From the NCBI GenBank assembly GCA_020630335.1, contig JAHDBN010000007.1, positions 62,001 to 126,000 of the forward strand: a stretch of DNA of 64,000 nt. Direction: 5' to 3'. The number at the start of each line of letters is the position of its first letter. Position 1 is the stretch's first letter. The translations under genes and the position numbers were made by a program. Shown in pieces: positions 1-64,000 of this stretch. Source of the DNA: Bacteriovoracaceae bacterium (GTDB lineage: Bacteria; Bdellovibrionota; Bacteriovoracia; Bacteriovoracales; Bacteriovoracaceae). The notes under the pieces were generated by a model. It was not told where the DNA came from. It searched no databases and saw only the letters and a program-made list of their open reading frames with translations.

Positions 1-1
1 T

Positions 2-1261
2 GGAAGGGATAATAAATTTCATCTAAGTTTAGGTTATGAGTATGTGGAGAGTCCTTATATTCTTATCGATGGTGATAAAGATATTAGACTTACAGAAGTG
101 ATAAAGGATTTTACGAGATATCAACTAACTACTGGTTATTTTTTTAGTAAGAATTTATACATTGGAGCGAATGTTCCTTTTGATCAAGTTACTTCCAAGC
201 CTTATATTCCAGGGCAACTCAATAATAATATTTTGAGTGATCCTTTTTCACAAGAATCTAGCTCTCTTGGAGATATTGTTTTAATGGCTAAATATAAGCT
301 TGGAGACTACGCAGGAGGATGGAACTGGACACTTATTCCTAAACTCAGCTTACCTACAGGAAGTGAAGAAGCTTTTAATACTGATGCTGAAATGAGCTAT
401 GCTTTATATGCGGCATGGACGAAATATTTTGGAGCTGACCATAAGTGGCGATTTTATGGAAATCTAGGTTTTAAATATGCACCGGATTCAAGACTTAAAA
501 TTTCTGCTTTGTTTGAAGAGTTTGAAACAAAACAAAGAGCAGAGTTAGGGTTAGGAATAGGTTATGAAGTTTTTAAAAATTTTACAGCATCATTTGAATT
601 TAAAGGATTCCAGGCATTTCCTTTTAATGACGGACAGAATCCTATTGAAATAACTCTTGGTGGAGCTTATCAAGTTTCAAATACTATCAGAGTTTATGCT
701 GGACTTGGGCTAGAGGGAACTTTAGGAGAAACTTATAATAATGACACTCGTTACTTTGCAGGGCTTAGCTTTGGTTTAGGAGCAAGAGAGAGTCATGGAT
801 TAGAAGCCTATCAAGAAAAATCACAAAAAAACTTTATAGCTGTGAACTCTGAACTAGATAGATCAAAAAGTTTTAGGGATATTAGTTCATTACCGTATAG
901 AGAATTAAAGAAGAAAGAAGTACTTGTGAATTTTGAGACGAAGCATAGTTATTTAAGTTCTCAGTCATCTAGAGAACTCGTAGGTTTTGCTTCGCTTGTA
1001 CTAAAACATTTAAATAAAATTACAGAGATTACCATCGAAGGCCATACTGACTCAAGAGGTGAGTTAAACAGTAATACATTGCTTTCACAAGAAAGAGCTA
1101 GAAGGATTAAAAATTTACTTATACTACACAAAGTACCAGAACGAATTATTCGAGTACGAGCTTATGGGGAACTTGATTTAGATAGTAAAGAGTCAGATGA
1201 GTTTGGGCTTTATAAAAATAGGCGTGCTGAAGTCTATATTTCAGGATTAAAAAGAGAGTAA
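2..1261 (+). CDS. OmpA-family outer-membrane protein, 5'-truncated by the window edge
   Basis: The frame is open from base 2, and the codons before the first possible start (GTG at 44) still read as beta-strand sequence, so the true start lies outside the window. Counting from 44, about 275 residues show alternating hydrophobic strands rich in Gly and aromatics, typical of an outer-membrane barrel. Residues from about 300 to the end form an OmpA-like peptidoglycan-binding domain, with IEGHTDSRG followed by the spaced N, LS and RA of the second motif and a closing NRRAEVYI. The likely role is a structural link between outer membrane and peptidoglycan. The stop is one base before the next gene, so the two are probably co-transcribed. 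The barrel could instead be a short porin-like domain; the C-terminal domain is secure. Confidence 0.85.
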   Translation, partial: GRDNKFHLSLGYEYVESPYILIDGDKDIRLTEVIKDFTRYQLTTGYFFSKNLYIGANVPFDQVTSKPYIPGQLNNNILSDPFSQESSSLGDIVLMAKYKLGDYAGGWNWTLIPKLSLPTGSEEAFNTDAEMSYALYAAWTKYFGADHKWRFYGNLGFKYAPDSRLKISALFEEFETKQRAELGLGIGYEVFKNFTASFEFKGFQAFPFNDGQNPIEITLGGAYQVSNTIRVYAGLGLEGTLGETYNNDTRYFAGLSFGLGARESHGLEAYQEKSQKNFIAVNSELDRSKSFRDISSLPYRELKKKEVLVNFETKHSYLSSQSSRELVGFASLVLKHLNKITEITIEGHTDSRGELNSNTLLSQERARRIKNLLILHKVPERIIRVRAYGELDLDSKESDEFGLYKNRRAEVYISGLKRE

Positions 1262-1262
1262 T

Positions 1263-1586
1263 ATGAAAAAAATATTTTTAATTTTATTATTAACATCATC
1301 TTTTTTTCTAAAATCAGAAGATTTACTAGGTAGGCCTTTTTCTTTTGAAGGACATCTTATAGATGCTTATTTGATAGCGCCCGAAGGTCTAACATTTGAT
1401 GAAATGTGTCTCTCTATCATCGATTGTAAAAATTTTTCTTTAATTAGAGATATTAATGAAAAAGATGAAATCTCACTTGGAGATATTATTTACTTTCCTT
1501 CTTCTTTATTATTATCCCATTTACAGACTTTAGATCTTAAGAAGGAAAGCAGAATAAAGTTCAAATACTTACCAAATTATAAGTAA
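1263..1586 (+). CDS. small secreted protein of unknown function
   Basis: A 107-residue protein with a clear signal peptide: MKK, then a hydrophobic run rich in Ile, Leu and Phe, with cleavage plausible near residue 18. The mature part has two Cys (DEMC and DCKN, about eight residues apart) that could form a disulphide, and no domain I recognise. It follows the OmpA-family gene after one base, so the pair is probably one transcript and the product may act in the envelope with it. The stop codon lies inside a perfect inverted repeat that probably ends transcription. Confidence 0.7.
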   Translation: MKKIFLILLLTSSFFLKSEDLLGRPFSFEGHLIDAYLIAPEGLTFDEMCLSIIDCKNFSLIRDINEKDEISLGDIIYFPSSLLLSHLQTLDLKKESRIKFKYLPNYK

Positions 1587-1595
1587 GTATTTGAA
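1560..1595. terminator. inverted repeat between convergent genes, probable bidirectional terminator
   Basis: Two 13-base arms (1560-1572 and 1583-1595) pair perfectly around a 10-base loop and include the stop codon of the secreted-protein gene. The flanks are only moderately T-rich in either direction. The position between convergent genes supports a terminator role. Confidence 0.5.
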
Positions 1596-1608
1596 CAAAA
1601 TTTTCAAA

Positions 1609-2442
1609 TTAAGATTTAGCAGAAACTTGATGCATATAAACATCTTGCTGAGGAAATGGAATAGAGATTCCTACTTCATCTAATTTCTTTTTAACTTTTT
1701 CATGAGTTTCAGCATAAACCCCCCAGTAATGTTCTGGCTTAACCCATGGCCTTACTTGAAAATTTACAGAATTATCTGCAAGTTCAGTAACGATTATATC
1801 GGCAGCAGGACTTTTAAGAACTTCTGGAATACTAGCGAGAACATCTTTAAATGCTGATCTTGCCTTATCAATATCATCGCTATAACCAATTCCAAAAGTC
1901 ATATCTACTCTTCTTGTCTCAGCTTCAGTTAAATTTTCCATTGCTCCATTAGCAAGAGGTCCGTTTGGAAGGTAAACAATTCTATTATCAAGTGTTCTTA
2001 GAACTGTAACAAATAATTGTATTTTCTCAACAACTCCTTCTTGATCTTGAGCCTTAATATAATCTCCAACATTAAAGGGTCTAAAAATTAAAAGCAAAAC
2101 ACCACCAGCAAAATTCCCAAGAGAACCTTGAAGGGCCATACCAACTGCTAAACCTGCAGCAGCAATAATAGCAGCAAAAGACGTTGTTTCTACTCCCAAA
2201 ATTCCAATAACAGAAAGTGCTAATAAAACTTTTAAAAGCATATTAATCATATTTTTAAAAAATGGAGCAAGTGTCTCATCGATTGCAGCTGAACTATCAA
2301 ATCTTTTGCCTACAAAATTTACAATTCTTTTAATTATCCATGATCCAATAATCCAAACAACAATTGCACCAGCAATCTTTGGGAGATATTGTACTGCCAT
2401 GCTTGTAATGAGTGTCATGTAATGTGAAATATCTATGTTCAT
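1609..2442 (-). CDS. MscS-family mechanosensitive ion channel (paralogue 1)
   Basis: 277 residues with the small-conductance mechanosensitive channel layout. Three N-terminal transmembrane helices lead into the Ala/Gly-rich pore helix (AAAGLAVGMALQGSLGNFAG), then FRPFNVGD, which opens the cytoplasmic beta domain, and a final alpha/beta domain. Such channels open under membrane tension and release solutes on hypo-osmotic shock. The next gene upstream on this strand is a close paralogue; more than 40 residues across the pore region are identical in the two proteins. The length fits the short MscS class. Function is secure at family level. Confidence 0.93.
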   Translation of the reverse strand: MNIDISHYMTLITSMAVQYLPKIAGAIVVWIIGSWIIKRIVNFVGKRFDSSAAIDETLAPFFKNMINMLLKVLLALSVIGILGVETTSFAAIIAAAGLAVGMALQGSLGNFAGGVLLLIFRPFNVGDYIKAQDQEGVVEKIQLFVTVLRTLDNRIVYLPNGPLANGAMENLTEAETRRVDMTFGIGYSDDIDKARSAFKDVLASIPEVLKSPAADIIVTELADNSVNFQVRPWVKPEHYWGVYAETHEKVKKKLDEVGISIPFPQQDVYMHQVSAKS

Positions 2443-2490
2443 TTTCCCTCCTAGAAAAATTTTGAATATAGATTAATGTGAAGGATGATA

Positions 2491-2530
2491 AAAGAAAAGA
2501 AGCAGACCATGACAGTCTGCTTCTAAAAAA
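2491..2530 (-). terminator. Rho-independent terminator of the upstream MscS gene
   Basis: A 10-bp stem (2498-2507 with 2515-2524) around a 7-base loop lies just past the stop of the MscS gene that ends at 2534. Read on the minus strand, the stem is followed by a T-rich run. It separates the two MscS genes, so paralogue 1 probably has its own promoter in this gap. Confidence 0.8.
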
Positions 2531-2533
2531 AAA

Positions 2534-3385
2534 TTACTTATTATGCATGAATAAATTTTGGCTAGGAACTGGCCCTTGAATATTATTAGCAACTAAAGCT
2601 TTTTTAACTGCTTCTTGGCAATCAACCCAAACATTATAGTAATCACCTGGCTTACAATAAGGTCTTGCTTGAAGTTGAGTAGCGTATTCAGTTAAGCCTG
2701 TAACAGCAACACTTGCAGCAGGTGAACTTGCTACACCATTAACACCATTTAGAGCTGTTAACATTGCTTTTCTCGCAGCATCAACATCTTGTCCTGCGCC
2801 AACTTTAAAGTCCATATCTACTCTTCTCCACTCTTCTCGTGAGTAATTCTCAATTGGTCCACCAGCAAGAGGTCCATTGGGGATAAAGATTGTTCTATTA
2901 TCTAAAGTCTTAAGTCTTGTGACGAAAAGAAGAATTTCTTCAACTTGTCCCTCAAAACCTTGAGCTTTAATAACATCACCAACACTAATTGGTCTAAAGA
3001 TTAGAAGTAATACACCACCTGCAAAGTTTCCTAGTGATCCTTGAAGTGCCATACCAACTGCTAAACCTGCAGCAGCGATAATTGCTGCAAAAGAAGTCGT
3101 TTCAACCCCTAAGATTCCAACAACACTTAATCCTAGAAGAGTAAGTAAAGTATACTTAATCATATTTTTAATAAACGGAGCTAAAGTTGAGTCAACTTTT
3201 GATTTATCAATTTGCTTTCCAGCTAGTCCAACAATCTTATTAACGATAAACTTTCCTATCCACCAAACGACTAAAGCGCCAATAAGTTTTGGGCCAAAAG
3301 TGAATGCAAAGTCTAGAGCTTTGTCATAAAGACCAGCTAATGGTCCTGTGATATTAGCAACTGTTTCTGATGCAGCATTTTCCAT
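2534..3385 (-). CDS. MscS-family mechanosensitive ion channel (paralogue 2)
   Basis: 283 residues with the same architecture as its neighbour: N-terminal helices, a Gly/Ala pore helix and FRPISVGD leading into the cytoplasmic domain. The pore helix and surrounding loop match paralogue 1 exactly, while the N-terminus (MENAASETVAN) and the C-terminal domain differ. This points to a tandem duplication with the pore under strong constraint, or to gene conversion. The start is an ATG after a clear GGAGG on the minus strand (around 3392). It probably forms a separate homo-oligomeric channel or mixes with paralogue 1. Confidence 0.93.
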   Translation of the reverse strand: MENAASETVANITGPLAGLYDKALDFAFTFGPKLIGALVVWWIGKFIVNKIVGLAGKQIDKSKVDSTLAPFIKNMIKYTLLTLLGLSVVGILGVETTSFAAIIAAAGLAVGMALQGSLGNFAGGVLLLIFRPISVGDVIKAQGFEGQVEEILLFVTRLKTLDNRTIFIPNGPLAGGPIENYSREEWRRVDMDFKVGAGQDVDAARKAMLTALNGVNGVASSPAASVAVTGLTEYATQLQARPYCKPGDYYNVWVDCQEAVKKALVANNIQGPVPSQNLFMHNK

Positions 3386-3415
3386 AATTTCCTCCTATAT
3401 GTGAAAAGACTTAAG

Positions 3416-4546
3416 TTATAAATGTTTTAATAATAAATTGACTTGATCAAGAGTGTTAAAGAAATGAAAAGATATTCTTAAGCTTCCTTCTCGAACACTT
3501 ACATCAATATTGTGTTTTCGAAGAGATTGAACTCTATCATCTAAGTCATCTGCATTTGACTTCAAGGAGACAATATTGGCAAGGAAATCTTTTGAAACTT
3601 CTAATTCGAAATTCTTTGCGACAAAATTTTCATGAAAGTGTGACAACAAGTGCTCGTTATAGAGCTGAATATTCTCTAAGCCTAATTCGTGAAATAGACC
3701 TAAGGAGCTAATCAAGGCATTCATTACAAGTAAGTTGGGAGATTGGCCTCTATCGTATTTTATAGCAGCCTCACTTATATCAGCGGTATAATCCACTAAA
3801 CTTCTACTCTCTATAAACTTACAAGAGTTTAACCAATTAGTAGTATTAGTTTTCATAAGCTCAAGTAAATTATTAGAGAGATATCCAAAAGCGTAGCCAT
3901 AAGGAGCAAGTAACCATTTATAGGTAGAGCACGCGAGAAGATCTATATAGGAGAGTTCTTTTTTTGAAATTTTTACTCCACCTAAAGCTTGAGTTGAATC
4001 AAGAAAAAATAAAATGTTTTTTTCTTTTAAATAATTTCCAATTTCTTCAATATTAATTTTTCTGCCTGATTTGAAACTAACATGAGAAATATTTAATATT
4101 GTTGTGTTTTTTGGAAGATTTTTTTCTAAATATTCAATGTTAATATTTTTGTGATTAGGAAGAATAGTTAATTGATGATTATTTAATTTTTCTTGAAAAT
4201 GCCATGGAAGAACATTCGATGGGTATTCTTCATTAATAACAGCGATATGATGTTTATCTTTTAAAGTTTGAGCGACAGTCGAAACAACATCTCCTGTTGA
4301 TGAGGAATGAAAAATATTTTTTTTAGGGCAATCTAAAAGTCTAGCAATGCTTTCTCTTGCTGTATTAGGAATATTTATCCAATCTTCAAAGCTATAAAAA
4401 GAAGGATCAGCTGCTCTAGTAATATTTTCTTGAATATTTTTTTGAGTTCTTTTAGGCAAAGGGCCAAAGTAAGCGGTATTAAAATATGTCGCACTTATCG
4501 ATGAGAATTCATCTCTTATGAGTTGAGTTTGATCTTTTGAAAACAT
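3416..4546 (-). CDS. class V (cysteine desulfurase-like) PLP-dependent aminotransferase
   Basis: 376 residues of the fold-type I, class V aminotransferase group. LDSTQALGGV carries the Asp that binds the pyridine nitrogen of PLP, and STYKWLLAPYG contains the Schiff-base Lys. The early segment NTAYFGPLPKRT matches the usual substrate-binding start of the group. I see no active-site Cys loop of true IscS/SufS desulfurases, so it is more probably an aminotransferase or epimerase-like enzyme (isopenicillin N epimerase-like annotations are common) of unknown substrate. It follows secG by 12 bases and may be the last gene of the glycolytic operon. Confidence 0.85.
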   Translation of the reverse strand: MFSKDQTQLIRDEFSSISATYFNTAYFGPLPKRTQKNIQENITRAADPSFYSFEDWINIPNTARESIARLLDCPKKNIFHSSSTGDVVSTVAQTLKDKHHIAVINEEYPSNVLPWHFQEKLNNHQLTILPNHKNINIEYLEKNLPKNTTILNISHVSFKSGRKINIEEIGNYLKEKNILFFLDSTQALGGVKISKKELSYIDLLACSTYKWLLAPYGYAFGYLSNNLLELMKTNTTNWLNSCKFIESRSLVDYTADISEAAIKYDRGQSPNLLVMNALISSLGLFHELGLENIQLYNEHLLSHFHENFVAKNFELEVSKDFLANIVSLKSNADDLDDRVQSLRKHNIDVSVREGSLRISFHFFNTLDQVNLLLKHL

Positions 4547-4558
4547 AGATTCTAATTC

Positions 4559-4927
4559 TTAATTAGATTCTTTCGGTGCCGCTGTTGGTACAGTTGTGCT
4601 AGGAGTAGCATCAGCTTTTGGAGTTTCAACTTCTATATCCTGATTCAGAATAGGAGCAATAGGCCCTTCTGAATCTATTACTGAAGTATTTTTTCCTTTT
4701 GACATTAATAAACTTAGCGCAAGAGAAGTAACTACAAATGCAACCGAAAGAGCAGTTGTGAGTTTAGTAAAAAAGTTACCTCTGTTTGAAGTAGTAAAAA
4801 CATTTTGAGAGGCTCCGCCACCACCCATCATCGCTCCTGCTTCTGCACCTTTACCAAATTGCAATAAAACTAAAGCAGTGATGAAAATACATAAAATAAC
4901 ATGAAGAACAATTAAACCAGTGATCAT
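4559..4927 (-). CDS. secG: protein translocase subunit SecG
   Basis: 122 residues with the two-helix SecG plan: helix 1 at about residues 3-22, a cytoplasmic loop with the diagnostic Gly-rich stretch GAMMGGGGASQNVF, and helix 2 at about 56-75. The tail is Pro/Thr/Ala-rich and longer than in E. coli. SecG assists SecYE in preprotein export. Its place directly downstream of gapA-pgk-tpiA is a widespread bacterial arrangement and supports the call. Confidence 0.96.
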   Translation of the reverse strand: MITGLIVLHVILCIFITALVLLQFGKGAEAGAMMGGGGASQNVFTTSNRGNFFTKLTTALSVAFVVTSLALSLLMSKGKNTSVIDSEGPIAPILNQDIEVETPKADATPSTTVPTAAPKESN

Positions 4928-4994
4928 TATAAACCTCGTAAAAATATTTATCTATTGATACTAAGAAGTAAGAAAGGTGTCTAGAAGAGTTTGG

Positions 4995-5726
4995 CTAGCT
5001 CACCGCGTTAAAAGCGTTGCAAATAGGTGTGAAGTTCTCCGAGGACAAGCTAGCTCCTCCAACTAAGACGCCTTGAACAGTAGCTATGTTAGCAATATCC
5101 TCGCAATTTTGTGCCTTAACACTGCCGCCGTACAATACGGGAAGCTCTAAATCATGCTTAAGGGCTAGCTGATGGATGAATTCAGTAGTTTTAGAGATAA
5201 TCTCTACAGTGGCAACTTTACCAGTTCCAATGGCCCAAACTGGCTCATAAGCAATAATAAAATTTTGATGAAAATTCTTTAAAGTTTTAAGCTGATTAAG
5301 TGCTGGATTCAGTTGGGCTTCTAAAGTTTCAAAAGTTTTATTTTCTTCAAAATCCTTAAGGGTTTCACCAATGCAAAAAATAGTGATTAAATTTTCTTCC
5401 AAAGCAGTTTGAGTTTTTTTAATAGAAACTTCATTATTTTCTTTAAAAATGTGACGCCTTTCAGAATGTCCAATAAGAGTAAAGTTTACTCCAAAGTCAG
5501 ATAGTGATGTAGCACTTAATTCTCCCGTAAATGCTCCTTTTTTTTCAAAGTAACAATTTTGAGATCCAACTAAAAAATTTTTTCCTTTAAGTTCTGATAA
5601 GTGATGAGCTTGAGCTGCTATACCTGTGATGACGGAATCTGACTGAAAGTTAAAGTCTTTACAAAAAGCTTTCACTTCTTCTAAAGATTGATTCATTTTC
5701 CAATTTCCAAAACAATAATTTTTCAT
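4995..5726 (-). CDS. tpiA: triose-phosphate isomerase
   Basis: 243 residues, about the usual length. Catalytic residues are visible: Lys10 in GNWKMN, the electrophilic His87 in IGHSERR, the Glu base in AYEPVWAIGTG, and the phosphate-binding loop YGGSVKAQN plus GVLVGGASL. It interconverts dihydroxyacetone phosphate and glyceraldehyde-3-phosphate in the cytoplasm. Its ATG follows the pgk stop codon with no intervening base, so the two are translationally coupled. Confidence 0.98.
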   Translation of the reverse strand: MKNYCFGNWKMNQSLEEVKAFCKDFNFQSDSVITGIAAQAHHLSELKGKNFLVGSQNCYFEKKGAFTGELSATSLSDFGVNFTLIGHSERRHIFKENNEVSIKKTQTALEENLITIFCIGETLKDFEENKTFETLEAQLNPALNQLKTLKNFHQNFIIAYEPVWAIGTGKVATVEIISKTTEFIHQLALKHDLELPVLYGGSVKAQNCEDIANIATVQGVLVGGASLSSENFTPICNAFNAVS

Positions 5727-6908
5727 TTAGTGAGTATACTTTAAAATTTGTACGGCTGGAAGAGATCCTTCTTCAATATATTCAAGACTCGCTCCACCAC
5801 CAGTAGAGACATGAGAGATTTGATCTGAAAATCCAGATTTATTGATAGCGTTTACAGAATCTCCACCACCAACAACACTAAAAGAGTTCGTTTCAGAAAT
5901 GATTTTAGCAATAGAATTTGTTCCATTTGCAAAGTTTTTATTCTCAAAAAGTCCCATAGGGCCATTCCAAAATATGGTTTTTCCAGATTTTAAAATTTCA
6001 GAATATTTATCTATTGTTTTAGGGCCGATATCAAAACCAGAAAAACCATCTTGAATTTGGATATTATCTAAAGTTTCAGCTTCAGCATTTGGTTCTTTTG
6101 CAATGATGTGATCTATAGGAAGTATTATTTTTTTTCCTTTATCTCTTTGTAAGATAGTTTTAGCTAGTTCTACATCTTTATGTGAGCAAAGAGAATTTCC
6201 AACCTTAAACCCTTTCGCTTTTAAGAAAGGATAAGCCATAGCACCACCAATAAGTAAATTGTCAGCTTTAACTAAAAGTTTTTCGATTGTTTTAATTTTA
6301 TCTTTAACTTTTGCTCCACCAAGAACACAAATAAATGGTTTTTCTGGTTTATTCATAACCTTTTCAAGTGCAAGTATTTCTTTTTGAAGAAGCAGTCCTG
6401 CAAATCTTTGATTAGGTCTAAAGTATTCAGTGATTTGGTAAACAGAAGAGTGCTTTCTGTGACTCACGCCAAAAGCATCATTAATATAAATATCAGCATA
6501 TTGAGCTAGAGTTTGAGCAAATTCATTATCACCACTAGTTTCCTCAGAATGAAATCTTAGGTTTTCTAAAAGAACTATTTTTATATGACCTAAGTTTAAC
6601 AGAGTCTTTATTCCTGAATCCGTAGCTGATTCCGAGAGATAGACTTCTGTACCTAGTTTCTCAGCTAGATAAGTAGCAATTGGTTCTAAGCTAAGTTCTG
6701 GTTTGATTTGTCCATCCGGTCTGCCGAGATGACTCATCATTATTAATTTAGAAATATTTTTTTCTAATAAGGCTTTGATAGTAGGAAGAGCAAAATCTAT
6801 CCTTGTAGAATCTAGAATTTCTCCGTTTCTTATAGGAACATTAAAGTCAAATCGTGCAATTACTTTTTTGCCTTCAAGATCAATCTCTTCAAAAGTTTTT
6901 AGGCCCAA
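5727..6908 (-). CDS. pgk: phosphoglycerate kinase, TTG start
   Basis: 393 residues matching the family length. Seen are the N-terminal DFNVP and MSHLGRPDG substrate motifs, GGAKVKDKI of the hinge, WNGPMGLFE, and the nucleotide-binding GGGDS near the end. The reading frame begins with TTG (6906-6908), which overlaps the last ten bases of gapA. A GGAG eight bases upstream, inside gapA, supports this start, and the alignment of the N-terminus (TFEEIDLEGKKV) leaves no room for another. Expression is therefore coupled to gapA. Confidence 0.97.
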   Translation of the reverse strand: MGLKTFEEIDLEGKKVIARFDFNVPIRNGEILDSTRIDFALPTIKALLEKNISKLIMMSHLGRPDGQIKPELSLEPIATYLAEKLGTEVYLSESATDSGIKTLLNLGHIKIVLLENLRFHSEETSGDNEFAQTLAQYADIYINDAFGVSHRKHSSVYQITEYFRPNQRFAGLLLQKEILALEKVMNKPEKPFICVLGGAKVKDKIKTIEKLLVKADNLLIGGAMAYPFLKAKGFKVGNSLCSHKDVELAKTILQRDKGKKIILPIDHIIAKEPNAEAETLDNIQIQDGFSGFDIGPKTIDKYSEILKSGKTIFWNGPMGLFENKNFANGTNSIAKIISETNSFSVVGGGDSVNAINKSGFSDQISHVSTGGGASLEYIEEGSLPAVQILKYTH

Positions 6909-7915
6909 GTTTTGTCTCCAATATAATTGGCAAGATCCAGAACTCTATTTGAAAAGCCTATTTCATTATCATACCAAGATACTAACTTTAAAGTTTTCCC
7001 ATTAATCATAGTAAGCCCGGCATCAATTATAGATGATTCAGGTCTTCCAGTTAAATCAATAGAAACTAAAGGCTCTGTCGTAAACCCGAGTACACCCTTG
7101 TATTCAGTTTGACTCATTTTATGAAAGAGATCATTAACAGTTTCCTTTGTCGTTTCCTTCTTTAAAAATACAGTTAAATCTACTAATGAAACATCAGCAG
7201 TAGGTACTCTGATAGCGTATCCATTAAGCTTTCCTTTTAACTCAGGGATAACTTGAGTAGTGGCAACAGCTGCACCAGTTGTCGTAGGAATCATTGAAAG
7301 AGCAGCAGCTCTAGCTCTTCTTAAATCCTTATGAGAATTATCTAATAAGTTTTGATCATTAGTATAAGCATGAATAGTTGTCATAAAAGCTTCTTCAATA
7401 CCAATATGATCATTTACAATTTTAACAAGAGGCGAGAGGCAATTTGTCGTACAGCTTGCATTAGAAACAATATGATGTTTTTCACTATCAAAATCTTTAT
7501 GATTGATTCCAAAAACAAATGTTCCGTCCATCTCTTTTCCTGGAGCACAGAGAATAACTTTTTTAATATTTCCTCTTATGTGAGCTGATAGACTTTTGTG
7601 ATCTCTGAAAACACCAGTAGAGTCAACGACTATATTTAAATCATTTTCCCAGGGAATCTTGGAAGGATCTCTTTCAGAGTAAAAATTTATTTTATGATTA
7701 TTTATTGAAAAAGAGTTTTCAGAATATTCAAGCTTTCCATTTAAATCTCTGTGAACAGAGTCATATTTAAGTAGATGCATATAAGAATCTAGCTCTCCTG
7801 GATTGTTAACAGCATGAATTTCAAAATTGAAATCTTCAGGACGCTTAAAATATTCTCTTATCAGAGATCTTCCAATTCTTCCTAATCCATTAATACCAAT
7901 CTTTAGTTTTTTCAT
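6899..7915 (-). CDS. gapA: glyceraldehyde-3-phosphate dehydrogenase, possibly NADP-capable
   Basis: I place the start at the ATG at 7915 (MKKLKIGINGLGRIG), preceded by an AAGG ribosome site. An upstream ATG in frame at 7963 only adds 16 residues of non-conserved sequence. The protein has 338 residues, with the Rossmann motif GINGLGRIGR and the catalytic Cys155 in SNASCTTNC. Two cofactor positions are unusual: the Asp of the common AVND motif is Asn38, and the Leu-Pro before HKDLRRAR is Asn193-Ser194. Enzymes that accept NADP, such as plastid forms, also change these sites. It heads the operon with pgk, tpiA and secG. Confidence 0.97.
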   Translation of the reverse strand: MKKLKIGINGLGRIGRSLIREYFKRPEDFNFEIHAVNNPGELDSYMHLLKYDSVHRDLNGKLEYSENSFSINNHKINFYSERDPSKIPWENDLNIVVDSTGVFRDHKSLSAHIRGNIKKVILCAPGKEMDGTFVFGINHKDFDSEKHHIVSNASCTTNCLSPLVKIVNDHIGIEEAFMTTIHAYTNDQNLLDNSHKDLRRARAAALSMIPTTTGAAVATTQVIPELKGKLNGYAIRVPTADVSLVDLTVFLKKETTKETVNDLFHKMSQTEYKGVLGFTTEPLVSIDLTGRPESSIIDAGLTMINGKTLKLVSWYDNEIGFSNRVLDLANYIGDKTWA

Positions 7916-8021
7916 TTGAAGTGCCTTTTGAAAATAATGATAATTTGTACATATAAATGCCATATTTGTGGCCTCTTGGATAGTGCTGAATTATGATCAA
8001 AGCTCGGAAAAGAGAGAATTT

Positions 8022-9116
8022 ATGAAAAGAGCCAATATTAGAGATCTCAAGGTCAAAGATGAGGTAGAAGAAGTATTTCTTGTTAAATATTCAGCTTTAA
8101 TGAGTAGCAGGGATGGTAAGAAATACTTAAATATCATTTTTGGCGACTCTACTGGACAGATAGAAGGAAGAGTTTGGAGTAAGGCTGAAGAAGTTTATAA
8201 AGCTTGCTCTAAAGGTGATTTTGCAAAAGTTAAAGGCAAAATAAATTCTTATCAAGGAAGAAAGCAATTCATTGCAAATTCAGTTGAAAAAGTTGATAAG
8301 TCTGAAGTTGATTTAGATGATTTCGTTGTGAAATCTAAATTTGATCCTGAGGTGATGTTTAATAGTCTGTTGAAAATCGTTGATTCGTTAGATGATTTTT
8401 ATATCCAATCTTTATTGAGAAATATTTTGAATGATCCAGAAATATCAAAAAGATTGAAATTATGGCAAGCAGGAAAGAGTATTCATCATGCTTATCAATC
8501 AGGTTTATTAGAACATATTCTTTCTTGTACTCAGCTAGCGGTTAATCTTTCAAGTCATTACGGAGTTAATAAAAACTTTGTTGTAGCGGGAGCAATTCTT
8601 CATGATATTTGTAAAATTTATGAATTAAGTAATGGACTTAATGTAGATTATACAGAAGAAGGAAAACTCGTAGGACATTTAGTTAAGGCCTTAGAAGTTG
8701 TTGATCGATTTTCATATAAGATCAAAAACTTTCCTTATAATACCAAACTTCATTTAAAGCATATTCTTCTTTCTCATCATGGACATTATGAGTTTGGCTC
8801 TCCGAAAGAGCCAATGACTAGAGAAGCTTACTTATTACATCTGATTGATTTAATGGATTCTAAGATGGCGAGTCTTGAAACAATAATATTAGGTGATCAG
8901 AATTCAGGTCATTGGTCGAATTATATAAAACACTTAGACAGAATTGTGTTTACTGCTGATTTGCCACATTACCCTGAAGAGCTCTCTGAAAAACAAGCAT
9001 CTGAGAAAAGAAGCCTGTCTCAGGGAGTAAAAAGTAATAAAAAGAACATGAATAAAGATTTAAAGCAAAACCTAGGATCTTTGTTTGAAAAAATTGAAAT
9101 TAAGCCAAAGAAATAG
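8022..9116 (+). CDS. YhaM-like 3'-5' exoribonuclease (OB fold + HD domain)
   Basis: The start at ATG 8022 has a purine-rich ribosome site just upstream (GGAAAAGAGAG); a GTG start at 7968 would only add 18 poorly conserved residues. The protein has 364 residues. The first 90 or so form an OB-fold nucleic-acid-binding domain (DLKVKDEVEEVFLV, then IEGRVWSKAEE). The HD domain follows, with GLLEHIL, the metal ligands of AILHDICK, and LSHHGHYEFGSP. This order and these motifs match YhaM-type enzymes, which degrade single-stranded RNA and DNA ends. The tail is Lys-rich and probably disordered. It is divergent from gapA. Confidence 0.88.
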   Translation: MKRANIRDLKVKDEVEEVFLVKYSALMSSRDGKKYLNIIFGDSTGQIEGRVWSKAEEVYKACSKGDFAKVKGKINSYQGRKQFIANSVEKVDKSEVDLDDFVVKSKFDPEVMFNSLLKIVDSLDDFYIQSLLRNILNDPEISKRLKLWQAGKSIHHAYQSGLLEHILSCTQLAVNLSSHYGVNKNFVVAGAILHDICKIYELSNGLNVDYTEEGKLVGHLVKALEVVDRFSYKIKNFPYNTKLHLKHILLSHHGHYEFGSPKEPMTREAYLLHLIDLMDSKMASLETIILGDQNSGHWSNYIKHLDRIVFTADLPHYPEELSEKQASEKRSLSQGVKSNKKNMNKDLKQNLGSLFEKIEIKPKK

Positions 9117-9118
9117 TC

Positions 9119-9964
9119 TTGGAGTTTGGTAAAACAGATAGATTCCAGGAAGTAGATTTTTCACTTCCCAAGGAATCTGAATCAAACTTTAGAGATTGGG
9201 GAGCAGATAAATTAAAAATTTATATAGGTGCTCCTGTATTTAATCATTCAAAACTTTTAAAAAAAATCAGCTCAGAAAAAAGAAGTCATACTCCCTTAGA
9301 AGTGTATTCAAAGTTTTTTTCATGTATTGAATTAAATTCGAGCTTTTATACCATACCAAAAGTTGAGCAAGTAAAGAATTGGAAAAAACAAGCGCAGGGA
9401 GACTTTAAGTTCGTTCCTAAGTTTGTAAAAACAGTCTCTCACTTTGGAGTGGGTTTTTCTAAATTATCAGAAGTTATTAGCGAATATCTTTCAAGTATTG
9501 TTCACTTTAAAGAAATGCTTGGTGCTAGTTTTATTCAGTTTCCTGAAGATTTTGGAGAAAACTATGCTCCAGAGTTAAAAAGTTTTTTAAAAAGAATCCC
9601 TGAAAGAATCCCGTTAACTATTGAACTTAGAAATAAAAAATTATTAGATATAAAATTTAGCAATCCTAAAGTCATTTTAGATGTAGCAGGAAGAAGAGAA
9701 CTTTTGAAATTAGAACTCTCTCATGACTGGGTAATGATTCGATTTGTTGGAAATTCTCTGGATAAAACAGACTATGAGAGATTAGATGACTGGATAGATT
9801 TACTTAAACAGTGGAATGATCGTGGAATGAGAGAAGTTTTCTTTATTCTACATCAGCCAGATGAATCCCAATGTTATGATTTAGCATTATATTTAAAAGA
9901 AAAACTAGGAGATCTTGTCATTGGCTGTGATCCCATTAAGAAAAAACAAATGAGCTTAATTTAA
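9119..9964 (+). CDS. DUF72 (YecE-like) family protein
   Basis: 281 residues matching the DUF72 TIM-barrel family. IYIGAPVF sits at the first strand, FSCIELNSSFYTIP is the family's signature segment, and FVPKFVKTVSHF and the ELRNK strand follow. Biochemical function of the family is not established. The start is uncertain: the only usable codon before the domain is TTG at 9119, two bases after the YhaM-like stop, suggesting translational coupling. The 3' end overlaps the convergent tatD gene by nine bases. Confidence 0.85.
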   Translation: MEFGKTDRFQEVDFSLPKESESNFRDWGADKLKIYIGAPVFNHSKLLKKISSEKRSHTPLEVYSKFFSCIELNSSFYTIPKVEQVKNWKKQAQGDFKFVPKFVKTVSHFGVGFSKLSEVISEYLSSIVHFKEMLGASFIQFPEDFGENYAPELKSFLKRIPERIPLTIELRNKKLLDIKFSNPKVILDVAGRRELLKLELSHDWVMIRFVGNSLDKTDYERLDDWIDLLKQWNDRGMREVFFILHQPDESQCYDLALYLKEKLGDLVIGCDPIKKKQMSLI

Positions 9965-10720
9965 AAAAAGTGAGTTGAAGTTTTTAGTTGTTTGTTCAGA
10001 GACTTCTTCAAAGCTAATATTCTTAATTTCGGCAATTTTTAGTGCAATGTGCTTTAAAAATTTGGGAGAATTTTCTTTTCCTCTGTGTGGACTAGGAGTT
10101 AGGAATGGTGAGTCAGTTTCCAAAAGAATTCTATCTAGCGGAGTCATTTCTACGATTTCTCTAACCTCATGAGCGTTTTTAAAAGTAATTATTCCATTGA
10201 AGCCAATAAAAAAACCAATATCTAAGGCAAACTCTGCTAAGAATTTTTGAGAAGTAAAACTATGAAAAACACCTTTTTTTGCTAAATTCTTATACGCATT
10301 TTTCATTATTGATTTGGTATCGTCTTCAGCTTCTCTCGTGTGAATGACTATAGGTTTGTTTAAGTCACTGGCAATTTGTAGTTGAGTTTCAAATGCAGTT
10401 TTCTGAATTTCTCTAGGACTATTATCATAATGATAATCTAGCCCAATCTCACCAATGGCCAAAACCTTAGAATTTTTTTTTGTATTAAAAATAATTTTCT
10501 CCGCAACTTCTTTATCGAAATCTTTTGCATCATGTGGATGTATTCCTTGAGTGCAATAAATAGATTCAAAGTTTTGAGAAATAGAAATGACTTCATCTAA
10601 GTTTTCAGTAGAAACAGAAATAGTCATGAACTTTTGAACACCTTCATCTTGAGCAGCTGCAATAAGATTTTCTCTGCTGTCTGCTTTTAGGTAATCAAGA
10701 TGAAAGTGTGAGTCTATCAT
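9956..10720 (-). CDS. tatD: TatD-family metal-dependent hydrolase (DNase)
   Basis: 254 residues, normal for TatD. Metal ligands are seen in order: DSHFHLD at the N-terminus, GEIGLDYH, IVIHTREA, VFHSFT and LLETDSPFL. TatD enzymes are 3'-5' exonucleases or deoxyribonucleases linked to DNA repair and quality control. It is the last gene of a six-gene minus operon; its start overlaps the stop of the VKOR-DsbA gene by one base. Confidence 0.95.
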   Translation of the reverse strand: MIDSHFHLDYLKADSRENLIAAAQDEGVQKFMTISVSTENLDEVISISQNFESIYCTQGIHPHDAKDFDKEVAEKIIFNTKKNSKVLAIGEIGLDYHYDNSPREIQKTAFETQLQIASDLNKPIVIHTREAEDDTKSIMKNAYKNLAKKGVFHSFTSQKFLAEFALDIGFFIGFNGIITFKNAHEVREIVEMTPLDRILLETDSPFLTPSPHRGKENSPKFLKHIALKIAEIKNISFEEVSEQTTKNFNSLFLN

Positions 10721-11871
10721 TATTTCTTTCTACGTAGTATTTCATCAAATAACTGGTAAAACTGAGTATTAGGAAGACTCCAAGGAATCTTTTTTCCATT
10801 TAAAATAATAGTTGGAGTTGATTTTGCTTTATATCTATACCCTTGATCGAGAGTATTTTTAACAATTTCTTTTATTTCATCAGTCTCACAATTCTCAAGT
10901 TTATATTTTGACTTAATAGTGCTTAATAACTCATCGTTGATCTTTGTTTGATCTTTAAAAATTTCATCATGAACTTCATGAAAGGAATCTACGTTACAGG
11001 CAGCCAAATAAGCAGCTTGACATGCATGCTTATGAAAAGCTCCTTTAATGTTTGAGTTACAGATATTACTCAAAGGAAGAGGGTAGTAATAAATATTAAT
11101 TTTTCCTTTATACCTTTTAGCAAACTCTTCAAGCTTTTCAGAAGCCATTTTACAAGCAGGGCATTGAAAATCAGAAAACTTAAGGATCCAGATAGGAGCA
11201 TCATCTATATTTTCAAAAGACTTAGCTATTGTCATAGGAGAGATGTATTCTGGTTTACCAAGATCAGGTAATTCAAAATATTGTTTAATAATTGAACTTG
11301 AAATACTGGCTTGTTCTTTCTTTTTTGTAGTGATTTTATTAAAAGAAATCCCTGCGAAAGCAGCAGTTATTAGTCCGGCAAGTGCTAGTGGCACTAAATT
11401 TATTTTCATAAATGGAAGGTCACTTTTCTTCCAAAACAAGTAAAAGATTATCCACGAAATGACATAGTACACTGAACAGTAGGGACAAAGAGTTCCAAGA
11501 ACAACAAGTGAGTAAACAAATAAGACCAAACATCCAATGGCATTTATAAGTGAAATTGTTTTATTAGTGCTTTCAAAGCTTTCCTTACCAATTAAGCTTC
11601 CAACAAGAAAAATAACATGAACAGCTAAGCCTAAAATAGCAAGTGGAACTCCCGCTATTGCGGCAATAGGGCTATAAGTTGCAGCATCACAGTTAAAAAA
11701 AGAATTAAAATTACATCCAGATGAACCAGTGAAGTCAGCACTAGGATAGTGAATATTAAAATAGTGTTGAGTTAAATAAACAGTAACTCCTATGCCTATC
11801 AAGTTTAAGACTACAAAAATAATATGCGGTAAAGTCATTCCTTGGGTCGTTAGTGTCTTTTTAAAACTCAT
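10720..11871 (-). CDS. VKOR-DsbA fusion, periplasmic disulphide-forming enzyme
   Basis: 383 residues in two parts. The N-terminal half is a vitamin K epoxide reductase-type membrane domain with about five helices, a periplasmic loop Cys pair (Cys53, Cys61) and the quinone-proximal CPYC at 129-132. The C-terminal half is a thioredoxin-fold DsbA-like domain with CPAC at about 230 and the cis-Pro segment KSTPTIILNG. The domain order implies that electrons pass from substrate thiols through the thioredoxin domain and the VKOR domain to quinone, in place of DsbA plus DsbB. Its 3' neighbours are unrelated housekeeping genes. The start overlaps the pgeF stop by four bases. Confidence 0.92.
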   Translation of the reverse strand: MSFKKTLTTQGMTLPHIIFVVLNLIGIGVTVYLTQHYFNIHYPSADFTGSSGCNFNSFFNCDAATYSPIAAIAGVPLAILGLAVHVIFLVGSLIGKESFESTNKTISLINAIGCLVLFVYSLVVLGTLCPYCSVYYVISWIIFYLFWKKSDLPFMKINLVPLALAGLITAAFAGISFNKITTKKKEQASISSSIIKQYFELPDLGKPEYISPMTIAKSFENIDDAPIWILKFSDFQCPACKMASEKLEEFAKRYKGKINIYYYPLPLSNICNSNIKGAFHKHACQAAYLAACNVDSFHEVHDEIFKDQTKINDELLSTIKSKYKLENCETDEIKEIVKNTLDQGYRYKAKSTPTIILNGKKIPWSLPNTQFYQLFDEILRRKK

Positions 11872-12464
11872 AAAAAATCCTTTTTTTTATCTTTATTTAA
11901 TATATAAAAATTATAATTTCGATCTGCTTTTCCTGTTCTTCTATAACTATGATATTCCTCGTTCTTATAAGTGCAAATCTGATCATCAATTATAGTGAGA
12001 TTTTTCCACTTTCTTAACAAATTAACTTTAACTTCAGTTTGAAGATCAAAGAATAGTTTATCGTTTTGCTGAAAAAAATGGTCAGAATTAGGAAAATAAT
12101 TTGTAAATTCAGATGTAACTTCAAAAGCACTTCTTTGAATGCTAGGGCCTATAAGAGCAATTACTGGAGATATACTATCGATTATATCTCTTAGATATAT
12201 TTGAGATTGAACCCCTCTCCAGCCAGCATGCAAAATACATGCTCCATATTTACCTTCAATAAGTATTGGCAAACAATCAGCTGTGTAGACACAAGGGACA
12301 ATGCTTTTTTGCTCCTGATATTTCCACACAAAACCATCAGCTTCAGTTTGAGCTTCGCTTAGGGGGGTTATCAGTTTTCCATGAACTTGTTTGAGGATTA
12401 ACGCATTTTCAGGTTTGTTTTTTGAGGTATGAAAAGATCCAAACTGTAAATTCTTAGAGTACAT
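11868..12464 (-). CDS. pgeF: PgeF/YfiH-type laccase-domain protein
   Basis: 198 residues with the laccase-domain (YfiH) signatures: KQVHG, the Cys of TADCLPIL, the His of HAGWRG, GPSI and SYRRTGKADRN. In E. coli the protein is a peptidoglycan editing factor that hydrolyses misincorporated L-Ser precursors; other members act as adenosine or polyphenol enzymes. It is shorter than the usual 240 residues: the N-terminal section before QVHG is only about 27 residues. It lies beside the RluD-type gene, the same pairing as in E. coli (rluD-yfiH), which supports both calls. Confidence 0.9.
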   Translation of the reverse strand: MYSKNLQFGSFHTSKNKPENALILKQVHGKLITPLSEAQTEADGFVWKYQEQKSIVPCVYTADCLPILIEGKYGACILHAGWRGVQSQIYLRDIIDSISPVIALIGPSIQRSAFEVTSEFTNYFPNSDHFFQQNDKLFFDLQTEVKVNLLRKWKNLTIIDDQICTYKNEEYHSYRRTGKADRNYNFYILNKDKKKDFL

Positions 12465-12468
12465 AGAG

Positions 12469-13425
12469 TTAATTATTTAATATTTCTAATACTTTTTGAA
12501 ATATTAATGGAGGAGGAACTTCAAAAGATAAATCTTCTCCAGTTATAGGATGCTTTAAAGCAAGAAGTTTTGCGTGTAGAAAAGGATATTCATAGTTTTC
12601 TAAAATTTCTTTTAATTGGGGAATGGCCTTCAGATGTTTTTTGTAATTTCCATATGTATGATCATTTAAAATAGGAGTTCTTTTTTCTTGTGCTAAATGA
12701 ACTCTGATTTGATGAGTCCTTCCGGTTTCTAATAGAAGCTCAACATGACTAGTATTAAAAAATTCTTTTAAAACTAAATAATTCGTAATGGCAGTTTTCC
12801 CATCATTAACTTTTGAAGTCATTTTCTGTCTGTTTCTTGAATCTCTTTTAATAAATGACGTAACTGTATCTTTTTTTGGAAAGAGTTTTCCATAAGTTAA
12901 TGCTTCATATTTTCTTTCAATATCATGGTTTCTAAATATTTCAACCAGCAATTCATGAGTTTTTTGTTCTTTTGCAACAACCATTATTCCTGAAGTTCCC
13001 TTGTCTAGTCTATGAACAATACCAGGGCGTTCCACATTTCCAATTCCTTTTAGATCATTGCAATGGTGAAGCAGTGCATTTACAAGTGTGCCATTCCAGT
13101 TTCCAACTGCGGGATGAACAACCATACCAGCAGGTTTATTTACGAATAATAAGTATTGGTCTTCAAAAAGAATTTCAAGAGGTATATCTTCAGCAAGAAG
13201 CTCACTTTTTTCTGGTACAGGAATATTGATAAGGATCTCTGTTCCTATGATGGGAATTTTTTTTAAGCTTAAAGGGGTTGATGAAGTTATATGCTTTTTT
13301 TGAAATAGATCTTTAATATATGATCTACTAAGTTCAGGTATTTTTTCTTTAATCAATAAATCTAATCTTTTAAGAGGTAAGTCCTCTTCCTTAATAATGA
13401 TGATATATTTATCTTGCTCTAGCAT
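12469..13425 (-). CDS. rluD: RluD-type 23S rRNA pseudouridine synthase
   Basis: 318 residues with an N-terminal S4 RNA-binding domain (about 10-80) and an RluA-family catalytic domain. The active-site Asp is in HRLDKGTSG, and ETGRTHQIRVHL is the conserved second motif. RluD makes pseudouridines in helix 69 of 23S rRNA. RluA-family paralogues are hard to separate by eye; the adjacency to pgeF favours RluD. The gene ends five bases before pgeF. Confidence 0.9.
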   Translation of the reverse strand: MLEQDKYIIIIKEEDLPLKRLDLLIKEKIPELSRSYIKDLFQKKHITSSTPLSLKKIPIIGTEILINIPVPEKSELLAEDIPLEILFEDQYLLFVNKPAGMVVHPAVGNWNGTLVNALLHHCNDLKGIGNVERPGIVHRLDKGTSGIMVVAKEQKTHELLVEIFRNHDIERKYEALTYGKLFPKKDTVTSFIKRDSRNRQKMTSKVNDGKTAITNYLVLKEFFNTSHVELLLETGRTHQIRVHLAQEKRTPILNDHTYGNYKKHLKAIPQLKEILENYEYPFLHAKLLALKHPITGEDLSFEVPPPLIFQKVLEILNN

Positions 13426-13474
13426 GCCTATAAACTCTTAGAATTAAGAGAGAAAGTCGAGAGAAAAATATGAA

Positions 13475-14104
13475 TTATGATAGTTTCGCGTTTCTATAGC
13501 TTTTTAAACGATTAATATATTTTGAAGCCACAAGATCTGGGTTCAGCTTTAGAATTTTACAATATTGAACAATAAAACCTCTTGCATAAACTGTTGCAGG
13601 TAAAGCATCAAAATTTTCTTCTTCTATTGCAATAAGATAAACTTTTAAAATATTTGTAAGTTTTGCTAATCTTTCAATGCTGACATTTTTATATTCACGA
13701 ACCATTTTTAGAAATTCACCATTAAAATCATTCTCAATTTCAATTAATTTTTCTGTTTCATCGTTAATAGTGAAATCTAGCTTGAACTTGTTTTTAGCTT
13801 CAACTAAGTTCACATGAGCATTATGTTCTTCCTCTTTATTATCACTGATCATATCAACGTTTACATTAATGCCTCGACTTTCTAGATATGCCTTTCTTTT
13901 TTCTTCAGAACTTAAGACACAGTAAGCTTCTTCAACCTCAGCTCTTTTCACCTCTAACTCAGTTGATGAAAATAAGGAATAACCCGCCATCGAATCATCT
14001 TGATAGATACCTAGAGTTTTATAATAAGCTTTCTCTATTGTCCTAGGTCCTGCACTATAAGGAATTTCTAAAATTTCATAATAGTTTTTTTCGTAATTAC
14101 TCAT
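13475..14104 (-). CDS. degenerate J-domain fused to a RodZ-type helix-turn-helix
   Basis: 209 residues. The first 75 or so look like a J-domain: YYEILEIPYSAGPRTIEKAYYKT at its start and EEAYCVLSSEEKRKAY at its end. The HPD tripeptide that activates Hsp70 is missing; the loop reads YQDD. After an acidic linker, residues about 130-200 match the RodZ/HTH_25 cytoskeleton-type HTH, with the hallmark FDALPATVYARGFIVQYCK. There is no membrane helix, unlike RodZ itself. It overlaps the MinD-like gene by eight bases, so the two products probably act together, perhaps in cell polarity or shape. Partner and target are unknown. Confidence 0.8.
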   Translation of the reverse strand: MSNYEKNYYEILEIPYSAGPRTIEKAYYKTLGIYQDDSMAGYSLFSSTELEVKRAEVEEAYCVLSSEEKRKAYLESRGINVNVDMISDNKEEEHNAHVNLVEAKNKFKLDFTINDETEKLIEIENDFNGEFLKMVREYKNVSIERLAKLTNILKVYLIAIEEENFDALPATVYARGFIVQYCKILKLNPDLVASKYINRLKSYRNAKLS

Positions 14105-15101
14105 AATGATTTTCTTTTTTGTTTAAAAGTTTTTTTGTTATTTTTTTTAATTGACCTGCGCCTTCAGAATTAGGGAATGCTTCGATTAAAGGTTTTTTTT
14201 GTCTAATACTTTGCCAGACAGCTGCGTCGTATCCAATATGTCCTAAAAAATTAACATGAAATCCAAAATATTTTTGGCAAATTTTTTCAATAGCAAACCC
14301 TAGTTCTTCTTCTTGATTTCCTCTCGTTTGATTAATAATTAAATTTAAATTCAAATCTTTAAAAACTTTTTTAATCTCTTGAGCTTTTGTAGGGTTAGAT
14401 TTTTCAATCAAAGATAAAACTTTTTGAGGAGAACTGTCTTGCTCATTAATTTTTGCTTTAGTTGCTTGTGATAAAACTTTAGTTATCTCAAATGAATCAT
14501 CAAACATTTCTAATCTTCTGAAGAAACATGATCTTATAAATCTATAAGTATTCTCAATAGAAGTTGGCTCTGGAAGAGTAACCATTAATCCTGCATCAGC
14601 TGCAATAAAAAAATCAATAGTGTTAAAAGAAGTTCCTGCTCCAAGATCAAGAATTAAGTAATCAGCATCAATATCCTTAAAGCTATTAATTAGATGATTT
14701 TTACTTTTAGATTTTAAATTCGCTATTCCTATTTCATCTTGAGCCCCACTTATAAATCTTAAATTAGGAAATTTTGTATCCAAAACAATATCGTTGATGT
14801 CGACAATTTTTTTAGTGAAATAATCAGTCAGAGTGAATTCAGGAATATTTTCTCCTAAGCAAGTATGAAGATTTGCTCCACCTAAATCTAGATCAATAGC
14901 GACAACTTTTGCTCCAGTAGCAGCAAGACTAATAGCGAGATTGGCTGAGAAGAAACTTTTTCCTACGCCACCCTTGCCACCACCAATGGCCCAAACAAGT
15001 TTGTCTTCAAACAACTGTTTTTTAGGTTCTATATACTTGAGCATCTCAGCTGCGGAGATGTATGTATTTTTTTCATCCTGCGTTATTTTTAAATCTTCCA
15101 T
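14097..15101 (-). CDS. MinD/ParA-superfamily ATPase
   Basis: 334 residues with the deviant Walker A GGGKGGVGKS at about 40-49, DLDLGGANLHT and the switch segment DLGAGTS. It belongs to the MinD/ParA/FlhG superfamily of dimerising, position-marking ATPases. There is no N-terminal FlhG-type activation helix that I can recognise and no flagellar gene nearby. A long insert rich in Lys and Gln after the RSCFFRRLEMF helix sets it apart from MinD. It is first in the minus operon and is coupled to the J-like/HTH gene, which may be its partner. Confidence 0.88.
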   Translation of the reverse strand: MEDLKITQDEKNTYISAAEMLKYIEPKKQLFEDKLVWAIGGGKGGVGKSFFSANLAISLAATGAKVVAIDLDLGGANLHTCLGENIPEFTLTDYFTKKIVDINDIVLDTKFPNLRFISGAQDEIGIANLKSKSKNHLINSFKDIDADYLILDLGAGTSFNTIDFFIAADAGLMVTLPEPTSIENTYRFIRSCFFRRLEMFDDSFEITKVLSQATKAKINEQDSSPQKVLSLIEKSNPTKAQEIKKVFKDLNLNLIINQTRGNQEEELGFAIEKICQKYFGFHVNFLGHIGYDAAVWQSIRQKKPLIEAFPNSEGAGQLKKITKKLLNKKENHYE

Positions 15102-15140
15102 GATAAACTCTATACAATGATTTTAATTGCCCTTTTGTAT

Positions 15141-15169
15141 ATTATAGGGAGATCAAAACTCATTGGTAA
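15141..15169 (-). promoter_or_regulatory. sigma-70-type promoter for the MinD-like operon
   Basis: Read on the minus strand, TTACCA (15164-15169) and TATAAT (15141-15146) are 17 bases apart, about 40 bases upstream of the MinD-like start. The -10 box is a perfect consensus. Confidence 0.65.
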
Positions 15170-15231
15170 ATGTATATTTATTACAATCTAGTGGAAACAA
15201 GCAGAGCAATCTGCTAGGTTATTGAGGCAAG

Positions 15232-15870
15232 ATGAATACTTTAGCGAATCGATCAGATTTACATATTTCCAGAAAGCTTTGGCATGTTGCAACTGGATCT
15301 GTGGGAATTCTTTTATTTTTTATGGCCAATATTGAGACTAAGACTTTAGCTAAGTTAGGTCTTTCTTTTGCTTTATTTGCTTTTATTGTTGAGATCTTAA
15401 GACTGAATAATTCCAAGTTAAATACTTTTTTCTTAAAATATGCTCGAGTTCTTCTTCGAAAAAATGAACAAAACTCTATTTCAGGCCTTCCTTATTATGC
15501 TCTTGGAGTAGGTTTAAGTTTGTTGCTATTCCAAACCCATATGGCTGTCTTATCTGTGTTTTTCTTAGTATTTGCTGATCCAATGAGTTCTTTAGTTGGT
15601 ATAAAATTTGGGAAAAATAAATTTTTACCAAATAAAAGTGTTGAAGGTAGCTTGGCCTTTGGTCTTATCTGTACATTCATTACGTTTCTTTACTTAAAAA
15701 GCTATGGTGTTAATGAATATAATTTCTTTTTGTTTTCTATAGGGGCAGGAATTGTTGGCTCTTTGTCTGAAATAGCTTCAGCTTTTAAGGTTAATGATAA
15801 CCTTACCATACCGATTCTCTCAGGATTTGGGTTGATGATTTTAAACTCTATCCTTCCAGTATTTTTATAA
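15232..15870 (+). CDS. membrane CTP-dependent lipid kinase-like protein (DGK1/dolichol/phytol kinase family)
   Basis: 212 residues, highly hydrophobic with about six helices. Family signatures are visible: RKLWHVATGS near the N-terminus, FADPMSSLVGIKFGKNK in the middle, KSVEGSLAF, and DNLTIPILSG near the end. Members transfer phosphate from CTP to diacylglycerol, dolichol or phytol, or are related to CDP-diglyceride synthases. The lipid substrate here cannot be told. The ATG follows GAGG. It stands alone between two promoters and is divergent from the MinD-like operon. Confidence 0.83.
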   Translation: MNTLANRSDLHISRKLWHVATGSVGILLFFMANIETKTLAKLGLSFALFAFIVEILRLNNSKLNTFFLKYARVLLRKNEQNSISGLPYYALGVGLSLLLFQTHMAVLSVFFLVFADPMSSLVGIKFGKNKFLPNKSVEGSLAFGLICTFITFLYLKSYGVNEYNFFLFSIGAGIVGSLSEIASAFKVNDNLTIPILSGFGLMILNSILPVFL

Positions 15871-15902
15871 GAAAAATTTTCTGACTTGATTTTTTTTTGA
15901 AA

Positions 15903-15932
15903 TTGACGCTTTACTATATTCTTTCATATGAT
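15903..15932 (+). promoter_or_regulatory. sigma-70-type promoter for the Agl/Glt-like operon
   Basis: TTGACG (15903-15908) and TATGAT (15927-15932) are separated by 18 bases and lie about 45 bases upstream of the first gene of the operon. The -35 box matches consensus in five of six positions. Confidence 0.65.
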
Positions 15933-15976
15933 TTTAACTAAGTTTATTAGCAGCTCTCAATCCCAAGGAAGGAATT

Positions 15977-16612
15977 ATGTTAGAATCAATTCAAAAATTT
16001 GTTACGGACGGTGGACCGTTCATGTATGCCATATCATTTCTATGGTTTATAGGGATAGCAATTGTATTTGAAAGACTATTTAGCTTAAAAAAACTAGATT
16101 CCAATTCATCAAGTTTTATGAATGAAATTCAAAAATTAGTTCTATCTAATAAAATAAAAGATGCGATTCAGTATTGCTCTGGCTCGAAAGCTGCCCTTCC
16201 AATGATTATTAAAAATGCTTTGAAAAGAGCAGCTCAAGGACCAGAACAAATTCAAAATGCCATAGATGCGACAGCATTAGAAATTATACCAAAAGCAGAA
16301 AAAAATCTTCCTTATCTTGGCTTAATAGCAAATATTTCAACACTTCTTGGATTGCTAGGAACGATTTTTGGTCTTATACAAGCCTTTGAAGCCGTTGGTT
16401 CTGCTGACCCTGCCCAGAAAGCAGAGATTTTATCAGCAGGTATTTCAAAGGCCATGAACACTACGGCTTTCGGATTAATTTCAGCTATTTCCATAATGGT
16501 TTTTCATAGCTTGTTAACTTCAAAGTCAGATAGAATTATTGGTAATGTTGATCAGTACTCAGTAAAGCTTTTAGATGTTCTTGGAACAATGAAGCTTGTA
16601 GAAAGAGACTAG
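15977..16612 (+). CDS. MotA/TolQ/ExbB-family proton channel subunit (AglR-like)
   Basis: 211 residues with three membrane helices (about 14-35, 110-135 and 150-175), the TolQ/ExbB layout. The conserved block NISTLLGLLGTIFGLIQAF and the third-helix Thr/Ser-rich stretch belong to the proton path. Such proteins pair with ExbD/TolR subunits and use the proton gradient to drive periplasmic work. As the first gene of a nine-gene operon with two ExbD subunits, TPR proteins and an FHA-AgmX protein, it corresponds to AglR of the Myxococcus gliding motor in layout. A clear AAGGAAGG ribosome site precedes the ATG. Confidence 0.9.
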   Translation: MLESIQKFVTDGGPFMYAISFLWFIGIAIVFERLFSLKKLDSNSSSFMNEIQKLVLSNKIKDAIQYCSGSKAALPMIIKNALKRAAQGPEQIQNAIDATALEIIPKAEKNLPYLGLIANISTLLGLLGTIFGLIQAFEAVGSADPAQKAEILSAGISKAMNTTAFGLISAISIMVFHSLLTSKSDRIIGNVDQYSVKLLDVLGTMKLVERD

Positions 16613-16620
16613 AGGCATAA

Positions 16621-17109
16621 ATGTATTCTTTACCAAGTGCTAGAAGAAAAAAACGAAAGGTTTCCAATTTAAATCTTATTCCTATTTTAGATGTAGTTTT
16701 CGTATTAATTTTCTTTTTACTGTTTTCTGTACAGCTTCTAAAAATTTTTGAAATTGGAACAGATCTCCCTGTCTTTAAATTAGTAAAAGAACAAAAAAAA
16801 GAAGATAAGAAAAAGTTTGAATTAAAAATCTATGTTGATAACCAAAATATTCGTTTTGTAAATTCAATCAACAGAAGAACAATAGATAAAATTTCAGTTG
16901 ATTGGGAAAATGAAGATTTCTATAAAGAATTAAATGAAAAAATTGTAAAAATAAAGACAGAGAATCCAGAAGAAGAACGTGTTGTGTTAACTCCTAGAAA
17001 CAATGTGGAGTATCAAAACTTAGTAAAATTCATGGATCAAATACGAAGTAATAAATCAGATCCAGAGAGTAAAGAAAAACTTTTTGAACAAATTATTTTT
17101 GAGAAATAA
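16621..17109 (+). CDS. ExbD/TolR-family proton channel subunit 1
   Basis: 162 residues. A basic N-terminus (RRKKRK) is followed by one membrane helix that contains the proton-binding Asp24 in LIPILDVVFVLIFFLL. The rest is a periplasmic domain with charged segments that should contact the peptidoglycan or partner proteins. It starts eight bases after the ExbB-type gene. The paralogue next to it gives the motor two different ExbD subunits, as with AglQ and AglS of Myxococcus. Confidence 0.9.
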   Translation: MYSLPSARRKKRKVSNLNLIPILDVVFVLIFFLLFSVQLLKIFEIGTDLPVFKLVKEQKKEDKKKFELKIYVDNQNIRFVNSINRRTIDKISVDWENEDFYKELNEKIVKIKTENPEEERVVLTPRNNVEYQNLVKFMDQIRSNKSDPESKEKLFEQIIFEK

Positions 17110-17126
17110 GAGGATAAGAGGATAAG

Positions 17127-17627
17127 ATGATAGGTAAACGATTTATTCGAAATAGGAAAAGGCGAAGTAAATCTGAGCCAATGGAGTTAGAGTTAAACTC
17201 TCTTCTAGATATTCTTGTTATTTTATTGGTGTTTTTACTTAAAAATTACTCGGTGAATGAATTTGAATTAAAAATTAATAAAGGAATTTCAATTCCTGAT
17301 TCAGTGTCCAAATCAATGATTAGTAAAGGTGTAACGATTCAATTAAATAAAGAATTTGAAGTCTTTGTTGAAGAAAAATTAGTAACGAGTCTCAATGAAG
17401 AGGGGCGATGGAAGTATAGTAATAAAATCAAAATTAGAAATGAGCTCTTGGGGTTAAAAGAAGAAATAGAAAGAATGAGGATGCAATCAGAGAATATTGC
17501 AGAACCAACAGATGTTGTAAATTTTATTATGGATAAAGAAATCGATTTTCAACATATTAATCAATTAATGAAGATTTCAACTGATGCAGGATTTGAACAG
17601 TTTAAATTTATAGTACTTGGAAGTTAA
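17127..17627 (+). CDS. ExbD/TolR-family proton channel subunit 2
   Basis: 166 residues built like the previous subunit: an Arg/Lys-rich start, Asp28 in LNSLLDILVILLVFLL at the head of a single helix, and a periplasmic domain. It is clearly diverged from subunit 1, so the motor probably contains a heteromeric ExbD pair. The last base of its stop overlaps the start of the large TPR gene. Confidence 0.88.
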   Translation: MIGKRFIRNRKRRSKSEPMELELNSLLDILVILLVFLLKNYSVNEFELKINKGISIPDSVSKSMISKGVTIQLNKEFEVFVEEKLVTSLNEEGRWKYSNKIKIRNELLGLKEEIERMRMQSENIAEPTDVVNFIMDKEIDFQHINQLMKISTDAGFEQFKFIVLGS

Positions 17628-20443
17628 TGAATAAAAAATTAGTCATTATATTATTTTTCTCAATAAATCTTTTTTCACAAAGTGAAAAAATTGATGCACG
17701 GATTTATAAGGTTCTTCAAAAAGAAGTCGGTGCAGCGGAAAGATTGATTAGAGGAAAGAAAAATGACCGAAATTATTTTCGATTATTTAATTCAAGGCTG
17801 GAGATCTTAAAATTTAAAGGTAAGAAATTAAGAGAATTAAAATTTAAAGATAAAAATAGTTCGGCGGTTAAAAGTAAAACATCAGAAAATTTTAAATATT
17901 ATAAAGAAACAAAAAAATATGGAGATATCATTTATAAAAATTATCTCAACCTTACAGATAAGGGAAAATTTTATCTTTTGCATGGCTTGATGATTGCAGA
18001 GTATGAACCTAATGATAAAAGTATCGAACCTTTGTTAAAAAGAGCAGTTAAGTACATTGATAATAAAAATTTAAAAAGTGTTGCGGCTGGCAACTTAGCA
18101 GATTATTTTTATAATAATGCAATTTTTGATAAAGCGATCAAAGCTTATTCTATGGCCTTAAAAATTAATCCGAGAACTGAATGGAAGGATAGATATCTTT
18201 ATAATCAGAGTTGGTGCTACTTTAAGAAAGATCTTTTTGATGATTCTGTTAACAATCTAATAAAGCTTTATAAAACAACAAAACAAAAAAATAATAAAAA
18301 CTATTTTTATACTCAAAGTAGAAAAAAAATTCCTGAAATGTATGTTTTTTCAAAAAAGCCTGATGCTGGACTTAATTTTCTTCTGACACAAGGGAATACT
18401 GATACAGACTCACTACTTTCTTTTTCTAAATATGTTTACGAAAAAGGGTTTTTTAAAGAATTTAATTCTCATATAGCTAAAATAGAGCAATTTTTAAAAA
18501 ATAAAAATAGATCCAAAGATCTTTTGTCTTTTAGAGTTGATACTTTCAATTTTCTTGTTGATTCAGAATTTAAAAAATCGAATAGATCAATGACTGCTCT
18601 TAGAAACTCGATAATGAAATACTACAAGTCTGGACAATTAAGTTCTGAGCAAAAAAAGATTTTTAAAGAAAAAAATATAGATTTGCTAAATAAAAATATC
18701 AAATATGTAAATGACAAGAAGACGAAAAAGGAAGACTCTTTTTTTAAACCGATCTTAAAAGACTCTATAAATCTTGTTAATACTCTTAAGGCCATTGATC
18801 CTAAAAAATCTTCAGACTATGATTTTAAACTAGCTCAAATGTTTGCTCAGTTAAACCAGGAAGATAAATCAATAAAAATATTTGAAAGAATTTATAAAGC
18901 AGACAAAAAGAAAGATCCTAAAAAAGCAGCTGTGATGCTTGAGGAGATACTTGCGTATTATGATAAAAAAAATATCCAAAAAGGAATTATTGCTCCTAAG
19001 ACAATGAGTTATTATCAAGATTACTTGAAACATGGTTCAAAAAAGAAGATAAAGAAAACTATCTATCTGAGACTTTACGATAAGTATTTTAAAGAAAAAC
19101 AGTATTCAAAAAATTTAGAAATGACCGATCTTTTTTATAAATTAGACAAAAAAGATAAAAAGTCAGAAGCGTTGATCTTAAATCTAATCGCAGTTGAAGA
19201 AATCAATAAAGATGAAAAATTTTATAATCAAATCAAAGAGTTTGTTAACACGAGACCAGAGTTGGCACAATCATCAAGTTTACAAAAAGCTTTAAGAGAG
19301 GGATACAAGTTAGTTTCCACTCAAAAGATTAACTCTCTTTTAGATTCTGGAGATGGAGAAGATACGGCGAAAGCCGATAAGCTGTATGCTTTTTTTAAAG
19401 ATACGAAATTAGATCTTAATAACCGATTGATCTCAGGATTTAACGCTTTAGTTTTATATAAAAAAGCTAATAAAAATAAAGTTGCATTAGAAATAGTTAA
19501 TAATTTTATTAATAAAACAAACGCAAAAAAGTTCATTGAATATAAAGATAGAATAGAAGCACTTGCTAAATCTGAACTTTTTTCAGATGTGAAATTTTTC
19601 GAAAAAACTTACTCAGATTTGTTTACGAGAGCGTGTAAAGAAGGATTGGCAGATAAAAATCGCCATTACCCTGTGCTTCTTGAAATGTATCTTTCTCAAG
19701 GGAATCTTGGGAAAGCTTTTGCTTTCCAACAAAAAGCAAAGTCTTGTTCTTTAGATGGGAAAAATGCAAGCTTACTTGCGAAGCTTTCCAGAGAATATGT
19801 AGATTGGAGTGATTCTAGCAATCTCAGAGAATATGTCAGCTTGGTCTCAAAACATTCTATCTTTAGTAGAAAGCAAATAAACTCTTTTATCGAGGAATAT
19901 TTTATTTACAAAATTAATAATCTCGAAACAGTTGATGAAAAGAAGTTTGGAAATATAAGCTCTGAAATAGCTCAAGACTTGGGAGCTTTTAATATTGAAC
20001 AACGAGCTTATTATAAAATTTATAATCGCTTGTTTAAATTGGGTGCTGCCAAAATTTCTTATAATAAAACACCGTTAAGTGATGCCAATGTTGCTGGAAT
20101 TGTAGAGAAAAATTTCAAACTTTTTGCTAAGCGTTTAAAAGATATAGATGCAGTTAAAACTGATATTCCGTTTTTAGTTTTCTTCAAAAAAATAGTTGAA
20201 AATACAATTTTTAATGAGTTTGTTTTTATATTTGAAAATTTAAAATATATAGATGAAGCAAAATCAGGAGAGTTAAAAAAACTGATAGCAGGAGCAGTTG
20301 CACCATTTAAAAAGAAACACGCTCTTATAAAAAAAGCAGTAGAGTCTAATCTTAAGAAAAAAATTAGATTAAGGTATTTAAGCTTAAAAGATCCGAACTA
20401 TATTATTTACCGAGGAGGAAGTTATAAAACAATTAATTTGTAG
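17627..20443 (+). CDS. large periplasmic TPR-repeat protein of the Agl/Glt-like operon
   Basis: 938 residues with a signal peptide of about 18 residues ending at a FSQ-like cleavage site. The mature chain is Lys-rich and almost wholly helical, with tetratricopeptide-like pairs such as AAGNLADYFYNNAIFDKAIK and FKLAQMFAQLNQEDKSIKIF. No enzymatic motif is visible. Periplasmic TPR scaffolds are known parts of Agl/Glt machines, and the position between the motor genes and a lipoprotein supports a scaffold role. The gene is very AT-rich, with long A runs. Confidence 0.82.
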   Translation: MNKKLVIILFFSINLFSQSEKIDARIYKVLQKEVGAAERLIRGKKNDRNYFRLFNSRLEILKFKGKKLRELKFKDKNSSAVKSKTSENFKYYKETKKYGDIIYKNYLNLTDKGKFYLLHGLMIAEYEPNDKSIEPLLKRAVKYIDNKNLKSVAAGNLADYFYNNAIFDKAIKAYSMALKINPRTEWKDRYLYNQSWCYFKKDLFDDSVNNLIKLYKTTKQKNNKNYFYTQSRKKIPEMYVFSKKPDAGLNFLLTQGNTDTDSLLSFSKYVYEKGFFKEFNSHIAKIEQFLKNKNRSKDLLSFRVDTFNFLVDSEFKKSNRSMTALRNSIMKYYKSGQLSSEQKKIFKEKNIDLLNKNIKYVNDKKTKKEDSFFKPILKDSINLVNTLKAIDPKKSSDYDFKLAQMFAQLNQEDKSIKIFERIYKADKKKDPKKAAVMLEEILAYYDKKNIQKGIIAPKTMSYYQDYLKHGSKKKIKKTIYLRLYDKYFKEKQYSKNLEMTDLFYKLDKKDKKSEALILNLIAVEEINKDEKFYNQIKEFVNTRPELAQSSSLQKALREGYKLVSTQKINSLLDSGDGEDTAKADKLYAFFKDTKLDLNNRLISGFNALVLYKKANKNKVALEIVNNFINKTNAKKFIEYKDRIEALAKSELFSDVKFFEKTYSDLFTRACKEGLADKNRHYPVLLEMYLSQGNLGKAFAFQQKAKSCSLDGKNASLLAKLSREYVDWSDSSNLREYVSLVSKHSIFSRKQINSFIEEYFIYKINNLETVDEKKFGNISSEIAQDLGAFNIEQRAYYKIYNRLFKLGAAKISYNKTPLSDANVAGIVEKNFKLFAKRLKDIDAVKTDIPFLVFFKKIVENTIFNEFVFIFENLKYIDEAKSGELKKLIAGAVAPFKKKHALIKKAVESNLKKKIRLRYLSLKDPNYIIYRGGSYKTINL

Positions 20444-21122
20444 TCTTTCCGTCTTGATTTTATTTATGTCATGTGGATCTCTCGATGAAGGGACTAAGAA
20501 AAAAACTTCTAGAAAAGAAAAAATTGAAGAAGAAGATAAAGATACAATAACTCAGGAAATGACTTGTAGCTCTGGAACGAAAGATACTTCTACTAAAGGT
20601 TTAGCAAAGTTAGCTCAAGCTTGTTTCAGTGAGAAAAAATACAAGCGATCTTATTTTATTTATAAAACAATGCTCTCTAATCCAAAGTTAAATCCATCTG
20701 CCAAGTTTGCTATTGTTAACAATGTTGCAGTCATTAGAGTTTTAATGGGACATGAGCGAGCAGCGGCAGACTTATTTGAAGATTCTGTCAGCTCTAATAT
20801 CGTATCTGAAAATGCTTATAATTCACTAAGGTTAAATATTAACAATGGAAAGTTGGGTTTAAATGATGCTTTAAAGAATAAAATCAATAAGGCAAGTGAT
20901 GATGATTCTATTATTGAATTGCAAGGAGAATTAAAGTTAATTCAAAAAGAAGGAACTCAAGCTATTCATAAATATTCTGGTTTAAAGAGTGATTTGAAAA
21001 AAAGTGCCAATCTTTCTTATGGATTAATAAAAAGTAATAATTTAAAAGAAGCTAAAGAGATACTCGGCAAAGAAAGTGCAGTAGATAATAATTTACAAAA
21101 ATTAAAAGAGAGACTTAAATGA
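20424..21122 (+). CDS. lipoprotein of the Agl/Glt-like operon, possible ATA start
   Basis: A lipoprotein signal is obvious only if translation begins at ATA 20424: MKQLICSLSVLILFMSC, with Cys17 as the lipidated residue. A strong ribosome site GAGGAGG (20412-20418) sits five bases before this ATA, inside the end of the TPR gene. The first conventional codon, TTG at 20454, has no ribosome site and leaves too short a hydrophobic region. The mature part (about 215 residues) has an acidic/basic linker and TPR-like helices (KYKRSYFIYKTML, NNVAVIRVLMGHERAAADLF). It overlaps the next gene by four bases. It is probably a membrane-anchored scaffold. Confidence 0.8.
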   Translation: MKQLICSLSVLILFMSCGSLDEGTKKKTSRKEKIEEEDKDTITQEMTCSSGTKDTSTKGLAKLAQACFSEKKYKRSYFIYKTMLSNPKLNPSAKFAIVNNVAVIRVLMGHERAAADLFEDSVSSNIVSENAYNSLRLNINNGKLGLNDALKNKINKASDDDSIIELQGELKLIQKEGTQAIHKYSGLKSDLKKSANLSYGLIKSNNLKEAKEILGKESAVDNNLQKLKERLK

Positions 21123-23302
21123 GTCAAATCCCTCAGTATTTTTATTTAAAAGCTGTAGTTGATGAATACCCTTCAATTATTCCGACCAATATCGTAAAGA
21201 CAATTGGGCGTTCTGAAACTTGTGATGTTATGGTAGACAATCATTTTCTTTCGTTCATACACTCTTCGATTGTTTTAAAAGATGGAGATGTTCATTTAAT
21301 CGATCTTGGAAGTAGTAATGGAACTTTTGTAAATAATGATAAAATTAGTAAGGCCATGCTTAGAGAGGGAGATGAAGTAAAGTTCGGGTCAGTCAGATAT
21401 GTCTTTCATAAAGTTGGTACAAAAGAAGAAAAGACTCCACCACCTGCTCCGATAGAAAGCTCTGCTAGTATTGAAGAAACTCCTCCCAATATTCCTAGCT
21501 CTCTTGTTAATGAGACTGGTGCTAGTATAGATACTCCAAGAGTTTTTGAGTTTCCTAAAGACCCTAACCCTTCTTCAGAACCCACAAGCGTAAGTGTTTC
21601 AGAGAAAATGTTTGATGTAACTGATGCTTCTATTAGAAAACCTATTTTTATGGATGGAGGGAATACGACTGTTGGGCATACGAACTTAATGGATGCCTTT
21701 AATGAAGTAGCTATTCAAAGAGAGCATGAGATTCAGTTAAAAGAAAAGAATGATGGGCAAGCAATTCTTGATCTATTTCCTGAATTTGAATTTTCTGAAT
21801 TTATTTTTGAAGAAGATGTACACGGGAAATCTTTAAGTTTTTCTAATAGAAAACCCGCCATAGAAACGACTGTGACTTTTGGAAATTATATTCATGATGT
21901 TGATTATACGAGCTCAAAGTATAGTCTCTTATCACTAACAGAAGATCCAAACGCTTTATCTAAAGGAAGCAAGAAAAAACTCTCTTTACCTGTTGCTGAA
22001 ATCGGACTTGATAAAGAACTTGTTACAATTAAAAAAGATAAATTTTATCTTAATGAATACGAAGACTTTGAATATCAAATTTATGATTCAGATGGAATAG
22101 TTGATAAACCTTTTAGGCTAGAGAGTTCAATTGAAATAAGAGATGATCAAGTCATTAAGGTAAATCAAGGAGCGATGAATCTTTTTATTAAAAAAACAGA
22201 TTCTCCTCCCAAAACGATTGCTCCGAAGTGGTATGAACATGATAAGTTCTTATATTTATTAATGTTGATCTTTGGAATGATTTGGATGGCATTGCTAGGA
22301 GTTTCTCTTTATGTTGGGCCAATAGAACCAGAAAAAGACGATATAGTAGAAGAGATAGACAGAATTCTTTATAGAGAAAAAGTTGAACCAACAACGACGA
22401 CTTTAAAAAGAATTATTACAACCTTGCCGCCAACAACCTCTCCTCCTACAACTAGGCCTAAACCACCACCAACAACTTCTCCACCTACAACGATGAGAAG
22501 AGTTCAACCTAAACCTGTTGCACCTGCTCCGGCGCCTAAAGCACAATCTGCACCTAAAATTATCACTCCTAATGAAAAAACATTAGTGCAAAAAATTGAT
22601 CCAACAATTGATAAGCAACAATCTGTAAAAAATAATGTTTCTCAAGCAGCTAAGGAAAATAAAGTTGTAAAAGTTTCTCAGGAAGCAAAACTAAAATTGC
22701 GTAATCAAGGAAAACTCTCTAGCTTGAAAGATAAGTTCTCTAGTATCTTAAGTGATGTTAGTAATGATGATGATGTCGGATATGACGATGTTGAGAAAAC
22801 TAATATAGCAAAAACTCAAATAGGAAATATTGCGGGAGCTGGTCAAGTTGGAACAGTTAGGGCCAATCAGCAAGGAATAGGAAAAGTTGGACAAGCTCAA
22901 GGAAGTTTTGGGAAAGGATCGTCGATTAGTGGTTCAGGCTCAGCTCTTGGAGGAAATGGAATTTCAGCAATTGGCGGTGGAAGTGGAACAAGAACGGTAC
23001 TTCTAGGGAGTATAGATCCTCAAGTAGTAAGAAATATTTTAAGAGAGCACCTACCTCAGTTTAAGTTTTGTTACGAGCAAGAACTTGAGCGAATCAATCA
23101 GAAAGTTGCAACAACTCTAGATCTTAAATTTGTCATAACAGGACAGGGTAGAGTTCAGAATCCAAATGTGAAGTCACAATCTTTTAATTTAACTTCTAAA
23201 GGTATATCATGTTTTAATAGTGTGCTTAGCAGTATTCAGTTTCCAGAACCTAAAGGTGGTGGAATTGTGAATATTAGACAGCCAATCAACATGGAGCCGT
23301 AA
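21119..23302 (+). CDS. FHA domain / transmembrane / AgmX-PglI C-terminal domain protein
   Basis: 727 residues spanning the inner membrane. An N-terminal cytoplasmic FHA domain (about 20-100) has the phosphopeptide-binding GRSETC, FIHSS and GSSNGTFVN. A long acidic region leads to one membrane helix at about 375-400. Then come a Pro/Thr-rich periplasmic linker with repeated PPTT units, a Gly-rich stretch, and from about residue 625 the AgmX/PglI C-terminal domain (NILREHLPQFKFCYEQ). This matches the GltJ/AgmX type of protein that links the cytoplasm to the periplasmic parts of the gliding machine. FHA implies control by Ser/Thr phosphorylation. The two Cys of the tail could form a disulphide. 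Confidence 0.9.
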   Translation: MSQIPQYFYLKAVVDEYPSIIPTNIVKTIGRSETCDVMVDNHFLSFIHSSIVLKDGDVHLIDLGSSNGTFVNNDKISKAMLREGDEVKFGSVRYVFHKVGTKEEKTPPPAPIESSASIEETPPNIPSSLVNETGASIDTPRVFEFPKDPNPSSEPTSVSVSEKMFDVTDASIRKPIFMDGGNTTVGHTNLMDAFNEVAIQREHEIQLKEKNDGQAILDLFPEFEFSEFIFEEDVHGKSLSFSNRKPAIETTVTFGNYIHDVDYTSSKYSLLSLTEDPNALSKGSKKKLSLPVAEIGLDKELVTIKKDKFYLNEYEDFEYQIYDSDGIVDKPFRLESSIEIRDDQVIKVNQGAMNLFIKKTDSPPKTIAPKWYEHDKFLYLLMLIFGMIWMALLGVSLYVGPIEPEKDDIVEEIDRILYREKVEPTTTTLKRIITTLPPTTSPPTTRPKPPPTTSPPTTMRRVQPKPVAPAPAPKAQSAPKIITPNEKTLVQKIDPTIDKQQSVKNNVSQAAKENKVVKVSQEAKLKLRNQGKLSSLKDKFSSILSDVSNDDDVGYDDVEKTNIAKTQIGNIAGAGQVGTVRANQQGIGKVGQAQGSFGKGSSISGSGSALGGNGISAIGGGSGTRTVLLGSIDPQVVRNILREHLPQFKFCYEQELERINQKVATTLDLKFVITGQGRVQNPNVKSQSFNLTSKGISCFNSVLSSIQFPEPKGGGIVNIRQPINMEP

Positions 23303-23309
23303 ATTTAGG

Positions 23310-24680
23310 ATGAATAAGTCGGTAATTTTCTTTTTAATTCTTAGTTCTTTTAGCTATGGCAGTACTTTATCTAAAGCAAAGAAAGCTTATGCTTCTAAAA
23401 AATACTTCACAGCTTCTAGCTATGTGAAACAAGCAATTGGGACCGGTAGTAGTGGAAAGAGTATTGCTTCTTTAATTTCAAAAATAATTCCACATACTGG
23501 GATTTATTCTTTCCTGGATCTTCCTATAGAAGAATTAAATTCAGTTTCTGGAAATTCTGCAGTTAATTATTTAAAAGGAAAAAAACAGTTCTTCTTAAAA
23601 AAAGATGATCTTGCTATTAAATATTTTAAGAAAGTAAAATCTAACTCAAGGTTTTATCTTCAAGCTATTTTAAATTTAGCATCTTTATATGAAATCAAAG
23701 GAAAGTTTTCTAAGTCTCTTTCGTTAGCGAAAAAATGTGTAGGGCTTGCGAGAAGTGGAGTTAAGGTTAATCCCTCTGCAAGGTCGGTATCTAGTTCTTT
23801 AAGGGCCTATATTCACGATACTTGTGAAATCTTGATTCCTAGAACCTATTACAAAATGGGAAAACTAAAAAAATCGAGGGCTTATTTTAAAAAAATTGAT
23901 AGTCGATCATTTCAATTCCCTCATCTTTTATTTGATAGTTCATGGGCATACTTTAGAACAAAAGATTATAACCGAGCAGTAGGTAGGAATTTAACTTTCC
24001 AAGTTCCACTTTTAGATAATTATTTCTTGCCTGAAACTGAACTCGTAAAGGCATTAACGTATTTAGAGTTATGTGATTATGATGAAACGATAAATGTGAT
24101 TGAAAGCTATGATAAAAAAATTAGAAAAAAATTAAATTCTTTTACTAAAAAATTTAATCTTGATAATAAAGAAAGTTTTCCTTTTGCTAAATTTATAAAA
24201 GATAGATCAAGAAAGAAAAAATTAAAGAACAATTTTATTTCTAAAATGTTTGATGTCGTAGCGATGAAGCCAGGAATGAAGGTTTTGGATTATCATTATA
24301 AGAGGTTAAGATCCGAGGAAAAAAAAGTTAAGTTTTCTGAAAAATCAGCATTTGAAGATGCAAAAGATGATTTTATAAAATTTTATAATTCTTATGTGAA
24401 AGTAAAATTTGTAAAATACTCAAAAGAAGTTATTAGAGTAAGCAATATTATGGCTGAAATGGAACTTGATATCTATACACATCTAAAAAATCAACTCTAT
24501 TATATTAAAAAAAGAAAAAAGAAAGAGCTGAAGAAAGAAGAACCATTTGATATTCGGAATGCTTTCAAGAGAAGATCGAACCAACATTTTTATAATTTTA
24601 AAGGTGAGTTCTGGGCTGATGAACTTGGAAACTATATTCCTGTTTTACAGAGTCATTGCAAAAGGAAGAAAAGAAAATAA
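23310..24680 (+). CDS. second periplasmic TPR-like protein of the operon
   Basis: 456 residues with a signal peptide (about 17 residues, cleaved near SYGS) and helical repeats: KAKKAYASKKYFTASSYVKQ near the start and YLQAILNLASLYEIKGKFSK in the middle. The C-terminal third is very rich in Lys and probably helical. No catalytic motif is seen. It has the same style as the 938-residue protein and is likely another scaffold. The stop codon shares one base with the start of the next gene. Confidence 0.8.
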   Translation: MNKSVIFFLILSSFSYGSTLSKAKKAYASKKYFTASSYVKQAIGTGSSGKSIASLISKIIPHTGIYSFLDLPIEELNSVSGNSAVNYLKGKKQFFLKKDDLAIKYFKKVKSNSRFYLQAILNLASLYEIKGKFSKSLSLAKKCVGLARSGVKVNPSARSVSSSLRAYIHDTCEILIPRTYYKMGKLKKSRAYFKKIDSRSFQFPHLLFDSSWAYFRTKDYNRAVGRNLTFQVPLLDNYFLPETELVKALTYLELCDYDETINVIESYDKKIRKKLNSFTKKFNLDNKESFPFAKFIKDRSRKKKLKNNFISKMFDVVAMKPGMKVLDYHYKRLRSEEKKVKFSEKSAFEDAKDDFIKFYNSYVKVKFVKYSKEVIRVSNIMAEMELDIYTHLKNQLYYIKKRKKKELKKEEPFDIRNAFKRRSNQHFYNFKGEFWADELGNYIPVLQSHCKRKKRK

Positions 24681-24925
24681 TGAAAATTTTATTAACAATC
24701 TTTCTTTTTTCAAGCGTGATTTTCTCTCAGGAAAAAGAGAAGATTGAGTATAAATATAAAAAAGAAGATTACTTTGACTTTGATGCTCTTGAAGTTCAAG
24801 GACAGTTAATGACTCCGGGAGATATCACTAGTAATTTAGATAAGCAAAAACGATTTGATACCAAATCACATATACGAAAAAAGTTTGACGACTATATCAG
24901 GGAGGATCTCATTGATATCCACTAA
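24680..24925 (+). CDS. small periplasmic protein of the Agl/Glt-like operon
   Basis: 81 residues if begun at ATG 24680, which overlaps the previous stop (TAATG) and starts a textbook signal peptide: MKILLTIFLFSSVIFSQ. An in-frame ATG 24 bases earlier would disrupt that signal. The mature part is about 64 residues with the segment FDALEVQGQLMTPGDI, and the rest is charged. I do not recognise a named family. Operon position suggests a small adaptor between scaffold and outer-membrane barrel. Confidence 0.72.
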   Translation: MKILLTIFLFSSVIFSQEKEKIEYKYKKEDYFDFDALEVQGQLMTPGDITSNLDKQKRFDTKSHIRKKFDDYIREDLIDIH

Positions 24926-25667
24926 GATACTTTCATTATTAATATTTATTTTTTCTCTTAATGCTTTTTCAGGCCTCAAAGATGTTTATAAATTTAGATG
25001 GTTAGATAAAAAGAAAAAAGTATTCGTACTCCAAGATAAAATGCATGAAAATGCAAAAAGGTTTTATATAAGTGTAGGTTATGGGCCAGGAAAACTTTCT
25101 GAATTCCAAGCAACTTCGACCCTGAATGCTACAGCAGGTTATTATTTTTCTGAGGAATGGGCATTTGAAGCTTTTTATAACCATGGACTAAACTCAAATA
25201 ATGGTGCTTATGATGCTGTTGTAAGACAAACTTCAGGAGGAACAGGAGGAAGAACTGTTTTACCACACGTCCAAAGATATAATAATCAAATAGGTGGTTA
25301 TCTTCTTTGGTCTCCATTTTATGGAAAAATTAATACTTTTAATTTGATATTCTATGTAGATCTGAGCTTTGGGCTTGGGGTTTCTATGAATAATTATTCT
25401 CATAATACCAATGCTACAATCCAATCTGGTCAATCAGGGACTACTCAAATTTTAGACTCTTATGAAGATGATTCAGCAATTTCTTTAAATGCAAAGTTTC
25501 AATTCATGTGGCATATGACAAGACATTGGAAATTTAAGTTTGATTACGCAAATTACTTTGCTTCTATCCAATCGCTTGATTTTCAGGGAGCAGGTAAAGG
25601 ACATAAAAAAGCTGATGAGATCATTGGGGCTCACGATCTTTTATTCTCTATCGGATATATGTTTTAA
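24912..25667 (+). CDS. outer-membrane beta-barrel protein ending the Agl/Glt-like operon
   Basis: I place the start at TTG 24912, six bases after GGGAGG; it gives a clean signal peptide (MISTKILSLLIFIFSLNAFSG). Starting at the earlier in-frame ATG (24855) would put 19 polar residues before it. The protein has 251 residues, with alternating strands and a final aromatic strand (LLFSIGYMF) typical of outer-membrane insertion. A short linker after the signal (KFRWLDKKKKVFVLQ) may bind the partner proteins. The gene overlaps the previous one by 14 bases and coaD by four. Confidence 0.82.
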   Translation: MISTKILSLLIFIFSLNAFSGLKDVYKFRWLDKKKKVFVLQDKMHENAKRFYISVGYGPGKLSEFQATSTLNATAGYYFSEEWAFEAFYNHGLNSNNGAYDAVVRQTSGGTGGRTVLPHVQRYNNQIGGYLLWSPFYGKINTFNLIFYVDLSFGLGVSMNNYSHNTNATIQSGQSGTTQILDSYEDDSAISLNAKFQFMWHMTRHWKFKFDYANYFASIQSLDFQGAGKGHKKADEIIGAHDLLFSIGYMF

Positions 25668-26158
25668 ATTAATTTTTCTTTAATCTTTTCAGCGATAGAA
25701 GGAATAACATATTGATCAATTTTTTCACCTAAGCTTGCAAGCTCTCTTACTAGACTCGAGCTAATAGTCGCAAAGTGTGGTTTACTGTACATACAAATTG
25801 TTTCAATTTCTTTTTTTATTCCTCTATTTCCGGAAGCCAACTCAAGTTCTTTTTGAAAATCACTAGTGTTACGAAGTCCTCTAAGCAGAAACTCTGCTCC
25901 TACCTGATCAGCAAATCTAATAAGTGTACCACGGTGCGACGTAACAATGACGTTATCTAATTTGTAATAATTGACATAACTTTGCATCATCTCAATCTTC
26001 TCTTTTTCACTAAAGAGATAATCCTTTTTGGGATTAATTGCTGCAACCCAGTATAATTGATCAAATTTAGAAGCTGCTCGCATCATAATATCCGCATGTC
26101 CCCAAGTAGGTGGATTGGCGCTAATAGCGTAAACAATTTTTTTTACAGAATCTGTCAT
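25664..26158 (-). CDS. coaD: phosphopantetheine adenylyltransferase
   Basis: 164 residues with CoaD landmarks: the nucleotidyltransferase TWGH motif near residue 18, RGLRNTSDFQKELELA, NRGIKKEIETI and ISSSLVRELA. It makes dephospho-CoA from 4'-phosphopantetheine and ATP in the cytoplasm. The loop before TWGH reads ISANPP instead of the usual GSFDP, a clear deviation in an otherwise typical enzyme. The 3' end overlaps the convergent barrel gene. Confidence 0.93.
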   Translation of the reverse strand: MTDSVKKIVYAISANPPTWGHADIMMRAASKFDQLYWVAAINPKKDYLFSEKEKIEMMQSYVNYYKLDNVIVTSHRGTLIRFADQVGAEFLLRGLRNTSDFQKELELASGNRGIKKEIETICMYSKPHFATISSSLVRELASLGEKIDQYVIPSIAEKIKEKLI

Positions 26159-26264
26159 TTCTTATTAATAGAACTTTGTGATTAAAATATCAAAAAATTG
26201 TGATTTAACGATGACATCTTAAATTTTATTGATAATAATAGGTCCAAATTAAAGGAGACTCTTA

Positions 26265-26708
26265 ATGAGAAAGTTTAACCACATTGCTGCACTAATTAAA
26301 TCAAAAAGACTGTCACACCCACAAGGTTTATCTCAGTCTGATTTATCTCACTTGCTAGGTTATAAGAATGGTCAGTTCATCAGTAACGTTGAAAGAGCAC
26401 TTTGTAACATCCCATTTAAAATGATGAACAAAGTTTGTGATATTCTTCATATAACTCCTGATGAAATCTCAACGGCTATGCTTCATGACTATAGAGATAC
26501 AATTAATTCATACTTTGAAACGAATCAAGGTTTTGCTAATCCTATGAATAGCAATCCTTCAAATCCAATGACAACAAACCACACTGGATTTGCTACGAAT
26601 AACACAAATTATAATTTTATGAACAATACAAATAACACTAATAACAATCCTGTGAATAATGTTCATACAAATACTTTCAGTAACGAGAATACAAACAATA
26701 CATTCTAA
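26265..26708 (+). CDS. XRE-like helix-turn-helix protein with an Asn-rich tail
   Basis: 147 residues. Residues about 5-70 form an XRE/cI-like DNA-binding domain (LSQSDLSHLLGYKNGQFISN as helices 2 and 3, then a dimer-like helix to about 70). From about residue 86 the chain is low complexity: about 24 of the last 62 residues are Asn and many others Thr, like a prion-type or phase-separating segment. The ATG follows AAAGGAG. It is monocistronic, closed by a strong terminator. Targets are unknown; a global or developmental regulator is one possibility. Confidence 0.82.
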   Translation: MRKFNHIAALIKSKRLSHPQGLSQSDLSHLLGYKNGQFISNVERALCNIPFKMMNKVCDILHITPDEISTAMLHDYRDTINSYFETNQGFANPMNSNPSNPMTTNHTGFATNNTNYNFMNNTNNTNNNPVNNVHTNTFSNENTNNTF

Positions 26709-26730
26709 TTTATTAAATAAAAAAACAAAG

Positions 26731-26762
26731 AAAAGCCCTTATGAAAATAAGGGCTTTTTTTT
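26731..26762 (+). terminator. Rho-independent terminator after the Asn-rich HTH gene
   Basis: A 12-bp perfect stem (26731-26742 with 26747-26758) with a GAAA tetraloop is followed by T's. The A-rich 5' arm makes it work on the minus strand too, for the convergent gene. Confidence 0.92.
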
Positions 26763-26791
26763 GTCTAATTTTAATAAAATTGAAAGAGAAA

Positions 26792-27475
26792 TTACGAGAG
26801 TAACGCTATTTCAGATTTATATTTTTCATAATCTTCCATAGTACCTGTCGTCTCTTCAGTGTCAGAGAAAGCTTCTCTGCTCTTTTGTACTTCCGTTTCG
26901 TGATGAGAGAAGAAAGGAACTTTTTCAGGCTTTATATCAAGAATTTCAGCTCCAGGATTCTCTGTTGAGTACTGAGTGTCAGCCGGAAGAATATTTATGT
27001 GTTGATTAAGTTCGTCTATCTGCCAGTGTTTCAAATCTTTTTGAAATTTTCTAAGTTTCCCTAAAGATCTTTCGTAGTCATCTTTGTAACGTTTACTTCT
27101 ACGATCAACTTTTTCTCTGAATTTAGAATGAAACTTATTTCTTGCTTTTAAATAGTTCTTTAGCTGAACAAAATAAGCATTAAATATATTACCGGCCCTT
27201 AAAGGCTCTGGCTTGCTTTGTTCATTTCTACTGCGATTATTTGAATGTTTTGATCTAGAAGTTTTGGAATCAAATCTTCTTTTTTTCTTATGATGTGATC
27301 TTTTATTTGAATTCCTAGATGAAGTTTTTTTCTCTGAAGACCGACTATTATTACTTTTCGCCTCTACTTTTTTATCTTTATTCTGAGATTTGTTTTTATT
27401 ATAAGGCCTTCGTCGCCTCTTAGATCTATTAAAGTTTTTCTTTTTATTATCGCTATTTTTATTTTCATCATTCAT
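26792..27475 (-). CDS. basic, disordered Lys/Arg/Ser/Asn-rich protein, possibly RNA-binding
   Basis: 227 residues. The first 90 are almost only Lys, Arg, Asn and Ser, with runs such as RSKRRRRPYNKNK and HHKKKRRFDSK, so that part is disordered and strongly positive. A helical charged middle (about 95-155, NAYFVQLKNYLKARNKFHSKF) and an acidic tail follow. No catalytic motif is seen. The composition suggests RNA or DNA binding, as in the basic extensions of bacterial RNA-processing factors. It is divergent from mdh and convergent with the HTH gene. Confidence 0.7.
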   Translation of the reverse strand: MNDENKNSDNKKKNFNRSKRRRRPYNKNKSQNKDKKVEAKSNNSRSSEKKTSSRNSNKRSHHKKKRRFDSKTSRSKHSNNRSRNEQSKPEPLRAGNIFNAYFVQLKNYLKARNKFHSKFREKVDRRSKRYKDDYERSLGKLRKFQKDLKHWQIDELNQHINILPADTQYSTENPGAEILDIKPEKVPFFSHHETEVQKSREAFSDTEETTGTMEDYEKYKSEIALLS

Positions 27476-27507
27476 TGCCTTTTATCATACTTTGAAATGA
27501 ATAATTT

Positions 27508-27536
27508 TGTACATTTGAGCGTTAGAAATTATAATT
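27508..27536 (+). promoter_or_regulatory. sigma-70 promoter of mdh
   Basis: TTGTAC (27508-27513) and a perfect TATAAT (27531-27536) are 17 bases apart and lie 25 bases upstream of the mdh start, which has its own AAGGAG. Confidence 0.8.
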
Positions 27537-27561
27537 ACCAATATAAATTAAGGAGATTTAA

Positions 27562-28551
27562 ATGAAAAAAAGAGTAAAAGTTGCTATTACCGGTGCTGCT
27601 GGGCAAATTGGATATGCTTTATTATTCCGAGTTGCGTCAGGGCAAATGTTTGGACCAGAAACAGAGGTTGAATTGAGTCTGTTTGAGTTAGAAAGAGCAT
27701 TGCCAGCATTAAAAGGTGTAGCAATGGAGCTTGAGGACTGTGCGTTTCCTTTATTAAAAGGAATTAAGTGTACGGCAAATATAGATGAAGGTTTTGATGG
27801 CGCTAACTGGGTTATTTGCGTTGGTTCTGTTCCTAGAGGCAAAGGTATGGAAAGATCAGATCTATTAAAAATTAATGGTGGAATTTTCACGGAACAAGGA
27901 AGAGCAATAAATGATAACGCCGCTGATGACGTGAAAGTTTTTGTGGTAGGAAACCCTTGTAATACAAACTGCTTAATAGCAATGAATAGTGCAACGAAGA
28001 TACCAGATAATAGATTTTTTGCGATGACAACTTTAGATGAGAATAGAGCAAAATCTCAATTAGCAAGTAAATCTGGTGCGGCAGTGTCTGATATTCAAAA
28101 TATGACGATTTGGGGGAATCATTCTTCTACTCAATATCCTGATTTTAAGAACGTGAAAATTAATAACAAGAAAGCTACTGAAGTTATAAGTGATACCTCT
28201 TGGTTAGAAACAGATTTTATTAAAACCGTTCAGAAAAGAGGAGCTGCAATCATTGAAGCAAGGGGAGCATCATCTGCTGCATCGGCTGCGAATGCAATAG
28301 TTGATGGGATCAGAAATTTAACAACCGAAACTCCTGAAGGTGAAACTTATTCAATGTGTTTATGCTCTAAAGGAGAGTACGGGATTTCAGAAGGATTAAT
28401 TTTTTCTTATCCATGCCGAACAGTTAACGGAGAAATTCAAGTTGTTGAAGGCATAGAGCATGATGATTTTGGTAAAGAAAAATTAAAAATTACTCATGAA
28501 GAATTAGTATCGGAAAGAGACACAGTAAGATCTTTAGGGTTAATAAAGTGA
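27562..28551 (+). CDS. mdh: malate dehydrogenase
   Basis: 329 residues of the cytosolic-type (clade 1) malate dehydrogenase group. The Rossmann motif [13 protein letters not shown] opens the chain, then [16 protein letters not shown] (substrate-binding loop), [19 protein letters not shown] with the catalytic-pair Asp/Arg region, and the catalytic His in [13 protein letters not shown]. It oxidises malate to oxaloacetate with NAD in the TCA cycle. Its stop overlaps the rhodanese start (GTGA), so both are co-translated. Confidence 0.97.
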
Positions 28552-28874
28552 ATGGAATTAGCATAGAAGATTTTTATGAATTTCACTTTAAAGATTTAGA
28601 AAGTAATTCTTTAATTTTAGATGTAAGAGGAATTGATGAGTATAAAGAATCTCGAATTTCTGGAAGCTTAAATATTCCTCATACAGAACTTTTAAATAAT
28701 CTAGAGAAACTCTCAGGAAAAAATAAAATTTATATTCATTGTAAAATGGGTGGACGAGCATCGATGGCACATAAAATATTATCTTCAGAGTTAGAAGATA
28801 AAGTAGAGTTAATTGCTATTACTGATGGTGGAATGAAACGGTGGGAATCTAATGGATATCCAGTTGAAAAGTAA
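28548..28874 (+). CDS. single-domain rhodanese
   Basis: 108 residues forming one rhodanese domain. [20 protein letters not shown] is the entry strand-loop, and [10 protein letters not shown] holds the catalytic Cys and its six-residue loop; [12 protein letters not shown] closes the domain. Such proteins move sulphane sulphur from donors to acceptors. It begins with GTG overlapping the mdh stop. No signal peptide, so it is cytoplasmic. Confidence 0.9.
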
Positions 28875-28931
28875 GCAAAATTTCTAATTTTAAGATAAAA
28901 TAATTTAGTAATATATTTCAAGGAAGAAATA

Positions 28932-30476
28932 ATGAAGAGAAGAGAGTTTATTCAATTTTTAGGCTTTAGCGCCTTAACTGTATCTAGCGCAAATTTATTA
29001 ATTTCGTGTTCAAAATTAAAACGACAAAAACTTAAAGAAATAATTGGTATTAAAGCCAGTCTTAAAGATGAACTTATCTTAGCTGATGGGTTTTCATGGA
29101 GAAGAATGATTTCTTGGGGAGACAAAATAAATTCCTCAGAGTTTTTTGGATTTAATAATGATTATATAAACTTTGTTCCTGTGCCGGGATTAAAAGATGA
29201 GTATCTCTTGTGGGTAAATCACGAATATGTAGGGCCAGGAAAAGTTTTAATGTCTGGCAAAGAAAGAAATAAAGAAAATGTGGATAAAGAGCTGCAAGCT
29301 GTTGGGGGAAGTATTGTTCATATTTTTAAAGATGGATCTAATTGGAGAGTAAAAGAAAACTCTAGCTATAATAAAAGAGTGACAGGGTTTACTCCTATGA
29401 GTTTTTCTAATAATCAAGAAATAAGAGGTTCTAAAAAGCCTATTGGTACACTAGCAAACTGTGCAGGAGGAAAAACTCCATGGGGAACGATCTTAACTTG
29501 TGAGGAAAATTATCATTATTTTTTTGGTGAAAGAAAGTTTGGAGAAGAAAAAATAAGTGAAGCTTATGATGGGTGGAATAAAATTTATCCTTACCCGCCA
29601 GAGCATTATGGTTGGGTTGTTGAAATAGATCCTTTAACAGGAAAAGGTGTGAAAAGGGTTGAGCTTGGTCGATTTGCTCATGAGTGTGCCACTGTTGTTG
29701 AATCTAAAGAAGGTTTGGTTGTCTACTCAGGTGATGATAAAGATGGAGAGCATTTATACAAATTTGTATCTGATTCAAAGAAAAACTTAGATTCAGGAAT
29801 GTTATATGTTGCTGATATTCACAAGGGAAAATGGTTAGCACTTGATATAAAAAATGAAAAACTTAAAAAGTTTAAAACTCAAAAAAATATTCTCACTTAT
29901 GTTAGAGAAGCAGCTAAAATTTTAGGAGCGACCCCTCTTGATAGGCCTGAAGATATAGAGATTAATCCAATTACAGGAGAAGTAATTTTTACTTTGACTG
30001 GTTCTAAAAAGAACAAAAATTATTATGGGAAGATTTGTAAAATTTCAGAAAATGGAAATTATACAAGTACAGATTTTAGCTTTTCAGATTTATATATAGG
30101 AGGAGAAGAAGCAGGATTTTCATCACCTGATAACTTAGCTTTTGATCCTTTTGGAAATCTCTGGTTTGCAACTGACATATCTGGAAGAAAAATTGGGACT
30201 TCAAAATATTCTTCTTTTGGAAATAATGGATTGTTTTTAGTGCCAGCTACTGGGCCTCAGCAAGGTAAAATAATTCAGATTGCTTCCGCTCCAGTAGAGG
30301 CTGAATTTACTGGTATTTGCTTTGCTCCTGATGGGAAATCATTGTTTCTATCAGTTCAACATCCGGGAGAAAACTCTAAAGGAAATGGAGATTATTCGAG
30401 TAATTGGCCATTTGGAGATAATCAAATGCCGAGATCAAGCGTCGTTCAGATTAGTAATAAGAAGTTTTTTGGATAA
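28932..30476 (+). CDS. PhoX/DUF839-family protein with Tat-like signal and lipobox
   Basis: 514 residues of the PhoX (DUF839) beta-propeller family. Diagnostic segments are LANCAGGKTPWGTILTCEENY, the FAHECATVV strand, DRPEDIEINP and the late FAPDGKSLFLSVQHPGE. PhoX enzymes are Ca/Fe-dependent alkaline phosphatases that release phosphate from esters outside the cytoplasm. The N-terminus KRREFIQFLGFSAL resembles a twin-arginine signal, with Arg-Arg early, and LLISC follows at about residue 26, so the protein may be both Tat-exported and lipidated. Substrate is not determined. Confidence 0.87.
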   Translation: MKRREFIQFLGFSALTVSSANLLISCSKLKRQKLKEIIGIKASLKDELILADGFSWRRMISWGDKINSSEFFGFNNDYINFVPVPGLKDEYLLWVNHEYVGPGKVLMSGKERNKENVDKELQAVGGSIVHIFKDGSNWRVKENSSYNKRVTGFTPMSFSNNQEIRGSKKPIGTLANCAGGKTPWGTILTCEENYHYFFGERKFGEEKISEAYDGWNKIYPYPPEHYGWVVEIDPLTGKGVKRVELGRFAHECATVVESKEGLVVYSGDDKDGEHLYKFVSDSKKNLDSGMLYVADIHKGKWLALDIKNEKLKKFKTQKNILTYVREAAKILGATPLDRPEDIEINPITGEVIFTLTGSKKNKNYYGKICKISENGNYTSTDFSFSDLYIGGEEAGFSSPDNLAFDPFGNLWFATDISGRKIGTSKYSSFGNNGLFLVPATGPQQGKIIQIASAPVEAEFTGICFAPDGKSLFLSVQHPGENSKGNGDYSSNWPFGDNQMPRSSVVQISNKKFFG

Positions 30477-30508
30477 AAAAATGGGGGCAATCCGTTGCCC
30501 CCTAAAAA
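30476..30508 (-). terminator. terminator downstream of the subtilase gene
   Basis: GGGGGCAA (30483-30490) pairs with TTGCCCCC (30495-30502) around a 4-base loop. On the minus strand the stem is followed by A then seven T's, so it ends the subtilase transcript. The same hairpin could also protect the phoX mRNA end. Confidence 0.85.
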
Positions 30509-30539
30509 AATCACAAATCATTTAATAAATGAAATGAAA

Positions 30540-31862
30540 TTAACGTGTCGTATTTTTAAGTGCTCTAAAAGCATCTACTCTACCAGCAGATTGAGAATAA
30601 CTTTTTAGAGATTTTGTTTTAATTGAAGTTTGAATCATTCTCTCTCTAACTTCTTCTGGAGTTAAATTTGGCTCACTTGCTTTTATTAATCCTGCAAGAG
30701 CAGCTACATAAGGAGTTGCCATTGAGGTACCAGACATTTTTTCAAACTTATCACCTGGAACAGTTGAGATAATAGCTGTACCTGGAGCAAAAACATGTAC
30801 GTTCTTTTTTCCGTAACTAGAAAAGTATGCTTTGTCACCAGCTCCATTATGAGCTCCAACGATGATGACATTTGAATGAGGTAAATTTGAATCATTATTT
30901 ACCTTGTCATTATCCTCATTGCTATTTCCTGCTGCTTTAACAAAAATAATTCCTTTCTTTTCTGCTTTAGCGACTGCAGCTTTAAAAGCTGGAGAAGCAG
31001 CAGATGATCCACCCCATGAGTTAGAAATAATATGAGCACCATTATTAATAGCGTAATCAATTGATTTTAAGATTCCAGCCATTGAACCAGATCCCCATTT
31101 AGAAAATGTCTTAACGCCCATTAACTGAACCTTGTCCATTAATCCTTTGATTCCATCATCATTATGTAAAGCTCCGATAACACCAGCACAATGAGAACCA
31201 TGAGAGTGATCATCAAATGGATCTGAATCATTATTGATGAAATCATAACCATGAATGTCATCAATTAATCCGTTTCCATCATCATCAACCCCATCTTTTC
31301 CATTTTTCTCAGCTTCATTAACCCACATATTTGAAATAAGATCTTTATGATTTTGATCAATACCTGTATCAACAACTGCTACTACAATTTTTTCATCACC
31401 TTTAATCATTTTCCATGCTTTTAAAGCATTAAGATCTGTTCCTGGAACACCTTTTTCTACTTTTCTAGATTTAGCGTTATCACCATCATTTACCAAGGCC
31501 CATTGTTCAGAAAATAAAGGACCAGTGAAAACAGGCTTTTTAGGTTTGGGTTTTCTTGTTCCACCACCTCTTCCATCTCTAGCATCAAAAGTAGGGTAAA
31601 TGCTTACCTTTACATTTTCTTCCATAGAAATGAAGTGATCACTTTTCTTTAAAGACTTAAGCCTTTTAAGTTGAGCTGAATCTTTAACATCAATAACATA
31701 AAAATTTCCAAAGCTTAGTGGCATATTTTTAACCTTATTAGACTTTAAAAATGATTTTAAAGATGTTGTCTGTACTCCTACAGATTTTTTTAGCCTTACT
31801 ATATAGCTTTTAGAAAAAGCTAAAGAAGACATCATAAATGCAATTAACGCAATTTTCGACAT
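30540..31862 (-). CDS. secreted subtilisin-like serine protease (S8) with propeptide
   Basis: 440 residues. A signal peptide (about 17 residues) is followed by an I9-type inhibitory propeptide (YIVRLKK... to about 90) and a Gly/Pro/Lys linker. The catalytic triad is visible: Asp in VVDTGIDQNH, His in DDHSHGSHCAGV, Ser in MSGTSMATPYVA, plus the oxyanion Asn in ISNSWGG. A Ca-binding-like insert rich in Asp (DGVDDDGNGLIDD) precedes the His. Such proteases degrade host or environmental protein, which fits a predator's secreted hydrolases. It has its own promoter with an inverted repeat over the -35 and its own terminator. Confidence 0.95.
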   Translation of the reverse strand: MSKIALIAFMMSSLAFSKSYIVRLKKSVGVQTTSLKSFLKSNKVKNMPLSFGNFYVIDVKDSAQLKRLKSLKKSDHFISMEENVKVSIYPTFDARDGRGGGTRKPKPKKPVFTGPLFSEQWALVNDGDNAKSRKVEKGVPGTDLNALKAWKMIKGDEKIVVAVVDTGIDQNHKDLISNMWVNEAEKNGKDGVDDDGNGLIDDIHGYDFINNDSDPFDDHSHGSHCAGVIGALHNDDGIKGLMDKVQLMGVKTFSKWGSGSMAGILKSIDYAINNGAHIISNSWGGSSAASPAFKAAVAKAEKKGIIFVKAAGNSNEDNDKVNNDSNLPHSNVIIVGAHNGAGDKAYFSSYGKKNVHVFAPGTAIISTVPGDKFEKMSGTSMATPYVAALAGLIKASEPNLTPEEVRERMIQTSIKTKSLKSYSQSAGRVDAFRALKNTTR

Positions 31863-31922
31863 AGTGTAATCCTTTACTTATGTGGTTAAACCTCTAATAA
31901 AATAGCTTGAGGGTTCTAAAAG

Positions 31923-31949
31923 TTTATAGGGCCTTTGCCAAATATCCAA
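31923..31949 (-). promoter_or_regulatory. possible subtilase promoter overlapped by an inverted repeat
   Basis: On the minus strand TTGGAT (31944-31949) and TATAAA (31923-31928) are 15 bases apart, so the spacing is short. The -35 lies inside the left arm of a 10-bp inverted repeat (31940-31949 with 31959-31968, nine-base loop), a possible operator. Confidence 0.4.
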
Positions 31950-32000
31950 GCTAGTCAGTTGGATATTTACTAACATTGATTCACTGCACCGTCACAAAAA

Positions 32001-32029
32001 TGACGATTTCTGTCTTGTTTAGATATACT
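32001..32029 (+). promoter_or_regulatory. sigma-70-type promoter of rmuC
   Basis: TGACGA (32001-32006) and TATACT (32024-32029) are 17 bases apart, some 50 bases upstream of rmuC. The -35 sits in a small CGTCA/TGACG inverted repeat (31990-32005). Confidence 0.5.
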
Positions 32030-32080
32030 TTTTCACTAACAGATAAGCCTATTTCTTGATAATTAAGATAGGGGAGTTTT

Positions 32081-33193
32081 ATGAATAAGTTATTGATGAT
32101 GGATGTATCTGAAGATTTTAAGATCCTAATCGTGTTTGGGATGTTTTCATTATTATTTATTTTAGTTGTCTTTTATTTGCTCTCTAAGAACCAAAATAGC
32201 TTTAAATCTTATTTAAAAGAAAAAAATACTGAAGACTATAGAAACCTTCAAACTTTAGTGTTTGATCTACATTCTAAATTTAATAAAGAGCAATATGATT
32301 TTCAATCTGATTTCAAGCAGAACTTTTTTGATTCTTTTTATAAGTTAAATGAAAATTTAAATGAGAAATTAAGTGAAGGCGTCGAGAAAGGTCAAAAGTC
32401 TTATAGTTCTATTGTAGAACGACTCTCTAAAATTGATGAAGCTCAAAAAAACATTGAAAATTTATCTAAAGATGTTGGAAAGTTGCAAAATATATTAACA
32501 GATAAAAAAACTAGAGGGATTTTTGGAGAAATTCAATTAAGTCAAATTCTTTATAATGTCTTTGGAGACTCAAAATTAAATTATTCCTTGCAAGAGAAAT
32601 TATCTAATGGATCAATAGTAGATTGCTTGATAAAGCTTCCCAAGCCTATGGGAAAACTTTGTATCGATTCAAAATTTCCATTAGAAAATTTTCAAAAAAT
32701 TGGAGCAGCTCGAAAAAAATCAAAGGAAGTTATTGATTTGGAGCGAGCATTTAAAAAAGATTTAAAAAAGCACATTGATGATATTTCAAATAAATATATT
32801 ATTTCAGGGGAAACATCAGAACAAGCGATGCTATTTCTACCAGCAGAAGCAATTTTCGCTGAAATTCATGCATATTATCCAGATATTATTCAATATGCTT
32901 ATGATAAGTCTGTATGGATTGCTTCTCCTACAACTTTAATGGCGATACTTTCAACAGTTCAAGTCGTTCTTAGAAACCAAAGACAACAAGAGAGTGCTCA
33001 TCTTATTCAGCAAGAGCTAAAGATGTTATCTAAAGAGTTTGATTTGTATGAACAACGTTGGGATAAATTCAATCGATCAATTGAGTCTCTTGGCAAAAAC
33101 GCCTCTGATATCTCAATAACCTCAAATAAAATAAAAAAGAAATTTTTAAATATTAGTGATGTAAATTTACCTGAAAAGTTTAAGGAGAGTTAA
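32081..33193 (+). CDS. rmuC: RmuC-family DNA recombination protein
   Basis: 370 residues: one N-terminal membrane helix (about 14-34), a coiled-coil segment (about 50-140) and the RmuC core with GIFGEIQLSQIL, CIDSKFPLENF, AMLFLPAEAIFAEIHAYYP and SVWIASPTTLMAILSTVQ. RmuC limits DNA inversions and carries a nuclease-like fold. It is shorter than the 475-residue E. coli protein, mainly in the coiled coil. The small barrel gene follows after one base. Confidence 0.93.
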   Translation: MNKLLMMDVSEDFKILIVFGMFSLLFILVVFYLLSKNQNSFKSYLKEKNTEDYRNLQTLVFDLHSKFNKEQYDFQSDFKQNFFDSFYKLNENLNEKLSEGVEKGQKSYSSIVERLSKIDEAQKNIENLSKDVGKLQNILTDKKTRGIFGEIQLSQILYNVFGDSKLNYSLQEKLSNGSIVDCLIKLPKPMGKLCIDSKFPLENFQKIGAARKKSKEVIDLERAFKKDLKKHIDDISNKYIISGETSEQAMLFLPAEAIFAEIHAYYPDIIQYAYDKSVWIASPTTLMAILSTVQVVLRNQRQQESAHLIQQELKMLSKEFDLYEQRWDKFNRSIESLGKNASDISITSNKIKKKFLNISDVNLPEKFKES

Positions 33194-33194
33194 A

Positions 33195-33761
33195 ATGTTT
33201 AAATTTATATTTATTTTTTTAATAAGTATCTCGTCATATTCTAAAGGATTCATAGAACCTTATATTGGAACAAGTTTTATGGGAGATTTTGATTACGGTA
33301 AAGCTGCAGCTAGTGCGATACAAGGAAAAACTAATAAAATGCCTTTAAATATAGGTGGTAGGTTAGGTTTTGAGAAATTAGGATTTATTGGAGGGGTTGA
33401 ATACTCTTCAACTCAAGACATGGACTTTGATCAGAATGGAACTAATCAGTTAGGAGATTTAACGGAATATGGTGCTTTTCTTGGATATGATTTTCCGATT
33501 CTTGTGAGAGGATATATTGGGTATATCGTGGGTGGTAGAATGGATCTTGACACCTCTGGAGATTTTAAGAAATTAAGTGGGCCTAAGTTGGGAGTTAGTA
33601 TTAAACCTCTTCCTTTTGTAAGAATAAATTTAGAATATAAGTTTTTAAGCTTTGATACTTTTACGAATACAAATCCATCGAATCTTCAAAACATAAAAGA
33701 CATTGATGCTGACTTGAAAATGTTTACGTTAACAGCCAGTATACCTCTTAGTTTATTTTAG
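33195..33761 (+). CDS. small outer-membrane beta-barrel protein
   Basis: 188 residues with a signal peptide ending near SYSKG and alternating beta-strands; the last strand FTLTASIPLSLF ends in Phe as outer-membrane barrels do. It resembles OmpW/OmpX-size eight-stranded barrels in length, without a specific hit by eye. It follows rmuC by one base and overlaps smpB convergently by four bases. Confidence 0.75.
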   Translation: MFKFIFIFLISISSYSKGFIEPYIGTSFMGDFDYGKAAASAIQGKTNKMPLNIGGRLGFEKLGFIGGVEYSSTQDMDFDQNGTNQLGDLTEYGAFLGYDFPILVRGYIGYIVGGRMDLDTSGDFKKLSGPKLGVSIKPLPFVRINLEYKFLSFDTFTNTNPSNLQNIKDIDADLKMFTLTASIPLSLF

Positions 33762-34204
33762 AAGTTTCCAGATCGGATTTTTTTCTCAGCATCTTTTTTT
33801 GCTTGATCTTGTCTTTTGTCGTGTAATTTCTTACCTTTGGCGAGGGCTATTTCAATTTTGACATAAGATTTTTTGAAATAAATAGAGATAGGAATAATAG
33901 TAAGATTTTTACTCTTAGCTTCATGTTGAAATTTTTGAATTTCTTTTTTATTTAAGAGTAATTTTCTTTTTCTTGTTTCTAAGTGATTGTGTATATTTCC
34001 AAAACTATAGTGTGGAATATGAAGATTATGAATCCAAGCTTCTTCGTTCTCATTAATCGTAATAAAAGCATCAGCAATTCTAACTTGAGAAGATCTAATA
34101 GATTTAACTTCTGTTCCTTGAAGTTGAACTCCTGCTTCTAGCCTTTCAAGGACTTGAAAGTCAAAGAAGGCCCTTTTGTTTTTAGCTATAATTTTAACGC
34201 CCAT
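33758..34204 (-). CDS. smpB: SsrA-binding protein SmpB
   Basis: 148 residues with all SmpB landmarks: KNKRAFFDFQVLERLEAGVQL, the GTEVKSIRSS strand, LHIPHYSFGN, and the basic C-terminal tail (KGKKLHDKRQDQAKKDAEKK) that enters the ribosomal mRNA channel. With tmRNA it rescues stalled ribosomes. No tmRNA gene is apparent nearby. It overlaps rsmA by 11 bases. Confidence 0.97.
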   Translation of the reverse strand: MGVKIIAKNKRAFFDFQVLERLEAGVQLQGTEVKSIRSSQVRIADAFITINENEEAWIHNLHIPHYSFGNIHNHLETRKRKLLLNKKEIQKFQHEAKSKNLTIIPISIYFKKSYVKIEIALAKGKKLHDKRQDQAKKDAEKKIRSGNF

Positions 34205-34964
34205 GATAGAGTTCTTTATACAAAGAGATGATTTGGTTTAGTTTTAAGTTCTCAGCTCTTGCTGTCAGACTAATCTCAAACTTTTCAAAAATCAATTCTA
34301 TGTTTTCAAAACCTAAGGTTTTCATATGTTTTTTGATTTGTTTTCTTTTGACGCTATAGGTAGATCGAACGAAGGACTTATATCTCTCAAGCTCATTTAG
34401 CGCAAGCAGAGGTTCTTTTCTTTTGTTAAATACAATAACAATAGAATCGACTTCAGGAGGAGGTAAAAAAGCTCCAGGTTTTAAAGTCATGAGTTTCTTT
34501 GTTTCAAAATAAGGAGCAAGACTCATATAAAGAAGGTTAGTTTTATCTTTTTCCAAGAATTTTTCACCTACTTCTTTTTGATACATTAATGTCATTCCTT
34601 CGATAAAAGAAGATTTAATGAAGTTCATAGTAAGAGGAACACTTATATTGTAAGGAAGATTAGAGACAATCCAAGAGTTCTCATCTGTGAATTTTTCAAA
34701 ATCAAATTTAAGAGCATCTTGATGAAATACTTCTATATGATTTCCGAGATTCTTTAAATCACTTATAAATCTTTCATCAGTTTCTATCAAGGTGAGTTGC
34801 GAGCACTGATTTTTTAGAGTTTCAGTTAGTACACCTGGCCCTGGACCAACTTCAAGTATATGAGAGATCGTTTTAGGAACTGATTCACAAATTTTTTTTA
34901 TAGTTACTGGGTTTTTTAAAAAATGCTGACCTAAGTCTTTGTTAGCTAAATATTTTTTAACCAT
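34194..34964 (-). CDS. rsmA: 16S rRNA dimethyladenosine transferase
   Basis: 256 residues of the KsgA/RsmA family: NKDLGQHFLKNP at the N-terminus, the SAM-binding EVGPGPGVLTE, IETDERF, and the catalytic SNLPYNIS. It dimethylates two adenosines near the 3' end of 16S rRNA. The gene overlaps tsaD by eight bases and smpB by 11, inside the operon that starts at pal. Confidence 0.96.
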   Translation of the reverse strand: MVKKYLANKDLGQHFLKNPVTIKKICESVPKTISHILEVGPGPGVLTETLKNQCSQLTLIETDERFISDLKNLGNHIEVFHQDALKFDFEKFTDENSWIVSNLPYNISVPLTMNFIKSSFIEGMTLMYQKEVGEKFLEKDKTNLLYMSLAPYFETKKLMTLKPGAFLPPPEVDSIVIVFNKRKEPLLALNELERYKSFVRSTYSVKRKQIKKHMKTLGFENIELIFEKFEISLTARAENLKLNQIISLYKELYHGR

Positions 34965-35973
34965 GAAAACTCTTTTTATCTATAAACCTACTGGAAGCAT
35001 CAATACTTAGGCAATCAGGATAACTTAGGGCATTTGCTGCATTTCTAAACGCAAGATTAGCAATCATGGAAGCATTATCTGTGCAATACTTTGGAGCAAC
35101 AAAGAAAACATTTTCAAAATTACTTTGAAAAGTTTCTCTAAGTCTAGAATTACAGGCGACTCCTCCTCCAACAACTATTGGTAATTCTTCTTCTTCAAGA
35201 ATGAGTTTTAATTTTAAATAAACTGTTTGAATAATTGCTTCTTGATAGCTCGCACATAAATCATGCCAAGATGAACTCTTTTGATTCGTTGGATTTTTTT
35301 CTAGATACGTTCTTAAAGAGGTTTTAATACCTGAAAAACTCATGTTTTTGTTTTTTTTATCTTTACTCAATCCTCTTGGAAATTTTATAAAACTCGGATC
35401 ACCGTTTTTTGAAAACATATCAATTTTTTCTCCAGCAGGGTAATCAAGCCCTAAAAGCTTTCCGCCCTTATCAAAGGCCTCTCCGGCGGCATCATCAATA
35501 GTGCTAGCGAGCACTTTTATTTGATTAGAGCTCGAGACTTTGCAGAATAAACTATGGCCTCCACTTAATATAACTCCTAAATAAGGATAAGAAATGTTTT
35601 CAGTAAGATGTATTGCTTCAATATGAGCAAATAAATGATTCACTGGATAGATAGGAGTTTTTCTTAATAAGGAAATAGATTTTGCTAAATTAACACCAGT
35701 TAACAAAGGGCCAAGTAATCCAGGTAGATTTGTCACTCCAATGAGATCAATTTGATCTTCAGTCTTATTTGTCTCTTGTAGCAGTTGTGAATACAGAGGA
35801 AGAATTTTTTTTAAATGATTTCTGGAAGCAATTTCAGGAACGACTCCTCCCCATTCTTTGTATATATCAATTTGAGAGTAGGTAAGTGTTTTTAAAATTT
35901 TTTCTGGAGCAGAAGAATCTAATAGAGATAAAGATGTTTCATCGCAACTTGTCTCTATACCAAGTACAATCAT
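34957..35973 (-). CDS. tsaD: tRNA t6A threonylcarbamoyltransferase TsaD
   Basis: 338 residues of the ASKHA-fold TsaD/Gcp family. GIETSCDETSLSLL opens the chain; metal ligands are in HLFAHIEA; phosphate motifs GGKLLGLDYPAG and GGGVACNSRLRE follow. With TsaB and TsaE it adds threonylcarbamoyl to A37 of ANN-decoding tRNAs. Start ATG overlaps the upstream lipoprotein stop by four bases. Confidence 0.97.
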   Translation of the reverse strand: MIVLGIETSCDETSLSLLDSSAPEKILKTLTYSQIDIYKEWGGVVPEIASRNHLKKILPLYSQLLQETNKTEDQIDLIGVTNLPGLLGPLLTGVNLAKSISLLRKTPIYPVNHLFAHIEAIHLTENISYPYLGVILSGGHSLFCKVSSSNQIKVLASTIDDAAGEAFDKGGKLLGLDYPAGEKIDMFSKNGDPSFIKFPRGLSKDKKNKNMSFSGIKTSLRTYLEKNPTNQKSSSWHDLCASYQEAIIQTVYLKLKLILEEEELPIVVGGGVACNSRLRETFQSNFENVFFVAPKYCTDNASMIANLAFRNAANALSYPDCLSIDASSRFIDKKSFHG

Positions 35974-36353
35974 TTTTTGAGGTTCTTAGAAAGTTTTTTT
36001 AAAGTTTCCGTAACTTTCATAATAAATTTTCTTTGCTGTTCTACTTCTTTTTCCAACTCATTAATTTTTTCATTCTGTGCATTTATTTTTTTATTTATTT
36101 CTTCATTATTTAGTGAGCCAGAAGTTGATTGATGTTGAACTTCTTCAATTGAACCAGACATTTGATTTATTCTTTCTTCTAGCGATTGAGTCCTTGTAAC
36201 CAAGCCTGCTAACATTTGTTGTGATTGGCTTTGAGCCTGAGCGGCTTGAGCTTTACTTGCTTCTTCTGCAGCTAATTCTTCAGTTGTTTTACAAGATATA
36301 AAAGTTAAAAATAGTAGAAGTAAAAGATTATTCAAATTCATCAATTGTTTCAT
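35970..36353 (-). CDS. coiled-coil lipoprotein, CpoB-like region
   Basis: 127 residues. The signal ends in FLTFISC, so Cys is lipidated. The mature chain is a long helix rich in Gln, Ala and Glu (KAQAAQAQSQSQQ), then a coiled coil from about 60 to 120 (EEINKKINAQNEKINELEKE). It resembles the trimerising coiled coil of CpoB/YbgF that accompanies Pal in many bacteria, but there is no TPR domain. It overlaps the upstream lipoprotein gene by 26 bases. Role with Pal is inferred from the operon. Confidence 0.72.
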   Translation of the reverse strand: MKQLMNLNNLLLLLFLTFISCKTTEELAAEEASKAQAAQAQSQSQQMLAGLVTRTQSLEERINQMSGSIEEVQHQSTSGSLNNEEINKKINAQNEKINELEKEVEQQRKFIMKVTETLKKLSKNLKK

Positions 36354-36660
36354 TTGTTAATGCCTGCCTTTTGATTGACTGAAATTCAGCTCTCTCTGAA
36401 TAATATAGCGAATATTTTGCGAATTTTTTAGCTTTATTGAATTGTTTTTTTCTATAAGCTTCTCGTGCTTGTCGATAGAGCATTTCTGCTTTTCTGTAAT
36501 TTGCAGAATCAAACTTATCGGCATCGGCTGAGCGCGCTGCATTGAACCCTGCTTTGGCATATTCCATCTCTAGAGTTGGTCTGGTGACGGTGAGTGCACA
36601 AGATATAAAAAAAGGAGCAATTAATGCTCCTTTTAAAAATTTAATAAAATTATTTAACAT
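36328..36660 (-). CDS. DUF4398-like lipoprotein
   Basis: 110 residues with a lipobox FFISC near residue 21. The mature part is helical with an Ala/Lys/Tyr pattern (AEMLYRQAREAYRKKQFNKAKKFAKYS) like single-TPR, DUF4398-type lipoproteins. It starts right after the Pal stop, with no gap. It may form a helical partner of Pal in the outer-membrane/peptidoglycan link. The function is not established. Confidence 0.72.
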   Translation of the reverse strand: MLNNFIKFLKGALIAPFFISCALTVTRPTLEMEYAKAGFNAARSADADKFDSANYRKAEMLYRQAREAYRKKQFNKAKKFAKYSLYYSERAEFQSIKRQALTNETIDEFE

Positions 36661-37386
36661 CTATTTTGCCGTGATAATAAAATTTACTCTTCTATTTTTT
36701 GCCCAGCCAGATTCATCTTGAGTGTAATCTAGAGGTCTTTCTTTACCATAACTAATAGTAGAAACTCTGAAAGCACTAATTCCTTTTGACACAAAATAAT
36801 CTTTTATAGAATTAGCTCTTCTTTCTCCTAACGCTAGGTTGTACTGAACAGAACCTCTCTCATCACAATGGCCCTCAATTTGAACTGATACTGAAGGATT
36901 ATCTTTTAGAAAAGAAATATTGCTATCCATTAAACTTTTAGCAGTAGAAATTAAACTCGCTGAATTAAATGGAAAGTATACAGTAGATAAGCCTCCAGCA
37001 TTCATATCATCAGAACTGCCATTAACTTCAAAAGGACTATCTGAATAGTTAGCACTTCCTGAATATGTAGCTCCATCTACAGATCCACCAACGATATCGC
37101 TGGTATCTATTACTCCAGCATTAATTGCATCAGTTCCAATCTCTGAGCCTGAACCATCTGTTCCATAAGTAGATGATCCATCTGAATATAAAGGAGGAGC
37201 ACCATTAGCATTCGTTGGAATAGATCCACCACTTCCGCCCATTCCTACACCTTGAGTACCATTTGTACTTCCAGAATTTTCTCCTGAAGAAACAATAACG
37301 GCATCACTTTTTTTCTTTTTATTAGATGAACAACTGAATGCAAAAATTAAGGTTAAAATTGATAATACGTTCAACATTTTTTTCAT
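36661..37386 (-). CDS. pal: peptidoglycan-associated lipoprotein Pal
   Basis: I choose the ATG at 37386 (MKKMLNVLS...), since AGGAG precedes it and the lipobox FAFSC then falls at residue 19; an earlier in-frame start at 37449 adds 21 odd residues. The protein has 241 residues. A long Gly/Ser-rich linker (about 20-125, with repeated GG and NG) is followed by a canonical Pal OmpA-like domain: EGHCDERGS, YNLALGERRANSIKDYF and a final FIITAK. Pal links the outer membrane to peptidoglycan in division. No TolB or TolA is visible in the window. It heads a six-gene operon with tsaD, rsmA and smpB. Confidence 0.94.
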   Translation of the reverse strand: MKKMLNVLSILTLIFAFSCSSNKKKKSDAVIVSSGENSGSTNGTQGVGMGGSGGSIPTNANGAPPLYSDGSSTYGTDGSGSEIGTDAINAGVIDTSDIVGGSVDGATYSGSANYSDSPFEVNGSSDDMNAGGLSTVYFPFNSASLISTAKSLMDSNISFLKDNPSVSVQIEGHCDERGSVQYNLALGERRANSIKDYFVSKGISAFRVSTISYGKERPLDYTQDESGWAKNRRVNFIITAK

Positions 37387-37465
37387 ATCTTCTCCTGTAA
37401 CGAATCTATATATAAGGACATTATAAACGATTATTTTCTTTACTGCCAAACTCGTTTAAATAAAA

Positions 37466-40003
37466 ATGAAGTTTATGAAAAATATTGCACTTTTTTTTAC
37501 ATTCTTATTTTTATCTGGAGTTGTTCATTCAGAAGATTACCTGACTGAAAAGATCAGCGTGAGGTTTAAAGATAAAAAACTTACTATTCATCTACACTTT
37601 CCAGTGGATAAAAAAGTATTTGCTGAAAATTCGATTAGGATTATAAAAAGTGATTTTCATAAAATTCATAATTACTTTGATTATATGCCACGATCTTCTG
37701 TTCATATAGTTGTTTCAGAATCTGCAGGAGAAGCAAATGGTTCTGCCAGTGTTTTTCCAAGAAATACTATTTACTTAAATGATTTTCCACCTCATGAGTA
37801 TAGCAGTTTATCTCATACAGGTGATTGGTTAAGAATTTTACTGGTGCACGAGTATACGCATATTTTGACGTTAGAAATGACGAATGGACTTAGGCAGTTT
37901 TTTCGATTCTTCTTAGGTTCTACCATGAAGTGGTCTCAATTTATGCCAAGATGGTTATCTGAGGGAGTAGCGACTTGGGCAGAGAGTGAGTTTACAAAAG
38001 AGGGAAGGATTCACCACCCTTTGATTAGATCTAAAATGGTATCTCTTCTTAAGAGTGCGAACACTTGCCAAGGAAAATTATGTTTAGATAAACCACGCCA
38101 CTACCCGTTTGGAGGCTATGCTTATTGGATAGGAGGATATCTTTTAAGTCACATAGAAAAAAGAAAACAAGGTAGTATTAAGTGTTTGTTCGGAAAATAT
38201 TCAAAAACTTTACCTTTTTTAATAGATCATCGACTTAAAAAGTGTACAGGGAAAAGTTTTGAAGAAAACTTCAAAGAATTTAGAAAAAAATATTTAAGTA
38301 AAAATACATCAAGGTGTTACTTCACTGAGAAAAAGATTTGTGGAAAGTTTTCTAGAAAGTTAAGAAATATAAATTGGTTCAAAGGACATGCTGAAAACAA
38401 TGATATCGCTGCTTTTGTTTATAACCCTAACAAAAATGCAGAAGGGTATGGCGGAAAAGATGCGGAAAGGTTAATTGTCTATGATAAAAAACTTAAAAAA
38501 TATAAGCAGAAATTCTTTGATAGAGTTATTGATAAGATAGATTTTAATTTAGATGGTGACTTAACTGTATCTTTGTATGAAGCTTCTAGTGATGATAGCC
38601 AGGGAATGAAAAGAATTTTTTCTGTTTATAAAAATAGAAAATTCTATTCATTTAATCCGCCAAAGCTATGTCATGAGTTGTTAAATAAAAACAACACTCG
38701 TTATATTTGTAAGAATTATGATGGGTCTGAATATAAAGTTGTTCTCTATGAAAATAAGCAAGCAAAAGAAACTGTCTTGAAAACTTTTTCTAAATTAGAT
38801 CGAATTAAAATAACAAATATAAAGAAAGGTGAGGTCGATTCTAAGTCTATTTCTCTACCTCGTGAAGAAAAAGAGAACAAGAAAACTGTTTTAAATTCTT
38901 CTAAGTATAGAGGAATCAAGTATCTTCTTCCTAAGTATGTAGTGCCAAATCTTTTAATTTTTAATGATCTTACCTTTATCGGTCTAAATACAGGAATGAA
39001 TGATCCTTTGGGAAGACACAATGTATTGCTTGGGATGAATTATGTTTTAGGAGTGCCTTCGAATCAAAACATTAAGACTCCAATCACTTCGTTTGCAAGT
39101 TATACTCATCAATTTTTTAATGAAAAATGGTTTTTAAATGCGAATTATTCTAAATCACTTAGTCAAAGTGGGCTTAATAATATTGTAAATACAGCGGAAT
39201 CTTTTGGAGCTAGTTTGGGACATCGTTGGAGTCTAGGAAAAATAAATGTTACAAATACTATTTTTGCTAGAAAGTCTTCTCAAAGAGATTCATTGCTAGA
39301 GTCAATTACCCAAGGATTAAGTTATAAAAGAAAAATACAGAGCTATGGAACACGTCTTAGCTTAAGGCATAATACAAATTCTTTAAATTCACTTTATAGA
39401 GGATTTAGTTTATCAGGAAGCTTTAGTTCTCAAAAAAATGAAAGCTTTAAAAGTTATAACTTGATTTCTACTTCAGCAAAATTAAATCTTCGTTGGAGTA
39501 AATCTTTGTCTCAGTTTTTTCAAGGAACTTATTCATTACTAGATGGATTAGATCAATCTGGGAAAAAATATAGAGATGGTGTCTTATACGGAGGGGGAAG
39601 AAATTCTTTACTTACGGGTTCTGGTTTCGAGCATCCATCTTATTTAATTGGTTACGGAGGAGTTTTTGGAAGTAAACTTGCTTCTGCTAGATCAGAGTTA
39701 GAACTTAAAGTATTCCGAGTCTTTGATGGTTGGGATTTTATTCCTACCTACTTTAAATATGTGAATCTTTTTGCTGGAGCTGATTATATAACTTCAAAAA
39801 ATTTAATTATTGGTATTCGACCCAATGGAAGTTACGTGACAGAGCCTAAGCCAAGTATTGTTTCAGGTTTTGGAGGAGTGAGAATAAAACTAGACTTTTT
39901 CTATTTACTCCCATTAGAAATTGATTTGTTTGCAGCTTATAGTTCACATCGCGTTTATTCATCGAACACTGGTTACTTAATAAAAACAAACCTTAGCTTT
40001 TAG
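37466..40003 (+). CDS. outer-membrane gluzincin metallopeptidase fused to a beta-barrel
   Basis: 845 residues. A signal peptide (about 22 residues) is followed by a zinc peptidase domain with HEYTH (128-132) and, 34 residues after the second His, Glu166 in WLSEGVATW, the gluzincin pattern. A charged middle region follows, and the last 350 or so residues are beta-strand-rich, ending with Phe (TNLSF), typical of an outer-membrane barrel. The peptidase would sit in the periplasm or outside, anchored by the barrel. It is divergent from pal. Substrate is unknown; surface proteolysis during prey contact is one idea. Confidence 0.83.
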   Translation: MKFMKNIALFFTFLFLSGVVHSEDYLTEKISVRFKDKKLTIHLHFPVDKKVFAENSIRIIKSDFHKIHNYFDYMPRSSVHIVVSESAGEANGSASVFPRNTIYLNDFPPHEYSSLSHTGDWLRILLVHEYTHILTLEMTNGLRQFFRFFLGSTMKWSQFMPRWLSEGVATWAESEFTKEGRIHHPLIRSKMVSLLKSANTCQGKLCLDKPRHYPFGGYAYWIGGYLLSHIEKRKQGSIKCLFGKYSKTLPFLIDHRLKKCTGKSFEENFKEFRKKYLSKNTSRCYFTEKKICGKFSRKLRNINWFKGHAENNDIAAFVYNPNKNAEGYGGKDAERLIVYDKKLKKYKQKFFDRVIDKIDFNLDGDLTVSLYEASSDDSQGMKRIFSVYKNRKFYSFNPPKLCHELLNKNNTRYICKNYDGSEYKVVLYENKQAKETVLKTFSKLDRIKITNIKKGEVDSKSISLPREEKENKKTVLNSSKYRGIKYLLPKYVVPNLLIFNDLTFIGLNTGMNDPLGRHNVLLGMNYVLGVPSNQNIKTPITSFASYTHQFFNEKWFLNANYSKSLSQSGLNNIVNTAESFGASLGHRWSLGKINVTNTIFARKSSQRDSLLESITQGLSYKRKIQSYGTRLSLRHNTNSLNSLYRGFSLSGSFSSQKNESFKSYNLISTSAKLNLRWSKSLSQFFQGTYSLLDGLDQSGKKYRDGVLYGGGRNSLLTGSGFEHPSYLIGYGGVFGSKLASARSELELKVFRVFDGWDFIPTYFKYVNLFAGADYITSKNLIIGIRPNGSYVTEPKPSIVSGFGGVRIKLDFFYLLPLEIDLFAAYSSHRVYSSNTGYLIKTNLSF

Positions 40004-40087
40004 GTGTGTCATATTCGTGACTGGAATTATGTAAGAGAGTCAAGCTCGTGACAGTTTATTTTCTTATATAAAATACGTTAGAATAAA

Positions 40088-40114
40088 TTGTGGCACACAT
40101 TTTGCTACTATAAA
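40088..40114 (+). promoter_or_regulatory. possible promoter of a candidate small RNA
   Basis: TTGTGG (40088-40093) and an AT-rich -10 region starting with TATAAA (40109-40114) are 15 bases apart; a shifted -10 (TAAATA at 40111) gives 17. Either would start a transcript near 40120. Confidence 0.35.
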
Positions 40115-40119
40115 TATAG

Positions 40120-40212
40120 GCAGAGATTTTAGAGAAAAGGGATTTTCTCGTTATGAAAATGGATTTTCAATAGAGATGCAGGGGGCTATTTTACATAGTC
40201 CCTTTTTTTTAC
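40120..40212 (+). ncRNA. candidate small structured RNA of about 90 nt
   Basis: Between the peptidase gene and the histidine kinase gene lies a promoter-like box, then a hairpin GAGAAAA/TTTTCTC (40132-40138 with 40043+100 i.e. 40143-40149) with a GGGA loop, a second inverted repeat around 40154-40169, and a strong terminator. No gene is read out of it; a six-codon ORF at 40153-40173 is the only frame. It could be a small RNA, a leader peptide region, or only the terminated 3' end of the peptidase transcript. Confidence 0.4.
40182..40210 (+). terminator. strong Rho-independent terminator
   Basis: GGGGCTAT (40182-40189) pairs with ATAGTCCC (40195-40202), one G-T pair included, around a 5-base loop, followed by eight T's. 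It ends transcription from the peptidase gene or from the candidate small RNA, ahead of the histidine kinase gene. Confidence 0.9.
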
Positions 40213-40252
40213 CCGGAATTGACTAAACTTTATTGACCCTAAGAGCTATTCC

Positions 40253-41815
40253 TTGCACTATGGGCTAGTGAAAACCTATATCACTCTTATTCTTTTATTA
40301 ATATGTGCAGCTTTTAGTGCTGGCTATTATGGGTTTAGCTTTCGTGGAGATTATCAAGCAAGTCCTAAAGATAAGGTGGATATTTCTTATTTAAAAAGAA
40401 ATTTTGTAAAAGTTCATACCCCAGTTCTTTTAATGAGTACGAGAGAATTATTTCCAACTCAAGATTTCAAGGCCCTCGCTTTTAGTCCTAAAGATTCTAA
40501 AATAGTAAGAAGAGATTCTTTTTTTACAACAAAATATTGTTTTGATGAGATAGGTAACCTTTCTTCAAAGCAATCTGTAAAAAAAGTTTTATTTTGGGAA
40601 AATTATAGATGTGGAATTGAAAATAAACTTCCAGGATCATTTTTCAAGTTTCCTCCTTTTGTTCATCCAAGTGGACATTCTTATGTTTATCTTTTTTATA
40701 AGTATAAAGGAGAAAAAGAAGTAAGTAGGCCATGGATTTTAAATCATTTACAGTATCTGACTTATGAAGAATTAGAGGAGTTTGAAAAGAAATGGAACAA
40801 CTTACCACCTCCATATAATTTATTATCTCAAATAGAAAAAGAGGTAAGACCTCTTGTCGGTTCTTTAACGGGTACATTTTTTTCAAAGGATTATGTTTTT
40901 TTACTTGATTGGGACATTTTTAATTTTTTTGAAACGATTTATAAGGTTTATCCTAAAAAAGATTTTGTTAAATTTTTCTCAGAGTCTTCTTATTCCGTGA
41001 GCCCAGTGTCGAATAGAAAGTGTCTAATAAAAGAAGGAAATCTTTGTTGGAATTATTCTTTAAGCCATCTTATTGAGAAAGTTGGTTACAGTAAGGTTTC
41101 AATTTCTCTTATTTTGATAGGAGGAATTCTTTTTGGCCTTTTTTCTATTTATTCAATGTTTTCAAAAGAAAGAAAAGAAGATGAGAAAAGAAAATTTGCT
41201 TTAAGAATTCTTAGTCATGAATTACGAACACCTGTCAGTAGTATTCTTTTAAAACTAGAAAATTTGACAAATAATTCAGCAAATTTCTCTGATGATGACC
41301 AAGAGAAAATTTTAAAGATTTCTTCTGATGCTCATAGATTAAGACGATTAATTGAAATGAGTACAAACTATTTAACGAGCTCACAAAAAGAAAATATAAA
41401 ATTAAGAAAAGAACTTGATTCTATAAATGGATTTCTAGAGGACTTTTCTTTTGATTATCCTGAAATTGAGATCACGGTCTTAGAAGAAGATATTTCACTG
41501 AAAGTAGATGAATACTGGCTTCAAGTATGCGTAAAGAACTTGATTGAAAATGCTAAAATGCACGGAAAAGCTCCAATAAAGCTAAATTGTAAACTTGAGG
41601 AAAAGTTTGTGAAAATTTCAGTCTCAGATGCTGGAGAATGTTCTTTTAATGATTTAAAACATATGACAGAGGACTTTGTTAAAGGAAATAATAGTAGTGG
41701 AACTGGTTTAGGATTAAATATTGTTCAAAAAGTTTTAAAAAATATGAATGCTAAATTATCATTCTCAAAAAATCCTACGACCTTTAGTATTAGTATTGAA
41801 AGAGGTGAAGCATGA
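40253..41815 (+). CDS. membrane sensor histidine kinase
   Basis: 520 residues. A first membrane helix (about 10-28), a periplasmic sensor region of about 250 residues rich in aromatics and Cys, a second helix (about 282-303), then the kinase core. Phospho-His about 322 is in ILSHELRTPVSS; N-box NLIENAKMHGK; G2 box GTGLGLNIVQ. The G1 box reads DAGEC where DxGxG is usual, so its second Gly is Cys. The start is uncertain: TTG 40253 has an AAGAG seven bases upstream, while GTG 40268 lacks a site. The response regulator gene overlaps its end by four bases, so the two form a cognate pair. Confidence 0.88.
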   Translation: MHYGLVKTYITLILLLICAAFSAGYYGFSFRGDYQASPKDKVDISYLKRNFVKVHTPVLLMSTRELFPTQDFKALAFSPKDSKIVRRDSFFTTKYCFDEIGNLSSKQSVKKVLFWENYRCGIENKLPGSFFKFPPFVHPSGHSYVYLFYKYKGEKEVSRPWILNHLQYLTYEELEEFEKKWNNLPPPYNLLSQIEKEVRPLVGSLTGTFFSKDYVFLLDWDIFNFFETIYKVYPKKDFVKFFSESSYSVSPVSNRKCLIKEGNLCWNYSLSHLIEKVGYSKVSISLILIGGILFGLFSIYSMFSKERKEDEKRKFALRILSHELRTPVSSILLKLENLTNNSANFSDDDQEKILKISSDAHRLRRLIEMSTNYLTSSQKENIKLRKELDSINGFLEDFSFDYPEIEITVLEEDISLKVDEYWLQVCVKNLIENAKMHGKAPIKLNCKLEEKFVKISVSDAGECSFNDLKHMTEDFVKGNNSSGTGLGLNIVQKVLKNMNAKLSFSKNPTTFSISIERGEA

Positions 41816-42480
41816 GTAGTAAATTATTATTAGTAGAAGATGATGAAAGCTTAGGAGAGTCACTAAAAGATTTTCTTCAAGGAGAAGGATTTAAAGTTGA
41901 CTGGAAAAAAAATTTAACTGAAACTTCTGAATATTTATCAAATAATAAAACTGAAATCATTATTCTTGACTGGATGCTTCCAGATGGACAAGGAATTGAT
42001 TACTTAAAATCTCCTGCTTTTAAAAGTGACGTTCCAGTTATTATGCTCACTGCAAGATCTGAGCTTGTTGATAAAATTGTAGGCCTCGAAGCTGGAGCCA
42101 GTGATTATTTAACTAAACCCTTTGAGCCTAGAGAGTTAGTTGCAAGGATTAGAGTACAGCTTAGAAAGCAAGATGAAGGTGAGGGTGAAGAAGTTATTCA
42201 AAGAGGTAAGTTAGAGATCAATACTTTAACAAGAGAAGTCTTTTTTAATAATGACCTCATCTATTTAACAAAAATGGAATATGAACTTTTAAAGCTTTTA
42301 GCAGAAAATCCTGGCCGCCCTTTTACGAGAGATGAACTTCTTAATAAAGTCTGGGGATTTGAATTCACACCATCTACAAGAACTGTCGACACTCATGTTC
42401 TTCAATTAAGACAAAAACTAGATGAATCTCTTATAGATACTGTTCGTGGCGTTGGATACAGGTTTAAAAAAGGTTTATAG
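41812..42480 (+). CDS. OmpR-family response regulator
   Basis: 222 residues. A receiver domain has the acidic pocket (VEDDE), phospho-acceptor Asp53 in ILDWMLPDG, the Thr of MLTARSE and Lys in YLTKPFEP. The C-terminal winged helix (RPFTRDELLNKVWG, then TRTVDTHVLQLRQKL and GVGYRF) is OmpR/PhoB type. It starts inside the kinase gene's end. The target genes are unknown. Confidence 0.96.
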   Translation: MSSKLLLVEDDESLGESLKDFLQGEGFKVDWKKNLTETSEYLSNNKTEIIILDWMLPDGQGIDYLKSPAFKSDVPVIMLTARSELVDKIVGLEAGASDYLTKPFEPRELVARIRVQLRKQDEGEGEEVIQRGKLEINTLTREVFFNNDLIYLTKMEYELLKLLAENPGRPFTRDELLNKVWGFEFTPSTRTVDTHVLQLRQKLDESLIDTVRGVGYRFKKGL

Positions 42481-42513
42481 GGTATAAACTTAAGTTTCTT
42501 TTAAAGAATTTCT

Positions 42514-42540
42514 TTAATTTTTCAATCGATCTACCGATAA
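42514..42540 (+). promoter_or_regulatory. sigma-28 (FliA)-like promoter of the PilZ gene
   Basis: ACCGATAA (42533-42540) matches the FliA -10 consensus in seven of eight positions. Eleven bases upstream, TTAATTTT (42514-42521) matches TAAAGTTT in six of eight positions. The box lies 18 bases before the PilZ ATG, which has its own GGGGAG. Confidence 0.5.
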
Positions 42541-42558
42541 ATATTCAGGGGAGATCAT

Positions 42559-43014
42559 ATGGCAGATATCATTGATTTTAATGCTAGAAGAGAAGCTAAT
42601 ATTGCGAATAAAAAACGACAGTTTGAGAGAATTTTCTTTCAAGAAGTTATTGGTTGTTATTCAGTCATAGAAGAAGGAAATCAAATTTTTCCAATCGAAA
42701 TTGTTGATATCTCAGAGAGTGGTTGCAAGATTCAAGTACCTGAAAATGCAGCAGGTGAAAAGAACTTTGAAATTGATTCAGAAATTAGTATTAGAATGTA
42801 TTTTACGAAAAAATCTTTTATTACTTTAGTTGCTAAGATTAAAAGATCAGATATCACAACTGATAAATCAGGAAAGCAGTTTTTAGAAATGGGGGCGGAG
42901 TTTGATCAAAGCTTACCAGGACATAATGTCCTAAAATCTTTTGTCCAGTTTGTTTCTAGCTTTGCTGAGTATTCAAATGTGGATAATAATACGAAAAAAG
43001 TATATTTCCTTTAA
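42559..43014 (+). CDS. PilZ-domain (c-di-GMP receptor-type) protein
   Basis: 151 residues. A short N-terminal segment (MADIIDFNARREAN) precedes a PilZ-type beta-barrel with basic residues KRQFER standing in for the RxxxR switch and DISESGCKI for the D/NxSxxG motif. PilZ proteins bind c-di-GMP and control motility and attachment. The R motif is not perfect, so binding should not be assumed. A sigma-28-like promoter stands directly upstream, which would link it to the motile phase. It may also be transcribed together with the unknown gene that follows. Confidence 0.82.
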   Translation: MADIIDFNARREANIANKKRQFERIFFQEVIGCYSVIEEGNQIFPIEIVDISESGCKIQVPENAAGEKNFEIDSEISIRMYFTKKSFITLVAKIKRSDITTDKSGKQFLEMGAEFDQSLPGHNVLKSFVQFVSSFAEYSNVDNNTKKVYFL

Positions 43015-43035
43015 AAAACATATTATAAGTAATTT

Positions 43036-44013
43036 GTGAAAGTATTGATAATTGGCCCTTGTTTGGAGTCTTTGTTTTTTTGTGAAAAATTTCTTGAACT
43101 AGATGCAGGATCTGTCACTTTCTGGTCTGATCTTAATCCTAAAGAATTAGTTGAAAAAAAAACTGAAAGCTTGTTGTTTCAGGGTGACTCTACATATTGG
43201 AAAAACTGCCTTCAAAAACTTTCTAAAAATATCTTTTATCGAAATGAAAAAATTTTAAGGATTCAAAAAACATACTTCTCTCATGATGAAGAAAGAAGAA
43301 TGAGAGATACGTTTAAAGTTGTTTATGAAAAAACTCATGAAGATAAAAACATGGAGACTTTTGAGAATTATGATATTGTTCTAAATTTTCACGATCAATA
43401 CTCTTCTCCTCTTTTTTTAGGAGGTATAGCTCCTTGTGTTCAGGAACCTAAATGGCAAAACTTAAAACATTTAAACTATGGTAAAGATTGTCTAGGTTTA
43501 AAAGATATAAAAGGAAAAGTTGTCGTTGTTGGAAAGAGTTTTTCTGAAATAAGTCTCTTTGAAGAATTACCAGAAGAACTTATCTTTATAAATAGAGATG
43601 TCCCTAGCAATATTTCCAATTTTTATGAAAATAAGTTTGAAAAAGAAGTATCTTCATTTGAAGAAAATAAAGTCGTTGGGAAAAGAGGAGTAGAGCCAGT
43701 TAGAAAATTTCATGCATTTAAAAATGTCTATATCACTAATGTGGATTTTCTAGAAGACCGAGAGCAAGTTTTTTTAACTCTAGAACGACCTAGTTATATA
43801 GGAGAAGAGCTGTTAAAAACGATTGCTGCAGATAAAGTTCTAGTCTTAAATGGCTTTTCTAGTGAATCTCAAATTAAAACTTACCTAAGAGAAGATGAGC
43901 CAGGTTATTATCTTGTAAATTCTCTTGATTCTTATACTCAAGAGATTGAAGAGCTCGAGAAAAAGTGGTTGAATATAAAAAATGACTTTTTACAATTTTT
44001 TTCTAAAGCTTAG
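43036..44013 (+). CDS. protein of unknown function with Rossmann-like segments
   Basis: 325 residues from a GTG start. The opening (MKVLIIGPCLESLFFCEKFL) and a middle strand-loop (GKVVVVGKSFSEISLFEELP) look like the two beta-alpha-beta starts of an FAD/NAD(P)-binding oxidoreductase, but the Gly-rich GxGxxG signatures are not intact. No named family is recognised. It overlaps the following lipoprotein gene by 32 bases. Confidence 0.6.
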   Translation: MKVLIIGPCLESLFFCEKFLELDAGSVTFWSDLNPKELVEKKTESLLFQGDSTYWKNCLQKLSKNIFYRNEKILRIQKTYFSHDEERRMRDTFKVVYEKTHEDKNMETFENYDIVLNFHDQYSSPLFLGGIAPCVQEPKWQNLKHLNYGKDCLGLKDIKGKVVVVGKSFSEISLFEELPEELIFINRDVPSNISNFYENKFEKEVSSFEENKVVGKRGVEPVRKFHAFKNVYITNVDFLEDREQVFLTLERPSYIGEELLKTIAADKVLVLNGFSSESQIKTYLREDEPGYYLVNSLDSYTQEIEELEKKWLNIKNDFLQFFSKA

Positions 44014-44737
44014 TTTTATAACGATCTTGGTTGCCTGCCAATCAAGTGAATCTCTAAAAAGAGAAAGTAGACCAGAATATTATACTAATGAATTAATGAA
44101 AACGGAGAGTTTTTTTCTACCAAGGGCTCCTGAATATTTAAGATTTTCATATGAAGGAAAATGTTTTTATAGCGATGAGGTAGAACGTTTAGATTTTAAG
44201 AAATTAGAAGGTACTTATAATCTTGGTTTAGAGAAATTAGTTGAGCTACAAGCATTTTATAATTCTGAGAGAATTAAAAATCGAACAAAAGATAAAAATC
44301 TACTTCTCTACGAAGTTATAGAGAAAATTAGTGGTAACGTAAGGTTCTTTGATTATCCTAAATATAAAAAATATAATTTCATTTGGGTTGATGGATTGAG
44401 TGAAACTGAAAGAGCAGTTTGGTTGAAAAAATATATTAATTCGAGACATATGGAAGATGGTGTTCCTATTGTTATGAGTCAATGTCTTAGTAGTAATAGT
44501 CTTAATGAATTTTTAAATAAAACTAAACTTTCCGATGATCTCCCTTATGTCTTAGGAAGTGAGATTTATCATAACTATAGTAATGAATTTGAATATCTTC
44601 CTTATTTTCATTCAGAACTGAGTTCTGCTTTTTTAGAAAATTCAAAGTTTAAAATAGTGAAAAGTTCTTATAAGAGAAATCAAAATTTTAAAGGGCTTAA
44701 TTTACCAGATATACCAAGTGAGTTAACTTATAAGTGA
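43982..44737 (+). CDS. lipoprotein of unknown function
   Basis: 251 residues with a lipoprotein signal (lipobox ILVAC near residue 19). The mature part is rich in Tyr, Glu and Lys, with two more Cys (GKCFYS and MSQCLSS) that may form a disulphide. I recognise no domain. The gene starts inside the previous one (32-base overlap), so the two are translated together. Its end overlaps recJ convergently by 15 bases. Confidence 0.68.
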   Translation: MTFYNFFLKLSFITILVACQSSESLKRESRPEYYTNELMKTESFFLPRAPEYLRFSYEGKCFYSDEVERLDFKKLEGTYNLGLEKLVELQAFYNSERIKNRTKDKNLLLYEVIEKISGNVRFFDYPKYKKYNFIWVDGLSETERAVWLKKYINSRHMEDGVPIVMSQCLSSNSLNEFLNKTKLSDDLPYVLGSEIYHNYSNEFEYLPYFHSELSSAFLENSKFKIVKSSYKRNQNFKGLNLPDIPSELTYK

Positions 44738-46465
44738 GTCAAAATTCGTTTGTAGGCCTTCAACCATTAATTGAAGATATCTTTTCCCATTAAAGTGATT
44801 AATATTTAACTTAGCATCAATGATTAATTGTTGTTCTTTTTGTTTTTTGATGAGCTCTTCAGGCGATAAGGCATTCCATTTATTTAGATAAAAAAAGCTA
44901 ATTCCATTAATAGATTTTGTATATCTTCCAGTTTTAGATCTTGCTTGAAATGTCCATTTAACATGTTCATTTTTTAAAATTTTATACTCAGAGATAAATG
45001 AGTCCTTAATTCTAAAGATTGGATAAGAATTTCCTTGTCCAAAAGGCTCCATCGTTTTTAGAGCTTGGGCTAAGTTTAAATCTAAATCTTCTATACTTAA
45101 TTCAAGATCGAAGTGGTTTTGCTTTGTTCTTAGTATTTCTGGGATAGAAGCTAAAAGTGTATTTGCCTTTTCTTTTAGTGCATTTAAATTTTCTTTCTTC
45201 ATTGAAAGTCCAGCAGCAGCTTTATGGCCTCCAAACTTTAAGAAAAGATCTTTGCATTGATCTAGCATCTTATATAAGTCTAGTTCTCCAGCAGTTCTTG
45301 CTGAAGCCTTGATGATACCTTCATCACTTGCATCTGTGAAAACTATTGCTGGAATTTTAAAGGTTTCAACTAGCTTAGAAGCAACTATTCCAATCACTCC
45401 TTCATGCCAATCTGGAGCATAGACAATATTTATCTTTGGAGTAGGTTCTGTCCAATTCTTCTTTGCTTGCTCAAAAGCTTGAGAGTAAACAGTTTTCTGG
45501 ATTTGCTTTCTTTGAGTATTGCTATAAACGATTTCGTTAAAGTATGTATGGCACTGATAAGGATTATCTTCAATTAATAAATTTACTGCAAATTCTGGAT
45601 GCTCTAATCTTCCACGAGAGTTAAGATGTGGCCCAATATGAAAAGAGCATTTCTCACTTTCAATGAAATCTTTTTTTATATCATCATTATTTAAAAAAAG
45701 TCTTAAGCCTGGATACTGCGTTTTAGGTAATTGTTTAAGGCCATGTCTCACAAGCTTCATATTTGCTGGATTTAAAAAAGCTAAATCACAAATTGTTCCT
45801 ATCGCTACAAATTGCAGTAAGGGATATAAAGAAGGAATCGTTCTATTTTTTTTCTCTAATAAAAGTTTTACCTTTAAGGCCAGGCAAAAAGCGACTCCAA
45901 CACCAGCTAGAGATTTTAAATCTGTTTGATCTTCATCTCTTCTGTTTGGATTTACTACGGCAAAAGCTTTTGGGATATATTCTTTCCCATCTTTATGGTG
46001 ATCAGTAATGATAAGATCTATATCTTTATCATGAGTGTATTCGGCAGTTTCTAAATTGCTAATCCCGCAATCTACAGAAATGAGTAAGTTCACATTTTTT
46101 TCAAGAGCATGATCTATAGAGCTTGGATGAATCCCGTATCCTTCTACAAATCTAGATGGTTGAAAAAGTTCTATTTTAATTTCAAGCATTTTAAAAAAAT
46201 GAGCGAGAAGGGCACAAGAAGTGGCTCCATCAACATCATAGTCTCCATAGACTCCAATTTTTTCATTATTTTCAATTGCTTGAACTATTCTATTTCCTGC
46301 TTTTTCGAGATCAATTAAATTTCCTAAATCAGGGAGTGTTTTTAAATCCCAAGAAAAAAAATCTTTAAGATCTTCAATGTTTCGATTTTGCAAAATCTTA
46401 GCAATTACTGGATGTATGCTTTCATTTTTATTAATCTGTAAGTTTTGCGAAGAAGAATTTTGCAT
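44723..46465 (-). CDS. recJ: single-stranded-DNA-specific exonuclease RecJ
   Basis: 580 residues. DHH-domain metal motifs are present: YGDYDVDGATS, DCGISN and ITDHHKDG, followed by HIGPHLNSRGRL and the DHHA1 motif FGGHKAAAGLSM, then an OB-fold tail. RecJ is a 5'-3' exonuclease acting in recombination and mismatch repair. The length is typical. Confidence 0.96.
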   Translation of the reverse strand: MQNSSSQNLQINKNESIHPVIAKILQNRNIEDLKDFFSWDLKTLPDLGNLIDLEKAGNRIVQAIENNEKIGVYGDYDVDGATSCALLAHFFKMLEIKIELFQPSRFVEGYGIHPSSIDHALEKNVNLLISVDCGISNLETAEYTHDKDIDLIITDHHKDGKEYIPKAFAVVNPNRRDEDQTDLKSLAGVGVAFCLALKVKLLLEKKNRTIPSLYPLLQFVAIGTICDLAFLNPANMKLVRHGLKQLPKTQYPGLRLFLNNDDIKKDFIESEKCSFHIGPHLNSRGRLEHPEFAVNLLIEDNPYQCHTYFNEIVYSNTQRKQIQKTVYSQAFEQAKKNWTEPTPKINIVYAPDWHEGVIGIVASKLVETFKIPAIVFTDASDEGIIKASARTAGELDLYKMLDQCKDLFLKFGGHKAAAGLSMKKENLNALKEKANTLLASIPEILRTKQNHFDLELSIEDLDLNLAQALKTMEPFGQGNSYPIFRIKDSFISEYKILKNEHVKWTFQARSKTGRYTKSINGISFFYLNKWNALSPEELIKKQKEQQLIIDAKLNINHFNGKRYLQLMVEGLQTNFDSLIS

Positions 46466-46493
46466 GAGCTATAGTAGCTCTTAAGGACTTAAA

Positions 46494-47273
46494 TTAAAAG
46501 ACGTATCCAAAGCCCAGAGAGCCCGAAAATTCGCTTCTAGAAGTATCTACATCCAAGTCCATTTCAGCACTAGTAGATGTCTTAATCGTTGAGCTACCTA
46601 TGCTTAAGAAGCTTTTTATACCCTGAAGATAAACGTAAAGTCCGTTCTTTCCCATGATGTTAAAACCTAGGCCTAGTCCTGTTGTGAGAAAGGATTCTTT
46701 TACTTTGGATGTGAACGATGCGTTAGTTTCTAAATCATTATAAGAAAAATCAAACTTGCCTTTAACCATTCCATATCCAATATGGCCTAAAATATATGGC
46801 TCAAAATAAACCTGATTTTTTATTGGAATCCTATAGATTAACTTAGGGGAAACTTTTCCTCCAAACATATGATTTTTATTTTCTTTCTCCATAACAGTTT
46901 CTGGAAAAGATTCACTGTATTTTTGGATATGTTCTTTTTTTAAAGCGTAATAGAATAAGTCTCCTTGTAGTGCGAAGGATAAGCGATGATTAAGGAACCA
47001 TCTATACCCGATACCTATATTAGGTCCCCAATACTTAGCGGTATCATCTTGAACAATAGAAGAAGTTGCACCAGTTTCAGTCACAATCCCGGCGAACTGA
47101 TGATCTGTTTTATAAGTATGTATTGAATAGTCGAGTTGAAAGGTGAAATGACTATTCATTATTTTATCGGAATGCTGAGTATAATCTTTTGTGATGAAGT
47201 TATCATCAGCCATAAGAGAAAAAGAAAAAATAACAAAATACAAAAGAATCATTTTAATAATTTGGAATTGCAT
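46494..47273 (-). CDS. outer-membrane beta-barrel protein of unknown function
   Basis: 259 residues with a signal peptide (cleavage near LMADD) and alternating strands ending in FGYVF, as in outer-membrane barrels; strands such as NIGIGYRWFLNHRLSFALQG are typical of OmpW/OmpA-like barrels. It begins 20 bases inside the end of the upstream lipoprotein gene, so the two are probably functional partners. Confidence 0.78.
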   Translation of the reverse strand: MQFQIIKMILLYFVIFSFSLMADDNFITKDYTQHSDKIMNSHFTFQLDYSIHTYKTDHQFAGIVTETGATSSIVQDDTAKYWGPNIGIGYRWFLNHRLSFALQGDLFYYALKKEHIQKYSESFPETVMEKENKNHMFGGKVSPKLIYRIPIKNQVYFEPYILGHIGYGMVKGKFDFSYNDLETNASFTSKVKESFLTTGLGLGFNIMGKNGLYVYLQGIKSFLSIGSSTIKTSTSAEMDLDVDTSRSEFSGSLGFGYVF

Positions 47274-48123
47274 AGTTTAATCCACAGTTTAGAGGTGCAA
47301 AATCAAAGGGAATATTATTAGTGCCAAGTGGCTCTGTATCCATATCGCATTTGGTAGAAGTATTGATTTTCGTAAGGAATGTAACGTCAGTTGATGCTGG
47401 AACCGTATCCGTTACATCTTCAAGAGAAAAACCAATTATTGACTCAGAAGTAATGAGCTCACCATCTTCAGCAAATGTATTTGAACCGTATGTAAAATCG
47501 AAGATGAGTAAAAAAGCAGGTCTCCCTGATTTAATATTAAAATTATAAATGTTTTCTTTTTCAGATGTCGTATTGGAAATATCACTTCTGTCTTTGGTTG
47601 TTAAAACATAATTTGTGAAGCTCCCGTTATCACTATTATTTGTAGTACTTGAGCCAGCTTCTGAACTTGCACAAGATAGAGTTTTTAGTGCGTTTACTAA
47701 TGAGCTATTGAAAGTCCTGGATACTCGGATGACCATGTTTTGTTCTACTACGTTGCCAATTTCTCCTCGTCCTTGTCCTGAGGTGTTGTTAACTTCAATG
47801 AAAAAATAAAGATAATGCGGGTCACTGCTATTGGCTGGATTAGCGTTATCGAGCAAGTAGATTTTAGCGTAGTTTTCAACTTCTTGGGAGTTATAAACTA
47901 TTTTATATACTTTTTGATTTAAAGAATCATAAAGAGCATCAGTACTTTCTAATAAATCATCATATAGTTTTATTTTACTAGAATCATTTAGACATTTGGA
48001 TGTTCTTTTTGCTTCAAATTTATCAACACAAGTAGGACATTCTTTTTTTAGAGTTTCAATCACAAACTCTTCAGTTTTTCGAGTACAAGACAGCAATAAT
48101 AAAAAACATAATAAACGAATCAT
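47254..48123 (-). CDS. Cys-containing lipoprotein of unknown function
   Basis: 289 residues with a short lipoprotein signal (lipobox LLLSC at about residue 13). The mature part carries several Cys in pairs (ECPTC, SKC, LSC, KCDMD, LNCG) that may form disulphides, which fits the VKOR-DsbA system seen at 11 kb. The middle is Ser/Thr/Asn-rich with beta propensity. No family is recognised. It overlaps the next barrel gene by 20 bases. Confidence 0.68.
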   Translation of the reverse strand: MIRLLCFLLLLSCTRKTEEFVIETLKKECPTCVDKFEAKRTSKCLNDSSKIKLYDDLLESTDALYDSLNQKVYKIVYNSQEVENYAKIYLLDNANPANSSDPHYLYFFIEVNNTSGQGRGEIGNVVEQNMVIRVSRTFNSSLVNALKTLSCASSEAGSSTTNNSDNGSFTNYVLTTKDRSDISNTTSEKENIYNFNIKSGRPAFLLIFDFTYGSNTFAEDGELITSESIIGFSLEDVTDTVPASTDVTFLTKINTSTKCDMDTEPLGTNNIPFDFAPLNCGLNYAIPNY

Positions 48124-48212
48124 AATGAAAACATACTATAGTAATGAGCCTTAGAGGTAATCATGGAAAAGCTTACAAATGGTGTAAAAAAAATGAACGT
48201 AACAGAAGAGTT

Positions 48213-48446
48213 CTACTGAAATCTATGACCGTATTTTCTTAAGAATTTAGATAAAGATCCAACTTTATCTAAAGTTCTAATTGCTCTAGTAGAAAGCTTT
48301 AGTCTGATTGTTTTTCCAGTCTCAGGATCAAAAACTGTTTTCATCTTAAGATTTGGCTTTTGAGTCATTTTTGTTTTGATATTTGAATGGGAAACTTTGT
48401 TTCCTACAAGTCTTCTTTTTCCAGTTAAATCACATACTCTAGACAT
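48213..48446 (-). CDS. rpmB: 50S ribosomal protein L28
   Basis: 77 residues with the L28 signatures CDLTGK at the N-terminus, NKVSHSNIKTK, and ending LRKYGHRF. A single Cys (no paired zinc ligands) indicates the zinc-free form. A sigma-70 promoter sits upstream. L33 (rpmG) is often adjacent in other bacteria but is not here. Confidence 0.96.
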   Translation of the reverse strand: MSRVCDLTGKRRLVGNKVSHSNIKTKMTQKPNLKMKTVFDPETGKTIRLKLSTRAIRTLDKVGSLSKFLRKYGHRFQ

Positions 48447-48480
48447 GATGAGCTCTCTTTTTAAGTGTTTTAGTCCCGTA

Positions 48481-48509
48481 AAATTAGATGAATTGGCTTA
48501 AATTGTAAA
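48481..48509 (-). promoter_or_regulatory. sigma-70-type promoter of rpmB
   Basis: On the minus strand TTTACA (48504-48509) and TAATTT (48481-48486) are 17 bases apart, about 35 bases upstream of the rpmB start, as expected for a ribosomal protein gene. Confidence 0.5.
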
Positions 48510-48545
48510 GAGAAGAGCTAATATTAGAACTAAATTAGGTCTTTG

Positions 48546-48899
48546 TTAAATTAACTCGAACTGCATTCTAAGCTGAAGCATGAGTTCATGAGTAATGTGA
48601 ATGCACTCACCTTCGGCGGAGCTGTATGTTTTGGCCTTACATTCTTGGTATGGATAAGTTCCCATAAAATCATCAACCATATTAATACAAGTATCTGATT
48701 GGTCTTCTGATGTGATGTTTTTACAGTATGTCTGAATAGAGACGAAGTCTTTAATTAGTGCTTTGGAACAAGGACTTACGCTTTTAATCTCATCACATTG
48801 AATCTTGGGCTCTATGTTCTTTTCTTGAAGGATTGCACTTTCACTGGGGTCAACGCAAGAAACTAAAGTTAAAAATAAAAATGCTGTAAAAATATTCAC
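48546..48899 (-). CDS. small Cys-rich lipoprotein
   Basis: 117 residues with lipobox TLVSC near residue 15. Besides the lipidated Cys there are six more (IQCDE, SPCS, TYCKN, TCINM, ECKAK, ECIHI), so up to three disulphides are likely. The fold is helical and unidentified. It stands alone on its strand between rpmB and the plus-strand barrel pair. Confidence 0.65.
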   Translation of the reverse strand: MNIFTAFLFLTLVSCVDPSESAILQEKNIEPKIQCDEIKSVSPCSKALIKDFVSIQTYCKNITSEDQSDTCINMVDDFMGTYPYQECKAKTYSSAEGECIHITHELMLQLRMQFELI

Positions 48900-49067
48900 T
48901 TATCTATTTATACTTCAAATACATTTTAGAATACAGAGGCAGGGTAAAAAGTTTACATTGGGCAGTGAGTTATATTGCTTGAGTAAATTGTTTTTATCTT
49001 GATTAAGCTTTTAACGCAATTAGATAATACTAAAGATATTAAAGACATAAAAAACACGGAGGAATTT

Positions 49068-49994
49068 ATGAAAATTTTAATGTTGCTAGTTTTAGCAATC
49101 CCAGCATTCTCGCAAAAAGTTTTAAAAGTTAGAGGCGATACAATTCTTATCAGCAATGATGATATCGAACTTGAAGAAGGGAAAAAATATTATATTGAAA
49201 CGGAATCAGGTGAAGCGTTAATTGGAACTTATACAAACGCAAGTACTGGTTCTGGTTATGTTGCAAAAATCTTAGATGGAGAAGTTGCTGAGGGTGATAG
49301 AATTGCTAAGTATACTAAAAAGAAAATTGGTGGTGGAAGTGTTAGTAGATCACACAGTGGCCCTTATAAGAAATTTCAGTGGGGATTTCATGGTGGTCTT
49401 AATCAGTTTGGGACGAAGACTGTTGATGGTAATGGAAAAACTCTAGAAGAAAGTGATGCTGAATTGGGATTCCAAGGAGGCCTTGTTTTACAATATAATA
49501 TAAATGAAAAGTTTGGGATTAATACAAAGCTTTCGTATAATACTTTTAAAGCGAGCAAAGAAGATAAGACTACAATACCAGGGCAAGTTATCACAGACTA
49601 CTTAAGCTTATCAACAATTACTTTACAGCCGACTGCAACTTTTCGAGTTGTTAAATTTTTAGATGTATTTGCAGGAGTAAGAGTTGGAATGGCAATGAGC
49701 TTAGTTCAAACAACTGAAGATGCAAACGGAAACGAACTACCAATATATAATGGAAAGACCGAGTTTGATGCTTTAGATGAGCAAAACCAAAAGTTAGGAA
49801 AGTTCGAAGTGAGTAAAATAGGTCTAGATATTCCTCTTGGGATAGGTTTAAATTTTGACTTAGGCAATATTAGTCTTAGACCTAATTTCACTTATTATCT
49901 ACCACTTGGAGCTTTAGTCGAATCTACAGATCCTAATGATGTTTACGAAACAACATATTCAAATATGGCATTTAATTTAGATGTTTTATTCTAG
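49068..49994 (+). CDS. outer-membrane beta-barrel protein with an N-terminal beta domain (paralogue A)
   Basis: I choose ATG 49068, preceded by GGAGG; it gives a proper signal peptide (MKILMLLVLAIPAFSQ). An in-frame ATC/ATG upstream at 48999 would be unsuitable. The protein has 308 residues. After the signal comes a beta domain (KVLKVRGDTILIS... GYVAKILDGEVAEGDRIAKY), then a barrel of eight or so strands with the closing NMAFNLDVLF. The next gene encodes a paralogue. The N-terminal unit resembles a carbohydrate- or peptide-binding beta sandwich in layout, but no match is known to me. Confidence 0.8.
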   Translation: MKILMLLVLAIPAFSQKVLKVRGDTILISNDDIELEEGKKYYIETESGEALIGTYTNASTGSGYVAKILDGEVAEGDRIAKYTKKKIGGGSVSRSHSGPYKKFQWGFHGGLNQFGTKTVDGNGKTLEESDAELGFQGGLVLQYNINEKFGINTKLSYNTFKASKEDKTTIPGQVITDYLSLSTITLQPTATFRVVKFLDVFAGVRVGMAMSLVQTTEDANGNELPIYNGKTEFDALDEQNQKLGKFEVSKIGLDIPLGIGLNFDLGNISLRPNFTYYLPLGALVESTDPNDVYETTYSNMAFNLDVLF

Positions 49995-50001
49995 GGGAGA
50001 T

Positions 50002-50916
50002 ATGAAAATATTATTAATCTTATTAATATCCCTAGCTTCTTTTTCACAAGAAATCTTAGAAGTTAGAGGAGAAAATGTATTTATAAGTAATAGAGACTTA
50101 GAGTTAACTCCAGGTAAGAAATATATTATTGAAACTCAATCAGGTCCAGCTGAGATTGGGGTTTATAAAAATTCTGATAAAAGTAATGGATATGTAGCCA
50201 AGGTACTTAGTGGGAATATTAATAAAGCTGATTATATTTCTAAAGTGATGGTAAAGACTACAAAAACTAAAACTACGACCAGAACAAAATACAGAACAGT
50301 AAATAGGAATAAAAATTTTTACTGGGGTGCACATTTAGGTGTTAACTCTCTTAGTACCGAGATTATTGATACTAGTAATAATGATCAAGTTATATCAGAA
50401 ACTGATTCAAGCTTAGGGTTTCAGTTAGGACTTAATGCTCAATACTACTTCAATTCCAAATGGGCGCTAAATGCGAAAATTTCTTATAATTCCTTGAGAA
50501 CAAGTGCAGAAACAGGTAGCGGAGTAAGCAGGGTTGAAGAAGAAACTGCAATAAGTACGGTAACAATTCAACCTCAAATTAAGTTTTATCCAATAGATCA
50601 ACTTTTTGTTCAATTAGGCTTAAGAGCAGGATTCTTTACAGGCTTTACTGTTAATGAAGATCAAGGAGGGGTGTCTCTTCCAGAAGAAGATTGGTTAGAT
50701 GATACGTTTGTAGAAAGTAATTATGGTGCTAGAGTTAATAAATTTGGCCTTGATATACCTCTGGGAGTAGGAGGGAGTTTTAAGCTTGAATCTATGATCA
50801 TTGAGCCGAATATAACCTTTTATATCCCATTGGGTCCATTAGTAGAGGGAGTTCAAGGAAATCCATTAGAAGTAAACTATACAAACTTCGCATTTAATAT
50901 AGATTTCTTATTTTAA
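50002..50916 (+). CDS. outer-membrane beta-barrel protein with an N-terminal beta domain (paralogue B)
   Basis: ATG 50002 follows GGGGAG and starts a good signal peptide (MKILLILLISLASFSQ). The protein has 304 residues and matches paralogue A along the whole length: EILEVRGENVFIS, GKKYIIETQSG, GYVAKVLSGN, then FWLGLDIPLGVGGS-like barrel strands and a final NFAFNIDFLF. A Lys/Thr/Arg-rich stretch (TKTKTTTRTKYRTVNR) replaces the linker of A. The two genes are seven bases apart. The 3' end overlaps the transketolase gene, whose coding end also carries this gene's terminator. Confidence 0.8.
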   Translation: MKILLILLISLASFSQEILEVRGENVFISNRDLELTPGKKYIIETQSGPAEIGVYKNSDKSNGYVAKVLSGNINKADYISKVMVKTTKTKTTTRTKYRTVNRNKNFYWGAHLGVNSLSTEIIDTSNNDQVISETDSSLGFQLGLNAQYYFNSKWALNAKISYNSLRTSAETGSGVSRVEEETAISTVTIQPQIKFYPIDQLFVQLGLRAGFFTGFTVNEDQGGVSLPEEDWLDDTFVESNYGARVNKFGLDIPLGVGGSFKLESMIIEPNITFYIPLGPLVEGVQGNPLEVNYTNFAFNIDFLF

Positions 50917-52839
50917 TAAACTAGCAACGGACTCGGCATCGAGTCCGTGCTTTTTATACAGCTCTCTTGCATTATAAGCAGACTGACCGAAGACACCTTT
51001 AATTCCTAAACTTTTAACTGACTTTAAAGTATTCGCATCATCCATCATGATTTGATGAGTAAGAAAAGATCCCATACCATTTTTCACTTGATGATCTTCC
51101 ATAGTAATCAGATTTCCTCCATGAGCTTGAAGCCAAGAAGAATAAGTTTTTGTATCTACTGAATTTAAATGTCTTCTGTTAACAACTCCGTAAGATTTAG
51201 AATTTTTCTCTAAAATCTCAGATGCTTTAAGAGCTTCGTGAACTAGAGGTCCTGTTGCTACAATTAGTCCATCTTTCCCAGTTTTTAAAAGTTGATCTTT
51301 AGTAATATCATTTTCAGCTTCAAAGTTCTTAGGAAAAGTTTCTCTTCCAAGAAAAAAGACATAAGACTTTGCATGTCCCGCTTCTTTATCAGTGTGTTGC
51401 TTTTTTATAAAGTGTTTCATTAATTTATAAGTATCTTCAGAGTTTGCTGGAGCAATGATTTCAACATTTGGAATAGAAGCAAAAGCAGAGAAGTAAGTTA
51501 GAGTCTGGTGACTCGCTCCATCAGCTGCGTCTTGAAAACCAGTGTGAGAAAAAACACAAATCATAGGACAGTTTGATAGACTGGCCATAATAAGTGGAAG
51601 ATTACCTTTTGTGACTCCAAAAGCTGCAAAAGTATCAACTACGGGAATGAATCCATTCTTTGAAAAACCTGCAGCGGCACTTACCATGTTTGATTCAGCA
51701 ATCCCTAAATCTATAGAGCTTTCAGGAAAATCTTTGTGAAATGGTTTTAAGCCAGTTGATCCTTGAAGATCAGAGCTAAGACTAATAATTGGCAATCCTT
51801 CATTTTTTAATTCAGCTAAAGCCTGGCCAACACCAACTTGCATTTTTTCTTTGGGAATTGAATTCGTATTAGATGTTTCTACATTCATTAAGCTCTCTGA
51901 CCATGCTTTAAATTCTTCTGGAGTTTCTTGATTCCAGATTTCATTAATGAAATCAACAATTTTTCCGTCATTTTTCTTTAAAGGAAAACCATGTCCACCA
52001 CTAGCACTTTCTGAGGTTAGCTTTACACCATGTCCTTTAACAGTTTTCATTAATAAGACCGTCGGACTTTTCTTTGAAGCCTCAATGGATTTTTCTAATG
52101 TCTGATATGTTTTTTCAAGATCATTTCCATTTTCTAATTCAACAACATTCCATCCAAGATTTTTCAAAGAATCAAAAGTTGGTTTCATTGAAAAAGCATC
52201 AATAGTTTTTCCTGAAAGCTTAGTTTGATTATCAGAAATGACTAACAAGAATGGATTGATAAGCCCTTTTGCATGAAGCCCAGGGATGGCGGCAAATGAC
52301 TCTTTAGCTTCTCCTTCCATTGCTGCTCCATCGGAAAGCAATGAAATAGTTACTCTCTGATTTCCTTTTAGCTTATCACTCATTGCTAAGCCTTGAGCTT
52401 GTGGAAGTGATGAGCCAAGAGGGCCATTGCTAAGAAGAACTCCCTCTGGGTAAAGATGAGATTCTCCATGTCCAGTCAGTTTAGAACCAAAACTTCTAAA
52501 CCCTTTAAGATCTTCAAAACTTAAATCTCCATATCCATAAAGGGCCTTTATTGCATAGACAGCATTTTCAGCATGGCCAATGTCGTTAATAAAATTAAAA
52601 TGATTATACCAATCAGAGTTTCTAAAAAATATTTCATGACTAGCTGATAAAAACTCAGCGATAGCACTTGGCCCACCCCAGTGACAAGCAGCTCCACCAT
52701 TAACAGCGTGTTGATCCATCAAAGCAACTAAAGATCTTATTGCACGGGGATCGGCGCATTGAAGATCTTCGTTTTTTTGATCTTTAATAGATGTTACATA
52801 TTTAGGTTTGTTAGTAGGAGAGTTTAGTAATTGAGTCAT
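50908..52839 (-). CDS. tkt: transketolase
   Basis: 643 residues, the normal length. The thiamine diphosphate domain shows GHAENAVYA, LLSDGAAMEGEAKESFA with the GDG-like metal motif, and SDNQTKLSG. The pyrimidine domain follows (SLSSDLQGSTGLKPFHKDFPE; GIAESNMVSAAAGF). It moves two-carbon units in the pentose phosphate pathway. The C-terminal codons overlap the convergent barrel gene by nine bases and also contain its terminator. Confidence 0.96.
   Translation of the reverse strand: MTQLLNSPTNKPKYVTSIKDQKNEDLQCADPRAIRSLVALMDQHAVNGGAACHWGGPSAIAEFLSASHEIFFRNSDWYNHFNFINDIGHAENAVYAIKALYGYGDLSFEDLKGFRSFGSKLTGHGESHLYPEGVLLSNGPLGSSLPQAQGLAMSDKLKGNQRVTISLLSDGAAMEGEAKESFAAIPGLHAKGLINPFLLVISDNQTKLSGKTIDAFSMKPTFDSLKNLGWNVVELENGNDLEKTYQTLEKSIEASKKSPTVLLMKTVKGHGVKLTSESASGGHGFPLKKNDGKIVDFINEIWNQETPEEFKAWSESLMNVETSNTNSIPKEKMQVGVGQALAELKNEGLPIISLSSDLQGSTGLKPFHKDFPESSIDLGIAESNMVSAAAGFSKNGFIPVVDTFAAFGVTKGNLPLIMASLSNCPMICVFSHTGFQDAADGASHQTLTYFSAFASIPNVEIIAPANSEDTYKLMKHFIKKQHTDKEAGHAKSYVFFLGRETFPKNFEAENDITKDQLLKTGKDGLIVATGPLVHEALKASEILEKNSKSYGVVNRRHLNSVDTKTYSSWLQAHGGNLITMEDHQVKNGMGSFLTHQIMMDDANTLKSVKSLGIKGVFGQSAYNARELYKKHGLDAESVASLLK
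50927..50955 (+). terminator. terminator for the barrel pair, embedded in the tkt coding end
   Basis: ACGGACTCG (50927-50935) pairs perfectly with CGAGTCCGT (50940-50948) around GCAT, followed by GC and five T's. It lies 11 bases past the barrel stop and inside the last codons of transketolase on the other strand. Confidence 0.85.
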
Positions 52840-52899
52840 TAGTAATCCTTAAAATAATTTTTAAAGAAAATCTCAAACTAGAAGGGAGCTGTCAAAGCT

Positions 52900-54747
52900 C
52901 TATGTGTTGATTTTACTAAAAGCTGTTTTGAGTCCCTCTTGGTAAGCGAGCTTTATGAGTGCAGAGATTGCTTTAGGAGTAGCTTGCTTTAAAGAAAGTT
53001 CTAACTTTTCATCTTGGCAGATGTATTTTCCCCGAGAGGCTGCTCTTTGAATTAAAGATTTTTGAGCAATATGAAAAGATGTTTTAAACACTTTTCCTAT
53101 TTTTTGAGGTATGTTTTCTAACCCTTCAAGAGAGCCGTTTGTAAGAATAATTTTATTTCTTAAACTTTTACTCCAAAGATCTTTCTTTTCAAGCCTTTGA
53201 GCTAAAGCTGGATGAATCATTTTATGTCCAGCAACATCTACTAGCATACTAGACATAGGTGCGAGGGTATAAAATCTTCCAAGGGTATGGAGCATTTCAT
53301 CTTTAACATCGCCAAAAAAACTTGAGTTTCTTAAACCAAATCTTCTGATGTTGTTTTTAAGTTTAGCCCAATTGTATCTTGAGGTAAGAGGTGTTTTTTT
53401 CCACAGATCAAATTGCAGAACCCCTTTTTCAGCTAATGAACCTTTAAATTTATTATAGGGTTCAAATTTTTTTGAAAGTTCACAAGATTTTCTTAAAGCA
53501 GAATAATAAAGTGTTTCAAAAACAAGCTCTTCTAATAAAATTGCATTTTTTGAATCATAAGGAATATTCATTTTAAAGAAAAGTTCGTGAAGTCCATGTG
53601 TTGAAATAAGTAAAGGCCTATATTGAGTAATAAGAGTATCAGTATTAAACTCATCAATAAAAAAATTAAGCTTTTCAACAAGATTAGAAACAACGTCTCC
53701 AAATCTTTTAAAATCAAAAGATTGCGCTCCATCTTTTGTTATAACAAATTGAGGAAGGGATATATAAGACTTCACACCTAAATCTCTTTTATCAAGAAGT
53801 GGGTTTTGATAACTTCTGTCTATGAAATTTGATTTTAAAGCATAATTATCTTTGAATAAAATTTCTTTTTTTCCTGGGTTTAAAACTGATTTTACTATTC
53901 CTTGATAAACCTCTTGTGCTTTTTTTTCTGTTGAGTGAGTGTTTTCTAAAATTCTATAGCGTTTATCAAAATCTTTATTGATACAGACATCAAGCTTTTC
54001 TTTTTTTTCTTCAGGAAGTAGAGTCCAGAAAGATTTTTTTTCTAACCTGTTCATAAAAATAGTAGGGATTTGCATGCTCACTGATGTTGATTCATCTTGT
54101 TCAAATTGATTTAAACATTCTTGAGAGTAAGGAAGTAAAACCTCAGTTTCATCCAAGTGTTTATTGGACTCTTTACTATCAAGTGTATTAAAGAAATTAC
54201 TAGAAAATGTATAAAGGCCTTGAGATAAAAAATCATAAATTTTCAATGCTTCTTTAGCATTATTTTTACTCATTAAAATTGCAATTCGTAAGAAAAAATA
54301 ACTTGGAGTTTCATAAGTTCTATCATCAATTTTTAATAAATGATGATCAATTAAATATCTCAATCCATTATAAGTTAATCGATAATCGCGTTGAGGCTTA
54401 ATAGTATCTTTCAAAGCAGGGTAGATTAACTCAAAGCTTGAATAATAATCATGATCGATAACTTTATGTTTATAAAGTTTCATTGTTGCATGCTCAAAAC
54501 CTGGAGTTTTTACTTTTATGGAATCAAGTTCTAGTTGAACAAGAAGTTTTTCATAATCTGGATGTAATTTTACTTTAGATAATAATAAATTTTTAAAATC
54601 ATCATTATATTCATAAATCTCTTTTAGATGAGCTTCATTAGCTAAGTTTTCCATAGAAAACTTTTTAAACTTTGATTTATGCATCATTAATAACTCTTTT
54701 AATTTTGAATTATTAACTTCTTCCGTTTGCTTTAAGGCCTTAGCCAT
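52900..54747 (-). CDS. degenerate class I ribonucleotide reductase alpha subunit (NrdA-like), catalytically dead
   Basis: 615 residues, shorter than the 750-residue family norm. Alignment by eye to class I NrdA finds conserved scaffold: HPDYEKLLVQ, YRLTYNGLRYLIDHHLL, IFMNRLEKKSFWTLL, EILFKD followed by KSN, LPQFV, IPYDSKNAILLEELVFETLY, KGVLQFDLW, FGLRNS, SLRNKIILTNGSLEG and AASRGKYICQ. Yet the NLCxE catalytic loop is absent, the Cys near CNLxSxNLP reads KSYISLP, the region round the first redox Cys is deleted, and the C-terminal Tyr-Tyr pair is replaced (TAFSKINT). The ATP cone is missing too. It cannot reduce ribonucleotides. A regulatory or dimer-poisoning role is possible. Its promoter looks like sigma-28. 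Confidence 0.85.
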   Translation of the reverse strand: MAKALKQTEEVNNSKLKELLMMHKSKFKKFSMENLANEAHLKEIYEYNDDFKNLLLSKVKLHPDYEKLLVQLELDSIKVKTPGFEHATMKLYKHKVIDHDYYSSFELIYPALKDTIKPQRDYRLTYNGLRYLIDHHLLKIDDRTYETPSYFFLRIAILMSKNNAKEALKIYDFLSQGLYTFSSNFFNTLDSKESNKHLDETEVLLPYSQECLNQFEQDESTSVSMQIPTIFMNRLEKKSFWTLLPEEKKEKLDVCINKDFDKRYRILENTHSTEKKAQEVYQGIVKSVLNPGKKEILFKDNYALKSNFIDRSYQNPLLDKRDLGVKSYISLPQFVITKDGAQSFDFKRFGDVVSNLVEKLNFFIDEFNTDTLITQYRPLLISTHGLHELFFKMNIPYDSKNAILLEELVFETLYYSALRKSCELSKKFEPYNKFKGSLAEKGVLQFDLWKKTPLTSRYNWAKLKNNIRRFGLRNSSFFGDVKDEMLHTLGRFYTLAPMSSMLVDVAGHKMIHPALAQRLEKKDLWSKSLRNKIILTNGSLEGLENIPQKIGKVFKTSFHIAQKSLIQRAASRGKYICQDEKLELSLKQATPKAISALIKLAYQEGLKTAFSKINT

Positions 54748-54785
54748 TAAGCTACCTCCCGATTTTCATATCAGCATGTTTATAT

Positions 54786-54813
54786 TTATCGGGATTATAA
54801 GAAGAAAACTTTA
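54786..54813 (-). promoter_or_regulatory. sigma-28 (FliA)-like promoter of the NrdA-like gene
   Basis: On the minus strand TAAAGTTT (54806-54813), a perfect FliA -35, is followed after 12 bases by CCCGATAA (54786-54793), seven of eight for the -10. The gene's GGGAGG and ATG follow about 30 and 40 bases downstream. Confidence 0.65.
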
Positions 54814-54830
54814 GGGAAAGAATACGTTAA

Positions 54831-55211
54831 TTATAAGGTAGAAGATTGATATTCTTGGAATTCATCAAAGCTAGAAAAAACTTTATCAATAGTGAGGATC
54901 CATCCAAATGATCTTGCTAGAAAACGTTGTAGCCAAAAGCTTGAAATAACATAGTGATGTCTTTTTTTGGGATGCTTTTTTATCTTAAAAAGATATTTAA
55001 AGTTTAGAGGGTGCGCGAAAAAGAGCTTTGAGATGTCGACTATATAATCAAAGCTCTCAACTTTCTTGGAAAATTCAAGAAGCTCCTCATAGTCTTTTTT
55101 TAAAAGATCAGGAGTTATTCCTCCTATGGCCTTTATATAAAAAAGAGATTCTTTCTCATTTGTTTGGATTTCAATCCTGCCCCATTTAGATTTGTGAATT
55201 ATTGAATTCAT
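54831..55211 (-). CDS. small protein of unknown function, STAS-like fold possible
   Basis: 126 residues without signal peptide. The pattern of strand, helix and strand (FYIKAIGGITPDLL, FDYIVDISKLFF) resembles STAS/SpoIIAA-type antisigma-antagonist folds, but I see no phospho-Ser motif. It ends the operon with the radical SAM and nucleosidase-like genes (one base gap to the former). Function is unknown. Confidence 0.6.
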   Translation of the reverse strand: MNSIIHKSKWGRIEIQTNEKESLFYIKAIGGITPDLLKKDYEELLEFSKKVESFDYIVDISKLFFAHPLNFKYLFKIKKHPKKRHHYVISSFWLQRFLARSFGWILTIDKVFSSFDEFQEYQSSTL

Positions 55212-55212
55212 T

Positions 55213-56205
55213 TTACTCCATGCAAAGATAGATTTTTTCTTCTTTTATGCCAGATGATAAAAGTAAATCTTTTACAGTGTTGAACATCCAGTTTCTTGTT
55301 GGTTTACTATATCGGATCTTCTCATCAAAACTTTTAATATAGGGACCAGCGTGCAAATTAGAATCTGGGTAATTATTTCTCACTTCTTTATAGACATCTT
55401 TAGTATAGCGAACAACTCCTAGAGAAACATATTGAATCTGCTCTTTTTTTACATTCTCTAATAAATTATTAATGAGTTCTTCGTACTCATCTTTAAAAGA
55501 ACTTGAATAAATCATCGGATCAAGGTGAATGCCTAATTGAAAACCTGAATCCGATAGCTTTGAAAGAGCATTAATCCGTGCTTTAGTACTAGGAGTTTTT
55601 AAATCAAATTCTTTTGAGATATTCTGTGGTGATAAAGAAAAAGTCACAAGAGTATTTTCTAATGGCCTTAACTTTAAAACATTTTTAATATTCACTGATT
55701 TAGTTCTTAACTCAAGTTTTGCTTGAGGGTGTTTTTCAAAAAAATCCCAATAAAGATCTAGCTCATCAGTTATATGATTTAGAGCGAGTGAGTCAGAAAA
55801 TTCTCCTGCATGAAACCAGGCCTCAGGGTGAATTTTTGTAATCTCTTCCATTTCCTTGATGATGTCTTCATGATTTACAAAAAAGACCATGTCAGGAGTA
55901 TTGAAATATCCTTGAAGAAAACAATATTCACACTCATAAATACAGTTATAGGCATGTATGAAATAAAAATGTGGTGCCTTGCCGCTTCCATAAGCATCTG
56001 GGGTTTGTTTTATGAGTTGTCCTTTTTTCTTGGCGATAAAAAGATTAAGATTTTCTCTTTTTTGAAGGTAAGGTTTTTTAACTTTTCCCCAGTAGTTTTG
56101 AAAATCATCGATAATGATGGGTTCTTGATTTTTCAAGTTTGAAAGAATTTTTTGAGCATTGGGATGATCAAGAATATCTTTTTCGATGAGGACCTTGGAG
56201 AACAT
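55213..56205 (-). CDS. radical SAM protein of the spore photoproduct lyase family
   Basis: 330 residues. The radical SAM cluster motif reads CIYECEYC (CxxxCxxC), in the setting AYNCIYECEYCFLQGYF. Family segments include WFHAGEFSDSLALNH, LELRTKSVN and GIHLDPMIYS, as in SplB-like proteins. True spore photoproduct lyase repairs UV thymine dimers in spores; this organism shows no sporulation genes here, so the substrate may be other DNA or nucleotide damage. The gene is one base from a nucleosidase-like gene, a suggestive pairing. Confidence 0.83.
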   Translation of the reverse strand: MFSKVLIEKDILDHPNAQKILSNLKNQEPIIIDDFQNYWGKVKKPYLQKRENLNLFIAKKKGQLIKQTPDAYGSGKAPHFYFIHAYNCIYECEYCFLQGYFNTPDMVFFVNHEDIIKEMEEITKIHPEAWFHAGEFSDSLALNHITDELDLYWDFFEKHPQAKLELRTKSVNIKNVLKLRPLENTLVTFSLSPQNISKEFDLKTPSTKARINALSKLSDSGFQLGIHLDPMIYSSSFKDEYEELINNLLENVKKEQIQYVSLGVVRYTKDVYKEVRNNYPDSNLHAGPYIKSFDEKIRYSKPTRNWMFNTVKDLLLSSGIKEEKIYLCME

Positions 56206-56206
56206 T

Positions 56207-57211
56207 TTAACGTGCTAATCCATCAATATCTAAGTGATTTAGAACATTTTTAATGATTTCTAGATCAGCTTGAGTTTTTACTTGTCCTCTAAATTTTAGA
56301 TTTTTTCTTTCGATGAACTCATTTGAATCAAAATGTATTTGATCAATATTTAATTTAGAGATTTTTTCTTTTAGTTTGCTTTGAGCTTGATACAAAGGAG
56401 GATCATATTGCTCTAAGAGACAACTTAATATTTTCTTAGCTCGAAGTTTTGGTGATAATTTTGATTGAACAATACCTCGATAAGAATCAGAATTCATAAA
56501 TTTATCAGTAAAGCCAACTTCTCGTTGCTCTAAAGTTTTTAATAATTTATGTAATTCATGTTTTTGAGAATGAGTAAAATAAAAGGTATCAGAATCTATT
56601 GAAAAAGAGTTGCTTCCATTTTTTGAAACTTCTAACTCATGAATTTCTTGAAAGGCATGAAAAAGAGTATTGGAGTAATACTCGGCATCTTCTTTAATTA
56701 AATTGCAGTTTGCTTCAGAGTTTATGTCATCAGAAACAATCTTCAAACTTCTCCAAGGAAGTTTAAATTTTTGAGCAACAGAACCAATCGCCCAGACTTC
56801 TCTATCTACAAGGTCAGCATAAATAGAAACTTTCTTCTTTTCCTCAGAAGTGTTTAATCTTTTCATGGCACTCATGCAGTCATTTTTTGCGTGAGTATCA
56901 GCAGAAGTAAAACTTTTAAAACTAAAATCATCACTAAATTGATAAGCAGTTCTTACTGAAAGAAGATCACCTCTAGTGTAATCCTTGTTTAAACTCCCCG
57001 CGACTCCCATATTAAGAATTTCTGTTATATCTTTTAGAGAAGAGAGAGCAAGGCAAAGATTTTCTGTCGTCTGCTGATTACCTTCACCGGTAATAAGTAG
57101 GTAAAGATCGTTGTTAGAATAAATTTTAAGTCTTTCATTTGATAAAGAAAGATTTAGCATTTTTATAAATGTCTTCGCTTCATTTTTGTGAGCAAAACAT
57201 AAGAGTCTCAT
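56207..57211 (-). CDS. nucleoside phosphorylase-like N-terminal domain with C-terminal extension
   Basis: 334 residues. Residues about 1-195 fit the MTA/SAH nucleosidase and nucleoside phosphorylase superfamily in strand order, with LLITGEGNQQTTEN, ILNMGVAGSLNK and LVDREVWAIGSVAQ, plus a late SDDIN near the usual catalytic Asp. The rest is helical, with charged repeats, and is not recognised. It would cleave or bind nucleosides. It is divergent from the aldo-keto reductase gene (35-base gap) and first in the minus operon. Confidence 0.7.
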   Translation of the reverse strand: MRLLCFAHKNEAKTFIKMLNLSLSNERLKIYSNNDLYLLITGEGNQQTTENLCLALSSLKDITEILNMGVAGSLNKDYTRGDLLSVRTAYQFSDDFSFKSFTSADTHAKNDCMSAMKRLNTSEEKKKVSIYADLVDREVWAIGSVAQKFKLPWRSLKIVSDDINSEANCNLIKEDAEYYSNTLFHAFQEIHELEVSKNGSNSFSIDSDTFYFTHSQKHELHKLLKTLEQREVGFTDKFMNSDSYRGIVQSKLSPKLRAKKILSCLLEQYDPPLYQAQSKLKEKISKLNIDQIHFDSNEFIERKNLKFRGQVKTQADLEIIKNVLNHLDIDGLAR

Positions 57212-57246
57212 AGGGATACATTTACTTCAGGATTAAGGATTTTGCA

Positions 57247-58209
57247 ATGCGTGAGAAGTCAGTTTTTTTAGGAAAGAATATTCACTCTCTAAGCTTTGGC
57301 GGAGCGGCCATAAGTGGAGAAGGAGGAGGATATGGGTTTGGGCATATAAGTGAAAATGATTCTCTTGAGCTCTTAGAATATGCTTTTGATAAAGGAATAA
57401 GAGTTTTTGATTCAGCTCCTATCTATGGCTTTGGTCTTTCTGAAGAGCGTATAGGAAAAGGTTTAAAGAGCGTTCGTGAGGAATGCATTTTTATTTCAAA
57501 GTCAGGTGTCGATTGGCACGATACGAAAAGAGTGAACATGTCTAATGACCCTAAGATTACAGAGAAAATGATTTTAGAGTCTCTTAAAAGATTTAATACG
57601 GAATATATTGATCTTTATATGATTCATTGGCCGGATGCGAGAGTAGATATAAGAAGACCGATGGAGGTGCTTGCTAAGTATAAAGAAAAGGGAGTGCTTA
57701 GGCATCTGGGGCTTTGCAATACGAATATTGAAGAATTAGCAAAAGCTTCAGAGATAGCTGAAGTGGAAGTTGTTCAAAGTGAGTACAATCTTTTTAATAG
57801 GTCAGTAGAAAATGAAATTTTTGATTATATTCAAGATAAAAAAATAAATTTTATGAGTTGGGGGACTTTAGATAAGGGACTTCTCACGGGAAGTTATAAC
57901 TTGAAAAGAAATTTTGATGATGCTGATTGCAGAAAGAAAGCTCCTTGGTGGAAAAAATCTGATGTGGAGAAAAAGCATGCGCTTGTGGAAGAAGCAAAAA
58001 AATATTTAAAAGAAACGGATTATACATTTTTAGACCTTGCGATAGGTTTTAACTTGAAAAATAAAAATTTAACAACAGTCTTATCAGGACCAAAATCTAA
58101 AGAGCGTTTGGATCAATTACTAAGCTCCATTGATAAATCACAAGAAGTGATAGACGGGTTTAAGTATTGGAGAGAATTAGAAGATCATTTGCAGAAGTTT
58201 TATGAATAA
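57247..58209 (+). CDS. aldo/keto reductase
   Basis: 320 residues of the AKR TIM-barrel family. The catalytic Tyr is in FDSAPIYGFGLSEERIGKGL, the Lys in FISKSG and the His in DLYMIHWPDARVD; the NADP-binding end is near LSGPKSKERL. It reduces carbonyl compounds with NADPH; the substrate is not clear. The glycosyltransferase gene starts eight bases before its stop. Confidence 0.93.
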   Translation: MREKSVFLGKNIHSLSFGGAAISGEGGGYGFGHISENDSLELLEYAFDKGIRVFDSAPIYGFGLSEERIGKGLKSVREECIFISKSGVDWHDTKRVNMSNDPKITEKMILESLKRFNTEYIDLYMIHWPDARVDIRRPMEVLAKYKEKGVLRHLGLCNTNIEELAKASEIAEVEVVQSEYNLFNRSVENEIFDYIQDKKINFMSWGTLDKGLLTGSYNLKRNFDDADCRKKAPWWKKSDVEKKHALVEEAKKYLKETDYTFLDLAIGFNLKNKNLTTVLSGPKSKERLDQLLSSIDKSQEVIDGFKYWRELEDHLQKFYE

Positions 58210-59041
58210 ATTTTTCTCAGTTATTATTCCAACTTATAATAGAAAGGATTTTTTAGAGAGATCAATTAATTCTGTCTTAAATCAGAGTTTTAAAGATTAT
58301 GAACTTTTAGTAGTTGATGATGGATCGTCTGATGGGACGAAAGAGTATTTAGAGAAAAAAGGAATAAGCTTTCTTTCTGTGGGAGAGCAAGGAGTTCCAG
58401 TAGGTGTGAGTAAAGCCAGAAACGTCGGAGTTTCTCAAACCAAGGGTGAGTGGATTTGTTTTTTAGATTCTGATGATGAGTGGTTAGAAGATAAGTTAGA
58501 GAAACAGCATCAATTTATATTAGAAAATCCAGAGTTTAAACTTGTTCACGGAGAAGAGCGTTGGGTTCGAAATGGTGTTCGAGTAAATCAGATGAAGAAA
58601 CATCAAAAAGGTGGAGGCGATCAGTTTTTTCGATCATTGGAACTTTGTGTGATTAGTCCTTCAACGGTTTGTTTGAAAAGAGAGTTATATGATTTACATA
58701 AAGGATTTAGGGAAGATTTTAGTGTTTGTGAAGATTATGATTTGTGGTTAAAAATTACGTCTTCTGAAAAAATAGGTTTTATAGAAGATGAGTTAATTAT
58801 TAAATATGGTGGCCATGAAGATCAACTCTCACGAAAGTTTAAGGCCATGGATTATTTTAGAGTAAAATCGATTGATTGGTGTTTAGAGAATTTGGCTTTG
58901 AATGAATCTCAGAGAGAAGAGAGTATAAGCGTTCTTAAAAGAAAATCAGAGATTTTAATGAAGGGTTATCAGAAACATCAGAATCTTGATAACTTTGATG
59001 AAGTTCATTATATTTATAAGAAATATACTTTGGGGGTGTAG
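58202..59041 (+). CDS. family 2 glycosyltransferase
   Basis: 279 residues with GT-A fold signatures: FSVIIPTYNRKDFLERSIN, LLVVDDGSSDGT and the metal-binding FLDSDDEW, then the late acceptor-side CEDYDLWLKI. It transfers a sugar from a nucleotide donor, probably for surface polysaccharide or lipid. The last three codons overlap the first ten bases of a tRNA gene. Confidence 0.93.
   Translation: MNKFFSVIIPTYNRKDFLERSINSVLNQSFKDYELLVVDDGSSDGTKEYLEKKGISFLSVGEQGVPVGVSKARNVGVSQTKGEWICFLDSDDEWLEDKLEKQHQFILENPEFKLVHGEERWVRNGVRVNQMKKHQKGGGDQFFRSLELCVISPSTVCLKRELYDLHKGFREDFSVCEDYDLWLKITSSEKIGFIEDELIIKYGGHEDQLSRKFKAMDYFRVKSIDWCLENLALNESQREESISVLKRKSEILMKGYQKHQNLDNFDEVHYIYKKYTLGV
58986..59014 (+). promoter_or_regulatory. 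promoter of the tRNA-Ala gene inside the glycosyltransferase gene
   Basis: TTGATA (58986-58991) and TATATT (59009-59014) are 17 bases apart. Transcription would start near 59021, giving a leader of some 11 bases before the tRNA. Confidence 0.55.
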
Positions 59042-59107
59042 CTCAGTTGGGAGAGCGCTTCGCTGGCAGCGAAGAGGTCGCAAGTTCGATCCTTGTCATC
59101 TCCACCA
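59032..59107 (+). tRNA. tRNA-Ala (anticodon GGC)
   Basis: A 76-base cloverleaf with encoded CCA. The acceptor arms GGGGGTG and CATCTCC pair with two G-U pairs. The anticodon stem CTTCG/CGAAG frames the loop CTGGCAG, so the anticodon is GGC. The T arm is GCAAG/CTTGT with loop TTCGATC. The first ten bases lie within the coding end of the glycosyltransferase gene. A weak inverted repeat (59123-59139, then T's) may serve as terminator. Confidence 0.95.
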
Positions 59108-59143
59108 GTTAGATATTTTCAACATTTATGTAGTAAATGATTT

Positions 59144-61444
59144 TTAATACTCAATAATTGAATCTGGGATTATTCGTTTTCCTTTCATTAATGATTTCTG
59201 TGAACTAATAGCTGATGTTTGTGCTCCAAAATCCATGCCTATTTCTCTGTTTAAGATGTCAAATATAATACTTGTACAATTATGTGTTTGGAGAAAGAAA
59301 TTATTATTTTTTTGTATGATTTTTTCTTTATAGCCGCTAGGAGCTACAATGTATTTTTCCTTCCCAAAGCTTTCAATAGTGCCCTTTAGTTGTTTTTGAT
59401 TATGGCTTGTTTCATTATTTAAGTAATATTTTTTACTTTGTAGAAATATTTCAGCTTCACCAGAAAAAGCATCAAATGCGGGAATATTGTACTTCCTTGA
59501 GCTTTTGTAAATATTACTGAACTCAAGAGAAAGTTTTTCTATTTGTTCACTATTGAGTCTATAAACGTAACCAGTTACCCCCTTACTTTGTTTTGAGAAT
59601 ACCTTATTGGAAGTATACTTCACATCGTTAAAGCCATAGATTCTTGTTCCGATTCTTATTTCGGTGTGTCCAAACTTTCCTATATCTTTGAATAAAACCT
59701 CTATACTGTTTTGCTTATAAAATTCATATTGAGGATTTTTCAAAAGTTTTTTTCCACTATAGACAGGTACATCGATTTTAGATTTGTTTAATTGATAAGT
59801 TTCAAGACGAAGAACTGAATCTTCAAGCAAAGGTAAAGTATGGATTCTAAAGTCAGGTCTTTCGACAATGTTCTTCATGAGGCCCTCTCTATATTGAGAA
59901 AAATAAGAAGAAAGTTGAACTTCATGAGCGAATTTAGAATTTAGTACTTGCATTTTTTGAACATCGAGGTGAGACAAATTATCAAGATCTGCTTTTTCTA
60001 CGATTTTCATAACTTCTTCTATGAAATTTTGTCTTGTTTTCTTTATTTTATTTTTTAAAAGATTTCTAGCGCTTGCTTCTAAAAATTCAAGTACGGGGTG
60101 ATCTTCCCAGGGTCTGAGAGCAAAAAATAACCGTTCATGAGGAGCAAGGTCGCCTTGTATTGTGGAGCCTTTTTTCGCTGCCATATTCTTTAAAACTTCA
60201 TCAAGCTTAAAAAAGAAATATTCAATATTGTCTTGATGCTGAACTTCAATTTCAAAATCGTAAAATGATTTCTTTAACAAAGTGTGATCGATAGCTTTAG
60301 CTTTATTGAATTTTTTAAACCTAGAGAGATTTCCTGTGTTTTGAAGTTCACTGGCAAGAATATGAGTGGCTTTTAAGAGTTCTTCATAATTTTTATGGAA
60401 TTGTCTTAACTCGAATCCGACAAGACCTTCTTTATAGGGAGTACCTATTCGAAAACTAGGGCCATTGACAGTTCTTGCGCTGAAAACTTCACTTGGTTCT
60501 AAAAGTCCTTCATTTACATCAATCTCGTATAATTGAAAAGCGGTTTTATTATTTTCACTAATTGGATTTAAATAGGGGTGAACTAATGTCTTACCAGGTA
60601 TATACATAGGATCATTTTCAAAACGAATGTAATTACTTTCTAATGCTCTAAGTTGTCCATAATCAGATTCAAATAATGCATATCCTGAAATTCCCTGAAC
60701 TCGTACTTTGTTTGAATGGACCACATGTCCTTGAAAATCTGCACGTCCAAAATTAATGGCAAAAGAATCTAAAAAATCATTCATGTCTCCTAGATTGGAA
60801 AAAATCATCCCATTTCCTTCAAGAGTCCCATGAGGTTCTGCAAATAATCCCTCTGGAAGAGAATTATTTGCTCCTTTTATTTTTACAAAAATATCACCAA
60901 GTTCCGTGTTCTCTTTGTGTATCTTTTTAGCAATCTTTAATCTTTGCTCAAATGACATGGTTATCCATTCATGTTCGGGGATTATTTTAGGTCGGTAAGC
61001 GTTTACGATATTTGGATTTCTTGAAAGTGATAATTCAAATTCTAATCCAAAAGTAATTTTAAAGTTCTTGTTACCTCCGACAAACATTTCTTTGTAAAAA
61101 TTTTTGTTCCTTAACTTTTTATTTAAAGTTCTTACTTTTATAAATGTATGGTAAAGACTCAATTCTTCTGAATTTAAGGCTTTATTGTTTTCTATCTTAT
61201 TTAAAATGTTGATACGTTTTTTCGGGTAAGGGATATAAGAAATCTCATTTTCAATCCATTTATTTTCAAGAAAAGAAAGCTTTGAACCATTTGATATCTT
61301 TCTTTCAATGCTGATAGGAGAGACGGTATACCTAGAAAGAGTTGTATAAATTTTTGAAAAATACCTACTACACATATTATCTGCCAAGCTTATTTTTGGA
61401 GCAGAGAAAATCGTGAATAATAAGAAAATATAAATATATTTCAT
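59144..61444 (-). CDS. large exported protein, amidoligase-like segment plus papain-like C-terminus
   Basis: 766 residues with a signal peptide (cleavage near LADN). After an unassigned helical start, residues 130-290 contain FGLEFELSL, the Asp/Glu-rich strand EGLFAEPHGTLEGNG and FQGHVVHSN, which recall glutamine-synthetase-like amidoligases (Glu-rich metal strand, then a His strand). A long helical middle follows. The end has FGHTEIRIG with His593 and HNCTSIIFDIL with Cys723, an order like DUF4105 or permuted papain-like peptidases. Amidoligases need ATP, which a periplasmic protein would lack, so the first reading is tentative. A sigma-28-like box lies right at the start. Confidence 0.7.
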   Translation of the reverse strand: MKYIYIFLLFTIFSAPKISLADNMCSRYFSKIYTTLSRYTVSPISIERKISNGSKLSFLENKWIENEISYIPYPKKRINILNKIENNKALNSEELSLYHTFIKVRTLNKKLRNKNFYKEMFVGGNKNFKITFGLEFELSLSRNPNIVNAYRPKIIPEHEWITMSFEQRLKIAKKIHKENTELGDIFVKIKGANNSLPEGLFAEPHGTLEGNGMIFSNLGDMNDFLDSFAINFGRADFQGHVVHSNKVRVQGISGYALFESDYGQLRALESNYIRFENDPMYIPGKTLVHPYLNPISENNKTAFQLYEIDVNEGLLEPSEVFSARTVNGPSFRIGTPYKEGLVGFELRQFHKNYEELLKATHILASELQNTGNLSRFKKFNKAKAIDHTLLKKSFYDFEIEVQHQDNIEYFFFKLDEVLKNMAAKKGSTIQGDLAPHERLFFALRPWEDHPVLEFLEASARNLLKNKIKKTRQNFIEEVMKIVEKADLDNLSHLDVQKMQVLNSKFAHEVQLSSYFSQYREGLMKNIVERPDFRIHTLPLLEDSVLRLETYQLNKSKIDVPVYSGKKLLKNPQYEFYKQNSIEVLFKDIGKFGHTEIRIGTRIYGFNDVKYTSNKVFSKQSKGVTGYVYRLNSEQIEKLSLEFSNIYKSSRKYNIPAFDAFSGEAEIFLQSKKYYLNNETSHNQKQLKGTIESFGKEKYIVAPSGYKEKIIQKNNNFFLQTHNCTSIIFDILNREIGMDFGAQTSAISSQKSLMKGKRIIPDSIIEY

Positions 61445-61455
61445 AACTCTCTATT

Positions 61456-61483
61456 TTATCGGTCTTAGAGTTTGATAACTTTA
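61456..61483 (-). promoter_or_regulatory. sigma-28 (FliA)-like promoter of the 766-residue exported protein
   Basis: On the minus strand TAAAGTTA (61476-61483) and ACCGATAA (61456-61463) are 12 bases apart, each seven of eight to consensus. The ATG is 11 bases after the box, so the mRNA would be nearly leaderless; this weakens the call a little. Confidence 0.5.
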
Positions 61484-61619
61484 ACTACATTCAAAGGGAA
61501 TAGGCCGCTTAAAATTTTTTGTAATTTTTACAAGCTATAGAAAAAACATAGATTTTAAGCAAACTTCATCATAATTTCTTCTAATTAACGATATATTTAT
61601 AAAAACCAATGACAGGAAT

Positions 61620-62126
61620 ATGATGAGACTACTTCTACTTTTTATCTTTTTAACTTCAATGAATTCTTTTTCTCAGAAAAAATGGGATAATTTAACTCAA
61701 GACGATAAGTCTGAAATATTAAATGACCTGGAGTATAACTCAACTGATTTACCCGTAGGTTTAAAGGTCTTAAATGTTGCAGAAAATTACGAAAAAACAG
61801 ATAAGAAAACTTCTTTGAGAATAAAGAAGTTTATTAAAAAATCACTTTCAACATTTGAAAATGAGGTAAGTAGAGAATCAATAGAGCAAACGGATTACCT
61901 TACCTATGGAGAAGAAGAAGTAATATATTTTGGAATTTTATTAAATGAGAAGTTTGAAATTCTTGGTGCCAATCTAATTGTTTATCAAGATGGAAGAGAA
62001 GAGAATGGAGAAGAATCTGATGTGAATTGGACTGTAAGTATACGCCTTGATGAGCACGGAGAAATTTTTAAAGATGAATCAGGCAATGCTTATGATGAGC
62101 TTTACTTTGAGTGGAGTGGTTATTAA
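61620..62126 (+). CDS. small secreted protein of unknown function
   Basis: 168 residues with a signal peptide (cleavage near NSFSQ). The mature part is acidic with helices (TSLRIKKFIKKSLSTF) and a beta end (EVIYFGILLNEKFEILGAN). I recognise no family. GACAGGA precedes the ATG. It is ended by a strong terminator shared with the convergent gene. Confidence 0.7.
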   Translation: MMRLLLLFIFLTSMNSFSQKKWDNLTQDDKSEILNDLEYNSTDLPVGLKVLNVAENYEKTDKKTSLRIKKFIKKSLSTFENEVSRESIEQTDYLTYGEEEVIYFGILLNEKFEILGANLIVYQDGREENGEESDVNWTVSIRLDEHGEIFKDESGNAYDELYFEWSGY

Positions 62127-62248
62127 TTGAACTTTTAGGTTCATATGTCATCATGTTCTAGCTATTCCAAGATATTCTTTTGAATCAAAGGCTTAAGAAT
62201 AAATGTGATGTATTTGCCCATAATATTTTTAAAATCTTTCTTTATCTT

Positions 62249-62288
62249 AAAAGTGCCAAAGTCACTTCTTAGTGACTTTGGCACTTTT
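62249..62288. terminator. bidirectional Rho-independent terminator
   Basis: An 18-bp perfect stem (62249-62266 with 62271-62288) around TCTT, with A's on the 5' side and T's on the 3' side, works in both directions for the convergent genes at 61620 and 62590. Confidence 0.95.
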
Positions 62289-62296
62289 ACTATTCT

Positions 62297-62590
62297 TTAG
62301 TTATGTTTTTTCTTGTAAATTCTCTTACTTTGAATATCTTGTTTTTTCTCTAGAATAATTTTTTCCTTAGCTGTTAGCTCACCATCAGCTTCAAATCTCT
62401 TTTCAGTTCTGTTGATTCTTCTTTGTCCTCTAATAAGCTTTCTGCTTTCTTTCTTTGATAATTCTCCTGATTTTACTCCGTTAGCAATTCTCTTTTTTTG
62501 CTTAAATTGCCTGCGGTCATGTCTTTTCCCATCAATAGAAAAAACATTTAAACTTGATAATAAAAATAATGATGCAATAAAAAACTTCAT
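62297..62590 (-). CDS. small secreted basic protein of a widespread uncharacterised family
   Basis: 97 residues. After a signal peptide (cleavage near VFSID) comes a strongly charged helical chain: ANGVKSGELSKKESRKLIRG, then FEADGELTAKEKIILEKKQD and KRIYKKKHN. The pattern SGEL...KE...DGELT..E..L...Q resembles paired EF-hand-like loops in a family of secreted proteins seen in several proteobacteria. Function is unknown; calcium binding is only a guess. Confidence 0.72.
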   Translation of the reverse strand: MKFFIASLFLLSSLNVFSIDGKRHDRRQFKQKKRIANGVKSGELSKKESRKLIRGQRRINRTEKRFEADGELTAKEKIILEKKQDIQSKRIYKKKHN

Positions 62591-62724
62591 TTTTTCTCCT
62601 TTGGTTACACTTAGAAAGTTTTACGAAGCAAGATATAAAAAGTTTTACAAGTATAAGGTGTTTTCTTTTTTTTCTTGAGAGAGGTTAGAGGCAGTGGAAA
62701 GAAATAGTGGGAGACCTACGGCTG

Positions 62725-62738
62725 GCAACTATAGTTGC
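62725..62738. repeat. 14-bp perfect palindrome
   Basis: GCAACTATAGTTGC lies in the 178-base gap between the small basic secreted-protein gene and the DUF808 gene. It could be an operator for the former (about 135 bases before its start) or chance. Confidence 0.35.
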
Positions 62739-62768
62739 AGGAATAAACTTAATCTTTTGCAAAGAGAA

Positions 62769-63653
62769 TTAACTCTTTTTAAACAATTTAATCACAGGCT
62801 TAACAATAATATCGCAAAGCCCTCCCCAAATAGTACCTGAAAGAATAATTAAAGGATATTTGATATAAGAAGAAAGAGGCATAAAGAATTCTTCAAAAAC
62901 ATGGATATTATGAATAATGATTTCAAATCCTACAACAAACATAGCAAGAGTTCCGATAAAGCTTAAGGCCTGTAAGAAATAAGGCATAAACTTTATAATT
63001 CCTTTTCCGAAACTATTTAAAAATCCTTTTTCATTTTTTTCTATAAGATATAGTCCTACATCATCCATCTTTACGATAATGGCGACTACTCCATAAACTA
63101 AGATCGTTATTCCTACGGCGACAAGAAACATAACAATGATCTGAGTCATTAAATTAGTTCCTACGAGAGTAGAATAAGTAATGGCCATAATTTCAGCAGA
63201 AAGAATGAAATCTGTTCTGACTGCGCTGCCTATTCTCATTTCTTCTAGTTCTTCTGGAGAAATATTTAAAACTTCTTTTTCTTCAATTTTTTTATTCTTC
63301 TTAAAGTAATCATAAACTTTATGAAAGCCTTCTACACAAAGATAACTTCCGCCAATCATTAAAATTGGATTAATAACTGCTGGTAAAAAATATCCTAAAA
63401 GCAAAGTAGCGGGAGCTAAATATAAAAGTTTATTAAGAACTGACTTCTTTGCAATATTATAAATAATACTAAGTTCTCTTTTAGCATCTAGGCCTACAAC
63501 ATATTTAGGAGTCACTGCCGCATCATCGATAATAAGGCCGCTGACCTTTCCTGTAGATTTAGCAACTTGTGCTGAAATGTCATCAATTGAAGCAGCTCCA
63601 GCCTTAACTAAAGCACTTACATCATCTAATAAAGCTAATAATCCTGAACTCAT
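62769..63653 (-). CDS. DUF808/YedI-family membrane protein
   Basis: 294 residues matching the DUF808 (YedI) family: N-terminus MSSGLLALLDDVSALVK, then AAVTPKYVVGLDAKREL, and four or so membrane helices (about 72-98, 150-200, 220-245, 255-280). Family function is not known. It is the last gene with a clear identity before the window end. Confidence 0.9.
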   Translation of the reverse strand: MSSGLLALLDDVSALVKAGAASIDDISAQVAKSTGKVSGLIIDDAAVTPKYVVGLDAKRELSIIYNIAKKSVLNKLLYLAPATLLLGYFLPAVINPILMIGGSYLCVEGFHKVYDYFKKNKKIEEKEVLNISPEELEEMRIGSAVRTDFILSAEIMAITYSTLVGTNLMTQIIVMFLVAVGITILVYGVVAIIVKMDDVGLYLIEKNEKGFLNSFGKGIIKFMPYFLQALSFIGTLAMFVVGFEIIIHNIHVFEEFFMPLSSYIKYPLIILSGTIWGGLCDIIVKPVIKLFKKS

Positions 63654-64000
63654 AGACTATATGTTATAAATGATGTCTTTTTAGGTCAATGTATTAAGAG
63701 ATGAAAGATCATTATGAACAAAAAAATGGAGCTTTTGGCACAGTTACCTAAGAATAATGACATCAGTATCGATTTTGACGCATGTTTAGACTTTTTCGAA
63801 CCTTCTATATTTTGAGATAAATGTAGAAAAGCTAAGTTTCATATCACTTAAGTGAGTTATCTATTATTAGTTAAGTAGAGAGGTTTAGATTCTTAGAGAT
63901 ATAATACCTCCACTGATCATTGAATAACTCAAATCTTGTAAAATTGAGATAAATAGTTAAAGAATTAAATTGTAGAAATAGCAATAAAGAAATTATCAAA
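63654..64000. other. 347-base tail without a convincing gene
   Basis: The only frame of note is a 33-codon ORF at 63714-63815 (MNKKMELLAQ...) with a weak ribosome site; no family is recognised and it may be chance. A perfect 12-bp palindrome lies at 63844-63855, and an 8-bp pair TGAGTTAT/ATAACTCA lies at 63853-63860 and 63926-63933. There is no strong promoter or terminator. The next gene presumably starts beyond the window. Confidence 0.5.

Follow-up and report, generated by a model that had tools for sequence, protein, structure and literature searches.

Ribonucleotide reductase (RNR) is an essential enzyme that has been studied intensively, and losing its function usually proves lethal or ends in loss of the gene. 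The alpha subunits of class I and class II RNR dimerize through helices A/B. RNR classes are used here as previously defined (PMC4390871). The betaherpesvirus R1 homologues, HCMV UL45 and MCMV M45, have been described as lacking catalytic activity and as acting by RIP1 binding. They are thought to have been kept for RIP1-related functions, and gammaherpesvirus R1 proteins have been contrasted with them (PMC5469499). Our literature search, which most subscription papers lay outside, found no report of a bacterial RNR alpha pseudoenzyme. RNR pseudoenzymes are already known from viruses, and the bacterial case described here is new as far as that search reached and rare, being known from two genomes.

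The window, the whole stretch of 64,000 nucleotides of Bacteriovoracaceae DNA that was analyzed, contains a gene for a 615-aa protein. We consider this protein to be, on balance, an orphan class I NrdA-derived pseudoenzyme that acts in the motile phase through binding to a partner. The gene and its parts are as follows.

54784 to 54813, minus strand: FliA/sigma-28-like promoter, TAAAG-N16-CCGATAAAT, 36 nt before the start codon (motif search)
54754 to 54760, minus strand: Shine-Dalgarno sequence GGGAGGT (read from the sequence)
52900 to 54747, minus strand: NrdA-derived pseudoenzyme open reading frame, 615 aa, start codon ATG (profile matches, alignment, model)
54178 to 54411, minus strand: residues 113 to 190, all-alpha N-terminal domain, the best-kept part, 85% identical to the orthologue (Pfam, orthologue comparison)
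54079 to 54177, minus strand: residues 191 to 223, low-confidence and poorly conserved linker (alignment, model), standing in place of about 110 NrdA residues that comprise the first redox Cys, the specificity site, and the dimer helices (NrdA alignment)
53764 to 53826, minus strand: residues 308 to 328, site without the NLCxE loop (radical Cys, Asn, and Glu) and without the second redox Cys (alignment)
53272 to 53349, minus strand: residues 467 to 492, IRRFGLRNSSFFGDVKDEMLHTLGRF, the longest identical stretch between the orthologues, at the position of the NrdA phosphate loop (alignment)
52903 to 52935, minus strand: C-terminus GLKTAFSKINT, with Ser-Lys for the Tyr-Tyr pair and without the Cys tail (alignment)

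Sequence matches much too strong to be chance results make the 615-aa protein a homologue of class I RNR alpha. A Pfam search matched it to the barrel domain Ribonuc_red_lgC (PF02867; E 3.5e-54) and, in the all-alpha domain, to Ribonuc_red_lgN (PF00317; E 1.3e-8), and did not find the B12-type N-terminal domain PF08471. In a sequence search of the PDB the best solved relative was human RRM1 (E 8e-60). The protein scored 179.4 bits against the NrdE_NrdA model TIGR02506, below the curated cut-off of 341 bits. Comparison with NrdA showed the same order of landmarks that the original prediction had described.

An AlphaFold2 model was built on a 30-row alignment that included intact NrdA sequences (pTM 0.78; mean pLDDT 73.9; residues 1 to 46 and 191 to 224 unreliable). 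A structure search with this model ranked human and yeast R1 at the top (Foldseek E 1.4e-28), and VIA-align superposed 549 residues on human RRM1 (Z 33.4; rmsd 3.6). Because intact NrdA rows went into building it, the model supports the NrdA fold but is no independent evidence for it. The sequence matches to NrdA, for their part, stand without its help.

To map the losses, the protein was aligned with 28 NrdA proteins that are intact, of which related genomes supplied 27 and a phage 1, and residues were numbered as in the NrdA in L003. It keeps 54 of the 170 fully invariant positions. Near-invariant residues were kept at 61 of 100 positions in structural regions versus 11 of 114 in functional regions, and because of this disparity the losses represent selective stripping, not random decay. 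Among the structural regions, 12/20 near-invariant residues remain in the all-alpha domain and 15/25, 22/36, and 12/19 in three stretches of the barrel, the last being its C-terminal region. Among the functional regions, the counts are 1/48 for the segment of the first redox Cys, specificity site, and dimer helices (about residues 207 to 330), 1/17 from NLCxE to the second redox Cys, 4/19 for the phosphate-loop region, 2/11 for the Tyr-Tyr/Cys tail, and 3/19 for the ATP cone.

The individual redox and radical losses listed in the original prediction were all recovered in the alignment. The first redox Cys (C217) is gone together with its segment, N426, C428, and E430 of the NLCTE loop are missing, the second redox Cys (C443) is replaced, and the tyrosine pair Y740-Y741 has become Ser-Lys. 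No Cys or Tyr was found in the alignment at shifted equivalent sites; the four Cys of the protein (residues 211, 255, 422, and 577) sit away from the NrdA sites, and the orthologue has each of them too. The losses extend further, to the C-terminal Cys pair C776 and C779, the protein ending before the tail, to the phosphate loop PTAST, and to the whole specificity-site/dimer-helix segment at about residues 207 to 330, which presumably includes helices A/B of RNR structures. The reported absence of the ATP cone stood in part: Pfam recognizes the cone in a real relative and not in the 615-aa protein, but the model still overlays human ATP cone residues from about residue 22 to 34 onward. Going by the model, part of the cone helices may survive. 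What remains is the NrdA body, an all-alpha domain and a barrel core, with the catalytic, radical-transfer, redox, and specificity elements all gone.

A stripped site of this kind could in principle have been rebuilt for another reaction in the barrel. The 26-residue stretch that replaces the phosphate loop does not differ at all between the two orthologues (residues 467 to 492; permutation P 0.028), and the four Cys are conserved. However, no known catalytic motif is present, and the replacing loop is of low confidence in the model at residues 482 to 489, which leaves a rebuilt catalytic site an improbable reading. A role as a stand-alone sensor for nucleotides or dNTPs would fit the RNR ancestry, but it is less probable again, given that the specificity site is deleted, the ATP cone is not recognizable, and the phosphate loop is lost.

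The gene is not widespread. When it was sought across Bacteriovoracales, as had been suggested, only two genomes carried a copy. The second copy, 72 to 74% identical, is in a Bacteriovoracaceae metagenome-assembled genome (JAHDHG010000002.1; congener G001) and has the same upstream neighbors. No further copy was found in 129 genomes of the family or 369 genomes of the phylum. GTDB genome contigs yielded no orthologue beyond the one already found in a search with two peptide patterns, which distant cases could escape. The neighboring genes are as follows.

50908 to 52839, minus strand: transketolase, downstream neighbor in the same orientation (Pfam, congener comparison)
54831 to 55211, minus strand: 126-aa protein without a Pfam family, upstream neighbor, present in 4/4 congeners
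55213 to 56205, minus strand: spore-photoproduct-lyase-like radical SAM protein, conserved context (Pfam SPL, E 4e-29)

The 126-aa gene adjoins either the transketolase gene or the pseudoenzyme gene in all four congeners. In congeners G002 and G003 the site is cleanly empty, with the 126-aa gene directly adjoining the transketolase gene. The spore-photoproduct-lyase-like protein is also found in congeners G001 and G003; the lineage is not known to sporulate. On the other side of the transketolase gene, at 48999 to 50916 on the plus strand, two adjoining and related exported proteins of 331 and 311 aa are encoded by open reading frames that overlap by 14 bases. They are perhaps outer-membrane beta-barrels.

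The origin of the gene was also considered. Its GC content is 29%, versus 32% for the window. In the tree the stem of the pseudoenzyme, at about 8 changes per site, is too long for it to be placed; a clade joining it to the NrdA of the family itself was not rejected (p-AU 0.55). Local origin and horizontal gain would both be compatible with this tree. A viral origin was considered and rejected. No viral relative of the pseudoenzyme was found among IMG/VR viral contigs, searches of phages and plasmids gave only RNR alpha matches at about 20 to 30% identity, and the best-covering match, from a huge phage, is a protein that keeps NLCAE and the Tyr-Tyr pair, not a stripped copy. Two very divergent RNR large subunits found elsewhere in the family (L083 in G009:C43 and L084 in G035:C68) have intact NLCME/NPCSE motifs although their branches are about 7 changes per site long.

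Class I RNR is carried by phages, and the protein could be a decoy for foreign class I RNR parts, for example NrdB from prey or from a phage that infects the cell, starving the invader of dNTPs. With no partner inside the host cell, an alpha body would be available to foreign beta subunits. However, no signal peptide was evident by eye, and neither the pseudoenzyme nor four nearby proteins matched a defense family. We regard the decoy as slightly less probable than the sensor and distinctly unlikely.

A codon model of the orthologue pair (597 codons) gave an omega of 0.028 and a dN of 0.158, the omega being approximate with dS saturated. The same comparison of the adjacent transketolase genes gave an omega of 0.022 and a dN of 0.174. 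The likelihood-ratio statistic against neutrality was 502, and on this codon evidence neutrality of the pseudoenzyme gene is excluded even though dS is saturated. As judged from the codon comparison, strong purifying selection holds the 615-aa protein, which is as constrained as transketolase. Because only two genomes carry the gene, the case for conservation rests on a single pair with saturated dS.

These values speak directly to whether the gene is a decaying pseudogene, a remnant of the loss of class I RNR in the genus. The genus lacks class I RNR while many relatives outside it keep the enzyme, and two congeners are without a copy, as might be expected of a remnant. However, all 615 codons are open in one genome, the frame in the other is open before and after a 10-N scaffold gap, a promoter motif and a Shine-Dalgarno sequence are present, and the constraint equals that on transketolase. 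A frameshift in the orthologue was considered and rejected, as the break is this assembly gap and not a mutation. Neither decay nor relaxed selection was found, and such a remnant is very unlikely.

The cell's own RNR appears to be of another class. NrdB (PF00268) is absent from this genome, which is 98% complete, and from three congeners (G000 to G003 together), and no working class I NrdA and no NrdD were found in these genomes. A 1170-aa NrdJ is present in all four and is the sole RNR recognized there; in this genome it is intact, with a class II N-terminal domain and an NPCSE motif. The original proposal that the protein mixes with real NrdA or binds NrdB is therefore left with no target in the cell, as both are absent. 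A dominant-negative or capping regulator of a real class I RNR, acting through mixed oligomers with NrdA or sequestration of NrdB in the same cell, would draw on the NrdA-like body and its C-terminal barrel region with 12 of 19 near-invariant residues kept, but with no such subunits in the four genomes and the dimer-helix segment deleted it is the least probable reading of all and is refuted, barring an nrdAB operon in the ~2% of the genome that is missing. From the gene content, it is possible that dNTP synthesis is held off in attack cells, as had been suggested, only via NrdJ or another partner.

The sigma-28-like promoter in the original prediction gained support from several sides. The orthologue has a variant in the same place, TAAAG-N15-TCGATAAAT, which departs from the motif by one mismatch and has lost one base from the spacer. 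The attack-phase consensus of Bdellovibrio is TTAAG-N16-CCGATA (PMC3627812). The promoter here agrees with that consensus, which is Bdellovibrio's and not this species', in the -10 element and the spacing. Each of the four genomes encodes a FliA that scores above cut-off. The promoter pattern occurs 36 times in them versus 5 times for a reversed control, and most occurrences lie no more than 50 nt ahead of a start codon. Many genes behind the pattern encode exported or lipoprotein-like proteins, as judged by eye. Taken together, the motif and its enrichment make FliA control of the pseudoenzyme gene likely.

The window holds only two FliA-like motifs, with 0.06 expected. The second, TAAAG-N16-CCGATAA at 61456 to 61483 on the minus strand, lies 11 nt upstream of the gene for a 766-aa exported protein (59144 to 61444). 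A tandem pair of FliA-like motifs lies upstream of one exported protein at G000:C1:15965-16021.

The reading that we favor, an orphan class I NrdA-derived pseudoenzyme that binds a partner in the motile phase, agrees with the original suggestion of a conserved fold with a stripped active site and a non-enzymatic role, which the alignment, the model, and purifying selection all support. The protein would be made with the FliA (motile/attack-phase) regulon and would work by binding. With its dimer helices lost, it would probably do so as a monomer. The remaining shell, including the identical 26-residue stretch at the former phosphate loop, might serve as the docking surface for the partner. No feature of the sequence singles out one candidate. 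The pathway is a more tentative matter: that the protein controls dNTP or DNA synthesis while cells are not replicating, perhaps by acting on NrdJ or its reductant, is a first guess that we hold loosely, and the decoy for phage or prey NrdB and the rebuilt catalytic site are weaker than it. Equally speculative is the fullest version, that this is the first cellular, non-viral RNR alpha pseudoenzyme, retained when the lineage gave up class I RNR, brought under the motile-phase sigma factor, and now regulating DNA-precursor synthesis or replication via a new partner such as NrdJ.

The alpha subunit has outlived its own catalytic parts and the whole enzyme system to which it belonged, yet it is constrained like a central metabolic enzyme. 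The locus offers a small case of how predatory-lineage bacteria may link motility with nucleotide metabolism or with the state of the cell cycle.

Compared with described systems, the protein shares with class I NrdA (human RRM1 type) homologous all-alpha and barrel domains at about 25 to 33% identity, but it has lost the catalytic, radical, redox, phosphate-binding, and specificity elements and has no NrdB. It shares a distant barrel fold with class II NrdJ (Thermotoga NrdJ, Z 26.4), although the similarity is much lower and both the radical Cys (NPCxE) and the B12-type N-terminal domain are lacking. The model also matched 7rw6 (Z 25.2), EBV BORF2 (R1) bound to APOBEC3B, a gammaherpesvirus case in which an R1 body binds another protein, although the binding partner differs. 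UL45 and M45 are the closest known analogues. Like them, the protein has an R1 body with most catalytic residues gone and is apparently preserved for non-enzymatic work, and its structure matches in BFVD include R1-like proteins of HHV-6, rat CMV, and other betaherpesviruses. In contrast to these viral proteins, which act on eukaryotic signaling proteins, it is bacterial and chromosomal, and it is shortened by the specificity/dimer-segment deletion. Its origin is probably independent of the inactive betaherpesvirus homologues. The comparison suggests that bacteria, like betaherpesviruses, can put the RNR body to a different use.
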